Shown one piece after another: positions 1-64,000 of a DNA stretch of 64,000 nt. Position numbers and translations under genes: made by a program. Source of the DNA: Rhodoluna limnophila. GTDB lineage: Bacteria; Actinomycetota; Actinomycetes; Actinomycetales; Microbacteriaceae. Numbering within the stretch: position 1 is the stretch's first letter; every line of letters begins with the position of its first letter. Location of the stretch: contig CAMCXL010000004.1 of the NCBI GenBank assembly GCA_945883505.1, positions 62,001-126,000 of the forward strand, read 5' to 3'. The notes under the pieces are model-generated. The model had not been told where the DNA came from, searched no databases, and was given only the letters and a program-made list of their open reading frames with translations.

Positions 1-849
1 GCACTAGCTGGAAACCAAAAACTAGAGCCAGGGTCAACAGCAGTTGTCACACTCGAGCCCTGCAACCACACCGGCAAAACTGGTCCGTGTGCGAAGGCTT
101 TGATTGACGCAGGAGTTTCTAAGGTTGTTTTCGCATCCAGTGATCCAGGAGAAAATTCTGGCGGTGGAGCGAAAACTCTCTCCGAAGCCGGCGTGCAAGT
201 TGAGTCCGGTGTCATGGAAGAAAAAGCCGATCAGCAACTTCGGGTCTGGCTAACTGCTACCAAATCCAACAGGCCGTTTGTCACACTCAAGTGGGCCTCT
301 AGCTTAGATGGTCGAGCAGCAGCCGAGGATGGAACCAGCAAGTGGATTAGCGGTCCAGAATCTCGAGCCGATGCCCACCAGCGAAGATCTGAAGTCGACG
401 CAATTTTAGTTGGCACCGGAACCGCAATGGTTGATGACCCGGAGCTAACCGCAAGAAAACCAGACGGAACTTTATTTGCGAATCAGCCGGTTCGAGTCGT
501 GCTTGGTGAAAGAGAGCTTCCCTCCTCACTTCGGGTGTTCAACTCAGATGCCGAAACTCTGACCTTGAGAACTCAATCGATTCACGGTGCTTTAGATGAG
601 CTTCATGAGCGCGGTATCAAGCACGTCATGGTCGAGGGTGGTCCAACCCTTGCCAGTAGGTTTGTGCAACTAGATCTAGTGGATGAGTTTTTGGTTTACA
701 TCGCTCCCAAGCTATTGGGAGGCGAGAAACTCTCGATTGGTTCAATCGATGTTCCTTCTATTGACAAAGCCAAGCAACTGGAGTTTTTTGAGATCAAGCA
801 ACTGGGCGACGATGTGTTGTTAGTTGCAAAGCAAGCGGGGAGAAATTAA
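1..849 (+). CDS. ribD: Bifunctional deaminase/reductase RibD, 5' end truncated by window start
   Basis: Frame is open from base 1 (ALAGNQKLEPGSTAVVTLEPCNHTGKTGPCAKALIDAG, deaminase zinc motif), followed by the reductase domain; first gene of the rib operon. Confidence 0.95.
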   Translation, partial: ALAGNQKLEPGSTAVVTLEPCNHTGKTGPCAKALIDAGVSKVVFASSDPGENSGGGAKTLSEAGVQVESGVMEEKADQQLRVWLTATKSNRPFVTLKWASSLDGRAAAEDGTSKWISGPESRADAHQRRSEVDAILVGTGTAMVDDPELTARKPDGTLFANQPVRVVLGERELPSSLRVFNSDAETLTLRTQSIHGALDELHERGIKHVMVEGGPTLASRFVQLDLVDEFLVYIAPKLLGGEKLSIGSIDVPSIDKAKQLEFFEIKQLGDDVLLVAKQAGRN

Positions 850-1448
850 TGTTTACCGGAATCGTTGAAGAACTGGGAACTGTTGCAGCCGTTGAAACCC
901 TTGCCGACAGCATCCGACTTCAAATCAAGGGTGACCTCGTTTGTTCTGACCTGTCAAAGGGTGAGTCAATAGCAGTCAACGGCGTTTGCCTAACCGCAGC
1001 CGAGCTAACCTCGGATGGCTTTATCGCAGATGTGATGCTAGAAACCCTAAACCGCTCAAGCCTTAGCGGTATCAAAGAAGGTGACCCGGTAAACCTGGAG
1101 CGGGCCATGAGTGGCGCAGGTAGGTTTGGTGGTCACGTGGTTCAAGGGCACGTTGATGGCGTTGCCGAGATTATTTCCAGAGAACCCAGTGCGAACTGGG
1201 AAGTTGTTAAGGTAAAGATTCCAGCCGAGTTATCCAAGTACGTAGTTCACAAAGGATCAATCACTTTTGACGGAGTATCGCTAACCGTGAATGACATTTC
1301 CCATGACACTGTTTCTTTGAGTTTGATTCCAGAGACCCTGAGACTCACAACACTGGGAAGCAAAAAAGTCGGCGACAAGCTAAACGTCGAGGCTGATATT
1401 TTGGCGAAGCACATTGAAAAACTAATCGAAGCAAGGAGTCAGGTATGA
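849..1448 (+). CDS. ribE: Riboflavin synthase alpha chain
   Basis: MFTGIVEELGTV start and duplicated lumazine-binding domains; overlaps ribD stop. Confidence 0.96.
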   Translation: MFTGIVEELGTVAAVETLADSIRLQIKGDLVCSDLSKGESIAVNGVCLTAAELTSDGFIADVMLETLNRSSLSGIKEGDPVNLERAMSGAGRFGGHVVQGHVDGVAEIISREPSANWEVVKVKIPAELSKYVVHKGSITFDGVSLTVNDISHDTVSLSLIPETLRLTTLGSKKVGDKLNVEADILAKHIEKLIEARSQV

Positions 1449-2689
1449 ATCTGGCAACAGTAGTTGAGGCAATAGAAACCCTAAAGGCCGGAAAGCCGGT
1501 TTTGGTGGTTGACCACCGAAACCGCGAGAACGAAGGCGACGCCATCATGGCGGCGCAGTTTGCTACGCCTGAGTGGATTGCCTGGATGGTGAAACACACC
1601 TCCGGTTTCTTGTGTGCTCCGATGGCCGAGTCTTTGGCAAACCGACTAGAGCTTCCACTGATGACAAATAGCAACCAAGATCGCTACCGCACTCAGTACA
1701 CGGTTTCGGTTGACGCCGCTCACGGAGTAACAACTGGAATCAGTGCGGCTGACCGCGCTGAAACTCTTCGTGTGTTGGCGGACCCCGAGTCAATGCCGGC
1801 TCATTTGATTAGACCGGGTCACGTTATTCCACTACGTGCTCACCCAGACGGTGTCTTTGGAAGACCCGGCCACACCGAGGCAACCGTTGATTTACTAAAG
1901 CTCGCGGGACTAGTTCCAGTTGGGGTTATTGCCGAGATGGTTTCTGAAAATGGCGAGATGATGCGTCTTCCTGAGCTACTAGCGGTCGGTGAGAAGGAGA
2001 ATCTTCCAGTGATCTCCATCGAGCAAATCTTTGACTATCGTGAAATAGCGGAGCTAATTCCTAGAGATGACAGCGTTCAGCGAATTCGCTTCGAAGCCGA
2101 GGCCATGATGCCTTCAAGCCACGGAACCTTTAAGCTGCGTGGCTACTACGACACCCGAACCACTGCCGACCATGTTGCCATTATTGCCGGAAACCCGGCC
2201 GGTGAAAATGTCTTGGTGCGCATGCACAGCGAATGCATCACGGGTGAAGCCTTTGGTTCAAAAAAGTGTGAGTGTGGCCCGCAGCTGGATTATGCGCTTG
2301 ACGCAATCGCTAGCGACCCTGAGGGTGGGGTGGTTATTTATCTTCGCGGGCAAGAAGGACGAGGCATCGGGCTACTGAATAAGCTCAAGGCCTACGCATT
2401 GCAAGATCAAGGTATGGATACCGTCGAAGCTAACCTGGCGCTGGGTCTTCCAAGCGAAGCACGCGAGTACGGAGCTGCCGTTTCTATCCTGCGCGATCTG
2501 GGAATCAAAACAGTTCGCCTGATGAGCAATAACCCAGCCAAGATCGATGCACTCGAAATGGCCGGCATCTCGGTCACAGAGTATGTTCCAATCATCGTTG
2601 GCCAGGAAGATGAGAACGTCGGATACCTAGAAACCAAGAGAGACAAGATGGGACACATCTTGCCGGAGGCTGCAAAAAATGAGCTCTAA
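1445..2689 (+). CDS. ribBA: Bifunctional DHBP synthase / GTP cyclohydrolase II
   Basis: DHBP synthase motif (DHRNRENEGD) and GTP cyclohydrolase II motif (HSECITGEAFGSKKCECGPQL). Confidence 0.97.
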   Translation: MNLATVVEAIETLKAGKPVLVVDHRNRENEGDAIMAAQFATPEWIAWMVKHTSGFLCAPMAESLANRLELPLMTNSNQDRYRTQYTVSVDAAHGVTTGISAADRAETLRVLADPESMPAHLIRPGHVIPLRAHPDGVFGRPGHTEATVDLLKLAGLVPVGVIAEMVSENGEMMRLPELLAVGEKENLPVISIEQIFDYREIAELIPRDDSVQRIRFEAEAMMPSSHGTFKLRGYYDTRTTADHVAIIAGNPAGENVLVRMHSECITGEAFGSKKCECGPQLDYALDAIASDPEGGVVIYLRGQEGRGIGLLNKLKAYALQDQGMDTVEANLALGLPSEAREYGAAVSILRDLGIKTVRLMSNNPAKIDALEMAGISVTEYVPIIVGQEDENVGYLETKRDKMGHILPEAAKNEL

Positions 2690-3140
2690 TGGAGCACCGA
2701 AGCTGGCTATTGATGCCAGTGGTCTAAAAATAACAATCGTTGCAACCAGTTGGCACACCGTGATAACCGACGGGTTAGTTGCTGGTGCCGAGAGGGCGCT
2801 CAAAGCCGCCGGCAACGAAGATTACAAAGTGGTGCGGGTCCCGGGCGCTTTTGAACTTCCGTTAGCCGCACAACTTGCAATCCAAAATGGTGCTGAAGTT
2901 GTGATTGCGCTGGGTGTTGTTATCCAGGGTGAAACTCCACACTTTGACTACGTCTGTGACGCAGCAACTGAAGGGCTCACCAGGGTCCAGCTTGATACCT
3001 CGGTGCCGATTGGTTTTGGCTTGCTCACAGTTTCGAATGAACAACAGGCTCTAGATCGCGCTGGACTGCCCGGCTCCAAGGAGGATAAGGGTGCGGAAGC
3101 CGTTGAGGCTGCAGTACTAATGAAGCGGTTATCCTTTTAG
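2679..3140 (+). CDS. ribH: 6,7-dimethyl-8-ribityllumazine synthase
   Basis: VPGAFELPLAA and ALGVVIQGETPHFDYV motifs; overlaps ribBA. Confidence 0.96.
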   Translation: MSSNGAPKLAIDASGLKITIVATSWHTVITDGLVAGAERALKAAGNEDYKVVRVPGAFELPLAAQLAIQNGAEVVIALGVVIQGETPHFDYVCDAATEGLTRVQLDTSVPIGFGLLTVSNEQQALDRAGLPGSKEDKGAEAVEAAVLMKRLSF

Positions 3141-3164
3141 TAGTTAGAAATAAGGAGAATCACC

Positions 3165-3542
3165 ATGTTGGAACTTGCCGGAATCATCAAAAGCTTCCTT
3201 GTTGTGCTGCACCTAGTTGGAATGGCCGCCCTGTTGGGTGGCTTCCTAGTTCAAATTAAGGCACTCAGGGCAAAGACCGCAGAGATTCTCCCTGCCATGA
3301 TCCACGGTGCCTGGACTGCCCTAATCACCGGACTCTTGCTAGTTGGAGTTCGCGAGTGGGAGCTTGCCATGGGTGGCGGCTACGACCTAGACCACAGCAA
3401 GATTGCCATCAAGACAGTAATCGCACTCATTGTTGTAATCCTCGTGATGCTAAAGCGCAAGCAAAGGCCAGTTTCCGGGTCAGTGCTTGGGTCAATCGGT
3501 GGCCTTACCTTCTTGAACGTCGTTCTTGCAGTTTTCTGGTAG
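3165..3542 (+). CDS. Small integral membrane protein, four predicted TM segments
   Basis: 125 aa hydrophobic ORF with upstream AAGGAG RBS. Confidence 0.8.
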   Translation: MLELAGIIKSFLVVLHLVGMAALLGGFLVQIKALRAKTAEILPAMIHGAWTALITGLLLVGVREWELAMGGGYDLDHSKIAIKTVIALIVVILVMLKRKQRPVSGSVLGSIGGLTFLNVVLAVFW

Positions 3543-3590
3543 TTCCAAACTCCCAAGCGGGCCTAAGACTTCACTTGTTAGCCTTGACTA

Positions 3591-4454
3591 ATGCCTACTG
3601 AAACTCTCTATTCCACGAAGCTTGGCAACACCAGGGTCACAGGTAAAGAGCAGTTCTACACACCTCAAGACTTAGCGATTGAGTTAGTTGCCACGGTAGA
3701 AAACACCCTCGGTCCACTCAAGGGCAAAACAATTTTGGAACCAGCCGGTGGCACCGGATCATTTATCGAAGCGGTAGCAAAAGCCGGTGCTAAAAAAATT
3801 ATTAGCTTCGACATCGAACCACTTCACGAAAGTGTCACCCGAGGAAGTTTCTTAGATCAAGAAATTAACGAAACTGGGGTCATAACAATTTCTAATCCGC
3901 CGTTTGGGAGAAATAATGCTTTGAGCATTCCTTTCTTTAACCACGCAGCGAGCTTCAGCGACGCAATTTGTTTTATAGTTCCAAGGTCTTGGAGAAAGTG
4001 GTCGGTGACTAACCGGCTAGACATGAACTTCGAACTGGCACTAGATCTTGAGCTAGATATCGATTACGTCGATGCCAGTGGAGAGCTAGTTTCAACTAAG
4101 AATCGACTAGCAACCTGTTTTCAAATTTGGAGAAGGAATAAAAACCCAAGAATGCCGATTCGCATAAAGGAGATGAGAATAGTCGAAAAGGTATCCCCTG
4201 CTGACGCTGATGTCTCACTTACAATTTTTGGCTACGGCTGCGGAAAACTAAAGACCGAATTCCAACCGGTTGCAAACACCACTCAGATGTTTCTCAAGCT
4301 GATCCATCCAGGAGCCTTGGCGGCTCTGAAAAAAGTTGACTACTCAAAGTTTTTTAAGAACACCGCATACACCGAAGCTCTTTCTCTCCAGGAGATTAAC
4401 TACCTGCTCAACGAAGAAATTTACGGCGACCCGATGATGGAAAGTGGCAGCTAA
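3591..4454 (+). CDS. Class I SAM-dependent methyltransferase, N6-adenine/N4-cytosine DNA MTase-like
   Basis: FYTP N-terminus, motif I ILEPAGGTGSF, catalytic motif IV NPPFGRN. Confidence 0.8.
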   Translation: MPTETLYSTKLGNTRVTGKEQFYTPQDLAIELVATVENTLGPLKGKTILEPAGGTGSFIEAVAKAGAKKIISFDIEPLHESVTRGSFLDQEINETGVITISNPPFGRNNALSIPFFNHAASFSDAICFIVPRSWRKWSVTNRLDMNFELALDLELDIDYVDASGELVSTKNRLATCFQIWRRNKNPRMPIRIKEMRIVEKVSPADADVSLTIFGYGCGKLKTEFQPVANTTQMFLKLIHPGALAALKKVDYSKFFKNTAYTEALSLQEINYLLNEEIYGDPMMESGS

Positions 4455-6241
4455 TGAGCATGGTAGGCAGAGGTAGGACCCTCGCACCCAAGGACTCAGG
4501 TCCAAAGGCCAAGTTCAGTCAACTGACCCCTTACCTGTTAGAACACAAAGGCGCTCTCGGAGTCGCTGTTGTCTTGTCTTTGATTGGTGCGGTGGTAAGC
4601 CTTGCTCAGCCGCTAGTTGTTGGGCAGATCATCACCTCGGTTCAAAACGGTCAAGACGTTGGTCAGCTGGCCGGAATCCTGGTTTTGATCATCTTCGCAG
4701 CCGGAGTCGCCAGCGGATTCATGTATTACGTGCTGGCTAAAGCCGGCGAGGGTGTTGTGCTCTCAGCTCGAAATAAGCTCGCTGTTCGCCTGCTCAAGCT
4801 ACCCATTTTGGAATACGACCTTCGAAGAACTGGGGACCTGGTTTCCAGAGTTGGTTCAGACACCACTTTGCTTAGAGCCGTTTTGACTCAGGGACTTATC
4901 GATGCCGCCGGTGGAGTTTTGATCTTTGTCGGTGCCATCATCGCAATGGCCTTTATCGATCCGTTTTTACTGCTTCTAACACTGGCCATGATTTCGGTTG
5001 CGGTGGTCTCGATCGTTATCTCCGCAAGGCAGATTCGCTCGGCAACCACCAAGGCTCAGCAAAGAGTTGGCGACATGGCAGCCTCGGTTGAAAGAGCACT
5101 ATCGGCAGTAAGAACAATTCGCGCAGCCCGCGCCGAGTCTCGCGAAACCGAGAGCATAAATCACGATGCCAAAGAGGCATATGTCCAAGGTGTGAAGATT
5201 GCCAAGATCAACGCCCTTATTTCTCCAATCGCGGGCATCGCCTCGAACTCGGCATTTATCGTCGTGCTGGGAGTTGGTGGCTTTAGAGTTGCTGCCGGTG
5301 AAACATCGGTTGCCGACCTAGTGACTTTTATTCTTCTAATGTTTTTGATGATTCGGCCACTGGGCCAAGCCTTCGGAGCTTATAGCTCTGTGATGAGTGC
5401 GCTAGGAGCTCTAGCTCGCATCGAAGAAATACTTGTTCTACCCCTTGAGGAAACCGCTAAAGAGTCAGCACAAACCGCAAAGCCAAAAAGAACTCAAACC
5501 TCAATCGAATTCAAAAAAGTAAACTTCGCTTACCCCTCCACCGAAGACCACAGAGATGGCAAACCGGTTCTTAGTCAGGTGAGCTTCAAGATCAAAAAGG
5601 GTGACCGGGTTGCTCTGGTTGGACCATCGGGAGCAGGCAAGTCCACCATCCTGTCGCTAATCGAAAGATTCTATGAGCCGGACTCGGGCGAGATTCTGCT
5701 CGAAGGTGTTCCGGTTCGGGATCTTTCCAGAGACGCTCTCAGGTCTCAGATCGGATATGTCGAGCAGGATGCTCCGGTGCTGGCTGGATCAATCAGAGAC
5801 AATTTGTTGATTGGCTCACCGAATGCAACCGATGCGCAGCTCAAAGCGGTGCTTGGCGAAGTAAACCTTACTGCGGTACTAAAGCGCGATAAAAGAGGCC
5901 TAGATGCCGAGGTTGGCGAAGCTGGCATCATGCTCTCCGGAGGAGAGCGTCAGCGCTTGGCTATAGCCAGAGCTCTTCTGGCAGCTCCACCGATACTGCT
6001 GTTAGACGAATCGACTTCCGCTCTCGATGGACTAAATGAGCAGCGCATGCGAGAGGCAATCGATGCGGTGGCTTTGGGTCGAACCATGATCGTGATTGCC
6101 CACCGACTATCCACCGTGGTCGATAGCGACCTAATTATTGTCCTAGACCAGGGAAAGGTGGTTGGCTCTGGAACCCACAGCCAACTGGTCAAATCCACAC
6201 CTTTGTATAAGCAACTAGCCAAGCACCAGCTGCTGGTCTAA
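4454..6241 (+). CDS. ABC transporter, fused permease/ATP-binding protein (exporter type)
   Basis: TM domain plus Walker A GPSGAGKS, signature LSGGERQR, Walker B ILLLDES; TAATG coupling to the upstream gene. Confidence 0.93.
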   Translation: MSMVGRGRTLAPKDSGPKAKFSQLTPYLLEHKGALGVAVVLSLIGAVVSLAQPLVVGQIITSVQNGQDVGQLAGILVLIIFAAGVASGFMYYVLAKAGEGVVLSARNKLAVRLLKLPILEYDLRRTGDLVSRVGSDTTLLRAVLTQGLIDAAGGVLIFVGAIIAMAFIDPFLLLLTLAMISVAVVSIVISARQIRSATTKAQQRVGDMAASVERALSAVRTIRAARAESRETESINHDAKEAYVQGVKIAKINALISPIAGIASNSAFIVVLGVGGFRVAAGETSVADLVTFILLMFLMIRPLGQAFGAYSSVMSALGALARIEEILVLPLEETAKESAQTAKPKRTQTSIEFKKVNFAYPSTEDHRDGKPVLSQVSFKIKKGDRVALVGPSGAGKSTILSLIERFYEPDSGEILLEGVPVRDLSRDALRSQIGYVEQDAPVLAGSIRDNLLIGSPNATDAQLKAVLGEVNLTAVLKRDKRGLDAEVGEAGIMLSGGERQRLAIARALLAAPPILLLDESTSALDGLNEQRMREAIDAVALGRTMIVIAHRLSTVVDSDLIIVLDQGKVVGSGTHSQLVKSTPLYKQLAKHQLLV

Positions 6242-6278
6242 TTTTTTTCGACTCTGGCTTCGGGCTAGGCTGAAACTC

Positions 6279-7601
6279 ATGAGCTACCCATTACTCGAAG
6301 GCCTAGGCAATCCATTACAGCGAGAAACAGCCCTCGCCCTTGATAAAGCGGATGAGCTTGCCTCATTCCGCAGCGAATTTTTCATCAAAGATGAAAACAT
6401 TTGCTACCTAGATGGAAACTCGCTCGGTCGCTTGCCAGTAAAAACCATCGAGTCAGTCAATCACTTTCTCACTGAAGAGTGGGGCACGGAACTGGTTGAT
6501 GGTTGGAGTCACTGGATCGATGAAGCTCAGCCCGCCGGAGACTTACTAGCTCGAGCGACTCTTGGCGCGGGACCTGGCCAGGTTTTGGTTTGTGATACCA
6601 CCAGCGTTAATTTGTATCAGCTCTGCGTTGCTGCGATTAGGGCAAGACCTGATCGCAAAACAATAATTGTTGACTCAGCAAATTTTCCAACCGACAGGTT
6701 TGTTGTGCAGGGAATCGCCGAGCAGTTTGGGCTAAATCTAATCACCCTTGACACCGACGGTTCCGGTGGTCCTGGAGCAGTCCAGGTCAATTCTGAAAAC
6801 GAGCTAGTCACCCCCGAACTTCTTAAACCTTTGCTAAGCGAAGATGTTGCAATGGTGACCCTCCAGGTGGTGAACTACCGCTCGGGTGCAAGACAAGACA
6901 TCAAGGCAATCACTGATCTGGTCCGGTCTTTCGGCGGCTTGGTGGTTTGGGATGCCTCTCATGCCGGTGGTTCAGTAGAGCTGGACTTCGACGCCAACGG
7001 CGTCGACCTAGCAGTTGGCTGCACCTATAAATACGGCAACGCAGGCCCAGGGTCCCCCGCTTGGCTGTTCGTTCGGAAAGAGCTCCAGTCCGATTTCAAA
7101 GTCCCGATTCAGGGCTGGTTTGCTCAAGACGACCAGTTCGCTATGGGGCCAGCCTTTGATCGAAACTTGGGTATTCGCGGTTTCCAGATCGCAAGCCCTT
7201 CAATCATTGGCATCCGAGGCGTCCAGGCTAGCTACGAAATGATTGAGCGGGCTGGGATCAAGACAATTGCCAAGAAGGCCGCCATCGGAACCGAGTTGAT
7301 GATTGCCCTATTTGACGCCTGGCTTGCCCCACTTGGATTCACTCTTTTGACTCCGCGGGATGCAAGCCGCCGCGGCGGACACGTCACAATTGGCCACCCG
7401 GAGGCTAAGCGAATTGCGGCTGCGCTTAGGCAGTATGCCCAGGTGATTCCGGACTACCGGATGCCAAACTCGATTCGTCTTGCAATCTCTCCTCTTCCAA
7501 CCAGCTACACCGAGGTCTTTGATGGATTTGCTCGCATCAAAGAATCAGTCGAGCGCAAGGATTATGAAAAAATCAAAAACACTGGAAACCGGGTTACCTA
7601 A
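6279..7601 (+). CDS. kynU: Kynureninase
   Basis: CYLDGNSLGRLP, VVWDASHAGGSVELD and CTYKYGNAGPGSPAW motifs typical of kynureninase. Confidence 0.94.
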   Translation: MSYPLLEGLGNPLQRETALALDKADELASFRSEFFIKDENICYLDGNSLGRLPVKTIESVNHFLTEEWGTELVDGWSHWIDEAQPAGDLLARATLGAGPGQVLVCDTTSVNLYQLCVAAIRARPDRKTIIVDSANFPTDRFVVQGIAEQFGLNLITLDTDGSGGPGAVQVNSENELVTPELLKPLLSEDVAMVTLQVVNYRSGARQDIKAITDLVRSFGGLVVWDASHAGGSVELDFDANGVDLAVGCTYKYGNAGPGSPAWLFVRKELQSDFKVPIQGWFAQDDQFAMGPAFDRNLGIRGFQIASPSIIGIRGVQASYEMIERAGIKTIAKKAAIGTELMIALFDAWLAPLGFTLLTPRDASRRGGHVTIGHPEAKRIAAALRQYAQVIPDYRMPNSIRLAISPLPTSYTEVFDGFARIKESVERKDYEKIKNTGNRVT

Positions 7602-8435
7602 ATGACTAACGAACACGACAAAGCAGTCACCTACACCAGCTACCTAAAAGTTGACGAGCTTCTAAAACTTCAGACACCGCTTTCGGATGGTCCCGAGCAC
7701 GATGAACTTTTGTTTATCACCATCCACCAGGTCTATGAACTTTGGTTCAAGCAAATGCTTCACGAGAGTGAAGCGTTGCAGGTTGCTCTGGAGAGTGGGA
7801 ACAGCCACCGATCGCTGGCTCTGCTTGGCCGAATTCGAACCATAATGAAAACCTGTGTTGCACAACTAGATATTTTAGAAACCATGACTCCGTTGCAATT
7901 CAATTCCTTCCGCGGAAGGCTAAGCTCCGCATCGGGTTTTCAATCGGCTCAGTTTAGACAGTTTGAGGCAGTACTTGGAAGGCGCGATCAAGCCGGTGCA
8001 ACTGCAACTCCTGGAACCGGCATGGCAATGGCGGCACATTTGGTGCCAGGCTCGCCCGCCAGGGAAAAAGTAGAGGCTGCCATGGCAAGACCCAGTTTGT
8101 ATGACTCGGCCCTGAAGTATTTCTCCTCTCGCGGTCACGCAATTCCTAAAGAAGTATTGGAGCGCGATGTGACTGTTGGCTATGAGCCGAACGAAAAAGT
8201 GCAAGATGCTCTGCTGGATGCTCACCGCAATGACCCAGAGGCGAATATGGTCGGAGAAGCTTTGGTTGATCTAGACGAAGGTCTTCAGGAGTGGCGCTAT
8301 CGGCACGTCAAAATGGTCGAGCGAACCATCGGAGCCAAGATGGGTTCTGGCGGGTCCTCGGGGGCTGGTTATCTATCCAGCACCCTGTTTCGCCCGGTAT
8401 TTGCTGACCTTTGGGCTATCCGCTCCAGGTTCTAG
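7602..8435 (+). CDS. kynA: Tryptophan 2,3-dioxygenase
   Basis: [23 protein letters not shown] and [18 protein letters not shown] motifs. Confidence 0.95.
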
Positions 8436-9298
8436 GAACTGGCTGAATCGACCACATTCTTCACAAGCATGGCCCTGGTCATTGGCCCAACCCCACCCGG
8501 GTTTGGGGACAGGTAGCCGGCGACGGCTGCTACACCCGGGTCAACATCTCCCACCAGCTGCGCCTGACCACTTGATTCAATTCTGGTAATTCCCACATCT
8601 AGAACTGCTGCGCCTGGCTTTACCCAATCGGCTTTGACAAAATGTGCAACTCCAACTGCCGCCACCACGATGTCGGCTCGACGAACCGAACCTGGAATGT
8701 CCTTGCTTCCGGAGTGAAGTAAAGTCACCGACGCGTCAATTCCCTTTCTGGTAAGAAGTAGGCCCAGTGGGCGACCCACGGTAATGCCTCTTCCAAGAAT
8801 CGCAACTTCTTTGCCAGCGATATCGATCTTGTAGCGACGAAGTAATTCAATAATTCCTGATGGCGTGCAGGGAAGAGGTGAGTTCATTTCACCCGCAACG
8901 CTCAAGACAAGCTTTCCAAGATTGATTGGGTGCAGGCCATCGGCATCCTTGGCAGGATCGATTGCCTCAAGCAGTTCGTTGGTATCGATACCTATCGGAA
9001 GTGGCAGCTGAACTATATACCCGGTGACTTCGGGCGAATCATTGAGCTCGCGAACCGCCCGAAAAATATCGGCCTTTGATGCACTCCCCGGCAAATCAAT
9101 TCGGATGGAGCTTACCCCCACTTCGGCGCAGTCGCGATGCTTACCCGAAACGTAGGAGTGTGAACCTGGGTCATCGCCAACCAGCAAAGTTCCAAGTCCC
9201 GGAGTGATGCCGGATTGCTTTAGCTTTGTTACGCGCTCGGTTAGTTCTAACTTGATGGTCTTGGCTGTTGCCCGGCCATCAAGAATGATCGCGTTCAA
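8432..9298 (-). CDS. folD: Methylenetetrahydrofolate dehydrogenase / cyclohydrolase
   Basis: [20 protein letters not shown] and [12 protein letters not shown] motifs. Confidence 0.96.
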
Positions 9299-9301
9299 GA
9301 A

Positions 9302-10588
9302 TTACCAATTCTCCAGACCCGAGTAAAGCGGGAACTGGTCGGTTAGTTTACGAACCCTAGCTTGCAAAGCTGGAACGTCAGGATTTGGCATCAGAACCTG
9401 AGCGATAATCTCCCCAACCTCGGTGAACTCGGTTGCCCCAAAGCCTCTGGTTGCCAGTGCTGGCGTGCCAATCCGGACACCGGAGGTCACAAGCGGTGGA
9501 CGAGGGTCGTTTGGAACGGAGTTCCGGTTCACGGTAATTCCAACCTCGTGGAGCAGGTTCTCGGTGGTGATTCCATCGATTGGAGCATTTCTTAGGTCAA
9601 CCAGTACCAGGTGAACATCGGTTCCCCCGGTCAGAATCGAGACTCCATTAGCCTTCACGTCGGCCGCAATCAGACGGTCGGCAATGATTCGGGCACCTTC
9701 AATGGTGCGCACCTGGCGCTCCTTGAACTCGTCAGTCATGGCGGCTTTGAAAGCTACCGCCTTGGCTGCAATCACGTGCATCAGCGGACCACCCTGCTGA
9801 CCCGGGAAAACACCCGAGTCAATTTTCTTGGCGAGCTCGGCCTTGGAAAGAATTAGACCCGATCTTGGACCACCGAGTGTTTTGTGCACGGTGGTTGAGA
9901 CAACGTCTGCGTGAGGAACGGGGGAAGGGTGAACCCCGGCTGCAACTAATCCTGCGAAGTGAGCCATGTCAACCCAAAGCTTTGCTCCAACTTCGTCAGC
10001 GATTGATCTAAAGGCTGCGAAATCTAGGTGACGAGAATAGGCCGACCAGCCGGCAATCAAAACAGCGGGCTTGGTTTCAATTGCACGAGCACGAACAATA
10101 TCCATGTCAATCAAGTTTGTGTCGGGGTGTAGCTCATAAGCGTGAGCGTCATACATCTGCCCGGAGAAGTTTAATTTCATACCGTGGGTGAGATGACCAC
10201 CGTGAGCTAGATTCAAACCAAGAATTCGATCTCCCGGTTTTGCAAGGGCCATCATTAGAGCAGCGTTCGCTGTTGCTCCGGAGTGTGGCTGGACGTTGGC
10301 GTGTTCAGCTCCGAATAATTCCTTCGCGCGATCGCGCGCTAGATTCTCTGCGATGTCCACTGCTTCGCAGCCACCGTAGTATCGCTTGCCCGGGTAACCT
10401 TCAGCGTACTTATTGGTAAGAACCGAACCTTGAGCTTCGAGGATTCCTCGAGAAACAAAGTTCTCCGAGGCAATCATCTCTAGGGTGTGACGCTGACGAT
10501 CTAGTTCCTGCTGCAAGACTTGGGCAATTTCCGGATCGGTTTCACTAAGTGGCTTGCTAAAGCTGGAGGAAAGCTTCGTTTCTAACAT
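9302..10588 (-). CDS. glyA: Serine hydroxymethyltransferase; start corrected from ORF-track 10672
   Basis: [33 protein letters not shown] and [11 protein letters not shown] motifs; ATG at 10588 (MLETKLSS) preceded by AAGGAG; upstream codons fall in a riboswitch. Confidence 0.95.
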
Positions 10589-10614
10589 TCGGGGCTCCTT
10601 CAAGGTCTGTAGTT

Positions 10615-10705
10615 CATGAGGATGGCCCAGGCGCACGACCAAGTGTCTCTTCGCTCCCCGATGGAAACCCATCTATAAGCGCCAGTTGCGATAGGGCCAG
10701 CCTAT
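10615..10705 (-). promoter_or_regulatory. ZTP (pfl) riboswitch controlling glyA-folD
   Basis: Minus-strand RNA UCGCAACUGGCG...GAUGGGUUUCCAUCGGGGAGCGA...CGUGCGCCUGGGC matches the conserved pfl core (ACUGGCG, GGGGAGCG, CGCCUGGGC) with a P2-like hairpin GAUGG/CCAUC; it sits directly upstream of glyA. Confidence 0.9.
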
Positions 10706-10823
10706 CAGCCCAATAAATCCGCCACTTTCAACACGTTCGTCATTTGGTGTTCGTAATTCCGAAGTTAGGACTAAAATGGGTTAAGCGTGTTATTTTAGCG
10801 CCGAAAGGACCAGTTTTTTCTCC

Positions 10824-10949
10824 ATGACTGAAACACCAGTAGTGATGCTCGTCGGGGCGGGCATGATTTTCCTAGGAACCCTGGTGGCAGCATGGATTGT
10901 AGCTAGCATCGTTCGGCAGAACCGCAAAGACCGATCCTTCCCAGAATAA
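10824..10949 (+). CDS. Small single-TM membrane protein, 41 aa (MTETPVVMLVGAGMIFLGTLVAAWIVASIVRQNRKDRSFPE)
   Basis: ORF read directly from sequence (below the track cutoff); acidic/hydrophobic/basic topology; preceded by AAAGGA. Confidence 0.55.
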   Translation: MTETPVVMLVGAGMIFLGTLVAAWIVASIVRQNRKDRSFPE

Positions 10950-10962
10950 GCTAAGAAGTCTT

Positions 10963-11823
10963 ATGTCTAAGACTGCCCTGACCCACTGGGTCCTAACCCT
11001 AGTTTGCAAAGATCGTCCGGGTATCGTTCACGCCATTTCTGGCGCCATCGTAAAAGCATCGGGAAACATCACCGAGTCTCACCAGTTCACTTCTGAAGAT
11101 ACCGGACGATTTTTCATGAGACTTCAAATTGAGTCCCCGGTCGAAAGAGCCGAGCTCGAACAAAAAATCGCCCAGGTCACAAAAGAGTTTGGGATGGACT
11201 GGGAACTAGATGTTGTTGGCCGGAAGATGAAGACCCTGGTGCTAGTTTCCAAAGCCGCCCACTGCCTCAACGACTTACTCTTCAGACAGCGCTCTGGACA
11301 ATTGCCAATTCTGATTCCCAAAGTTCTGGCCAACCATGATTCCCTGGGTGAGCTTGCAACTTTCTATGGCATTGACTTTGAATCTCAGGCAATTGATTCC
11401 CCAGAGGATAAGTTGGCTTTTGAAGCTGACCTACGAAAGCTGATTCGGTCCGAAGAAATTGAACTTATTGTTCTGGCCAGATTCATGCAGATTCTGTCTC
11501 CAGAGTTTTGCAAAGAGTTCGCTGGCAAAATAGTAAACATTCACCACTCCTTCCTTCCAGGATTCAAGGGAGCTGACCCCTACGCCCAGGCTCATGCTCG
11601 AGGCGTAAAGCTAATTGGTGCAACCGCACACTTCGTGACCAGTGATCTTGATGAAGGTCCAATCATCGAACAAAACGTGGTTCGAGTTGAGCACGGTGAT
11701 TCGAGAAACCACCTGTTGGCTATCGGTCAAGACGTAGAGTCCAAAACTCTAAGCCAAGCGGTGCGCTGGTTCGCCGAGCGTCGGGTCCTTCTAGACGGTG
11801 CCCGAACCATCATCTTTAGCTAG
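10963..11823 (+). CDS. purU: Formyltetrahydrofolate deformylase
   Basis: N-terminal ACT-like domain (LTLVCKDRPGIVHAISG) plus hydrolase motif IVNIHHSFLPGFKGADPYAQA. Confidence 0.95.
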   Translation: MSKTALTHWVLTLVCKDRPGIVHAISGAIVKASGNITESHQFTSEDTGRFFMRLQIESPVERAELEQKIAQVTKEFGMDWELDVVGRKMKTLVLVSKAAHCLNDLLFRQRSGQLPILIPKVLANHDSLGELATFYGIDFESQAIDSPEDKLAFEADLRKLIRSEEIELIVLARFMQILSPEFCKEFAGKIVNIHHSFLPGFKGADPYAQAHARGVKLIGATAHFVTSDLDEGPIIEQNVVRVEHGDSRNHLLAIGQDVESKTLSQAVRWFAERRVLLDGARTIIFS

Positions 11824-13753
11824 ACAACACACCGGGTATCCCGCGCCTGGCAACAATTAGTCCAGCCACCAGAGCAAATAAGCCCATCCCCAGGAGCCCA
11901 AATATCCAGCCATTTTGGCCAAAGCCGGGCTGAAAACCCTGGGCTGGGATTGTCACTATTTGACTGGCCTGTGGCAAGGAACTGGCCGGTGGGCTCTGAA
12001 AGCTTGGCTGCTGAGGTCTCACCTCACCCAGCTGGACCTCTGGTGGATTGGCCGGGTTCAACGGTTCGGGGACTAAAACAGGCTCAACTTCGGGACTGGA
12101 AATGAGTGGAAACTGATCCTCGTCGCCAGGGATTAGGCCCACCACAGATTCCACCGGATCAGGTTGCAGCACTTGCGGCTCCGAATAAATCGGCTCATCT
12201 CGCACCACTACTTCGGTCACAGTTGGGGAATTCTCGGAAGTTAAATCTTCCTCGGGTTCCTGTGCTACCGGTTCGCTGGGTTCTTCGCTGGGTTCTGGAG
12301 CAGGTTCTTCGGAAGGTTCTGGAGCAGGTGGTTCTGGAACTTCGGCCGTGAAGCTTGTTGTGATTATTGAATTGGGTCCAAGGTTACCTGTTCCATCAGA
12401 TACCGAAAGTGCCTTGAGGCTGAGGGTGAAATCACTTTGTTGACAATCTGCAGTTTCGACCTGCCAGATTGTCGCACTCTGTTGGCTAATCCCCACCAAA
12501 CTGCAGGCTGGACTGGCGGCAGTGAATTCAATTGCTAATAGAGGAAGTGATTCAATTGGCTCGGTAAATTCTAAAACTGATCCTGTTTGATTGATTTCCC
12601 CCCAGCTCGCGGTTGGAGCGATGGTATCAATCAGTAAAGTGCTGGAAGAAAACGATTCGATGGGTCCAGTAACTTCAGAATTTGAAACGGAGTTTGGCCT
12701 TATGGTAATCGATAGCTGTCCTTGATCGCATCCGGAAAAGACCACTTGATAATTTGCTCCAGAACCTGAGAGCGAAGTGCTAAGGCAGGTGCCAGTGCTG
12801 TGGGATAGTTCGATATCTGAGCTATCAAAACCAGACACCGGGCCGTTGAACTGGATTCCAAAAGTTGCCTGGTCGCCCGATAGTTGCGATGTGATGCCCA
12901 AAACCACAGGTGCCAGCTGGTAGCGAATTACTACCTGGCCAGAGCCTGGCCAGATGCCTTGGGAGTGAACGACATTTGAAACCATGGCCGGATCAGTAAA
13001 GGAGGAGCCTCCGCCTCCGCCTCCAGCATCGGTGCAGCAGGAGTCGGTGTCTGAACCGCCACCTCCGCCGCCGAAGTATCCGCCGCCTCCACCGCCTCCG
13101 CCAAAAAGCGAGCTGCTGCCACCTTGGCCACCAGTGCCAAGGCTTCCGGCACTGCCCGAGCTACCGCTACCGTTGGCGGCACCTCCAGCACCTCCCGAAA
13201 GCTGGGAGCCTCCTTGGCCACCAATGCCCTGACCGGTTCGACCATTTAGAGCAACCAGCGCTCCTCCCGATCCACCGCCGGAGCCAAGTCCTGCCCCTCG
13301 GCCACCTCCACCTCCGGCAACAATAATTCTGGATGAAAGATCTAGTGACGTTCGAATATCAGTTGCTCCGCCTCCCGAGCCTTCAACCCCAGAACCAGAT
13401 CCAGCGGTGCCTCCACCGTTAAAACCTCCCGGTATGTTCGCTCCCGAATCACCAGCGCCACCGACGAAGATATATAAAACTTCCGGAACAATAGTTAGGC
13501 CACCGGTGACCTGCCCCCCTCCACCACCGCTTTTTCCACCCTGTGCTCCTGCCGCTTCAAAGGTCAGGTTCTTGGCATTTGCTGGAGGCGTGAAGGTTTG
13601 CATCTGTCCATTGAAGGAAAAAGTCACCGTGCATTTATCCCCGACACAACTTTCTGTGACACTGGCTTGGGAAGGTAAAGGAGACAGCACCGCAAAATAA
13701 AGAGCGAGGGCTGGAACAAGATGGAGAAGTCTTTTAGTTGGCCAATTATTCAT
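11816..13753 (-). CDS. Secreted/cell-surface glycine-rich protein with C-terminal TM anchor
   Basis: Signal peptide, Gly-rich domain ending in GQVVIRY, Ig-like middle region, Pro/Glu-rich stalk, C-terminal hydrophobic helix followed by ARR. Confidence 0.85.
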   Translation of the reverse strand: MNNWPTKRLLHLVPALALYFAVLSPLPSQASVTESCVGDKCTVTFSFNGQMQTFTPPANAKNLTFEAAGAQGGKSGGGGGQVTGGLTIVPEVLYIFVGGAGDSGANIPGGFNGGGTAGSGSGVEGSGGGATDIRTSLDLSSRIIVAGGGGGRGAGLGSGGGSGGALVALNGRTGQGIGGQGGSQLSGGAGGAANGSGSSGSAGSLGTGGQGGSSSLFGGGGGGGGYFGGGGGGSDTDSCCTDAGGGGGGSSFTDPAMVSNVVHSQGIWPGSGQVVIRYQLAPVVLGITSQLSGDQATFGIQFNGPVSGFDSSDIELSHSTGTCLSTSLSGSGANYQVVFSGCDQGQLSITIRPNSVSNSEVTGPIESFSSSTLLIDTIAPTASWGEINQTGSVLEFTEPIESLPLLAIEFTAASPACSLVGISQQSATIWQVETADCQQSDFTLSLKALSVSDGTGNLGPNSIITTSFTAEVPEPPAPEPSEEPAPEPSEEPSEPVAQEPEEDLTSENSPTVTEVVVRDEPIYSEPQVLQPDPVESVVGLIPGDEDQFPLISSPEVEPVLVPEPLNPANPPEVQLGEVRPQQPSFQSPPASSLPQASQIVTIPAQGFQPGFGQNGWIFGLLGMGLFALVAGLIVARRGIPGVLSS

Positions 13754-13765
13754 GGCGCAAATGTA

Positions 13766-13794
13766 AAACCCTGACCGAATTACGGTCAGGGTTT
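13766..13794 (-). terminator. Intrinsic-type hairpin downstream of icd
   Basis: AAACCCTGACCG-aatta-CGGTCAGGGTTT, perfect 12-bp stem. Confidence 0.8.
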
Positions 13795-13808
13795 ATACAC
13801 AGTGTGAA

Positions 13809-15023
13809 TTACTTTAGGCGGGCAGTTAGATTTTCTGCTAGTGAGGCCATGAACTCTTCGGTTGACTGGTAGGCCTGTCCACTTCCAACCAGAGAGGAAA
13901 GATCCTTGGTCATCTTGCCCGACTCAACCGTCTTGATAACAACGTCTTCTAGGGTTTCGGCAAACTTATTTACCTCAGGAGTTCCATCCAACTTGGCACG
14001 GTGCATAAGTGCACGGGTCCAAGCGTAGATCGAAGCAATCGGGTTGGTCGAAGTCTTCTTGCCGGCCTGGTGCTCGCGGTAGTGACGGGTCACTGTTCCG
14101 TGGGCTGCTTCGGCCAAAGCGGTCTTGCCATCTGGGGTAGTTAGCACCGAGGTCATAAGTCCTAGGGAGCCAAAGCCTTGGGCTACGGTATCGGACTGCA
14201 CGTCGCCGTCGTAGTTCTTACAAGCCCAGACGTAGCCACCTTCCCACTTCAAACAAGCAGCGACCATGTCATCAATTAGGCGGTGCTCGTAAGTGATGCC
14301 GGCAGCCTTGAATCTGTCGGCATACTCGGTGTCAAAGACTTCCTGGAAGGCGTCTTTGAAGGCTCCGTCATAGGCCTTCAAGATGGTGTTCTTAGTCGAA
14401 AGGTATACCGGGTAGTTTCTGGCAAGGCCGTAATTAAAAGAAGCCCTAGCAAAATCACGAATTGATTCCATGTAGTTATACATACCCATGGCAACACCAC
14501 CGGCAGCCGGATAGTCCGCAATTGTCCAAGTCTGGGGCTCGCCCGATTCTGGGGTGTAAGTCATAGTGACTGTGCCCTTGCCAGGGATCTTTATGTCAGT
14601 TGCCTTGTACTGATCGCCGTGAGCGTGTCGACCGATAACGATCGGCTTGGTCCAACCAGGAACTAGACGGGGAACGTTCGAGATAATAATTGGCTCGCGG
14701 AAGACAACACCGTCCAGGATGTTTCGGATAGTTCCATTAGGAGATTTCCACATCTTCTTTAGACCAAATTCTTCAACCCTGGCCTCATCCGGTGTGATCG
14801 TCGCACACTTAACTCCAACGCCATGCTTTTTTATGGCGTGAGCTGCATCAATGGTTACCTGATCGTCGGTTGCGTCACGGTGTTGGATCGAGAGGTCGTA
14901 ATACTCAAGGTCAACATCTAGGAAGGGCAAAATCAGGGAGTCCTTGATGTTCTGCCAAATGATTCTTGTCATTTCATCGCCGTCAAGCTCTACTACTTTT
15001 CCGACAACCTTGATTTTTTCCAT
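13809..15023 (-). CDS. icd: NADP-dependent isocitrate dehydrogenase; likely start at 15023 rather than the TTG at 15062
   Basis: [28 protein letters not shown], typical of the dimeric eukaryote-like IDH; AAGGAAG upstream of the ATG. Confidence 0.94.
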
Positions 15024-15120
15024 ACGCTTTTTGACTTCCTTTTTCTTTTTAGCTCGTTCCAAACTCTTCTAGACTACTTAACAATCAGCTTGGGGCTAAA
15101 ACCATGGGTTTTACTGCCCG

Positions 15121-16926
15121 TTAGACCAGTGAATCTCGCCAGGCCTTATGCATCTTGGAGAACTTTCCGGTGCCCGAGATCAGCTTCTCCGGGGTGTCAT
15201 CTTCGATGACCTGACCGTGCTCCAAAACAAGCACCCGATCGGCAATTGCCACCGTCGAGAGACGGTGAGCAATGATTATCGCCGTTCGAGAATTCAGCAG
15301 GGTCTTTAGCCCCTGCTGGACCAAGCGCTCGGATGGAACATCCAGCGAACTGGTTGCCTCATCGAGAATCAATACCGCGGGGTCTGCAATAAAGGCCCTG
15401 GCAAAAGAGATCAGCTGACGCTGCCCAGAACTTACTCGCCCCCCGCGCTTATTGACATCGGTTGAGTAGCCATCGGGGAGCTCCATTATGAAATCATGAG
15501 CGCCGACCGCCTTGGCGGCGGCCTCAATTTCTTCCGGTGTTGCGCTTGGCTTGCCAAGCGCAATGTTTTCAGCCACCGATCCAGAAAACAGGTAAGCCTC
15601 TTGGGTGACCATCACAACAGTTTTTCTCAAGTCCGTGCTGGAAATGTTTTGAAGATTAATTTCATCCAGTAGCACTTCGCCTGCAGTTGGGTCATAGAAC
15701 CTTGCAACTAGTTTCGCGATGGTGGATTTGCCAGCACCGGTAGTTCCAACTAGTGCAACGGTTTGTCCGGGCAAGATCTCAAGCTTTAGGTCCTTTAGAA
15801 CCTTGACCTCGTTTGAATAGTTGAAGGATACGTTGTTGAAAGTTATCCGACCTTCTATTTCACCCAGTTTGGTTGAGGCTTTGGGTTCTAGAACAGTTGG
15901 TTTTTCTTGCAGAACTCCGGAGATTTTTTCCAGCGAGGAGTTTGCCGACTGGTAAGAGTTATAGAACATTGCAAGGTTTTCCATCGGGTCAAAAAATCTT
16001 CTCGCGTAGATAATTGCCGCGGTTAGAACACCGATGCCAAGTTCGCCCTGGAGCACTCTGGTTCCACCAAACAGCAAAATGGTTGCTACCGTCATGTTTC
16101 CAATAAGTAGTAGGCCTGGACCAAAGTAACCAAAGAGCTGAATGACTTTTACCGTGACATCCCGATACTCTTCGCTGAGAATCTCGTAGAGACTCTGATT
16201 GGCCTTTTCTTTGCGGAAGGCCTTTACAGCCCTTATTCCGGTCATGGTCTCAACGAAGTTCACAATCAATGACGCCGAGGCAACCCTGGACTGGCGGAAC
16301 TTCAGCCTTGAGTTCACCTGGAACCACTTGGTTAGAAAGAAAAGCGGTATCCAGCTAATTGCCAAGATTCCAAAGCTTGAGGGGTCAAGCAGGAAAAGAG
16401 CCGAGGCGGTAAAGAGCATATAGAAGACACCGGCAATCATCTCATTACCGCCAGAGGCCAAAAGTTCCTTGATGGCGTCCAGGTCGCTGGTTTGTCTGGC
16501 AATAACCCGACCCGAGGTGTATTTCTCGTGAAACTCAATAGAAAGTCGCTGGGTTTGCTTAAAGATTCGCTGCCGAAGATCTAGTAGCACATCCTGATTT
16601 ATCTTTGCCGCAAACCTCAGGAACCAACTGATCAGCGATGCGGTGGCAAGCGCTGCAAAAAGGTATCCTCCAACCACCAAAAATAGCGGTGTGGTTTCTT
16701 GTCTTATTGCAGCAGGAAGTGCCCAGTCAATTCCAAGGGCGATAAGGGCTGGTCCTGCAACCCTAAGCATCTGAGACAAAATAACAACAAACAAACTCAG
16801 AACCAGTCTGCTGCGGACCGGATGAATCAGCGAGAAAAGTAGTGCGCGCGAGCGAAGCTTGAGCGCCTTCGATTCAGCTTTGTCGAGGATGATCTTGTCT
16901 TCACCCTTTACCCCCTGCATGCTCAA
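15121..16926 (-). CDS. ABC transporter ATP-binding/permease, subunit B of a heterodimeric exporter pair
   Basis: Walker A GTTGAGKS, signature VSSGQRQ, Walker [13 protein letters not shown]; overlaps next gene by 4 nt. Confidence 0.93.
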
Positions 16927-18698
16927 TTTCTCACCTGCCCTTCATCGGAGTGCTCCTCAAGAGAAGAAACCACGAAGCGATAATCCGGACTTGAAATAAG
17001 TAACTCAGCGTGTTTACCAAAGGCAACGATCTTGCCATCTTGCAGTAGTGCAACTCGATCGGCCAACTGCACTGTGGAGGGGCGGTGAGCAACAATTAGC
17101 GCGGTGGTTTCAGAAAGCACAGTACGAAGTGCACTTTCCACCAGCGCTTCAGTATCAACATCCAGCGCCGAAAGTGGATCATCTAAAACCAAAACTGCAG
17201 GCTTTGCGGCAACCGCCCGAGCCAGCGCTAAGCGCTGCCGCTGACCACCCGATAGCGATAAACCCTCTTCACCGATCTTGGTCTCAACACCATCTGGAAG
17301 ATCGTAAACAAACTGAGCCTGAGCAATCTCTAGAGCTTCTTTGAGATCTTGCTCGGTGGCCTCGGGTCTTCCCAATAAAACGTTTTCACGAACCGAGCTT
17401 GAAAATAAAGTGGCGTCTTCGAAGGCCATGGCGATGTGGGTGCGAAGCTCAGCCCTTGTGAGAGATTTGATGTCTACGCCATCAAGCTCAATTGAACCGC
17501 CGGTTGCTTCAAATAGCCTCGTGGTAAGAGCCGTCAACGTGGTCTTGCCAGAGCCGGTGACTCCGATTAGAGCCACGGATTCACCCGGATTTAGCAACAG
17601 GTTAACCCCGCTTAGAAGCGGCAAAGAGCCTGGTTTTTGGTCTGGATAGCTAAAGTGAACATCCTTGAACTCAAGCTTGCCCCTGGGGTTCTTGATGGTT
17701 TGGGGATCTAATGGATCCTCAATTGAGACCGGCTCATCGATTACCTCGAAGTGCCTGGAGATGGCTGTCTTGGCGTCCAGAGTAAGAGCGAGCAAAAAGC
17801 CGATTGATTCGGTTGGCCAGCGAAGCACCGTTGCGGTTGCAAAAAATGCCACCAGTCCACCCACGGTAAGAGAGCCTTCGGCAACCAGAAGTATTCCGGC
17901 AAACATAGAAAGACCGAGAGCTGTTTCTGGAAGAAATAACAGGTATGCCCACATATTTGCAATCAGTCCGGCTTTTTTGAGCTCGGTGGAACGAAGATCG
18001 GTTGCTCCGGCTGCGAATTTCTGAGCAGCGAACTCGCCTCTACCAAACGCTTTCAAGACCCTGATGCCGTGAACTGATTCTTCAACCGCGGTTGCAAGGT
18101 CCCCTGCTTGATCTTGAGACTGCCTGGCTATTTTGCCGTAGCCGGATTCAAACCTAAATCCCTTAATCCAAATCGGAATCGAAACAACAAAGAAAATGGC
18201 ACCGAGTATCCAACTAAAACTAAACAGCACCACAAGTCCGATTGCGATTGTTGCAGCGTTGGCAATTAGCAAAACCAAACCGAAGGAAAGCCAGCGCCGG
18301 ATAAGACCTAGGTCTTGGGTGGCGCGAGAAAGCAATTGCCCCGAGGGCCACCGGTCGTGAAAACTAACCGGGAGATCTTGAAGTTTCTTAAAAAGACTCG
18401 TCCGCATCGAAGACTCGACTCCGGTGACCGGAGTTAGTACCAGCCAACGTCGAAGCAGAACCAGGAAGGCTTCTAGTAGACCCATTCCAAAAACTAGCGC
18501 AACTAAGAAGTAAAGATTTTCTAGGGTCCCAAGCTCGGAGAGCTCATCGATTAATTCGCGTAGAACTTGGGGAATACTAAGCGCCACCGCGTGAGCACTA
18601 ATGGCGGCGATAACTCCAAGTAGCAGCCTTGGAATGGCCTTTTTGGCGTAGGGCAGAATCCTGAACAGGGTTTTTAGCGTGCCGCTTGCATTACTCAA
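16923..18698 (-). CDS. ABC transporter ATP-binding/permease, subunit A of a heterodimeric exporter pair
   Basis: Walker A GVTGSGKT, signature LSGGQRQR, degenerate Walker [11 protein letters not shown]. Confidence 0.93.
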
Positions 18699-18778
18699 CT
18701 AGCTTTGGAGCCTTCCGCCAGACCGATTTGGTCAGCTTTTTAGGCTAACACGGGTTCGCTGGGCTAAAGCTTCCTCGC

Positions 18779-20425
18779 CTAGTGGAAAAAGTGCCTTTCG
18801 CCGGTGAAATACATAGTCACACCCGCAGCTTCAGCTGCAGCGATGACATCCTCGTCTCGAACCGAACCACCGGGCTGAACAACTGCCTTGACTCCTGCTC
18901 GAAGCAGAACCTCCAGACCGTCGGCGAATGGGAAGAAGGCATCGCTTGCGGCAACCGTGCCCCGTACCCTGCCGGCTGCTCTTGATACCGCCAGCTCACA
19001 AGAATCGACCCGGTTCACCTGACCCATTCCAATACCAATTGATGCACCGTCTCTGGCAAGCAAAATACCATTTGATTTCACCGAGCGAACTGCCCGCCAG
19101 GCAAATTCCAAATCCGCCCTAGTTTTCGGATCAGCCTTGGTCCCGGTGACAAGCTTCCAGTTCTTATCGGTGAAGTTTTGGAAGCTGTCAGTTTCTTGAA
19201 CCAGAAGTCCCCCCGACACTTGCTTGAGCTCCATCGCCGCCCTAGAAAAATTAGGAGGTATCTGCAAAACTCTTAGGTTTTTCTTGGTTAGTAGTAGCTG
19301 CAGAGCCTCAAAGTCATAGCCCGGCGCAACAATTACCTCTGTGAATATGTCGGCAACCTGTCTTGCCATTTCTAAAGTGACCGGGCGGTTAGCTGCGATG
19401 ACTCCGCCGTAGGCGGAGACCGCATCACAAAAGTGCGCCTTGGCGTGAGCCTCCGCAATTGGATCAATAGAGCCTTCCAAACCAATAGCAATACCGCAGG
19501 GGTTGGCGTGCTTGATGATCGCAACCGCTGGCTCATTGAAGTCGTAAGCTGCCCGGAGGGCAGCGTCGGCATCAACGTAGTTGTTGTATGACATTTCCTT
19601 GCCACCGAACTGCTTGGCTTGAGCAATTCCCAGTGAAGTTTCTAGGCCCTCAACTTTGTATAGCGCGGCTGCTTGGTGTGAGTTCTCGCCGTAGCGAAGT
19701 ACCGAGGAAAGAGTTGCCTTGACATCCAGGGTTTTAGCAAAGCCGGGGTTCTTGCTGGCATCGGCATCACTTCGGCCGGCGTCTGATTTCCAGGCATCAT
19801 CGAGCGAGGTTGCCATCCAGTTCGACACTGCGGTGTCGTATCTTGCTGTGTGTGAAAAAGCCAAAAGAGCTAGCTCCTTGCGCTGGGTCAAAGTGGTTCC
19901 ACCCGATCCAAGTGCGGTGATGATCTCGGAGTACTTAGCTGGGTCAACCACAATGGCAACGTTGGCGTGGTTTTTGGCAGCGGCTCGAACCATGGCCGGT
20001 CCCCCGATGTCGATCTGGTCAATGGCTGTCTCGCCAGTTGCACCTTTAGTTATGGCCTCAACGAACGGATACAGGTTCACAACCACCAGCTGAAACGGCT
20101 TGACCTTTAATTGCTCAAGCTGCGACTGGTGCTGTACCAGGCGAAGATCGGCCAATAATCCGGCGTGAATTGCAGGGTGCAGGGTCTTGACCCTGCCATC
20201 TAGGGTCTCTTCAAAGCCGGTGACTTCCGCTACCTCGGTGACTTTAATTCCTGCTTCCGCAATGGTTTTAGCGGTAGAACCGGTCGAGACAATTTCAACA
20301 CCGTTTTCCCCGAGTGCCCTGGCAAGCTCAATTAATCCAGTTTTGTCTGAAACAGAAATCAGAGCGCGCTTGATGGGGACTTTGTCAAAGTGACGATAGT
20401 CGGCTGCTTGGTATTTGCTGTCCAT
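18779..20425 (-). CDS. purH: Bifunctional AICAR transformylase / IMP cyclohydrolase
   Basis: [32 protein letters not shown] and IIKHANPCG motifs. Confidence 0.97.
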
Positions 20426-20436
20426 GGTTTGGTGCT

Positions 20437-21021
20437 CTAAATCTTTGCCAAGTCGATACGCTTTTCCGCAACCCCGATGATCGTGTCGATAAGAAGTTCA
20501 CGCTCGTGAACTTTGATTCGCTCGTGCAGAGTTGGGACATCATCACCGGGCATTACTTGAACTTTGCGTTGGAGAATAATCGGCCCGGTGTCAACGCCGG
20601 CGTCAACAACATGGATGGTTGCTCCGGTCTCACTGACTCCGGCTGCCAGGGTGTCACGCACAGCGTTCGCTCCGGGGAAAAGTGGAAGTAAAGATGCGTG
20701 AATATTAATTAGGTTTGGGCTAAAGCGATTCACAAAAGCTGGAGGCAATATCTTCATGAATCCGGCTAGAGCAACAAGGTCTGGGTTGAAGTGCTCAACT
20801 GTTTCTTGTAGTTTCTTTGCCCAACTTTCACGGTCGGGAAACCTACTTCTTTCAACAACAAAAGTTGGCACACCGTACAAATCGGCATGAGCTAAACCGA
20901 GAGCTGGTCCATCTGAACCAACCGCGAGAATTCTTACCGGAACCAGGGGGCTCTCGGTGGCTTTCAGAAGCGCCAAAAGGTTTGAGCCGGTACCAGAGAT
21001 TAGAACTACGACCGACAGCAT
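20437..21021 (-). CDS. purN: Phosphoribosylglycinamide formyltransferase
   Basis: [23 protein letters not shown] and [12 protein letters not shown] motifs; adjacent to purH. Confidence 0.95.
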
Positions 21022-21025
21022 GGAT

Positions 21026-22285
21026 TTAGCTTAGCGTTTTGGGTTTTTTGATGGCGTTCTCAGTCGGCCTTGCGCTATAGAAGGCGGCTAGGGTCGCAAC
21101 AACGAACACCTCGACAAAGCTCACCAGCATCAAGATCAAAGGATTCACTCCAACCTCCGAAAGCCTTCCGGGTCCTGCCCCACCGGAGGCAAGGAGTGCG
21201 AGAAATCCAAGCTGCAGGGAGGTCACCAGGGCAATCGATAGACCCAGCGAAATGGCTGCACTCCAGGCTGTTGCGAACTCAAATCTGATCTCATCGGCTG
21301 ACCTTCTGATCATTAGGGTCGCTATAAAAGCCGCCAGCAAAACAACCACAATCGCAATCATTCCAAAATCGAGCTTTCCAACCGGCAGTGCTCCGAGAAT
21401 AGGCACCGCAGGAAGCGGTCCCACCTGAGATCCCAAAGGGGAAATTAGCGAGCCTGAGCCAATTGAAAAACCGACACCGGTGAACCAAGCAGCACCATAA
21501 ATAATCAGATTGGGCAAAATAGCTAACTGCCCCGCGGTCAAAACAATTGCTCCCAACACACTGACCTGAACGCTTTCATAGAGTCTTGTGATGTCAATCC
21601 AGTTGAGTCCAATCAGCACAGCGATTGTGAAGGAAGAGACCATAAGTAGCATGGCGGTGATTGCGGTGCCAGCCCGGAGGGCTGGGCTAATTAGAGACCT
21701 GATGCTCCAGTGCATCTTTAGTCTTAGATCATTAAGAGCTCTTCTGATGCGGTCGCGCTCCGGGGCCTGATCCAAAACGTCTCCATCAAATAAAATATCC
21801 GGTCTTCCAAAAACCGAACCCAGAAACTGAAAGAGAAAAAACAACAAGGTTGGGAAGATCACTCCCTGCCAGGTGACCGGGTAAACCGCCTCATCGAAAG
21901 CTAGCGTGCTAATTGCAAGCGATGCAGCACCAAAAACCAATACCCCACCTAGCCAACCTGGCCAGAGCGAAGTCGCCACCAGGAATCTTTTTCCGGCGTT
22001 GTAGTAAAGTCTTGCGAACCAAATTGTCATTCCCAAAGGAATAAGTGAAACAACGAAAGTTGGAACCTCAACCCCTAGGATTTCACCGGCGGGAACCACG
22101 AGCCTGGTTCCGTGAGAAAGCAGCCAGAAATCCGAGGCTGCCCTAAAGGCTACGGTCCAGTTAACGTTTGGGTCGTTCTCGATTATCCAGACGATCGTGA
22201 GCGGAACCAGCAATACAGCTAAGCCAATGCCAATTAATATCGTGGCGTCAAAAACCGCTATAAAAAAGGCTTGTCTTCTGTTCAC
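21026..22285 (-). CDS. Multi-pass membrane protein, DUF6350/PerM-like
   Basis: About ten hydrophobic segments; position next to purN/purH as in other Actinobacteria. Confidence 0.8.
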   Translation of the reverse strand: MNRRQAFFIAVFDATILIGIGLAVLLVPLTIVWIIENDPNVNWTVAFRAASDFWLLSHGTRLVVPAGEILGVEVPTFVVSLIPLGMTIWFARLYYNAGKRFLVATSLWPGWLGGVLVFGAASLAISTLAFDEAVYPVTWQGVIFPTLLFFLFQFLGSVFGRPDILFDGDVLDQAPERDRIRRALNDLRLKMHWSIRSLISPALRAGTAITAMLLMVSSFTIAVLIGLNWIDITRLYESVQVSVLGAIVLTAGQLAILPNLIIYGAAWFTGVGFSIGSGSLISPLGSQVGPLPAVPILGALPVGKLDFGMIAIVVVLLAAFIATLMIRRSADEIRFEFATAWSAAISLGLSIALVTSLQLGFLALLASGGAGPGRLSEVGVNPLILMLVSFVEVFVVATLAAFYSARPTENAIKKPKTLS

Positions 22286-22303
22286 AGCTCAATCTGCCTT
22301 GTT

Positions 22304-23191
22304 TTAGAGAGAACCAATGACCTCGCGCATGAGTGCCGCGGTTTCGCTCGGGGTCTTGCCAACCTTGACTCCAACGGCTTCGAAGGCTTCTTTTTTAGCC
22401 TGAGCGGTTCCAGCAGAACCAGACACGATAGCTCCGGCATGACCCATGGTCTTACCCTCGGGAGCAGTGAATCCTGCGACGTAGGCAACCACTGGCTTTG
22501 TGACGTTATCTTTGATGTAGGCGGCGGCTTTTTCTTCCGAGTCGCCACCGATTTCACCAATCAAAACAATTGCCTTGGTCTCGGCATCTTCCTGAAATGC
22601 CTTGAGTGCATCGATGTGGGTGGTTCCAATCACCGGATCGCCACCGATACCAATTGCTGTAGACATTCCGATATCTCTTAGCTCGAACATCATCTGGTAG
22701 GTGAGCGTTCCAGATTTTGAAACCAGTCCGATTGGACCGGGGCCCGTTATATCACTGGGTGTAATACCGGCGTTTGATTTTCCCGGGCTGATTATGCCAG
22801 GGCAATTAGGTCCGATGATGCGGGTTTTTAGACCCTTAGAAACGTTGTAAGCCCACGCCTCCGCTGAGTCGTGAACTGGAATGCCTTCGGTGATTGCAAC
22901 TGCAAGTTTGATTTCGGCATCGATTGCCTCAATCATTGCGGCCTTGGCAAAGGCGGGTGGAACAAAAATAACGGTGACGTTGGCGCCGGTTTCTTTCATC
23001 GCATCGGCCACCGTTCCAAAAACCGGAAGAGTCTTACCGTCGACCTCAACTGATTCGCCGGCCTTTTTTGGATTTACTCCACCCACGATATTTGAGCCAC
23101 CCTTAAGCATTCTTTGGGTGTGCTTCATGCCTTCGGACCCAGTCATACCCTGGACGATGATTTTTGAATTCTGGTCTAGAAAAATTGCCAT
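22304..23191 (-). CDS. sucD: Succinyl-CoA synthetase alpha subunit
   Basis: [28 protein letters not shown] and GHAGAIVSG active-site motif. Confidence 0.97.
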
Positions 23192-23202
23192 CTGATGCTT
23201 CC

Positions 23203-24360
23203 CTACTTGCTTGCTAGCTCGGCGGCCTTGTCGGCAGCCAAGTCCATGGTCTCAACAACTGTTACAAGCGGGTGGTTGGCATCCGCCAAGATCTTGCGTC
23301 CCTCAACTACGTTGTTGCCATCGAGGCGAACAACCAGTGGCTTAGAAGCCGAAGAACCTAGTTTTTCTAGGGCTCCAACGATTCCGTTGGCAACCGCGTC
23401 GCAGGCGGTGATTCCGCCAAAGACGTTCACAAAAACGGACTTAACCTGAGGGTCGTTCAAGATAACGTCAAGACCGGCGGCCATAACCTCGGCCGAGGCT
23501 CCACCTCCGATGTCTAGGAAGTTAGCTGGCTTAACACCACCGTGACGCTCGCCCGCGTAGGCAACCACGTCCAGCGTCGACATAACAAGACCAGCACCAT
23601 TTCCAATGATTCCAACTTCGCCGTCTAATTTGACGTAGTTCAAGTCCATGGCTTTGGCCTTGGCCTCTAGTGGGTCGAGGGCATCTCTTTCCATGTCATC
23701 GCGCTCGTGACGGAACTCGGCGTTGTCATCCAAGGAAACTTTGCCATCAAGAGCCAAGATCTGACCATCCTCGGTTAGCACCAGTGGGTTTACCTCAACT
23801 AATGTGGTGTCTTCTTTTTTGAACACTTCGTAGAGTTTGACAAAAATGGGTGCCACCTTGGCAGCTAGTTCGCCGTCAAAGCCTCCGGCTTTGGCAATTT
23901 CTAATGCCTTTGCTAGATCAATTCCCTTGACTGCGTCGATGGCAATCTTGGCGAGCGCCTCTGGGCGCTCTTCGGCTAACTGCTCAATTTCCATTCCACC
24001 TTCGACTGAGCAAAGGGACAGAAAAGTTCGGTTTGATCTATCAAGCAGAACGGAGAAGTAAAACTCCTTTGCAATCTTCGCGCCCTCTGCAATCATCACG
24101 CGCTTAACAACGTGACCTTTAATATCGAGTCCTAGAATCTTTTCGGCTGCGGCCTTGGCTTCTTCCGGCGAGTGGGCAACCTTGACGCCTCCGGCCTTGC
24201 CTCGTCCTCCCACTTTGACCTGGGCCTTAACAACAACTGTTCCGCCAATCTTGGCGGCTGCTTTCTCGGCTTGTTCGGGAGTGTCGGCGATTAGTCCCTG
24301 CAGGACTGGAACCTGGTATTTTTCGAAAAGATCGCGTGCTTGATACTCAAATAAATCCAA
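23203..24360 (-). CDS. sucC: Succinyl-CoA synthetase beta subunit
   Basis: [22 protein letters not shown]-grasp start, [21 protein letters not shown]. Confidence 0.97.
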
Positions 24361-24415
24361 CTGTTAACCCGTTTCAGAAATAGAGCGATTGGCCGAGGGC
24401 CCTTAAGAGCTAAGT

Positions 24416-26686
24416 TTAGAGCTTTTCGATGGGGGCTATTTTTACCACCAGCGATTTGGTTGCCCCGGTATCGAAGCTGACCTCCGCTACCTGCTTGGGG
24501 CCCTCACCTCTTGTTGAAGAAACTGTTCCAACACCGTAATCAGAGTGTTGGATGCGGTCGCCAACTGCCAGCTGTAGTGAGCTGTTGTCTCTTACCTCTC
24601 TTATGGCACCGGCTATTTCGGTCTTGGGCTTCAAAGAAGGAGTCGGGGTGGAAGATCCCATGCCCCTGAAGCCCCCGGTAATAAAGCCACTCGAGGCCCG
24701 CTCGGCACCCTCGGTTTTTAGAATCTCCGGTGGAATATCGCCTAAGAAGCTGGAGGGCAAAAAGGCCGTGGTTGAGCCAAAGAGTGTTCGCTGCAACGCC
24801 GAGGTTAAATACAGTCTTCCGCGGGCTCTGGTCATACCTACATATAAAAGCCTTCGCTCCTCGGCAACTCCGCCTGGTTCATCGAAGCTTCGAATATGCG
24901 GCAAGGTCCCTTGCTCCAGACCCACCAAAAACACCACATCGTATTCCAAACCCTTGGCGGTATGTAGGGTCATCAAAGAAACATTTCCTGAGTCATCGTC
25001 AATCTCGTCGGCGGCTGCAGCCAATGTGATATCAGCCAGGTACTCAGCGATTGTGGCATCTGGGTTTTGCCTCTGGTATTCAAAGACCTGACCAATCAGC
25101 GCATCCAAGTTATCTACCCGAGCTTCATCCTGCGGGTCACGGCTATCTTCAAGGGCGCCTCGGTAGCCAGAGAGATTTAGCGCCGCCGATAGCACCTCGG
25201 CAATTTTTGACTCCACGGTCATGGCGTCTAAATCATTTAGCAACTTAGAAAAAGAGGTAAGCGAATTAGTAAGCTTTGGACCCAGTGCCAAGGTGTCGGT
25301 TTTTCCAAGGGCCTGCCTAAAAGAAATTTCTTCTTTCCTTGCAAGCTCGGCGATTTTGAGTTCAGTTTTTTCACCTATGCCACGAGAAGGCTCATTTAAA
25401 ATGCGTCTGACTGCCTCATCGTCTCTCGGGTTTGCAATCGATGTGAGGTACGCAAGCGCGTCCTTGATTTCCTTGCGCTCGTAGAACTTTAGCCCTCCGA
25501 TTACCTGGTACGGAATTCTCTGGCTTTTGAGTTCAGCTTCCAGAGAAGGCGAGAGGGCGTTGGTTCGATACAAGATCGCTATGTCCCGATACGCCACCGA
25601 CAAATCGTGCAGCTCTGCAATCTGGTCAACCACATAGGCCGCCTCGGCCCGCTCGTCGAGCCCGGTGAAGGAAATGATCTTCTCGCCATCGCCCGAGTCA
25701 GTCCAGAGGTTTTTCTCCGGTCGGTCAAAGTTTTTGGAGATGACGGCATTGGCTGCCGACAAGATGTTTTGGGTCGAGCGATAGTTTTGCTCCAGCAATA
25801 TCGTCTCTGAGCCTGGGAAATCCTTGGCGAACTCGGCGATATTTCTCATGTCCGCGCCTCGAAAGGCATAGATCGACTGGTCGGAGTCACCAACCACCGT
25901 TATGGCCGAGGGGCCAGCAAGCTCTCCGGTATTGGCATCTGGTTCGTTATGCGCATCGGCTATTGGTTTGGTGAGCTCTCTAATCAGCGAATACTGGGCG
26001 TGGTTGGTGTCCTGGTACTCATCGACCAGGATGTGGCGAAATCTCTTTTGATACTGGGCCGCAATGTTTGGAAAAGAGCGGAACAGATAAACCGTCTCGG
26101 CAATCAAATCGTCAAAGTCAAAGGCGTTGTTTTTCCGAAGCTCATTGGCATAACGGGTAAAGATATCTGCAATGGCGCGATCTTTTGGATTTGTGGAGTC
26201 AATCATTGAGTAGAAATCCTGCGAATCTTTAAGTTCGTTCTTGGCGTTTGAAATACGGGCGGCCACACTCTGCGGTTTGAGTCCTTCGATATCGCTACCG
26301 GATTCACGAATCAAGCGTTTGATTAGGGCTCTGGTGTCACCGGTGTCGTAAACGGTGAAGTTTTTGTCATGTCCAAGAAGCTCTGCTTCGCGGCGCAATA
26401 TTTGCAGACAGGCCGAGTGAAAAGTCTTAATCCACATCCCATCGGCCACATTTCCAAGTAGCGCATGAACGCGATCTCGCATTTCACTGGCAGCTTTATT
26501 TGTGAAGGTGATTGCAAGAATCTGCGAAGGCCAAGCTTCTTTCTTGTGGAGCAGGTGTGCGATGCGATGGGTTAAGACTTTTGTCTTTCCAGAGCCGGCA
26601 CCGGCAACAATTAAAAGCCCTGGACCGCGGTGAGTCACCGCGGCAACTTGCTGCGGGTTTAGTCCTTCAAGAAGATTCTGGTTCAT
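24416..26686 (-). CDS. pcrA: ATP-dependent DNA helicase PcrA/UvrD
   Basis: GLNPQQ, GAGSGKT, LVDEYQDTN, GDSDQSIYAFRGAD, QNYRS and VSLMTLHTAKGLEYD motifs. Confidence 0.96.
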   Translation of the reverse strand: MNQNLLEGLNPQQVAAVTHRGPGLLIVAGAGSGKTKVLTHRIAHLLHKKEAWPSQILAITFTNKAASEMRDRVHALLGNVADGMWIKTFHSACLQILRREAELLGHDKNFTVYDTGDTRALIKRLIRESGSDIEGLKPQSVAARISNAKNELKDSQDFYSMIDSTNPKDRAIADIFTRYANELRKNNAFDFDDLIAETVYLFRSFPNIAAQYQKRFRHILVDEYQDTNHAQYSLIRELTKPIADAHNEPDANTGELAGPSAITVVGDSDQSIYAFRGADMRNIAEFAKDFPGSETILLEQNYRSTQNILSAANAVISKNFDRPEKNLWTDSGDGEKIISFTGLDERAEAAYVVDQIAELHDLSVAYRDIAILYRTNALSPSLEAELKSQRIPYQVIGGLKFYERKEIKDALAYLTSIANPRDDEAVRRILNEPSRGIGEKTELKIAELARKEEISFRQALGKTDTLALGPKLTNSLTSFSKLLNDLDAMTVESKIAEVLSAALNLSGYRGALEDSRDPQDEARVDNLDALIGQVFEYQRQNPDATIAEYLADITLAAAADEIDDDSGNVSLMTLHTAKGLEYDVVFLVGLEQGTLPHIRSFDEPGGVAEERRLLYVGMTRARGRLYLTSALQRTLFGSTTAFLPSSFLGDIPPEILKTEGAERASSGFITGGFRGMGSSTPTPSLKPKTEIAGAIREVRDNSSLQLAVGDRIQHSDYGVGTVSSTRGEGPKQVAEVSFDTGATKSLVVKIAPIEKL

Positions 26687-26699
26687 AACTTGCTAAAGC

Positions 26700-27614
26700 C
26701 TAGGCGGTGCCATCGACAATGCTTCGCAGCAAATCCGGCTGATCAACAAAGATTCCATCAAGACCAGAAGCTGCTACCTTCGCAAAATATTCATCGACGC
26801 TTTCGGAGGCGTCCTCGGCTTTTAGGGTCCAGCCGTATATCTCAATGCCCAGTTCATGGGCAAGCGCAATGGAACCATTCGGTATGGTGTTGGTTCCAGT
26901 TTCGTCTAGATCAAGTAGCAGCGGAAGATCCAGGCTAACTCCATCAAAGTCGCCGGCAATCTTCTCGAGGTAGGACTTTGTCAATTTGGTCTCGTTGTCT
27001 GGAAGTCTCACCTGTTCGGTCAAGAAGACATACCTCTTATCTGCTCCGCAGGCTTTTTGCAGAAGCTGCATCATCTCGTAATCGAAGCTCTCGAGCACGA
27101 GCTTGATACCGCGGGCTTTCCAGCTGGATTCAGCAAGTTTCCGGGCCAGGATCCCTGCGATATCCATACCCTTTCTAGTGAAGTGCATGCCGTGCTTGAC
27201 CTCAATAACGAGGGTCTTTCCATCCATGAAGGGTGCCGCTAGCAGTTGATCTATGGTGGGAATCTTGAACTGGCCGTCAAATTTTGCACTCCCAGGCCGA
27301 AGATCTGGAAGCCGCTCTCTGGCCCTGATTGAATCAAGCTCGGCGTAGTCAAAGTCCTCGCTGAAAAACCCATTTTCGGTAATTCCATCGGAATAGCCGG
27401 CTCTTTCACGATCGGCAAACTCTGGGTGCTGCTCGATGTCGGTAGTGCCATTTAGCCAGTTCTCGTGCCGAAGGATTAGTTCGCCGTCCCTAGTTGGAAC
27501 TAGGTCACACTCCACACCGTCAGCTCCTTGCAAGATGGCAAGCTCAAAAGCTTCCAGGGTATTTTCTGGTCGGTAGCCGCAGGCTCCGCGATGACCTAGA
27601 ACTAGGGGCGCCAC
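26700..27614 (-). CDS. Glycerophosphodiester phosphodiesterase (GTG start)
   Basis: LGHRGACGYRPENTLEAFELAILQGADGVECDLVPTRDGELILRHE GDPD signature. Confidence 0.92.
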   Translation of the reverse strand: MAPLVLGHRGACGYRPENTLEAFELAILQGADGVECDLVPTRDGELILRHENWLNGTTDIEQHPEFADRERAGYSDGITENGFFSEDFDYAELDSIRARERLPDLRPGSAKFDGQFKIPTIDQLLAAPFMDGKTLVIEVKHGMHFTRKGMDIAGILARKLAESSWKARGIKLVLESFDYEMMQLLQKACGADKRYVFLTEQVRLPDNETKLTKSYLEKIAGDFDGVSLDLPLLLDLDETGTNTIPNGSIALAHELGIEIYGWTLKAEDASESVDEYFAKVAASGLDGIFVDQPDLLRSIVDGTA

Positions 27615-27618
27615 GACG

Positions 27619-29217
27619 CTACTCCCATTCGATGGTGCCAGGTGGCTTTGATGTCACATCAAGCACCACTCGGTTGACACCTTCGACTTCGTTAGTGATG
27701 CGATTAGAAATTCTTGCGAGCAACTCATAGTCCAACCTGGTCCAATCCGCAGTCATGGCATCTTCGCTTGACACAGGTCGCAAAACAATTGGGTGACCGT
27801 AGCTTCTGCCATCGCCTTGAACACCAACTGATCGAACATCGGCAAGCAGTACTACCGGGCATTGCCAAATCTCTCCGTCAAGACCGGCGGCAGAAAGTTC
27901 AAACCTTACAATGGCATCTGCTTTTCTAAGCAGATCCAATCTTTCTTTTGTGACCTCGCCAACGATTCGAATTCCAAGACCGGGACCCGGGAAAGGCTGG
28001 CGCTGAACTATTTCCTCAGGAAGGCCAAGTTCTTTTCCAATGGCTCGAACCTCGTCCTTGAAAAGAGTTCTTAGCGGTTCGACAAGTTCAAACTGGATGT
28101 CCTCTGGTAAACCTCCGACGTTGTGGTGAGATTTGATGCCGGCGGTGACACCGCCGCCCGATTCAACAACGTCTGGATACAAAGTTCCCTGAACCAGGAA
28201 CTTGATTGGTCGATTATCAGCTTTGGCCTCGGCAATCAGCTCGGCCTGGGCCTGCTCAAAAGTTCTTATAAATTCCCGGCCAATAATCTTTCTCTTGGTC
28301 TCAGGATCTGATACCCCGGCCAAGGCGGAAAGAAACTTCTGCTCGGCGTTTACTGTCACTAGTCGGATGCCGGTTGCCGCGACATAGTCGCGCTGCACCT
28401 GCTCGGCTTCGCCTTCACGCAAAAGGCCGTGGTCCACAAACACCGCAACCAACTGGTCCCCAACTGCTTTGTGGACCAGGGCTGCAGCAACAGCTGAGTC
28501 CACCCCGCCGGAGAGACCGCAAATAACTCGGTCGGTTCCGACTTGTTTTTTGATCTTTTCGACCTGCTCGGCGATCACGTTCCCGGAATTCCAGTCGGCC
28601 GGAATTCCGGCTGCGTTGTGTAGAAAGTTTTCTAAAACGTTCTGACCAAACTGCGAGTGCTTAACTTCTGGGTGCCACTGCACTCCATAAATCTTTTTTG
28701 AAACCGAGGCAAAGGCTGCAACCGGTGTCGTCTCGGTCGAGGCTAAAACTTCAAATCCGGCAGGGGCTTTAACAACCTGATCTCCGTGGCTCATCCAGCA
28801 GGTTTGGGACTCGGGCTGACCGGCCAAAATTTCACCGGCTGCAGATACCTTCAAATCAGTTTTGCCATACTCGCGCTTACCGGTTTTATCAACCTGTCCA
28901 CCGAGCAAACTGGCAAGGGTTTGGAAGCCGTAGCAGATTCCAAGAATTGGAATTCCAAGTTCTAGAATTTTTTTATCAAACTGAGGAGACCCTGGCTCGT
29001 AAACACTAGATGGTCCACCGGACAAGATAATTGCAAGTGGTTCTTTAGCCTTGATGTCCTCGCTTGAGATGTTGTGGTGGACAATCTCGGAATAGACACC
29101 GGCTTCGCGCACGCGACGAGCAATCAGTTGCGCATACTGCGCACCGAAGTCAACTACCAGTACCGGACGATTAATTTTTTGCCACCCAACCCACTTCGCA
29201 CATTTGCTCTTCAGCAA
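27619..29217 (-). CDS. guaA: GMP synthase; exact start uncertain (TTG 29277, TTG 29217 or ATT 29175)
   Basis: [53 protein letters not shown] and [14 protein letters not shown] motifs. Confidence 0.95.
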
Positions 29218-29635
29218 TTCTGGCGTAGCGGCGCTCGGTATAAAAAGACAGGAATGGGATAATTCCGCCGGAAGCAATGATTAGAAACCTCAGGAAACTC
29301 CAGCGCATCAGGGTCCACATCCGAAAATCGGCGAACAGATACAAAACGTATAACCAACCGTGAATTACCAAAATGCCAACGGTTAGATTCAGCCCAGTTT
29401 CTGGAAGACCCTGACCCTCGTTGACATAGGGCTCCAGGGTGATAAGCCCATTGGGGCCGAAGGCCCAAAGGTCATACCCCACGCTTGCGCCAGAGGTTAC
29501 AACCTCGAGGCGACGAATTCCCCAGGTGATCATCAAAAGTAATAAGAATCCACCGGTAATAAAAGACGAAACCTTGAAAAGCTTCAGGGCCTTCTCAATC
29601 GCAGGCAAAGACGCTGGATTTAGGGGCCTGGACAT
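29171..29635 (-). CDS. DUF3817-family integral membrane protein
   Basis: Hydrophobic 154 aa ORF with [15 protein letters not shown] typical of the family; adjacent to guaA. Confidence 0.8.
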
Positions 29636-29645
29636 GCCTCTAAGT

Positions 29646-30692
29646 TTACTTGTTCGGAAGCACCACTACTTTGATGGCCTCTCCTGACAAGACAGCCTCG
29701 ATGCCTTTTTGGACATCGTCCAGTGAAACCTTGGTGGTAATCAGGTCTGCTACCGGAACCTTGCCGGAGGCAATCAGGGCCAGCGCTTGACGGTTATGGG
29801 AAGGCGATGAACCATTAGCTCCCATGAGCATCAGCTCTTTGTAGTGCACGAGGTTGGAGTCGGCTTGGATCATCGGCTTGTCCTTTGGAAGACCTCCGAA
29901 GAAGCTAATTCTTCCACCCGGTCTTGCCATTTCGATTGCCTGCTCCTGAGCCTGACCGGAGGGTGCTGCTGTGATGATTACGGAAGGTCCCTTTCCGTCG
30001 GTTTCTTTTTTGATTATCTCGGCCAGATTTTCGGTTGACATATCTATTGCGCGGTCCGGCTTCACAACATCGGCGGAAAGTTTTAATCTTCCACCGTTGA
30101 TGTCGGCCAAAAATACTTTCTTAGCGCCGAGCGCTCTGGCAAGTCTTACGTGAAGGCAACCAATTGGTCCCGCCCCCATAACCAACACCTCATCGCCTTC
30201 GCCAACTCGAACTAGCTCCTGGGCATTTAGAGCACAAGCCAGCGGTTCAACAACCGATGCTTCCTCGTAAGAAACTCCCTCCGGGATTAGGTTCATGCCG
30301 TCGACTCGAACTACCTCGTTTGGAACAATCATGTATTCGGCAAAGCCGCCAGGGAATTGATATCCCATGGAAAGTTGATTTGGGCAGATCGTCATCTTGT
30401 CAGCCAGGCACGCCCAGCAGCTGCCGCAAGGAATTGCCGCTATAACTTGAACGCGGTCCCCGACTTTTACCGAGCTCACATTTTCGCCCACCGTTACTAC
30501 TTCGCCGGCTATTTCGTGACCGATGATTTGCGGTGGGGTAAGGCGAGGGTGACCGTGATTAAAAATCTTGGCGTCGGTGCCACATGTGGCACAAGCGTGG
30601 ATACGCAGCTTTACTTCGCCTGGTCCAGCCTCTGGTTCCGGAACTTGTTCAACCTTTAGATCCTGCGGTCCCCGGTAAATTGCAGCTTTCAC
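29646..30692 (-). CDS. Zinc-dependent medium-chain (sorbitol/polyol-type) dehydrogenase
   Basis: CGTDAKIFNHGHPR, GHEIAGEV, structural-zinc-type Cys cluster CGSCWACLADKMTIC, GAGPIGCLHVRLARALGA. Confidence 0.9.
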   Translation of the reverse strand: MKAAIYRGPQDLKVEQVPEPEAGPGEVKLRIHACATCGTDAKIFNHGHPRLTPPQIIGHEIAGEVVTVGENVSSVKVGDRVQVIAAIPCGSCWACLADKMTICPNQLSMGYQFPGGFAEYMIVPNEVVRVDGMNLIPEGVSYEEASVVEPLACALNAQELVRVGEGDEVLVMGAGPIGCLHVRLARALGAKKVFLADINGGRLKLSADVVKPDRAIDMSTENLAEIIKKETDGKGPSVIITAAPSGQAQEQAIEMARPGGRISFFGGLPKDKPMIQADSNLVHYKELMLMGANGSSPSHNRQALALIASGKVPVADLITTKVSLDDVQKGIEAVLSGEAIKVVVLPNK

Positions 30693-30708
30693 GAGTTTTG
30701 TTGCCTTC

Positions 30709-31152
30709 CTAAAGATTAAGTAGTTCTAGTAGTTCGTTTGTGGAATTGGATTCCATCAGTTGTTTATAAGAGTCCTCGTCAAGAAGTTTCTCAGCTAGGT
30801 TTCCTAGCAGTTCTCCGTGTTCGTCCCCCTTGGCAGCAATGCCAATACACAACCTAACTTGCTCGCCCTCCCACGGAACCTCGTTCTCAAATCGAACTAG
30901 GACCAGCTGAGCGAAATTGACGTACTTCCTTGATGCGTCGGTGCCGTGGGGTAATGCAACGCCCTCCCCCATGAATGACGAAATGATGTTTTCTCTTTCC
31001 ACCATCGCATCCACATACTCTTTCTCCACAGCCCCAAGGCTTAGAAGTAGTTCGCCGCAAAGACGCACGGCCTCCTCTCGCGAGGAGGCCGTGGCGCCTA
31101 AGCGAATTCCGGCCAACTGTAAAAAGTTAGTCATCCGAAATATTGTCGCCAT
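30709..31152 (-). CDS. PTS mannitol-type EIIA
   Basis: IISSFMGEGVALPHGT active-site His motif. Confidence 0.88.
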   Translation of the reverse strand: MATIFRMTNFLQLAGIRLGATASSREEAVRLCGELLLSLGAVEKEYVDAMVERENIISSFMGEGVALPHGTDASRKYVNFAQLVLVRFENEVPWEGEQVRLCIGIAAKGDEHGELLGNLAEKLLDEDSYKQLMESNSTNELLELLNL

Positions 31153-31441
31153 TCAAGATGGCGTCAACAACACCTTGGATTCTTGGATCCCCAAGAAACA
31201 TGTCAAACACCACAACTGGCGTATTTGGCATGGTCTGCTTAGCTCGCTCGCCAAGACCTCGGTGGCACAAAACCACGTCGGGACTGGAGTCGGGCAACTG
31301 GTTCACCGGTGAGTGAGTGACTTCGACGCCTTGGGCTTTGAGCTGTTTTGCCAATTGCTTGGCAATCATTACGCTCGAGCCCATGCCGGCTTCGCAAGCC
31401 ACCACTAACTTTTTTACCTTGGATCCGGAAATTGATGACAT
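31127..31441 (-). CDS. PTS mannitol-type EIIB
   Basis: KLVVACEAGMGSSVMIAKQL phosphocysteine loop. Confidence 0.9.
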   Translation of the reverse strand: MSSISGSKVKKLVVACEAGMGSSVMIAKQLAKQLKAQGVEVTHSPVNQLPDSSPDVVLCHRGLGERAKQTMPNTPVVVFDMFLGDPRIQGVVDAILNGDNISDD

Positions 31442-31449
31442 GGCTTTTA

Positions 31450-32556
31450 CTAGCCCTTCTTCATCTTCTTGGAGGCGGCTGTTGCACCGGCTAGGTCAGC
31501 GTAGTCATCCTGACGACCGGTCTTTAGTAGCACCCATCCAACTAGGAATGAAACTGTTGCTGATAGCACGATACCCAACAGAACTCCAACGTGGTTTCCT
31601 GGAGGGGTAACAGCTAGCCAAGCGAAGATCGAACCTGGTGATGGTGTTGCAACAAGTCCAGCGCCGGTAACCATGAAGGTTCCAACACCGGTGGCTCCAC
31701 CAGCGATTGCAGCCAGGATCATCTTTGGCTTTAGAAGTACGTAAGGGAAGTAGATCTCGTGGATTCCACCAAGGAAGTGGATCACGATAGCACCTGGAAC
31801 AGATCCGCGAAGAACCTTCGGTCCTGCTAGCCAGAAAGCAACCAAGATTCCAAGACCTGGACCTGGGTTGGTCTCAATCATGAACGCAATTGACTTGCCA
31901 GTTTCGGCGGCTTCTGCAACACCAAGCGGTGCCAAGACTCCAAAGTTAATTGCGTTGTTTAGGAACAGAACCTTAGCTGGCTCAACTAGAAGGGACACTA
32001 GCGGTAGCAATGAGCTATCCACCAGGAACTTCACACCGGCGCCCAAGGTGTCAGAAATTACGGTAACGGCTGGGCCGATTCCGTAGTATCCACCGATTGC
32101 CAGTAGCATTCCGGAGATTCCGAGGCTGAAGTTACCAATCAGCATCTCAAAACCTGCAGGAGTTATTGGGTCTAGGACGTCGTCAATCTTTTTTAGAACC
32201 CATGCAGCCAATGGACCCATAATCATGGCACCAAGGAACATAGGGATGGATGAACCAACGATTACACCCACGGTTGCAACAGCACCGATTACGGCACCGC
32301 GCTGTCCGTGCACCATACGACCACCGGTGTAGGCAATCAGAATGGGAAGGAGGTTGATGATCATTGGGCCAACCATTGAGGAAAGCTGCTCGTTAGGCAA
32401 CCATCCGGTTGGGATAAACAGGGCTGTTAGCAAACCCCAGGCAATGAAGGCTCCAATGTTTGGAATAACCATACCTGCAAGGTTTCCACCCAGCTTTTGG
32501 ACCGCAGCACGCCACCCGGTGTGTGTGCCCGTTCCGCTTGGAATGTAACTACTCAT
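31450..32556 (-). CDS. PTS mannitol-type EIIC permease
   Basis: Multi-TM protein with GGIHEIYFPYVLLKPKMILA EIIC(Mtl) motif. Confidence 0.92.
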   Translation of the reverse strand: MSSYIPSGTGTHTGWRAAVQKLGGNLAGMVIPNIGAFIAWGLLTALFIPTGWLPNEQLSSMVGPMIINLLPILIAYTGGRMVHGQRGAVIGAVATVGVIVGSSIPMFLGAMIMGPLAAWVLKKIDDVLDPITPAGFEMLIGNFSLGISGMLLAIGGYYGIGPAVTVISDTLGAGVKFLVDSSLLPLVSLLVEPAKVLFLNNAINFGVLAPLGVAEAAETGKSIAFMIETNPGPGLGILVAFWLAGPKVLRGSVPGAIVIHFLGGIHEIYFPYVLLKPKMILAAIAGGATGVGTFMVTGAGLVATPSPGSIFAWLAVTPPGNHVGVLLGIVLSATVSFLVGWVLLKTGRQDDYADLAGATAASKKMKKG

Positions 32557-32587
32557 TTAGTCGACTACCTCTCTGTAGCTATTTAGG

Positions 32588-32602
32588 TTGAGTTGCACTC
32601 AA
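32588..32602. promoter_or_regulatory. Inverted repeat TTGAGT-tgc-ACTCAA upstream of PTS EIIC; possible operator
   Basis: Perfect 6-bp arms in the DeoR-EIIC intergenic region. Confidence 0.35.
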
Positions 32603-32657
32603 TGAAGATTTGCCCTGCAAAGCAAAAAGCTCTGCCCTGGATTCCATCTTCGTTTCC

Positions 32658-32677
32658 TCGAGTGCTCGCACACTCGA
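32658..32677. promoter_or_regulatory. Inverted repeat TCGAGTG-ctcgca-CACTCGA; candidate operator or hairpin between the DeoR gene and EIIC
   Basis: Perfect 7-bp arms, intergenic. Confidence 0.4.
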
Positions 32678-32694
32678 AGTGTTTTTGAAAGTTG

Positions 32695-33453
32695 TCATGC
32701 TAGGACAACCTCAATTCCTTTTTCGCTCAGCGCCTCGACGTGCGCCGGGTCAGCATCGACGTCCGTGACTAACCGGTCGATGTTTTCAAATCCTGCAAAC
32801 AGTGCCGAGTAGCTAGCGCCAAACTTTGAGTTGTCAGCGAGCACGATGGTCTCGGTTGCATTTTGAATCATTACTTTCTTCACAGCCGCCTCGTCTGGAT
32901 CAACAGTTGTGAATCCCGAATCCAAATCAATTCCGTTAGCACCCAGGAATGCAATCTGTGCTTTGTAGCCGAGCAAGTCCGCGACAGTCTTGGATCCAAC
33001 TGAAGATAAAGTCGTGGCCCTGACTCGACCACTGAGGAAAAATACCGGCGTCGATGATTCTCCAATGCGGCTGGCCAAGGAAAGAGAGTTTGTGACAACC
33101 ATGAGCTGCGGTTTGTTGCGAAGGCCCTCAGCTAAAAATTCGGTTGTGGTTCCACCGTCAACAAAAATGCAACCTTCCTCCGGAAGGTACTGGGATGCGA
33201 TTTGCGCGATGCGAAGTTTTTGGTCTGGGTTTCTTCCCTTGCGCTCAGGAAAAGTAAATTCGTGAGAGTAGCGGCTTGCAGCAATTGCGCCACCGTGAAC
33301 TCTTCTAAGTAATCCGCGTCGCTGCAAAACATCTAGATCGCGACGAACGGTTTCAACTGCAACGTTGAGCTTGCCTGCAGCAGCCAGAGCATCAATACGA
33401 CCGTCGAGTTTTGACCACTCAACTAGTTGCATCCTGCGCTCTTCTGCGAGCAT
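32695..33453 (-). CDS. DeoR/GlpR-family transcriptional regulator; likely start 33453
   Basis: MLAEERRMQLVEW...NVAVETVRRDLDVLQRRGLLRRVHGGA HTH, and DeoR C-terminal sensor motif IFVDGGTTTEFLA. Confidence 0.92.
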   Translation of the reverse strand: MLAEERRMQLVEWSKLDGRIDALAAAGKLNVAVETVRRDLDVLQRRGLLRRVHGGAIAASRYSHEFTFPERKGRNPDQKLRIAQIASQYLPEEGCIFVDGGTTTEFLAEGLRNKPQLMVVTNSLSLASRIGESSTPVFFLSGRVRATTLSSVGSKTVADLLGYKAQIAFLGANGIDLDSGFTTVDPDEAAVKKVMIQNATETIVLADNSKFGASYSALFAGFENIDRLVTDVDADPAHVEALSEKGIEVVLA

Positions 33454-33573
33454 CTTTACCCTGTCCGAATCTGCCTGATTCTGTTGCTTTATGACTGATT
33501 TCCAGTAAAAGTAGCAGAGTTTCTGACAAAATGCTGCCAAACAGAAGAATTCGGGCCAAAAAAGGCCAAATAT

Positions 33574-34368
33574 TTAGGCCCCGGAGCCGGAAATTTCCCT
33601 AATTCGCTGGTCTTCAACCAGGCGCCACCACAAAAACACGGCAAAAACCCCAAACAAGACCCATTCCACGGCATAGAACAGGGTCAACCAGTTCACCTGA
33701 GTGCCAACCCGCTGGGGAGGTAGCGCGATTCGCTCAAGCCCAAGGCCGGGTTCGGCATCGAGGGCCAAGAAACCAGCGAAGGATTCAACTGGTGGTCCTT
33801 CATACAGGTTCACCAGTTGCGCAAGGGACAGGCTCTCGAGAACGTACGGTTTGTCCGGATCAGAAATTGCAACCGGTCCCTCGGTTTGCAGGTAGCGACC
33901 GGTGGATTCTAAAAATGCTTGCACCAGAATAGATTCTTGAAGTTCGGCTCTTGCCTTCTCGGCCTGTTCCAGTGTGTCTGCATAACCGATTGCCACCGTC
34001 AAAGATCCAGTCGCATCGTCATCGGATAACAGCGCACCGGAATTTGAAATTAACCAAAACCCCTCAACAACTTCGTTGGCTGCTTGCTGCAGCCGGTTAG
34101 AAACAATGAAGACGTTGGACTGATCAATAAAAATGTTTGCCGAAACCAAAACGTTTGCGGCTTCGGCGGTCATCGGTGCCCCGGGAGTTGCAACCTCGTT
34201 CAACACCAGGACTTGCTCGTCTTCTGATTCCGGTTCAATTACGGTGAAGGTTCGATCCAACTGCCACTGCCCCAAAAGCGCAAACACGGCGGCCACGGCA
34301 AGAGAAAAAAATAATCCAGCAATCCACTTCGGTCTTCTCGCAATTGAAAAGAAAGTTGGGTTAGACAT
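33574..34368 (-). CDS. SURF1-family cytochrome oxidase assembly protein
   Basis: Two terminal TM segments; RRPKWIAGLFFSLAVAAVFALLGQWQLDR and C-terminal NWLTLFYAVEWVLFGVFAVFLWWRLV. Confidence 0.85.
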   Translation of the reverse strand: MSNPTFFSIARRPKWIAGLFFSLAVAAVFALLGQWQLDRTFTVIEPESEDEQVLVLNEVATPGAPMTAEAANVLVSANIFIDQSNVFIVSNRLQQAANEVVEGFWLISNSGALLSDDDATGSLTVAIGYADTLEQAEKARAELQESILVQAFLESTGRYLQTEGPVAISDPDKPYVLESLSLAQLVNLYEGPPVESFAGFLALDAEPGLGLERIALPPQRVGTQVNWLTLFYAVEWVLFGVFAVFLWWRLVEDQRIREISGSGA

Positions 34369-35489
34369 TAGCTCTTGTGATATGGAGCCAGCACAACTTC
34401 AACTCGCTGGAATTCCTTTAGGTCTGAGTAGCCAGTTGTTGCCATTGACCGAGCTAGTGCTCCAACGATGTTTGTGACACCGTCTGCAGAAGTTGATGGG
34501 CCGGTAAGAATCTGAGCCAAGCTACCGTTTAGTCCAACCTTGACGCGATTGCCGCGAGGAAGTTCCTGGTGGTAAGCCTCCGCACCCCAGTGCCAGCCAC
34601 GACCTGGAGCATCCTTAGCCCTTGCAAGAATGGAGCCGATCATCACGGCATCTGCTCCACAAGAAATCGCCTTGACTATATCTCCTGAGGTTCCAAGCCC
34701 GCCATCGGCGATGACGTGGACATACCTGCCGCCGGATTCGTCCATGTAGTCTCTTCTGGCCCCGGCAACATCAGCCACAGCGGTGGCCATTGGGGCGTGG
34801 ATGCCAAGTACGGCACGGGTTGTGGTGGCGGCTCCGCCGCCAAATCCAACCAGAACGCCGGCTGCGCCGGTTCTCATCAGGTGAAGAGCTGCTGTGTAGT
34901 TTGCGACCCCTCCAACGATTACTGGGACATCAAGTTCATAGATGAACTTCTTTAGATTCAGCGCTTCGGTTTCTTTGGCAACGTGCTCAGCAGAAACTGT
35001 AGTCCCGCGAATCACAAAAAGATCAACTCCGGCTTTCAGTACGACGTCAGAAAACTGAGCGGTGCGCTGCGGTGACAGTGCCCCTGCCACCACAACTCCC
35101 CCGGCACGAACCTCAGCGATGCGATCACGGATTAGTTCAGGCTTGATTGGCTCTGAGTAAATCTGCTGCATACGAGAGGTGGAATCTTCTTCCGACAACT
35201 TTGAAATTTCATCGAGCAGTTTTTCCGGGTTGTCATACCTGGTCCAAAGACCTTCAAGATCTAAAACACCCAGTCCGCCGAGCTTGCCAATTTCAATTGC
35301 GGTGGCTGGGGAAACAACTGAGTCCATCGGTGCTGCCATGATCGGCATCTTGAATTCGTAGGCATCGATTGACCAACTGGTCGAGACGTCTTTGGGATCA
35401 CGGGTTCTTCTGGTTGGAACAATAGCGATGTCGTCGAAGGCATAAGCGCGCTTGGCGCGCTTATTTCTGCCAATTTCAATTTCAGTCAT
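34368..35489 (-). CDS. GuaB3-family IMP dehydrogenase-related protein
   Basis: Truncated IMPDH fold without CBS domains (YAFDDIAIVPTRRTRDPKDV...), next to guaB as in other Actinobacteria. Confidence 0.9.
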   Translation of the reverse strand: MTEIEIGRNKRAKRAYAFDDIAIVPTRRTRDPKDVSTSWSIDAYEFKMPIMAAPMDSVVSPATAIEIGKLGGLGVLDLEGLWTRYDNPEKLLDEISKLSEEDSTSRMQQIYSEPIKPELIRDRIAEVRAGGVVVAGALSPQRTAQFSDVVLKAGVDLFVIRGTTVSAEHVAKETEALNLKKFIYELDVPVIVGGVANYTAALHLMRTGAAGVLVGFGGGAATTTRAVLGIHAPMATAVADVAGARRDYMDESGGRYVHVIADGGLGTSGDIVKAISCGADAVMIGSILARAKDAPGRGWHWGAEAYHQELPRGNRVKVGLNGSLAQILTGPSTSADGVTNIVGALARSMATTGYSDLKEFQRVEVVLAPYHKS

Positions 35490-35499
35490 GGGTCACTTT

Positions 35500-37014
<1,515 letters not shown>

Positions 37015-37119
37015 TCACTGAGAGCTGAATAAGAGGTAAGCCTCAAGTCTAGCTTTTTTTGGACCCCTAAAGACAGTGCTATTCTTTGGTGAACCCTAAA
37101 ACTCAAGGGTAGTAAGCCA

Positions 37120-37135
37120 TAGGCAAGGTTGCCTA
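37120..37135. promoter_or_regulatory. Inverted repeat TAGGCAA-gg-TTGCCTA, 19 nt upstream of the livH start; candidate operator
   Basis: Perfect 7-bp arms with 2-bp spacer in the guaB-livH divergent intergenic region. Confidence 0.45.
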
Positions 37136-37154
37136 GAAACGACTTGGAGGCACT

Positions 37155-38462
37155 GTGATCCTCTCACGAAGCCGCACTGGGGCCAAATACTGGACTCAAA
37201 TAGGCCTTCTCACGACGATTCTGACCCTAATGTTTGGGGGTCTGTTCGCGACCAGTGCTTCAGCCGATTCTGTTGGCGAGGACCTCCCCTACCGGGTCCA
37301 GGGAAACGTCAAAAACGAAGGTACTGCACTCGAGGGCGTTCGAATCGTGGTTTCTGGCGGTGGCTACACCGCAGAGACCGTAACTGATGCCGATGGTAAA
37401 TGGCTTATCGGTGTTCCCGAAAAGGCCGGATACAGCGTAAGCCTTGACCAGTCAACCCTTCCTGAAGGCATTGCCGTTATCGAGGAAGGCGGAGCCGAGC
37501 AATCGGTTGAAATCGGACCATCGGGGGCCGTAACAAAGAACTTCTTCATCGGCGAAGGCGAGCGAATCGTCGTTAGCCTGTTCGATCAAATCATCGCCCG
37601 CATAATTTATGGATTGAACTTTGGTTTGATGCTTGGACTGGCTGCGGTCGGACTCTCGTTGGTTTTCGGAACCACAGGGTTATCAAACTTTGCCCACGCC
37701 GAAATGGTTACCTTCGGTGCGGTAACTGCATTTTTCCTAGGCGGGGTTTTATCCCTGCCTATTTGGATTGCGATACCTGTGGCGGTACTAATAAGCGGAG
37801 CGATGGGCTGGGGTTTGGACTCTGGACTTTGGAGGCCGCTTAGAAGAAGAGGCTTGGGACTTGTTCAGCTCATGATCGTCTCCATTGGTTTGTCGCTTGC
37901 CGTTAGATACATCTTCCAATTCTTCGTTGGCGGTGGAACTAACCAGCTTCCCGGTTTTGACGCACCAAAGATTAAGCTCTTTGGCGCAACCTCGTTGAGC
38001 ATCATCGACATAACGAGTATGGTTCTAAGCCTGGTTGTGATTTTTGCTTTTGCTTGGTGGCTACTAAACACCCAGACCGGTAAAGCCACCCGGGCCATTT
38101 CCGATAACCCCGACCTAGCGGCTGCCTCGGGAATTGACGTTGACAAGGTGATTCGAATTGTTTGGATTGTTGCCGCAGGCCTTGCCGGTCTTTCCGGTGT
38201 GCTCTGGGCTTACTTCCGCCCAGGCATCAAGTGGGACATGGGTGCCCAGATCTTGCTGCTTATCTTTGCGGCCGTGACCCTTGGAGGCCTAGGAACCGCA
38301 TTCGGTGCCCTACTTGGCGCCCTGGTGGTTGGCATGTTGGTTGAGGTATCGAGCCTGGTTATCCCGTCAGATTTGAAGTATGTAGGAGCCTTGGTCGTTT
38401 TGATCGTGATCTTGCTGGTCAGGCCACAAGGAATCCTCGGCCGAAAAGAACGAATAGGTTAG
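37155..38462 (+). CDS. livH: Branched-chain amino acid ABC transporter permease with N-terminal signal and carboxypeptidase-regulatory-like domain
   Basis: GTG start with GGAGG upstream; VQGNVKNEGTALEGVRIVVSGGGYTAETVTDADGKWLIGVPE beta-sandwich domain followed by the LivH core. Confidence 0.9.
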   Translation: MILSRSRTGAKYWTQIGLLTTILTLMFGGLFATSASADSVGEDLPYRVQGNVKNEGTALEGVRIVVSGGGYTAETVTDADGKWLIGVPEKAGYSVSLDQSTLPEGIAVIEEGGAEQSVEIGPSGAVTKNFFIGEGERIVVSLFDQIIARIIYGLNFGLMLGLAAVGLSLVFGTTGLSNFAHAEMVTFGAVTAFFLGGVLSLPIWIAIPVAVLISGAMGWGLDSGLWRPLRRRGLGLVQLMIVSIGLSLAVRYIFQFFVGGGTNQLPGFDAPKIKLFGATSLSIIDITSMVLSLVVIFAFAWWLLNTQTGKATRAISDNPDLAAASGIDVDKVIRIVWIVAAGLAGLSGVLWAYFRPGIKWDMGAQILLLIFAAVTLGGLGTAFGALLGALVVGMLVEVSSLVIPSDLKYVGALVVLIVILLVRPQGILGRKERIG

Positions 38463-38472
38463 GGACGAAATC

Positions 38473-39453
38473 ATGGACTGGTCAGCAATTTTTTCAAACA
38501 CCGCTCAGGGTCTTTTCAGCCCGGCCACCATGGCCTTTGCCTTGGCCGCTCTGGGTCTTGCGATGCACTTCGGTTTCGCCGGCCTATTGAACTTTGGTAT
38601 CGCAGGCTTTATGGCAATTGGCGCCTACGGCTACGCAATTTCTATTCTCACCTTCGGTTTCGAATGGTGGCAGGGAATCTTGGTGAGCTTAGTTGCCTCG
38701 GTGATCTTCTCCTTGATTCTGGGTATTCCAACACTTCGTCTTCGAGGTGATTACCTGGCGATTGTCACAATTGCTGCCGCTGAGATCCTGCGCTTGTTAT
38801 TTCTTACAAACGCCTTCGTCGATGTCACGGGAAGTGCCGATGGGCTCTCTGGCTACCACAACAGCTTCAGAGCAGCCAACCCGTTCCCGGTTGGCGACTA
38901 CGGCTTCGGACCGTGGACATATAACAACAACGAGATGTGGGTTTTGGTTCTAGGCCTTCTAACTCTCGTGATCTGCGTTTCGATTTTGCTACTTCTTATC
39001 AACAGCCCATGGGGCCGAGTTATTAAGGGTATCCGCGAAGACGAAGATGCCGTTAGAGCACTGGGTAAGAACGTCTTCGCATATAAGATGCAGGCGCTAA
39101 TCATCGGAGGTATCTTCGGATCCCTCGGTGGAATTGTTTACGCATTGCCATCTTCTGTGAATCCGGGTGTCTACGTCACGTCGCTAACCTTCTTTGTCTG
39201 GACAGCGCTTTTACTTGGCGGGGCGGCCACCATCTTTGGTCCAGTCCTGGGAGCAGTAATCTTCTGGGTGCTGCAGGCTTTCCTATCGAACGTTTTGCCT
39301 CAGCTGGTCTCAAGCGGTCTGCTTCCGTTTATTAGCAGCATTCAGGCTTCGACCATTAGATTCATCCTGGTTGGCGTTGGCTTGATGTTGCTGGTTATCT
39401 ATCGACCCCAGGGAATCCTTGGAGACAAGAAGGAGCTGACTTTTGTCAAGTAG
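38473..39453 (+). CDS. livM: Branched-chain amino acid ABC transporter permease LivM
   Basis: LPTLRLRGDYLAIVTIAAAEILR-type motif (IPTLRLRGDYLAIVTIAAAEILR); operon context. Confidence 0.94.
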   Translation: MDWSAIFSNTAQGLFSPATMAFALAALGLAMHFGFAGLLNFGIAGFMAIGAYGYAISILTFGFEWWQGILVSLVASVIFSLILGIPTLRLRGDYLAIVTIAAAEILRLLFLTNAFVDVTGSADGLSGYHNSFRAANPFPVGDYGFGPWTYNNNEMWVLVLGLLTLVICVSILLLLINSPWGRVIKGIREDEDAVRALGKNVFAYKMQALIIGGIFGSLGGIVYALPSSVNPGVYVTSLTFFVWTALLLGGAATIFGPVLGAVIFWVLQAFLSNVLPQLVSSGLLPFISSIQASTIRFILVGVGLMLLVIYRPQGILGDKKELTFVK

Positions 39454-40348
39454 CGCAAATACTCCGGCCAATCCGGCAGCCAAAACCACCGGCCTACACA
39501 TTGGAGAAATACGTCCAGGTGTTGCCAAGGTGGACCCTATTGTCACAATCGATGGTGTCTCCCGTCACTTCGGAGGTCTGACCGCGGTTGACGTTGAGCA
39601 CCTGGAGATACCAAGGGGCGCAATCACGGCCCTGATTGGTCCAAATGGTGCAGGCAAGACAACGCTGTTCAACTTGCTGACCGGCTTTGACAAGCCAGAC
39701 ACCGGAACCTGGAGCTTCGCGGGCCATGCCCTGGCTGGTATCCCTGCTTTCAAGGTTGCCCAGATGGGTCAGGTTAGAACTTTCCAGCTCACCAAGGCTC
39801 TTAGCTTGCTGACTGTTTTGGAGAACATGAAGCTTGGAGCCAAGGATCAGCGCGGCGAAAAGCTTTTGTACTCTCTGTTCCCATTCCTATGGAAGGCCAA
39901 GGAAGCCGAGATCGAAGCCAAGGCCATGGAGCTACTAAAGCGCTTCAAGTTAGATACCAAGAAGGATGACTTCGCTGCCAGCTTGTCTGGTGGTCAGCGC
40001 AAGCTTCTGGAAATGGCCAGGGCCTTGATGACTGACCCGGTTCTAGTGATGCTGGATGAGCCAATGGCTGGAGTAAACCCAGCCCTCACCCAGTCACTTC
40101 TTGAGCACGTGCTGGGTCTGAAAAAAGAAGGCATGACCGTATTGTTTGTTGAGCACGACATGCACATGGTTCGTCACATCGCCGACTGGGTAATTGTGAT
40201 GGCAGAAGGCAAGGTCGTTGCCGAAGGACCGGCTGACCAGGTTATGAAAAACCCTGCGGTTATCGACGCTTACCTTGGTTCACACCAGGACGACGACCTT
40301 GGAACTATCACCGGTCGAATTACGCTTCCAAAAAAGGGAAAGAAGTAA
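39443..40348 (+). CDS. livG: Branched-chain amino acid ABC transporter ATPase LivG (TTG start)
   Basis: GPNGAGKTTLFNLLTGF, LSGGQRKLLEMARALM, HDMHMV. Confidence 0.95.
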   Translation: MSSSANTPANPAAKTTGLHIGEIRPGVAKVDPIVTIDGVSRHFGGLTAVDVEHLEIPRGAITALIGPNGAGKTTLFNLLTGFDKPDTGTWSFAGHALAGIPAFKVAQMGQVRTFQLTKALSLLTVLENMKLGAKDQRGEKLLYSLFPFLWKAKEAEIEAKAMELLKRFKLDTKKDDFAASLSGGQRKLLEMARALMTDPVLVMLDEPMAGVNPALTQSLLEHVLGLKKEGMTVLFVEHDMHMVRHIADWVIVMAEGKVVAEGPADQVMKNPAVIDAYLGSHQDDDLGTITGRITLPKKGKK

Positions 40349-40351
40349 ACC

Positions 40352-41077
40352 ATGGCAAAGACTCCAGTTATTGAAACCCATGATCTAGTTGCCGGGTACC
40401 TTCCAGGTGTTAACATCCTGAACGGAGCCAACTTCTTTGCCGATCAGGGTGAGCTGGTTGGAATCATCGGACCAAACGGTGCCGGTAAGTCCACACTCTT
40501 GAAAGCAATCTTTGGTCTTGTGAAAGTTCGCGAGGGTGACATCAAGCTAAACGGCGAATCCATCGCCAACCTAAAAGCCAACCAACTAGTTGCCAAGGGC
40601 GTTGGCTTTGTTCCTCAGAACAACAACGTCTTTCCGTCTCTAACCATTGAAGAAAACCTTCAGATGGGTGTTTTTCAAAAGCCCAAGGAATACGCCGAGC
40701 GCATCGAGTTCGTCACCAGCATTTTTGCTGAGCTCGGCAAGAGATTGAAGCAGCGTGCTGGATCACTCTCCGGTGGTGAGCGTCAGATGGTTGCGATGAG
40801 CCGTGCTCTGATGATGGACCCTCAGGTGCTGCTCCTGGATGAGCCATCGGCTGGTCTATCTCCTGTTCGTCAGGACGAGGCTTTCATTCGGGTTTCGGAA
40901 ATCAATAAGGCTGGAGTGACAACCATCATGGTTGAGCAAAACGCCCGTCGTTGCCTCCAGATCTCAGACCGAGCTTACGTTTTGGACCAGGGTAAGGACG
41001 CCGTGGTTGGAACCGGTCGTGAGCTACTAAATGACCCGAAGGTCATCGGTCTCTACCTAGGAACCCTGGGAGAATAA
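40352..41077 (+). CDS. livF: Branched-chain amino acid ABC transporter ATPase LivF
   Basis: GPNGAGKSTLLKAIFGL, LSGGERQMVAMSRALM, VEQNARR. Confidence 0.95.
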   Translation: MAKTPVIETHDLVAGYLPGVNILNGANFFADQGELVGIIGPNGAGKSTLLKAIFGLVKVREGDIKLNGESIANLKANQLVAKGVGFVPQNNNVFPSLTIEENLQMGVFQKPKEYAERIEFVTSIFAELGKRLKQRAGSLSGGERQMVAMSRALMMDPQVLLLDEPSAGLSPVRQDEAFIRVSEINKAGVTTIMVEQNARRCLQISDRAYVLDQGKDAVVGTGRELLNDPKVIGLYLGTLGE

Positions 41078-41124
41078 TTTCCCAGAGCCAGCATGGCTAG
41101 TTCCTGATCAAAAAATTAGGCCAA

Positions 41125-41160
41125 TAGAAAACCCCCGGGATTGCTCCCGGGGGTTTTCTA
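41125..41160. terminator. Bidirectional intrinsic terminator between livF and livK
   Basis: TAGAAAACCCCCGGGA-ttgc-TCCCGGGGGTTTTCTA: perfect 16-bp stem with T-run on both strands. Confidence 0.93.
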
Positions 41161-41171
41161 GTGTTGGTGAA

Positions 41172-42425
41172 TTACTTGAATGGAACGTAGGTGTTGTCGT
41201 CCTGGTAGACGTAAACACCGATGCTCGCCTCAGTTGGGTCACCGTTCTCGTCGAATGTGATCGGACCAGAAACGCCATCGTAGTCGGCTACTCCGCCGCC
41301 ATTGATGATGTCAGCACACTCAGCAAAGCTGGTGCACTTGGTTCCGCCACCGGAGCCGCCAGAAACTTCCTGGAGCTTGCCGGCCATGTCAACGCCCTCT
41401 ACTGAACCAGCAGCTAGAGCTGCAAGTGCTAGTAGAACAACTGCGTCGTATGACTCAGGTCCGTATGAGTAAACGCCAGCTAGGTCAGGGTTACCCTCTG
41501 CTACCCAGTTTGCGTTCATGGTCTCTAGGAATGCAGGAATGGTCTCAATGTCCAAACCAGGAAGAGTTCCCTTAGCGCCGGTTAGGGTGCCAGGCTCAAA
41601 GTCCTCAGAGAAGTTAGCTAGGTTTCCATCGACGAAGTAAAGCTTGTCGGCTGGGAACTGGCTTACTAGCTGAGGAATGATTGTCTTAACTTCCTCGAAT
41701 GTAATCAAAACGATTGCATCTGGGCTGGTTGCAAGAACTTCAGAAATCTGAGCACTGAAGTTGGTGTCACCAGTGTTGTAGGTAGGTGCAGCTAGAACTT
41801 CTCCACCAGCAGCTTCAAAAGCTTCGGTGGTGAATCCTGCTAGACCGGTACCGTATGAGTCGTTTAGAACGATCATGGCGATCTTCTCGTGACCGTCAGC
41901 AGCGATTAGGTTACCAAGAACCTCACCCTGTAGAACGTCAGAAGGAGCAGTACGGAAGTAAAGACCCTTGTCGTCGTAGGTGGTCAACGCAGCAGAAGTG
42001 TTCGCAGGTGAGAACTGGATTACTCCAGCGCCAACAACCTGGTCAATGAACTGCAATGAAGTACCTGATGATGCAGCACCGATGATTGCCTTAACGCCAG
42101 CGTTTAGAAGACGAGGAATCTCAGTCTCGTAAGCCTTGTTGTCGGTGTCTCCAGAGTCTCCCCATTCAACCTCGACCTGAATACCCTTGTCAGCTTCGTT
42201 GATCTCCTTGATAGCAAGAGCAACACCAGCTTCTTCAGGTGGGCCTAGGAAGGCTAGGTTACCGGTCTGCGGAAGAGCAGTACCGATCTTTAGTGTTAGC
42301 TCGCCACCTGCAGCGCCACCGTCTCCGGTAGCTGCGCAGCCAGAAAGAACTAGAGCAGCAGCAGCAAGAGTTGCAACTGCAGCAGCGGCCTTTCTGTTAC
42401 GGCGAGAGAATGAAAATGAACTCAT
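41172..42425 (-). CDS. livK: Branched-chain amino acid ABC transporter substrate-binding lipoprotein
   Basis: Lipobox LVLSGCAAT; periplasmic-binding-protein fold (LKIGTALPQTGNLAFLGPPEEAGVALAIKEIN). Confidence 0.93.
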   Translation of the reverse strand: MSSFSFSRRNRKAAAAVATLAAAALVLSGCAATGDGGAAGGELTLKIGTALPQTGNLAFLGPPEEAGVALAIKEINEADKGIQVEVEWGDSGDTDNKAYETEIPRLLNAGVKAIIGAASSGTSLQFIDQVVGAGVIQFSPANTSAALTTYDDKGLYFRTAPSDVLQGEVLGNLIAADGHEKIAMIVLNDSYGTGLAGFTTEAFEAAGGEVLAAPTYNTGDTNFSAQISEVLATSPDAIVLITFEEVKTIIPQLVSQFPADKLYFVDGNLANFSEDFEPGTLTGAKGTLPGLDIETIPAFLETMNANWVAEGNPDLAGVYSYGPESYDAVVLLALAALAAGSVEGVDMAGKLQEVSGGSGGGTKCTSFAECADIINGGGVADYDGVSGPITFDENGDPTEASIGVYVYQDDNTYVPFK

Positions 42426-42533
42426 TTTGCTCCTTATTAATTAATAGGTTTAGGGCGAAAGCCAACTGCTCCTTCAGCCCATTCGTCAAGTCTAGTTTGA
42501 GTACCCCCCGAATTCACTGCCCGTTTACTGGGG

Positions 42534-42556
42534 ACTGGCTTGATAACTGGCTTGAT
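42534..42556. repeat. Tandem direct repeat ACTGGCTTGAT, two copies with 12-nt periodicity, upstream of livK
   Basis: actggcttgat-a-actggcttgat. Confidence 0.7.
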
Positions 42557-42694
42557 GCCCGGTTCACAAAGCAGAAAATCAAAAGGAATGCGCCTAGTGG
42601 CCCTTTGTTTGCTTGCTATTTGGCCCAATCCGGAACCTGAGCCATCGCCCAATTAGCCCGTAACAATTGGATAACATAACCCGATTTAGCGGCC

Positions 42695-43603
42695 TCAGGC
42701 CACCGGAGCTACCAATCTGGACCGGTTCCTAAGCTGCCTTAGGGCATCAAAGGACAAGATAGACAGCGCAAACCAGACCATCGCAAAGCCCACCCAGCGG
42801 GCCGCCGGCATCGGCTCTTGGAACAAAAACAGACCCAGCAGGAACTGGAGGGTGGGGGTTAGATACTGCATAAAACCTATGTAGCTAAGCGGAACCCGCT
42901 TAGCTGCCGCCCCAAAAAGCAGTAGCGGTATGGCGGTTAGCACCCCGTAGGCTGCCAGGCCAAGTGAGGGCCCAAGCCCCGCGTAGCCAAACTGGATCTG
43001 CATAATTCCGGCCAGGAACACCAGTTGGATGATTCCAAGCGGCAGCAAAAGTGTGGTCTCAACCGTGAAGCTGTTTAGAGCCGAGACCTTGCCGCCGAGT
43101 TTATTTTTGGCTAGGCCATAGATTCCAAAAGACAAAGCCAGGGTGAGTGCAATAAAGGGCGGCTGACCGTAGTTCACGGAAAGCACCAAGACGGCAACAA
43201 ATCCTAAGCCCACCGATACCCACTGCAGTACGTTGAGCTTTTCTCTTAAGAAAATCGTGGCCAAGGCAATCGTCACAAGTGGATTAATAAAGTACCCGAG
43301 CGAAGCTTCTAAAACGTTGCCGTAGGCAACGGCATAGACATAAACCTGCCAGTTGACGTAGATCACAACTGCGGCAAGGGTTATCCAGATTAACTGTTTG
43401 GGTTTTTTGAAAACGGATAAGTACTCACGAAAGTTTTTAGTGAACAAGATTACTAAAAAGCCAAATGCAAAACCAAAGATTACTCGCCAGACCACAATCT
43501 CAAAGGGGTCAGCAAAGGAGAGCATCGCGATTACAACCGGGAAGCTCCCCCAGATTAGATAGGCCGAAAGACCATATCCGATACCTTTGGTCTTTTCGTT
43601 CAC
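42695..43603 (-). CDS. rarD: RarD-type EamA-family transporter
   Basis: GIGYGLSAYLIWGSFPV; ten-TM DMT fold; SYIGFMQYLTPTLQFLLG motif. Confidence 0.92.
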   Translation of the reverse strand: MNEKTKGIGYGLSAYLIWGSFPVVIAMLSFADPFEIVVWRVIFGFAFGFLVILFTKNFREYLSVFKKPKQLIWITLAAVVIYVNWQVYVYAVAYGNVLEASLGYFINPLVTIALATIFLREKLNVLQWVSVGLGFVAVLVLSVNYGQPPFIALTLALSFGIYGLAKNKLGGKVSALNSFTVETTLLLPLGIIQLVFLAGIMQIQFGYAGLGPSLGLAAYGVLTAIPLLLFGAAAKRVPLSYIGFMQYLTPTLQFLLGLFLFQEPMPAARWVGFAMVWFALSILSFDALRQLRNRSRLVAPVA

Positions 43604-43626
43604 AACCCAAATCTAGGGGTTAAAAC

Positions 43627-43660
43627 TAAAACCCCAAGCCGTTTAGGGCTTGGGGTTTTA
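43627..43660 (-). terminator. Intrinsic terminator downstream of groES
   Basis: TAAAACCCCAAGCC-gtttag-GGCTTGGGGTTTTA, perfect 14-bp stem. Confidence 0.9.
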
Positions 43661-43673
43661 TAAAAGTAATTAC

Positions 43674-43970
43674 TTACTTTGTGACAATCGCTAGCACATC
43701 ACGAGCTGATAGCACGAGGTAGTCCTCGCCGCCATACTTTAGCTCGGTGCCGCCATACTTCGAGAAGATGACCTTGTCGCCAACTGAAACGTCAACCGGA
43801 ATGCGGTTGCCCTTGTCGTCAACGCGACCTGGACCAACTGCAACAACCTCGGCCTCCTGTGGCTTCTCCTGAGCGGTGTCTGGAATTACCAGACCAGATG
43901 CTGTTACCTGCTCGGCAGCCATTGGGCGGACAACAATACGATCTTCAAGCGGCTTGATTGAAACCGACAT
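43674..43970 (-). CDS. groES: Co-chaperonin GroES
   Basis: [44 protein letters not shown]. Confidence 0.97.
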
Positions 43971-44007
43971 TATGACCTCTTCTTCGTTTGAGTAAGTTTT
44001 TAGGTGA

Positions 44008-44034
44008 TTAGCAGACTCGAGGTGAGAGTGCTAA
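44008..44034. promoter_or_regulatory. CIRCE (HrcA) operator upstream of groES, left arm degenerate
   Basis: TTAGCAGAC-N9-GAGTGCTAA against consensus TTAGCACTC-N9-GAGTGCTAA. Confidence 0.8.
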
Positions 44035-44093
44035 CTAGAACATTAGCACGGCCGGAGGCCAAAGCCCAAGGCGGTGCTTGGTACCCTCGATAA

Positions 44094-45296
44094 ATGGAGC
44101 GCGAGGACTTTATAAGGCTTGCCGACGGGGCAGGTCAGGCCCTATTGGCCCAGATTGACTACTCCTCGACAACCGATGTCGTTGCCCTGGTCTCCAAGCT
44201 CAGGTCCCAGGGCCACGACCCCGCCACGGTGGCTGCCGTTCTAACCCAGGCCAAGCTTCGAAAAAGAGCGGTGGCCAAATTCGGAGAATTTGCCTCCCAG
44301 ATGCTCTTTACCGAAGCAGGCCTCGAGCAGGCCTCGAGGCTCAAGGTCGCGGCCCTCCACGCTGGCCGGTTTCGATCCGCTTCAATCAAGCAGGTGGCAG
44401 ATCTAGGCTGCGGCATCGGAGCCGAATCAATGGCCCTTGCCTCACTGGGGATAGAAGTTAAGGCTTTTGAAATTGACGAGGTCACGGCAGCTGTTGCCAC
44501 CTATAACCTCGCCCCCTTTGAGAACGCCTCGGTTGAAATAGCCGATGTTGAAACTCTCGATCTTTCAGGCTTCGAAGCGCTCTATTTTGACCCTGCCAGA
44601 AGAGAGCTGCACGGTCCAAAGAAATCAACCACCCAGAGACATTTTGACCCAGCCAATTTCTCACCGAACTACAACTTCGTACTCGCGCAAGCTCAATTAA
44701 AACCATCCGGAATCAAATTGGGTCCAGGTCACGACAAAAAACAGATCCCGGTCAATTGTGAGGCGCAGTGGATTTCTGCTGAAGGAGACCTTGTTGAACT
44801 TGGTCTTTGGTTTGGAAAATTAGCGCGCGAGAATATATCGCGCTCCGCGCTCTTGATTTCAGCTACCGGCCAACACGAAGTCTTTTCAGACCTTAGAGAA
44901 AGTCCCAACGCAGACCTTGCCGAACTTGGTGAGTATGTCTATGAGCCAGACAACGCCTTGATTCGATCTGGGCTCATGGCAGATTTCGCAAAACCACTTG
45001 GCCTAACTCTTATCAGTCCAGAGATTGCTTACCTGAGTTCGAATCAAAGAATTTCTTCCCCATGGCTCAAGGGATACAAAATAATTGACAATCTGGTTTT
45101 TGATCGCAAGAAACTCAAAGCCTACGTACGCGAAAACAACATTGGGATTTTGGAAATCAAAAAGCGCGGTAGTGATATTTCCCCCGAGGAGTTGCGCAAG
45201 CAACTATCACCCAAAGGGGAAGGCGCCGCCACTCTGATTGTTACCAGAGTGGGCGACGCCCACCGAGTGCTAGTCACTCAACCTATAAGTGACTGA
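44094..45296 (+). CDS. Class I SAM-dependent methyltransferase with THUMP-like C-terminal domain
   Basis: VADLGCGIGAESMALA motif I and DPARR motif. Confidence 0.85.
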   Translation: MEREDFIRLADGAGQALLAQIDYSSTTDVVALVSKLRSQGHDPATVAAVLTQAKLRKRAVAKFGEFASQMLFTEAGLEQASRLKVAALHAGRFRSASIKQVADLGCGIGAESMALASLGIEVKAFEIDEVTAAVATYNLAPFENASVEIADVETLDLSGFEALYFDPARRELHGPKKSTTQRHFDPANFSPNYNFVLAQAQLKPSGIKLGPGHDKKQIPVNCEAQWISAEGDLVELGLWFGKLARENISRSALLISATGQHEVFSDLRESPNADLAELGEYVYEPDNALIRSGLMADFAKPLGLTLISPEIAYLSSNQRISSPWLKGYKIIDNLVFDRKKLKAYVRENNIGILEIKKRGSDISPEELRKQLSPKGEGAATLIVTRVGDAHRVLVTQPISD

Positions 45297-45307
45297 TCCG
45301 CATATAA

Positions 45308-45631
45308 CTAGTCATCCCAGCCCATGCGGAACCTGCCCATGCCCATCTCGCCCAGCTCGCCCATGCCGTACTTACCCTGCAGGTAGGCTCCGGCGACGGT
45401 GAAGGCAACGCTTGCCAATACCCACAAAGCAATCGTGACGTAGCCAACGATTGTTCCAGCCAAGGCAAGGCCTCGACCTGACTCACCGGATTTTTTGATC
45501 TGGGTTAGGCCAACGTGACCGGTGATGATTGCCGCTACCGCTCCAATCGAGGTTAGAGCGGAGGCGATGGAAACTACCGCCAGGGTGTTTAGCTTGGTGA
45601 AATCGAACTTTTGGTTCTTTGTCTCAGCCAT
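45308..45631 (-). CDS. DUF4190-domain membrane protein
   Basis: LAVVSIASALTSIGAVAAIITGHVGLTQIKKSGESGRGLALAGTIVGYV. Confidence 0.82.
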   Translation of the reverse strand: MAETKNQKFDFTKLNTLAVVSIASALTSIGAVAAIITGHVGLTQIKKSGESGRGLALAGTIVGYVTIALWVLASVAFTVAGAYLQGKYGMGELGEMGMGRFRMGWDD

Positions 45632-45814
45632 GTGTGGCTCCTTCTTATGGTGGGGGTTTACCTATAGTCAGTTGACCACGGCAAGCTGGCTAAAGCTTGA
45701 GCTTCGGCTGGGAGCTTACTGAGAGGCGAGCTCAAAAGCCTGCTTGAGCCTTGATTCAAGAAAAGGGCCATAATTAGAGCTTCTAACCCTCAACCCTCTG
45801 GCAGGAGTAAAACG

Positions 45815-46087
45815 ATGTCCTCGATCAAAGGCCAAGTTCAGGTACTGGACCCCATCGGGCTCCACGCCAGACCCGCCAGCCAGATAGTCAAGCTGGTAAA
45901 GGAATCAGGCCTTGAGATCATGATTGGACGCGAGGGCCAAGAATTTGCCAAAGCCAACTCAGCCCTTCGCATGATGGCGCTAAAAATCTCAACCGGTGAA
46001 ACCCTAACCGTGGAAGTTCCAACCCAAGACCAGGGCCTTGCCGATGGCATCATCGAACAAATTCAACACTTCCTAAAGGGCGAATAA
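45815..46087 (+). CDS. ptsH: Phosphocarrier protein HPr
   Basis: DPIGLHARPASQIV active-site His15 motif. Confidence 0.95.
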   Translation: MSSIKGQVQVLDPIGLHARPASQIVKLVKESGLEIMIGREGQEFAKANSALRMMALKISTGETLTVEVPTQDQGLADGIIEQIQHFLKGE

Positions 46088-46088
46088 A

Positions 46089-47714
46089 TTGGCAGCTGCC
46101 AAAGGTGCAATCCTCAAAGGCCTCGGCGTCGGATTAGTTTCGGCGGTGGGTGATGTTCTGGTTATTAAGCAGACTCAGCCGCTACCTGCCTGGACTAAGT
46201 CCACCAAGACTAAAGAACAAGAACTTACCGAACTTCGTTCGGCAATTGATTTTGTTAGTGGAACTCTCGACGAACTAGGTGCCAAAGCCGGTGGAACAAG
46301 TGCCGAGATATTCGAAGCACTAAAGATGCTTTTAGAAGACGAAGAACTTTTTGATGTTGCCACCGCAAACATCGAGGACGGCTGGTCCGCAGCAGCAGCA
46401 ATTGGAAAAGCAGTTGATGAGTTTTCAGAACTGCTTGGAGGAGATCCAACCTTTGAAGAACGAGTTGCCGACTTCCAAGATCTATCAAAAAGAGTTCAGG
46501 CCAGAATTGCCGGAATAGAAATGTCTCTTTCTATTCCTGCAACCGGTCGGATTGTTTTGGTGGGCGAGGATTTCTCGCCCGCCGACACCGCGCAGTTCAC
46601 CGATGCCGTGGTGGGAGTAATCACCTATAAGGGTGGCCCCACTTCACACACCGCAATCATCTGTCGATCCAAGTCAATTGCAGCGGTAGTTTCTTGCCCC
46701 GAGGCTACAGCGCTCGAATCCGGCGATCGAGTACTAGTTGACCCAGTAGGTGATCGAGTTGTGGTGAGCGATGATCAATCCCTTGCCACTAAATCGATTG
46801 ACTTTGTTGCCATAAACGAAGAGCCACTTATTCCAGTTCGGGCCAACATCGGATCTTTAGAGGACGCCAAGGCAGCCAGCCAAACCAGGGCCAACGGAGT
46901 TGGCCTATTCAGAACAGAGCTTTTATACCTTTCTGCCAAGACCGAACCAACCATCGAGGAACAAGTTGCCAGTTATACCGAGATTCTAAAATCAGCCCCG
47001 AAGGGTCCGATCGTAGTTAGAACCATCGATGCCGGAAGCGATAAGCCGGTGCCGTTTTTGAACATGCCCGCCGAGGAAAACCCTTCCCTTGGGGTTCGCG
47101 GCTATCGACTGATTGCTGATCACCGGGGCTTCATTGAATCTCAGCTAAAAGCTATAGAGCAAGCCCGAGCTGCCTCCGGCCGCGAAGTGTGGGTGATGGC
47201 GCCCATGATCGCAACCGCCGAGGAAGCTAGGGACTTTAGCGACCTGGCGCGTTCAATTGGTAAATACAAAGTCGGAATCATGGTCGAGACTCCCTCGATT
47301 GCGCTGATTGTGGACCAACTGGGTGGAATCGTGGACTTCGTTTCGGTTGGAACCAATGACTTATCGCAGTACCTATTTGCTGCCGACCGGATGAACCCAT
47401 CGCTTGGGGCGCTACTAAATCACTGGCAGCCGGCGCTGATAAAGTCCCTGGCAAGAATTGCCTCGGGGGCTAGCTCGGCTGGCATCACATCCGGAGTCTG
47501 TGGGGAGAGTGCATCTGATCCAGCCTTTGCGGTTGTGCTGGCGGGGCTTGGAATTGAATCGGTTAGCGCCTCTAAGTCCCAGGTCACCGAAGTCCATAAC
47601 GCGCTATCCTCGCTATCACTTTCCGACGCCAAAGAAATAGCCAACGAGGTTTTGAAACAAACCACCGCTGAAGCGGCCAAAGCCACCGCACTTTCTGAAA
47701 TAGCCAAGCGATAG
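46089..47714 (+). CDS. ptsI: PTS enzyme I (TTG start)
   Basis: GGPTSHTAIICRS phospho-His motif, GVGLFRTELLYL, SVGTNDLSQYLFAADR. Confidence 0.96.
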   Translation: MAAAKGAILKGLGVGLVSAVGDVLVIKQTQPLPAWTKSTKTKEQELTELRSAIDFVSGTLDELGAKAGGTSAEIFEALKMLLEDEELFDVATANIEDGWSAAAAIGKAVDEFSELLGGDPTFEERVADFQDLSKRVQARIAGIEMSLSIPATGRIVLVGEDFSPADTAQFTDAVVGVITYKGGPTSHTAIICRSKSIAAVVSCPEATALESGDRVLVDPVGDRVVVSDDQSLATKSIDFVAINEEPLIPVRANIGSLEDAKAASQTRANGVGLFRTELLYLSAKTEPTIEEQVASYTEILKSAPKGPIVVRTIDAGSDKPVPFLNMPAEENPSLGVRGYRLIADHRGFIESQLKAIEQARAASGREVWVMAPMIATAEEARDFSDLARSIGKYKVGIMVETPSIALIVDQLGGIVDFVSVGTNDLSQYLFAADRMNPSLGALLNHWQPALIKSLARIASGASSAGITSGVCGESASDPAFAVVLAGLGIESVSASKSQVTEVHNALSSLSLSDAKEIANEVLKQTTAEAAKATALSEIAKR

Positions 47715-47717
47715 CTG

Positions 47718-48329
47718 ATGGAACTAACCAACTGGCTCATTTATTTTGCGGCTGTCTTGGGCCTTACCCTGACCCCTGGTCCAAACGGATTACTGGCCCT
47801 GACCCACGGTGCCATCTTCGGAAGTAGAAAAACCATCGCGACTATCTTGGGTGGATCGGTTGGCTTTGCAACAGTAATTGGACTTTCGATGTTTGGAATC
47901 GGAGCACTGCTTGCAGCTTCAGCTCAACTACTTATTGTGATGAAGTTTCTTGGAGGCGCTTACCTGATCTGGTTGGGTATCCAGGTTTGGCGCTCACCCT
48001 CCCTTGGCGATACCAGCCCCAAAGCAGTAAGCGATGTCTCGAGCGCTTCATTGTTTAGGCAGGGAGCACTAGCGGCTCTGACAAACCCGAAGGGTATTTT
48101 GTTTTTTGTTGCCTTCTTGCCGCAGTTTATCGATCCAGCAATTTCACTGATTACCCAATTTGTTGTTATGGCAGCAACTTTTGTTGTGATCGAGTTTATC
48201 TACGAGTACGTGGTGGCATCGCTTGCCAACAGAATCAAGCCCTGGCTTGCCAAATTTGGTAAGAAAGTAAACCGCGTCTTTGGTGGAATCTTTATGGCAA
48301 TCGGCGTTGCCCTGCCGCTTCGCGGCTAG
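47718..48329 (+). CDS. LysE-family amino-acid exporter
   Basis: [29 protein letters not shown] and [11 protein letters not shown] motifs. Confidence 0.9.
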
Positions 48330-49813
48330 ATAGCAAGCGTCGAATAAACCCCAAAGCCAAGCTCGCTTGGCGCCTCGCCGGCCATAATCTTTTGAGCCGC
48401 GAGCGAGGCAATCATGGCACCGTTATCGGTGCAGAGCGAAAAGGCTGGAATTCGAAGCTCGATGCCAGCCTCCTGGCACCTTGCAGCTGCCACCTCGCGA
48501 AGCCTGGCATTGGCCACAACTCCCCCTCCAAGAATGAGCCTTGGCACATTGTTATCAAGGCAGGCGTTGATGGCCTTGGTCACCAAGACATCAACCACCG
48601 CTTCGCGGAATGAGGCTGCGATGTCTGGGACGAAGACCTTCTCGCCCTTGGACTCGGCAAGCTCAACGTGCCTTGCAACAGCTGTCTTGAGTCCTGAAAA
48701 ACTGAAGTTATAGCGGTGCTTGTCCTGGTCCTTGGGCAGGGTAAGACCCCTTGGGAACCTAACGGCCTTGGGGTCACCTTCTTTGCTAACCCGGTCAATC
48801 TCTGGTCCACCGGGGTAGCTAAGACCTAGGACTCTGGCGATCTTGTCGAATGCTTCACCAGCTGCGTCATCAATTGTTTCACCGAGTAGCTCAACATCGT
48901 TGAGTAGATCTCTAACCAAAAGCAGAGAAGTGTGACCACCGGAAACCAAAAGCGCAACTGTTGGGGTTTCTAGTCTGCCGCGCTCCAAAACATCAACTGC
49001 AACGTGGGCGACCAGGTGATTCACAGCGTAGATCGGTTTATCGATTGCAACAGCCAGGGCCTTGGCCGCTCCAACACCAACCATTAGTGCTCCTGCAAGA
49101 CCCGGACCGTTGGTTACGGCAACCGCATCTATTTCGTTGATTGATAAACCAGCATCGTGCAGCGCTTTTTGTAAAGTGGCCTCCAGTGCCTCGAGATGAG
49201 CACGCGCTGCAATTTCTGGCACCACACCACCAAATCTTGCATGCTGGTCCATCGAAGAAGAAATCACGTTGGCTAGAAGTGTGGTTCCTCGAACGATACC
49301 AATACCGGTTTCGTCGCAGCTGGTTTCAATCCCAAGTACCACCGGTTCTTGTAGTCCTTGGACGCTTAAGGCAAGTCGCATAACCAAAGCTGCAACACCG
49401 TCTGGTTGATAATACTTTTCACGTCTATCAATAACTACAAAGCCGAGCGATTCGTAAAGTTTTTGCGGTGCGGTTTTGTCCTCACGAACTTCCAAATACA
49501 GCTCACTTGCTCCAAGTTGAATCGCCTGCGCAATAAGTTTTTCCATTAGCTCGTGGCCAATGCCGCGACGCCTTAGGCTCTCATCCACCGCGATGGTTTG
49601 AATATCTGCCGAGCTAGCGCTTTTGACTTTACTTAGTCCGGCGTAGCCAACAATCTTCTCGTCTAGGTAAGCAACAAGATAAAAGGTATGCGGGGCTAAT
49701 AGCTCAGCCCGCATTGTGGGCTTGGACCAGGAGTCTCTCCCAAAGCTCAATTTCTCCAGCGCCATTATGAATTCCAGATCGGCCTCGGTGGCGGGCCTAA
49801 TTTGATGACTCAT
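48326..49813 (-). CDS. tsaD: Fusion protein: N-terminal RimI-type N-acetyltransferase and C-terminal TsaD tRNA threonylcarbamoyltransferase
   Basis: GNAT domain ([26 protein letters not shown]) joined in frame to [16 protein letters not shown]...[10 protein letters not shown]. Confidence 0.92.
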
Positions 49814-50439
49814 CCGCTTACCTTCTTGCCCTTAGCTGGAATCGCATCCGGAGCTCTCAGGTAATTCGCCAGAACTTGTGATTCCAAGGTGCCGCCAGCC
49901 AGCTGGGCCAGGGCCAAAAGCCCAATGTTTGAGGCCTTGATCGAACCGGTGACGGTTTTGTAATTCGTTCCCGAGGCCAAAAGCTCAGCTTCTAAATCAG
50001 CTTGCTTTTTTACCCCTGGTCCCAAAATTACCTTCGGTTCACCATGCTTGGTCTTTTCGTGGAACAAAGCGAAGTAAACCTCGGATCTTCTGGCGTCGGT
50101 CAATATAAGAGTCGGCTCATCAAGGGGTTCTAAAAAGGCAATCGCCGAAAGCGATGACACTCCAAAGATCGGAACCTGGACGCCTTCTGCGAATAACTTG
50201 GCGGCAGCAATTCCAACTCGAAGACCGGTAAAAGGTGCTGGCCCAACACCAACTGCAACTGCCGTTACATCGGAAGATTTCTTTCCGGCCTTAGCTAAAG
50301 CCTCAGCAAGTAGCATGCCGATGTGCTCGGCATGCTGCATTGAATTATCTTCGTATAGTTCACTGACAACTTTTCCATCCACCAATACCGCAACAGCCGT
50401 TCCGCTACTTGTGTCAATTGCCAAAAGCACCTGCGTCAT
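49810..50439 (-). CDS. tsaB: tRNA threonylcarbamoyladenosine biosynthesis protein TsaB
   Basis: [36 protein letters not shown]. Confidence 0.94.
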
Positions 50440-50912
50440 TTGGTTTCTCCCAAAAAATCCCTCGGGTCCGTAAATCGCCCGGTACCTAAAATGCTTATGG
50501 TGCGAAGATCGGTTTGCAAATCTCTTTCGATGTTTATCTCCAACATTGACTCAGCTAAGCCTTCGGCGTAGCCACTTCCCCACTCAATAACGCAAATGCT
50601 TCCCGCGTAGTCAATATCTAGATCATCAAGCTCGGCAGGCGAGGAAAGTCGGTAGGCATCGATGTGGTGAAAAGGTGTTCCAGATTCCGTCGCGTGAGTC
50701 CTTGCAATCAAAAATGTTGGCGAAGAAATATTTCCTTGGGCGCCAGCGCCTTCACCAATTCCCCTAGTAAGGGTGGTCTTGCCCGCGCCAAGTGGTCCGT
50801 TCAAAGATAGAAGATCTCCGGCAATAAGAGCTGATCCGAGTCGAACACCAATTTCGTGCATCTGGTGCTCGGTAGCAATTTCAATTACCAGTGCAGCGTT
50901 ATCGCTGCTCAC
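50436..50912 (-). CDS. tsaE: tRNA threonylcarbamoyladenosine biosynthesis ATPase TsaE
   Basis: LNGPLGAGKTTLTRGIGEGAGAQGNISSPTFLI, HIDAYRL. Confidence 0.95.
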   Translation of the reverse strand: MSSDNAALVIEIATEHQMHEIGVRLGSALIAGDLLSLNGPLGAGKTTLTRGIGEGAGAQGNISSPTFLIARTHATESGTPFHHIDAYRLSSPAELDDLDIDYAGSICVIEWGSGYAEGLAESMLEINIERDLQTDLRTISILGTGRFTDPRDFLGETK

Positions 50913-52006
50913 CGAAATACCCGCCTAGCCCGTCCACCGATTCGGGTCACGATCTCGTAGTTGATGGTTCCGGCTGCATCGGCTAATTCCTCGGCGGTTG
51001 GCTCACCTTTTTTGGCATCGCCAAAAATAACTACCTCGTCACCGACTTTGACGCTATCGCTTCCAACATCCAAGACAAACTGGTCCATTGCTACGCGAGC
51101 AAGAATCGGATACCGCTTACCGTTTAGCAAAACGCTGGCTTTACCGGTTGCAATCCTTGGCATTCCTTCGGCGTAGCCAAATGGCACAAGTACCAGCGTT
51201 GTGGCCGCTTTGGTTTTGTGAAGGTAGCCATAGCTGACCCCGTGACCGGCTGGAACTTGCTTCACGAAGACAACCTCTGAGCTAACCCGCATCGCCGGAA
51301 CCAAGCCAAAGCTTGCTGCCTGGGTATCCGGGTTTGGATCTAAACCGTAGAGAGCAATGCCGACTCGAACCATATCCAGATGGGTCTTTTTGTAATTCAA
51401 AGTTGCGCCAGAGGCAGCCAAGTGACGGTATTCGAAGTTTGCACCAAGCTCTGAAGCTTTACTAACGGCTGATTCAAAAACGGCCAGCTGATCCATATCG
51501 TCTTTTTCGCTAGTTCCAGAAAGGTGACTAAAGACACCAACTAGTTTCACCAAGCCAGCTGCTTCTAGCTCTACCGCCTTGGCAATAACCTTTGGCCAAT
51601 CGGCAAGCGCTGCTCCATTTCGACCAAGACCGGTGTCTACCTTGAGGTGAATTTTTGCTGGAGAAGTTTTTGCAGCAGCAGAGGCCACCAGCTCCAGACC
51701 CCCAACAGTTGAAAGTCCAATCTGGATATCATTTTTGATTGCGGAGGCAAAGTCGGTGTTTTTCCCATGCAGCCAGGCCATAAGTGGTGATTTGATGCCG
51801 GCTGCGCGAATAAGTTGTGCTTCTTCTAGGTCAGCGGTGGCCAACATGTCCACGTTTATTGATTCTAGTTTCTTCGAAACCTCAATCATGCCGTGACCAA
51901 ACGCGTCTGCTTTAACCGTCGCCATCACTTTGGCGTCCGTTAAGGATTTCAGAGTTTTGTAATTTGCGGCAATGGCCTCAAGGTTTATCTCTATAGTTCT
52001 CATCAT
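50909..52006 (-). CDS. alr: Alanine racemase
   Basis: MATVKADAFGHGM PLP motif, MDQFVLDVG, RIGGRARR. Confidence 0.94.
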   Translation of the reverse strand: MMRTIEINLEAIAANYKTLKSLTDAKVMATVKADAFGHGMIEVSKKLESINVDMLATADLEEAQLIRAAGIKSPLMAWLHGKNTDFASAIKNDIQIGLSTVGGLELVASAAAKTSPAKIHLKVDTGLGRNGAALADWPKVIAKAVELEAAGLVKLVGVFSHLSGTSEKDDMDQLAVFESAVSKASELGANFEYRHLAASGATLNYKKTHLDMVRVGIALYGLDPNPDTQAASFGLVPAMRVSSEVVFVKQVPAGHGVSYGYLHKTKAATTLVLVPFGYAEGMPRIATGKASVLLNGKRYPILARVAMDQFVLDVGSDSVKVGDEVVIFGDAKKGEPTAEELADAAGTINYEIVTRIGGRARRVFR

Positions 52007-52356
52007 GAACCCTCTGCAATCACATACGCTACGGCCATGCCGCCATCGTGACTCAGGGAAAGGTGAAGGTTGGCAATACCTTTTTCAGAAACTGTTGTTT
52101 TGCTTTGGCCGCTTAGCTCAAAGCCTGGCTTGCCAAATTCGTCCTTTGTGATTTCGACTTCCTGAAAGGATAACCCTTGAGCTTTGCCGACCGCTTTCAT
52201 TAGGGCTTCCTTGGCCGCGAAGCGCGCAGCCAGCGAATAGCCATTGAGGGATTTTTCACCGTCGGTGAAAAGACGGTCTTTGAGTTTTGGAGTGTTTTCA
52301 ATCGCCGTTTCGAATCTGGCGACATCGACTAGGTCGACCCCGATTCCAAGAATCAT
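52003..52356 (-). CDS. acpS: Holo-ACP synthase
   Basis: ILGIGVDLVDVARFE and AARFAAKEALMKAVG motifs. Confidence 0.94.
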   Translation of the reverse strand: MILGIGVDLVDVARFETAIENTPKLKDRLFTDGEKSLNGYSLAARFAAKEALMKAVGKAQGLSFQEVEITKDEFGKPGFELSGQSKTTVSEKGIANLHLSLSHDGGMAVAYVIAEGS

Positions 52357-54203
52357 TACTCGACCGTGACCGACTTAGCCAAGTTCCTAGGCTGATCAAC
52401 ATCTAGCCCCTTGGCGTTGGCAAGCTCCATCGCAAACATCTGAAGCGGTATCACGGTCAGGACAGCAGCCATCAGCCAGTTGGTGGCAGGCACAAACCAA
52501 ACGTTCTCGGCGTATTTGGCTACCTCTTTATCGCCTTGCTCGGCTATCGCGATAACCTTGGCTCCGCGAGCCTTAATCTCCTGAATGTTGGAAATCACCT
52601 TCGGGTGCAGCGGGTCCTTAGGTGAAGGCAAGATCACAATCACCGGTTGATCTTGCTCTATCAAAGCAATCGGTCCGTGCTTTAGTTCTCCGGCGGCAAA
52701 TCCCTCGGCGTGGATATAGGCGAGCTCCTTGAGCTTTAGAGCGCCCTCCATTGCAACCGGGAACCCAACGTTTCTTCCCAAAAATAACACTGTTCTGACA
52801 TCGGCCATCTGCTTGGCCAATTGGGTTACCTGTCCCAAAGAATCCAAAACCTCGGTGACTTTAGCTGGCAGCTTAAGTAGCTCTTTACCAAGCTCGGACA
52901 GCTCTTTGGCAGTCATGGACTTTCTTCCTGCCGATAGATGAAGTGCCAGCAAATACACCGCAGTCATTTGGGCGGTGAGGGCCTTGGTGGATGCAACCGC
53001 AACCTCGGGACCGGCGTGGGTATAGATCACGGCATCTGATTCGCGAGCCAAGGTTGCGCCCTGGGTATTACAGATCGCCAAAACTTTGGCGCCCTGCTCC
53101 TTGGCATAACGGGTTGCCATCAGGGTGTCCATGGTTTCACCGGACTGGCTGATTGCAACAATCAGGGTGTTCGAAGTCAAAATTGGATCGCGGTAGCGAA
53201 ATTCATGAGCTAGCTCAACCGAAACTGGAATCTTCGCCCACTTCTCGACTGCGTACTTGGCAATCTCGCCGGCATAGCTGGCTGTTCCGCAGGCAACAAC
53301 AATGATGCGATCGATTGCCATCAAATCCTTGGTGTCTAATCCGTCCACCTCGGGAAGAGTGATCATGCCCTCGGAGTTGATGCGCCCCATCAGCGTGTCA
53401 GCAACTGCCTGAGGCTGGTCAGCAATTTCCTTGGCCATGAATGATGGCCAGCCACCCTTGGAAGCTTGAGATGCATCCCAGTCGATGGTGAACTCTTTTG
53501 AAGAAACTTTCTTGCCGTCAAAACCTTGGATCTCAACGCCCTCTGGTCGCAAGATAACAATCTCATCTTGGCCCACTGAGATCGCCCGCTTGGTGTGCTC
53601 AACAAAAGCTGCGACGTCGGAGCCTAGGAAGTTCTCCCCAACCCCCAGACCAACAACCAAAGGAGCATTCTTTCGAGCTGCCAGAATCAGATCCGGGAAG
53701 TCCTCGTGAATCACCAAAATGGTAAATGCGCCGTGCAGCCGATTTACCACTTTGCCAAAAGCAGAGACCAAGTCTTTTGAGGCTTCGAATTCTTTTGCGA
53801 TCAGGTGAGCTGCAACCTCGGAGTCGGTTTCGCTAGCAAAGCTCACACCGGAATCCAGAAGTTCTTGCTTGAGTTCGGAAAAGTTCTCGATTATCCCGTT
53901 GTGGATTAGGGCGAGCTTATTGGCCTTGCCACCAAGGTGTGGGTGAGCATTCTGATCGGTTGGAGCACCGTGGGTTGCCCAGCGGGTGTGACCGATGCCG
54001 ATTCTGGAGTCAGCGATTGGGTGAGCCTCGATGTCGGCAACCAGGTTATCTAGCTTGCCGGCTTTTTTGCGAGTGGCCAGTGTTCCACCACTTATTACCG
54101 AGATACCAGCTGAGTCGTAGCCTCGATACTCCAGACGACGCAAACCACCCAGGAGAACTTCCTGGGTTGATTTAGGTCCTACGTAGCCAACGATTCCGCA
54201 CAC
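52356..54203 (-). CDS. glmS: Glutamine-fructose-6-phosphate aminotransferase (isomerizing)
   Basis: MCGIVGYVG nucleophile, two SIS domains, DVDQPRNLAKSVTVE C-terminus. Confidence 0.97.
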   Translation of the reverse strand: MCGIVGYVGPKSTQEVLLGGLRRLEYRGYDSAGISVISGGTLATRKKAGKLDNLVADIEAHPIADSRIGIGHTRWATHGAPTDQNAHPHLGGKANKLALIHNGIIENFSELKQELLDSGVSFASETDSEVAAHLIAKEFEASKDLVSAFGKVVNRLHGAFTILVIHEDFPDLILAARKNAPLVVGLGVGENFLGSDVAAFVEHTKRAISVGQDEIVILRPEGVEIQGFDGKKVSSKEFTIDWDASQASKGGWPSFMAKEIADQPQAVADTLMGRINSEGMITLPEVDGLDTKDLMAIDRIIVVACGTASYAGEIAKYAVEKWAKIPVSVELAHEFRYRDPILTSNTLIVAISQSGETMDTLMATRYAKEQGAKVLAICNTQGATLARESDAVIYTHAGPEVAVASTKALTAQMTAVYLLALHLSAGRKSMTAKELSELGKELLKLPAKVTEVLDSLGQVTQLAKQMADVRTVLFLGRNVGFPVAMEGALKLKELAYIHAEGFAAGELKHGPIALIEQDQPVIVILPSPKDPLHPKVISNIQEIKARGAKVIAIAEQGDKEVAKYAENVWFVPATNWLMAAVLTVIPLQMFAMELANAKGLDVDQPRNLAKSVTVE

Positions 54204-54232
54204 CCTACTAATTTACGGCAGAATGGCTTGTT

Positions 54233-55192
54233 GTGAACTCTGAAGGCTCCGCCACCAGCAAACAAAGCGCCAACCCAACGCCTTTTGTTGAGATTTCGCG
54301 TGCCGATTGGGCCGAGCTCGGCCATAACACCGAGCTTCCGCTAACCGAGGCCGAGATTGCTCAGATCAGGGGCTTGGGTGACTTCCTAGACATTAAAGAG
54401 GTTCAAGAGGTTTACCTACCACTGTCTAGATTCCTAAACATCTACGTGTCCGAGTACTCCAAGCTTCACAAAGCAACCAGCAATTTTCTTGGAGAAAGAA
54501 GTGCCAAGGTTCCGTTCATTATTGGCATCGCAGGTTCGGTTGCGGTGGGCAAATCAACCGTATCCAGATTGCTTCGAGAATTACTTGCCCGCTGGGAAGG
54601 AACACCGAAAGTTGCCCTTATAACAACCGATGGTTTTTTGTATCCAAACCAGGAGCTTGAAAAACGTTCCCTAATGCACCGCAAGGGATTTCCGGAATCC
54701 TATGACCGAATGGCACTACTGAATTTTGTTGCCGATATCAAAAGCGGCAAAGAAAAAGTTCAGGCTCCGGTTTATTCGCACCTAACCTACGACATAGTGC
54801 CGGGAAAGTTTGAAACGGTTAGCTCACCTGATGTTGTGATAATCGAGGGACTGAATGTTTTGCAATCCCCCGGCCCCGATCAGGAAGTGACGCTGAGTGA
54901 TTACTTTGACTTCAAGATTTACGTGGATGCCGAAACAAAAAACATCTCGAAGTGGTTTCTAAACCGGTTCCACGAGCTTCGAGAATCTGCCTTTACTAAC
55001 CCCGCCAGCTACTTCCACCGCTACGCCGAGATGCCACTGGAAAAGGCGCTCGAGAAAGCCAGCGAAATCTGGCAGAGCATTAATTTGCCGAACCTGACTG
55101 AGAACATCTTGCCAACCCGTTCAAGGGCGACCCTGGTTCTAAGAAAAGGCGATAAGCACGCCGTTGAATCGGTCCTTCTAAGAAAGCTTTAG
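54233..55192 (+). CDS. coaA: Type I pantothenate kinase (GTG start)
   Basis: [37 protein letters not shown]. Confidence 0.95.
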
Positions 55193-56527
55193 TTCGCGCT
55201 CAACGACTCGCGCGATTCTCTCGGCCCAGCTCTTAGCAGTTCCTGCATCCATGGCCTCGACCATCACGCGAACCAGTGGCTCGGTTCCGGAGGCACGAAG
55301 TAGCACCCGGCCATTGTCCCCAAGTTCTTTCTGGGCTTCTTGGACAACTTTTTGTAATTCGGAGTTTTTGTCAACGCCCCCACGGTCAACGCCTGGAACG
55401 TTTATCAGAACCTGCGGATAAACGCTCATCACCGAAGCTAGCTCGTTTAGGCTCTTACCGGTTGCCGCCATCTGGGCAACTAGCTGGAGTCCGGTCAAGA
55501 TGCCATCACCGGTTGTTGCAAAGCGCGAAAAAATCAGGTGCCCCGACTGCTCGCCTCCGAGGGTGTAGCCACCTTCACGAATTTGCTCCAGAACATACCT
55601 GTCGCCAACCTTGGTTTCAATAAGTTCAATGCCGGCTTGTTTCATAGCTAGTCGAAGACCCAAGTTGCTCATAACTGTTGCAACCAGAGTGTTTCTTGCC
55701 AGCTCACCACGGTCTTTTGCAGCTACTGCCAAAATCGCCATGATTTGATCGCCATCTACTACTTGACCTAGGTGATCAACTGCGAGAGTCCTATCGGCAT
55801 CGCCGTCGTGGGCGATACCAATATCTGCTTTGTGTTCCAGAACTGCCGCCTGCAGGCTGCTCAAGTGAGTCGAGCCACAACCTAAGTTGATGTTGTGCCC
55901 ATCTGGATCGTTGCCGATGACAATCACTTCAGCCCCGCCGTCTTTAAACGCTTCTGGGGAAACTGCACTAGCTGCACCATTAGCGCAGTCGAGAACAACC
56001 TTGATGCCCCTCAGGGTGTTTGGCAAAGTTCCAAGTAGGTGAACTAGGTACCGGTCCTCGGCATCTGCGAAGCGCTGCACGTGACCAATTTCTGCTCCCA
56101 CCGGCGCCAGTGGTTTCTTTTTTAAGGCCGCTTCGATTTGGTCTTCAATCTCGTCCGGTAGTTTGTGTCCACCTCGCGAGAAAAACTTAATTCCGTTATC
56201 GGGGGCTGGGTTGTGAGAAGCCGAAATCATTACTCCGAAGTCGGCGTCTAGATCTTCGGTTAGAAAGGCGGTTGCCGGTGTTGGCAAAACTCCAGCGTCA
56301 AAAACATCAACACCGCTCGAGGCAAGGCCGGAGGCAATTGCAGCTGCTAGGAACTCACCAGAAATTCTTGGGTCGCGGCCAATTACCGCAATTGGTTTTT
56401 GACCACGGCTTCTTGATTCCTCGCCGAGTACGATAGCGGCAGCTTGAGCAAGTTTTAGAGCGGAGTCGACGGTGATGTCTCTATTTGCGAGACCTCTTAC
56501 GCCGTCGGTGCCGAATAGGCGAGCCAT
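55178..56527 (-). CDS. glmM: Phosphoglucosamine mutase
   Basis: [43 protein letters not shown]. Confidence 0.96.
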
Positions 56528-56558
56528 GATAGTAAGTTAGCGAAATCCAAAAAAAGGA

Positions 56559-57047
56559 TTAACGCTTGGAGAACTGAGAAGCCTTTCGAGCCTTCTTAAG
56601 TCCAGCCTTTTTACGCTCCTTGATGCGGGAGTCGCGAGAAAGGAAACCATTCTTCTTCAGGGTCGCGCGGTTGTTGTCTTCGTCGATCAAATTCAGCGCA
56701 CGAGCGATACCAAGACGCAACGCACCAGCCTGACCAGCTGAGCCACCACCGGTGATCTTGGCAACTACGTCGTAAGCGCCAGATAGTTCTAGAACTGTGA
56801 AGGGGTCCTTCACTAGCTGCTGGTGCAACTTGTTTGGGAAGTACTCAGCTAGATCGCGACCGTTTACCTTGATGACTCCGGTGCCCGGAACCATGCGCAC
56901 CTGTGCGATGGCTTCCTTGCGACGACCTAGGCCGTTGCCTGGGACAGTCAGTGGCTTTCTGACCTTCTTGGTTTCTGTCTTTACAGAATCTGCTGGAGAT
57001 TCGGTTGAGTAGCTAGAAACTTCTGCTTCGGTTTCGTTCTTAGGCAA
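56559..57047 (-). CDS. rpsI: 30S ribosomal protein S9
   Basis: [17 protein letters not shown] and C-terminal RKASQFSKR. Confidence 0.96.
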
Positions 57048-57080
57048 GGTATTCCTCTAGTTTCTTATTTGTCCCAGTTA

Positions 57081-57524
57081 TTACTGGGCCACCTGATCAA
57101 TAACAAATTTGGTTGGCTGCTGCGCCGCGTGCGGGTGCTCTGAACCCTTGTACACCTTTAGCTTGGCAAGCTGGTCGCGACCGAGGGAGTTTTTAGGAAT
57201 CATTCCGCGGATGGCTTTTTCAACTGCCTTCTCTGGAGACTTCTCTAGTAGCTCGGCGTAAGTAGTAGCGGTTAGACCACCTGGGTAACCGGAGTGACGG
57301 TAAGCCTTCTTCTGCAAAAGCTTTGATCCAGTAAGTGCAACCTTCTCAGCGTTTACGATAATCACGAAGTCACCGTTGTCCATGTGAGGAGCAAAGGTTG
57401 GCTTGTGCTTTCCGCGTAGCAGCGTTGCTGCCTGGGTAGCCAAACGGCCTAGCACCACATCGGTGGCGTCAATGATTAGCCACTTGTTGTCTAGCTCGTG
57501 AGCCTTTGGAGAATACGTACGCAC
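57081..57524 (-). CDS. rplM: 50S ribosomal protein L13
   Basis: [60 protein letters not shown]. Confidence 0.97.
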
Positions 57525-57651
57525 GCTAATTAGCCTTACTTTTTCTTGAGTCGGTTTTGTTCATCCAGAATCTAAACCCTGGAATCTTGGGGCCTCTAGC
57601 AACCCGCAACAAGTTCCAAGTTTAGCCCCTGCCAGCCGCTATGGTCAAACC

Positions 57652-58518
57652 CTAATTTTCGTCCAGAGACCGCAATCTACGGGCTTTTTCGGCCTGTTCG
57701 GCCAGTAATTCATCCCTGGGATAGCCAACCTCAATAAGGCTCAATCCCCTAGGTCCCAAGACCTTAAATGACCCCGCCCGGTTCGCCGATTTAAGCCGAT
57801 CCGACACATCCGAAACCGTTGCCCTGCCCCTGGCAACAGCAACCAGTGCCCCGGTTAGCGCCCGCACCATGTTGTGGCAGAAGGCATCGCCCTTTAGCTC
57901 AATCTCAACGATGTTGCCGTCTTTAGGATTTCGCTTGATCTTGATATACCTAATCCTTCGAACTGTCGAAGCCCCAGCTCGCGCTTTACAAAAAGCCCCA
58001 AAGTCATGAACTCCGACCATTTTCTTAGCAGCACTTCGCATAAGTCCTATATCGAGATCTACTTTTAGTCGAAGCACGTACCTGATCTGCAAGGGATCAA
58101 CAAAACTTGATTTGTCGGCAATCCTAAAACGGTACCTTCTAAAACTTGCCGAGTACCTGGCGTCAAACCCGGCAGGTGCTTTCTCAAAGCTGAATACTCG
58201 GATGTCCTCCGGAAGCGCCGTATTGACACGGCTTGCAACATCCGGGTTTCGCCCGATGCGCTTTATTTGAGATGCGGATAAATCGATGTGCACCACCTGG
58301 TGCTGAGCGTGGACCCCGGCGTCTGTTCTACCGGCAACTCTCATTCCAAAATCTTTTGAGGATTTACCAAAGATTACCTCTAGGGCTTTTACTAGCTCGG
58401 ACTGAACAGTTCTAAACCCGGGCTGCTTGGCAAAGCCTGCAAAGTCGGTTCCGTCGTAGCCAAAGTCAATCCGGTAACGACTAAACCCGTCGACCTTATG
58501 GTCAACGGGCTTTGTCAT
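57652..58518 (-). CDS. truA: tRNA pseudouridine synthase A; start corrected to ATG 58518
   Basis: RIDFGYDGTDFAGFAKQPG and GRTDAGVHA catalytic motif; 58518 start removes overlap with rplQ. Confidence 0.94.
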   Translation of the reverse strand: MTKPVDHKVDGFSRYRIDFGYDGTDFAGFAKQPGFRTVQSELVKALEVIFGKSSKDFGMRVAGRTDAGVHAQHQVVHIDLSASQIKRIGRNPDVASRVNTALPEDIRVFSFEKAPAGFDARYSASFRRYRFRIADKSSFVDPLQIRYVLRLKVDLDIGLMRSAAKKMVGVHDFGAFCKARAGASTVRRIRYIKIKRNPKDGNIVEIELKGDAFCHNMVRALTGALVAVARGRATVSDVSDRLKSANRAGSFKVLGPRGLSLIEVGYPRDELLAEQAEKARRLRSLDEN

Positions 58519-58528
58519 TTCCTTGGTA

Positions 58529-59167
58529 CTACTTGCTCTCTTCTTCAGAAGCAGGTGCCTCTTCGGTTGCAGCATCTTGAGCCGGGGCCTCTTCAGCCGC
58601 CGGTGCTTCTGCTACTACCTCAGTTGCGCTAGCTTCGGCAACTGGTGCCTCGGCCGGTGCTTCAACTACTGCCTCTGGAGCTGCAGTTTCAACTGCAACT
58701 TCCTCAACCGGAGTCTCTGCTACTGCTTCCTCGACGACAGCTGCTGCTTTAGGCGCTGCCTTAACAGCGTTCTCAAGCTTTGGCTTTTTGTTCATCTTCT
58801 TGGCCTGGACTGGGTCCAACACCAATTCGACTACCGCCATTGGAGCGTTGTCACCCTTACGGAAGCCAAGCTTGGTTATGCGGGTATACCCGCCCTGGCG
58901 TTCTGCTACTAGGGGTGCGATGTTCACAAAAAGCTCGTGAACTACGTTTCTGTCAGTGATCGACTGCATGACTCGACGACGAGAGTGCAGGTCACCGCGC
59001 TTTGCGAAAGTTACTAGGCGCTCAGCGATTGGACGAAGGCGCTTTGCCTTGGTCTCGGTTGTGGTGATGGACTTATTGATAAACAGCGAACGAGCCATGT
59101 TGTTGAGCAACATTCTCTCGTGAGCTGGTCCGCCACCGAGACGGGGGCCCTTGGTTGGGGTAGGCAT
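58529..59167 (-). CDS. rplQ: 50S ribosomal protein L17 with acidic Ala/Glu-rich C-terminal tail
   Basis: [29 protein letters not shown]. Confidence 0.96.
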
Positions 59168-59201
59168 TTTGTTTCTCCTCTAGTTCTTTTTGACTCAGGT
59201 C

Positions 59202-60194
59202 CTAGACCTGGTCCTCTTCTTCGTAAGTTGTGCTGAAGTAAGCAGCGTCAAAGCCAGGCGCTGACTCCTTGAAGCTAAGGCCCATGGAAACCAACTTGTC
59301 GCGAACCTCGTCAACTGACTTTGATCCGAAGTTTCTGATGTTCATAAGCTGCTCTTCGGTTAGCCCAATTAGCTCGGCAACGGTGTTGATGCCCTCGCGC
59401 TTTAGGCAGTTATAAGAACGAACGGTTAGGTCTAGCTCTTCGATTGGAAGTGCTAGCTCTGGAGAAAGTGCAGCCTCAACTGGGGCTGGGCCAATCTCGA
59501 TACCTTCGGCTGCTTCGTTTAGTTCTCTGGCCAAGCCAAATAGCTCAACCAGAGTTGATCCAGCCGATGCAACTGCATCGCGCGGGGTCATCGAAGTCTT
59601 GGTCTCAACATCAACAATTAGCTTGTCGAAGTTGGTGAACTCTCCGGCACGGGTTGCCTCAACGCGGTAAGACACCTTTAGAACCGGTGAGTAGATCGAG
59701 TCGATTGGGATAACCCCTGGGTCAGAGTCTGGGTTTCGATTCTGTGAAGCCTGAACGTAGCCGCGGCCACGCTCAATGATTAGCTCAACTTCGAACTTGC
59801 CCTTACCGGTCAAGGTAGCTAGCACTAGCTCTGGGTTGTGAATCTCAACACCGGCTGGTGCCTGGATGTCGGCTGCGGTGACTGTACCGGCAGTTGACTT
59901 CTTTAGGTGTGCAACAACAGGAGCGTCGTTCTCGGAGGAGACAACTAGTTCCTTGATGTTCAAGATGATCTCGGTGACGTCTTCCTTGACGGAGTCAACA
60001 GTTGAGAACTCGTGGCTAACGCCATCAATTCTGATGTTGGTGACAGCCGCTCCCGGAATCGATGAGAGCAGGGTGCGACGCAGTGAGTTTCCAAGTGTGT
60101 AACCAAATCCTGGCTCCAGTGGCTCAAGAGCAAATCTGGAACGGTTGGATGAAAGAACTTCTTCGTTTAGTGTGGGGCGCTGAGCAATTAGCAC
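59202..60194 (-). CDS. rpoA: RNA polymerase alpha subunit
   Basis: [33 protein letters not shown]; alpha-CTD motif [15 protein letters not shown]. Confidence 0.98.
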
Positions 60195-60248
60195 TTGCTT
60201 TGGTTCCTTTCAGCTGAACATCCGCTATTTGATGTCCATTTGTTTAGG

Positions 60249-60270
60249 CTGCCAAGTGGCCACTTGGCAG
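60249..60270. repeat. Perfect 22-nt palindrome CTGCCAAGTGGCCACTTGGCAG in the rpsK-rpoA intergenic region
   Basis: Read directly: CTGCCAAGTGG / CCACTTGGCAG. Confidence 0.85.
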
Positions 60271-60299
60271 TTTGTTGCGAGTAAAAGTAAAGCTAAGAG

Positions 60300-60734
60300 T
60301 TAGACGCGACGGCGCTTTGGCGGGCGGCAACCGTTGTGAGCCTGTGGCGTCACATCCGAGATTGAACCGACCTCAAGGCCTGCTGCCTGAAGTGAACGGA
60401 TTGCTGTCTCGCGACCAGAACCTGGTCCCTTGACGAACACGTCAACTTTTTTCAGTCCGTGCTCCTGAGCCTTCTTGGCTGCAGATTCTGCTGCCAACTG
60501 AGCTGCGAAAGGAGTTGACTTACGAGATCCCTTGAAACCAACATCACCTGATGATGACCAGGAGATAACTGCACCGGATGGGTCAGTGATCGAGATGATG
60601 GTGTTGTTGAAAGTCGACTTGATATGAGCCTGTCCAACCTGGACATTCTTTTTCTCTTTGCGACGAGGCTTACGGGCTGCGCCCTTGGTTGCGGTCTTAG
60701 CCGCGGTCTTTGCTGCGGTCTTCGCTGCTGCCAT
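60300..60734 (-). CDS. rpsK: 30S ribosomal protein S11
   Basis: [28 protein letters not shown]...[11 protein letters not shown]. Confidence 0.97.
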
Positions 60735-60764
60735 GATTTTCTCCTAAGTCCTTTTTGTCGCCCG

Positions 60765-61142
60765 CTACTTAGCGGCCTTCTTCTTGCCGGCTACGGTGCG
60801 CTTTGGTCCCTTGCGGGTACGAGCGTTGGTCTTGGTTCTTTGACCGTGGACTGGAAGGCCCTTGCGGTGACGGACTCCCTGGTAGCTACCGATCTCAACC
60901 TTGCGGCGGATATCTGCGGCTACGTCACGACGAAGTTCACCTTCAGTTTTGTAAGTACCTTCGATGTGATCACGAAGAGCAACTAGCTGCTCGTCGGAAA
61001 GATCCTTAACTCGGATGTTCTTGTCGATCTTGGTGTCTTCTAGAGTCTTGACCGAACGAGTGCGGCCAATTCCGTAGATGTAGGTTAGGGCGATTTCAAC
61101 ACGCTTGTCGCGTGGAATGTCAACGCCGGCAATTCTTGCCAT
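60765..61142 (-). CDS. rpsM: 30S ribosomal protein S13
   Basis: [45 protein letters not shown]. Confidence 0.97.
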
Positions 61143-61283
61143 TTGGATTACTCCTGTTTGTATAGAAGGTCTGTAGCTTTACCGTCTCAAATTTCTTTGA
61201 GCTCCGGCCTTCTCCGGAGGTTTCGGTAATTTCTTACCGATGGAAAGCTATTGGAAATATTCAGTTGTGGTGAAGCTAAAGCT

Positions 61284-61397
61284 TTAGCCCTGACGCTGTT
61301 TGTGGCGAGGGTTATCGCAGATGATCATGACGCGACCGTGGCGGCGAATAACTTTGCACTTGTCGCAGATCTTCTTAACGCTTGGGTTAACCTTCAT
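61284..61397 (-). CDS. rpmJ: 50S ribosomal protein L36 (37 aa)
   Basis: [37 protein letters not shown] translated by hand; absent from ORF track because of size. Confidence 0.96.
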
Positions 61398-61433
61398 GTC
61401 TCTTACTTTTCCTCAGGGTTTTGTAAAACCGAT

Positions 61434-61655
61434 TTACTTGTAGCGATAAATGATTCGACCTCTGGTGAGGTCGTAAGTGCTCAGTTCAACAATGACCTTG
61501 TCCTCTGGAAGGATGCGAATGTAGTGCTGACGCATCTTGCCGGAGATATGTGCCAAGACCTTGTGTCCGTTGGTCAACTCGACTCGAAACATTGCGTTCG
61601 GTAGCGCTTCAACAACCGAGCCCTCAATTTCAATTACGCCGTCTTTGTTGGCCAT
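61434..61655 (-). CDS. infA: Translation initiation factor IF-1
   Basis: [54 protein letters not shown]. Confidence 0.97.
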
Positions 61656-61776
61656 AGCCTCACTTATCTTCTTTGTCTTTTAGGCACCAAAAAACCAATC
61701 CAAAAAATGGGATTTTGCCCTTACGGCGCCAAAGGTCCAGCTTAGGCTAAAACACGCCGAAAAGGAAATTAAATTC

Positions 61777-62625
61777 CTAGGCCGAAAGGCCCCCGAAGGG
61801 CACCCCGAGAGCCTCTAGCCTTGATTTTCCGCCATCTGGAGCGGTCAAGACCCATACCCCGGACTCAGTTAGGGCAATTGAGTGCTCCCAGTGCGAAGCA
61901 TCGGATTTGTCCTTGCTCACCACGGTCCAGCCATCGGCCAAAACCTTGGTTTTATTGGATCCAGCGGTCACCATCGGCTCGATCGCGATGGCTAACCCGG
62001 GACTAACCTTTGGACCCAGGTCCTTAGTTCGAAAGTGATAAACCGGAGGCTCTTCGTGCATGTTTTGACCGATGCCGTGACCGACGTAATCCTCCAAGAT
62101 TCCATACTTACCCTGGGCGTCGATGTAATCCTCGATGGCTGCGCCAACTTCATTCAGGCGTTCGGCCTTTGCAAGAGCAGCAATCCCCGCCCAAAGCGAA
62201 CCTTCGGTAACCCGAGATAGTTCTTGCCTTGCCTTCACTTTTTCAGTGTCTGGCAAAGAGCCGTCCGGATTTGGAACAATGATTGTGATCGCACTATCGC
62301 CATTCCAGCCATCAATTTCGGCGCCGCAGTCAATCGAGAGAATATCTCCGGCTTCCAAAATTCGCTCCGGAGCTGGAATGCCGTGCACCACCTCGTGATT
62401 TATCGATGCACAGATAGTGTGGTTATAACCTGCCACCAGTTGAAAGTTTGAGTGAGCGCCCATTGACTCAATAGTCTGGTTCGCAATTTTGTCGAGCTCT
62501 CCGGTTGATACCCCGGCAACACATGCACTTCTAACAGCCTGCAGAGCCTTGGCCGTGATCAAGCCAGCTTTTCGCATGGCAATAAATTGCTCGGGGGTCT
62601 TTAGTTGAAATTCGGAGCGAGACAT
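61777..62625 (-). CDS. map: Methionine aminopeptidase
   Basis: NHEVVHGIP, LSIDCGAEIDGWNGDSAIT, GHGIGQNMHEEP metal-binding motifs. Confidence 0.95.
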   Translation of the reverse strand: MSRSEFQLKTPEQFIAMRKAGLITAKALQAVRSACVAGVSTGELDKIANQTIESMGAHSNFQLVAGYNHTICASINHEVVHGIPAPERILEAGDILSIDCGAEIDGWNGDSAITIIVPNPDGSLPDTEKVKARQELSRVTEGSLWAGIAALAKAERLNEVGAAIEDYIDAQGKYGILEDYVGHGIGQNMHEEPPVYHFRTKDLGPKVSPGLAIAIEPMVTAGSNKTKVLADGWTVVSKDKSDASHWEHSIALTESGVWVLTAPDGGKSRLEALGVPFGGLSA

Positions 62626-62666
62626 TTAGCTTTTCTTATTCGAATGCGGCTTATGGCTTTGGTTGG

Positions 62667-63245
62667 CTAGCTCTGGTTCTTGGCGTTTAGTGCTTCCTTG
62701 ATTCTGGAAGTCACCTCATCGATTTCACCAAGACCGTCAACCATAATCAAGGAGCCTCTAGCGGCATACATAGTAATTAGAGGTGCGGTCTGCTTCTCAT
62801 AAACCGCCATGCGATTTCTGATGACATCTTCAGTGTCATCTGATCTTCCCTGCTCAATGGCTCGCCTTGCAAGACGCTTAACAACTTCATCGCTGTCTGC
62901 GGTTAGTTGAATAACCGCCTCGAGAGAGCCGTTGGTTTCTTTCAAAATTGAATCAAGCTCATCCACCTGGTCGGCTGTTCTTGGGTAGCCATCGAGTAAG
63001 AAGCCGTTGGCACAGTCTGGGTTTTTTAGGCGGTCACGAACCAGTTTGTTTGTTAGGGAGTCTGGAACGTAAGCACCGCTATCCATAAAGGACTTGGCCT
63101 CAAGGCCAAGCGGAGTTTGATTCTTGACGTTCTCGCGGAAAATATCTCCCGTTGAGATTGCTGGGATTCCAAAGACTTCCGAAAGTTTTGAAGCCTGGGT
63201 TCCCTTGCCAGCCCCTGGGGGGCCGATCAAGAGAAGCCTCATCAT
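62667..63245 (-). CDS. adk: Adenylate kinase
   Basis: LLLIGPPGAGKGTQASKLSE, FLLDGYPRTADQ. Confidence 0.97.
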   Translation of the reverse strand: MMRLLLIGPPGAGKGTQASKLSEVFGIPAISTGDIFRENVKNQTPLGLEAKSFMDSGAYVPDSLTNKLVRDRLKNPDCANGFLLDGYPRTADQVDELDSILKETNGSLEAVIQLTADSDEVVKRLARRAIEQGRSDDTEDVIRNRMAVYEKQTAPLITMYAARGSLIMVDGLGEIDEVTSRIKEALNAKNQS

Positions 63246-64000
63246 TTCAGCAGGCCGTCGTAGTTGCGCTGCTGCATCTGAGCGCTGATTTGCTTGACAG
63301 TCTCAAGTCCAACACCCACGATGATCAAAATGGAAGTTCCACCGAACGGGAAGTTCTGGTTGGCGCCAACAAGTGAGAAGGCGATCAGAGGAATAAGAGC
63401 AATCAAACCTAGGTAGATCGAACCCGGGAAAGTAACTCGAGAAATTACATACTCAAGGAACTCAGTGGTTGGTCGGCCGGCACGAATACCAGGAATGAAT
63501 CCACCGTACTTTTTCATGTTGTCGGATACTTCTTCAGGGTTGAAGGTAATCGCAACGTAAAAGTAAGTGAAGCCAATGATCAAGAAGAAGTAAAGCGCCA
63601 TGTATAGCGGGTGATCTCCCTGAGTTAGGTAGTTAGAGACCCACTGAACCCATGGATCAACTCTTCCTTCGGCATCTGGCTGGTTGAACTGAGCAATCAA
63701 AGCTGGAAGGTATAGCAAGCTCGAAGCAAAGATAACCGGGATAACTCCAGCCATGTTTACCTTGATTGGAATGTAAGTGGACTGACCACCGTAGGTTCTT
63801 CTTCCAACCATGCGCTTTGCATACTGAACCGGAACACGTCTTTGGGACTGCTCGACCAGAACAACCAAACCAACGATTCCAACACCAACCACGATCACAA
63901 CAATCAGAGTCTCAATCGAACGAGTCTCAGCAATTGCCAAAAGTGAGGATGGGAAAGAAGATGCGATGGAAGCAAAAATAAGAAGCGACATACCGTTTCC
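63242..64000 (-). CDS. secY: Preprotein translocase subunit SecY, N-terminal part beyond window end
   Basis: RRTYGGQSTYIPIKVNMAGVIPVIFASSLLYLP; frame stays open to base 64000. Confidence 0.96.
   Translation of the reverse strand, partial: GNGMSLLIFASIASSFPSSLLAIAETRSIETLIVVIVVGVGIVGLVVLVEQSQRRVPVQYAKRMVGRRTYGGQSTYIPIKVNMAGVIPVIFASSLLYLPALIAQFNQPDAEGRVDPWVQWVSNYLTQGDHPLYMALYFFLIIGFTYFYVAITFNPEEVSDNMKKYGGFIPGIRAGRPTTEFLEYVISRVTFPGSIYLGLIALIPLIAFSLVGANQNFPFGGTSILIIVGVGLETVKQISAQMQQRNYDGLLK

Follow-up and report, generated by a model that had tools for sequence, protein, structure and literature searches.

The window, the whole 64,000-nucleotide stretch that was analyzed, carries on its minus strand the gene glyA, encoding serine hydroxymethyltransferase (9302–10588; NF000586, 582 bits), and folD (8432–9298; NF010789, 440 bits against a cut-off of 401). 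folD begins 3 nt downstream of glyA, and the two genes probably belong to one operon. Divergent from glyA is purU, encoding formyl-THF deformylase (10963–11823), and purH is found in the genome from which the window comes. The nearest named relative, as judged by GlyA (94% identity), is a Rhodoluna limnophila assembly, family Microbacteriaceae, which makes Rhodoluna or a close relative the most likely source. Other genes of the neighborhood are as follows. Directly upstream of purU is a 41-residue ORF with one membrane segment (10824–10949, plus strand; MTETPVVMLVGAGMIFLGTLVAAWI...), and in some relatives, L039 and L042 among them, a small ORF of this kind likewise seems to be oriented divergently from glyA. 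Adjacent kynureninase and tryptophan 2,3-dioxygenase genes (6279–8435, plus strand) are convergent with folD; both profile scores are below the NCBIfam equivalog cut-offs. On the minus strand, 11816–13753 encodes a long glycine-rich protein, probably a surface protein, with a proline/glutamate-repeat region and signal-like N-terminal and hydrophobic C-terminal segments.

The leader of glyA matches the Rfam family RF01750 (ZMP-ZTP) from 10699 to 10618 on the minus strand. The initial annotation had assigned this leader to the ZTP (pfl) aptamer class, linked it to glyA-folD, and proposed a search with the Rfam ZMP-ZTP covariance model; the match is significant (54.0 bits; cut-off, 39) and spans the full model (1–86 of 86), and the NCBIfam profiles place both genes downstream of the aptamer. 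The E-value is 5.4e-6 when the window is searched against all 4227 Rfam families and 2.4e-8 when the whole genome is searched with RF01750 alone, far beyond chance expectation. No other site in the window matches any Rfam family, and the 1.22 Mb genome has a single RF01750 copy, that of the glyA leader. By its sequence, the leader is a genuine ZTP riboswitch of an already-known type, and it is expected to bind the ligand of that class.

The 5′ subdomain (10691–10651), defined by the Rfam alignment and the sequence and conserved among relatives, includes two helices. P1 consists of 4 bp between UCGC (10691–10688) and GCGA (10654–10651), and P2 pairs GAUGG (10673–10669) with CCAUC (10664–10660). 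The sequence CGCAACUGGCG occupies 10690–10680, and the GAUGG-GUUU-CCAUC hairpin (10673–10660) leads into GGGGAGCGA. In the 3′ subdomain (10641–10623 in the Rfam alignment), P3 is formed by UGGUC (10641–10637) and GGCCA (10627–10623), with CGUGCGCCUGGGC at 10637–10625. The minus-strand motifs that had been quoted as the pfl/ZTP core are all present where they had been placed. Loop bases CGCC (10633–10630) presumably form a pseudoknot with GGCG (10683–10680), an assignment that we take over from solved ZTP riboswitches; the bases themselves are found in all leaders. The core set is complete in the window, comprising P1/P2 with ACUGGCG and GGGGAGC, P3 with CGCCUGGGC, and the GGCG-CGCC bases. The same core elements are found in 29 leaders from the genus, with the GGGG stretch slightly altered in some.

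The longest reading frame opens glyA at 10672, inside P2 and 28 codons ahead of the ATG at 10588–10586. The initial annotation had preferred the latter ATG, preceded by AAGGAG (10600–10595), as the conserved start, and we agree. If the 10672 start were genuine, the region would encode the N-terminus of GlyA and the RNA match would be a coincidence, and the window's frame is indeed open from 10672. However, among the 29 genus leaders, no more than 10 keep the 10672 ATG in frame with the conserved start (a distance divisible by three), and a stop interrupts the upstream frame in five. The Shine-Dalgarno (SD) sequence and the protein N-terminus, in contrast, are conserved at 10588 in the genus, and the structural RNA match is located alike in relatives. 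Since the extension frame is not retained in relatives while the ribosome-binding site (RBS) and N-terminus are, ATG 10588 is the gene start and, on this comparative evidence, the segment 10589–10672 is RNA leader, not protein. A coding role for it is hardly credible.

A generic sigma-70 promoter scan gave nothing; the glyA promoter emerged only when relatives were compared. Its extended −10 element, TGATAGGCT (10707–10699, minus strand), consists of TG (10707–10706) and the hexamer TAGGCT (10704–10699). The interval between the end of the TAnnnT hexamer and the first P1 pair is exactly 7 nt in all 29 genus leaders, and the hexamer ends 6–8 nt ahead of P1 in 89 of 94 family leaders, as it does in 1.7% of shuffled flanks. 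Relatives without the riboswitch retain a promoter of the same type, and in about ten of them glyA is leaderless, its ATG lying 6–8 nt past the hexamer. Given the −10 spacing and these leaderless relatives, the 5′ end of the glyA transcript is most likely at about 10692 (±1–2 nt). The RNA would then start at P1 and, therefore, the outer 5′ part of the Rfam match, 10699–10693, which is made up of the last base of the hexamer and the gap before the putative transcription start, would be promoter DNA. P1 is very short throughout the 94 parsed family leaders.

No intrinsic terminator lies between the aptamer and glyA on the minus strand (10480–10980 scanned), as had been noted from the sequence, and P3 and the SD lie 22 nt apart (10622–10601), close to the 20 nt or so first estimated. 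For the window leader, the fold predicted in the absence of ligand pairs the GGGC of P3 (10628–10625) and UCCUCA (10622–10617), a candidate anti-SD that appears in minimum-free-energy folds, with UG-A-AGGA-GCCC, and the SD is buried. A candidate alternative OFF pairing, suggestive only, would join UCGGGG of the aptamer core (10661–10656) to the complementary CCCCGA (10594–10589) in the SD-AUG spacer. In a folding model of 27 genus leaders, locking the aptamer raises the mean unpaired fraction of the SD-to-AUG segment from 0.33 to 0.61; the segment opens further in 26 of the 27, and in the window the fraction goes from 0.34 to 0.69. The leaders gain more opening with their own downstream parts than with swapped ones (p 0.006; the same 27). 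In a locked model extended by 30 nt into the coding sequence, however, the window's SD itself stays paired, and the stability of the window leader's fold is unremarkable, not above that of shuffled sequence.

Across the family, complementarity of the leader to the RBS region is non-random. The swap test of linker against RBS used one leader per genus from 50 genera, with the swap tests partly corrected for shared ancestry. The stretch from the 3′ strand of P1 to P3 pairs with the 35 nt immediately upstream of the start at −12.4 kcal/mol, against −10.6 for swapped partners (z −5.0), and the longest linker-RBS helix averages 5.3 in own pairs and 4.5 in swapped pairs (z 6.5; n = 50). Perfect linker-RBS helices of 9–11 bp are found in L018, L021, L161, and L184. 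The linker-to-RBS signal is absent from the swap test within the Rhodoluna genus leaders. There, complementarity is instead seen between the aptamer core (CGGGGAGC or CAGGGAGC) and the SD-AUG spacer (CCCCGA or UUCCC), with z −5.1 relative to swapped pairs and concordance in 27 of 27 leaders. Because about three changes on the tree separate the two states, too few events for a phylogenetic pair test, core-to-spacer pairing in the genus is suggestive only. The excess is confined to the genus; family-wide, core-to-spacer complementarity does not exceed that of swapped pairs. The P3 strand likewise shows no excess complementarity to the RBS over swapped pairs, a result that is uninformative on P3 pairing since the strand is nearly invariant. 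Pairing with the aptamer is not clearly the sole role of the CCCC that follows the SD, as riboswitch-less relatives retain AGGAGCCCA.

RF01750 matches above the cut-off are present in 175 of 200 Microbacteriaceae genomes, and glyA is downstream of the aptamer in 90 of the 94 parsed family leaders. By a simple test, the gene that follows the aptamer did not score as glyA at L012, L167, L178, and L197. Some family genomes have two aptamer copies, so that there is likely a second target, for example, purH. Within the genus, the riboswitch is found in only 30 of 60 genomes, some of which are incomplete; in 23, the glyA upstream region is readable and lacks it, and two of these are single-contig genomes. 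Presence and absence on the glyA tree require 8 changes, at least 7 of them on well-supported branches, and one sister pair consists of G010, with the riboswitch, and G208, without. Repeated loss would be the simpler reading, since the family at large has the riboswitch; transfer of glyA could explain some changes. The absences are not explained by a missing AICAR pathway: the switch-less genomes have purH and, therefore, the ligand pathway was not lost. Among the genus upstream regions (L032–L061 and L091–L102), glyA is leaderless in several switch-less genomes and has a short leader with an SD in others. In G154 and G092, CATCGCAAC is retained directly downstream of the promoter and may be the 5′ remnant of an aptamer that was deleted.

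We propose, with a probability of about 0.85, that glyA-folD is controlled by a ZTP riboswitch whose first bases are those of the transcript and whose ligand frees the RBS and raises translation. When 10-formyl-THF is scarce, PurH would stall and ZMP/ZTP would rise. The ligand would lock P1, P3, and the pseudoknot joining them, the ribosome-binding region would be freed, and glyA would be translated more, with folD translation probably raised likewise. Upregulation of the two enzymes would restore one-carbon units. In the ligand-free state, portions of both aptamer and leader would be paired with the RBS, and there would be little initiation. The aptamer class, the glyA start, the lack of an intrinsic terminator, and the link to glyA-folD, as given in the initial annotation, agree with Rfam, with the family models, and with a set of about 120 related leaders, and the translational mode that it suggested is still the probable one. 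It is tempting to go further, at slightly less than even odds, and propose a layout specific to the Microbacteriaceae. Transcription would start on a minimal P1, and the 3′ strand of P1 and the linker would pair beside the SD to give the OFF state; in Rhodoluna, the pairing would have moved to the core and the SD-AUG spacer, with repeated loss of the aptamer from between the retained promoter and glyA.

A real ZTP riboswitch could instead act mainly on transcription, with termination that depends on Rho or on pausing, either in the leader or near the beginning of glyA. The well-studied ZTP riboswitches do regulate transcription, and Rho sites lie beyond the reach of the terminator scans used. 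This is nevertheless unlikely, given that the minus strand has no intrinsic terminator, that complementarity is concentrated beside the SD across 50 genera, and that the distance from aptamer to SD is short in the genus. Quite improbable is that the aptamer is a decaying or inactive relic, heading for loss as in sister lineages. The half of the genus genomes without a riboswitch (some incomplete), the repeated changes on the glyA tree, the very short P1, and the weak switching predicted for the window leader all fit such a relic; however, the core elements are intact and the score is well above the cut-off, the near relatives G202 and G221 both retain the riboswitch, and the short P1 is common to the family and hence no sign of decay.

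For the translational switch that we favor, the proposed RBS pairing is amenable to compensatory swaps. The analysis corrects the start of glyA and adds a promoter-anchored ZTP switch, a sensor that probably turns on folate one-carbon enzymes in a freshwater actinobacterium when formyl-folate is short. Sister genomes with and without the switch, both with purH, provide a natural experiment, in streamlined freshwater bacteria, on the consequences when glyA loses its response to ZTP. A literature search of partial coverage brought up neither a short P1 anchored at the promoter, nor the predicted platform of RBS pairing, nor the patchy distribution.

The Rhodoluna glyA-folD riboswitch belongs to a known class with known targets, since glyA and folD were listed as targets of the pfl RNA in 2010 (Weinberg et al., PMC2864571); the ligand was identified after 2010 (review, PMC7266159). 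It shares with the ZMP-ZTP/pfl motif (RF01750; PMC2864571) the aptamer and the target genes, but here P1 has about 4 bp and begins at the inferred transcription start, and RBS pairing is predicted in place of a terminator. The same aptamer is found in the ZTP riboswitches of Clostridium beijerinckii pfl (PMC10085676) and Thermosinus carboxydivorans (PMC7337938). There, too, a downstream strand would compete with P3, as the GGGC-GCCC pairing would here. Those riboswitches control transcription, whereas in Rhodoluna the competing helix is predicted to bury the SD and not to form a terminator.
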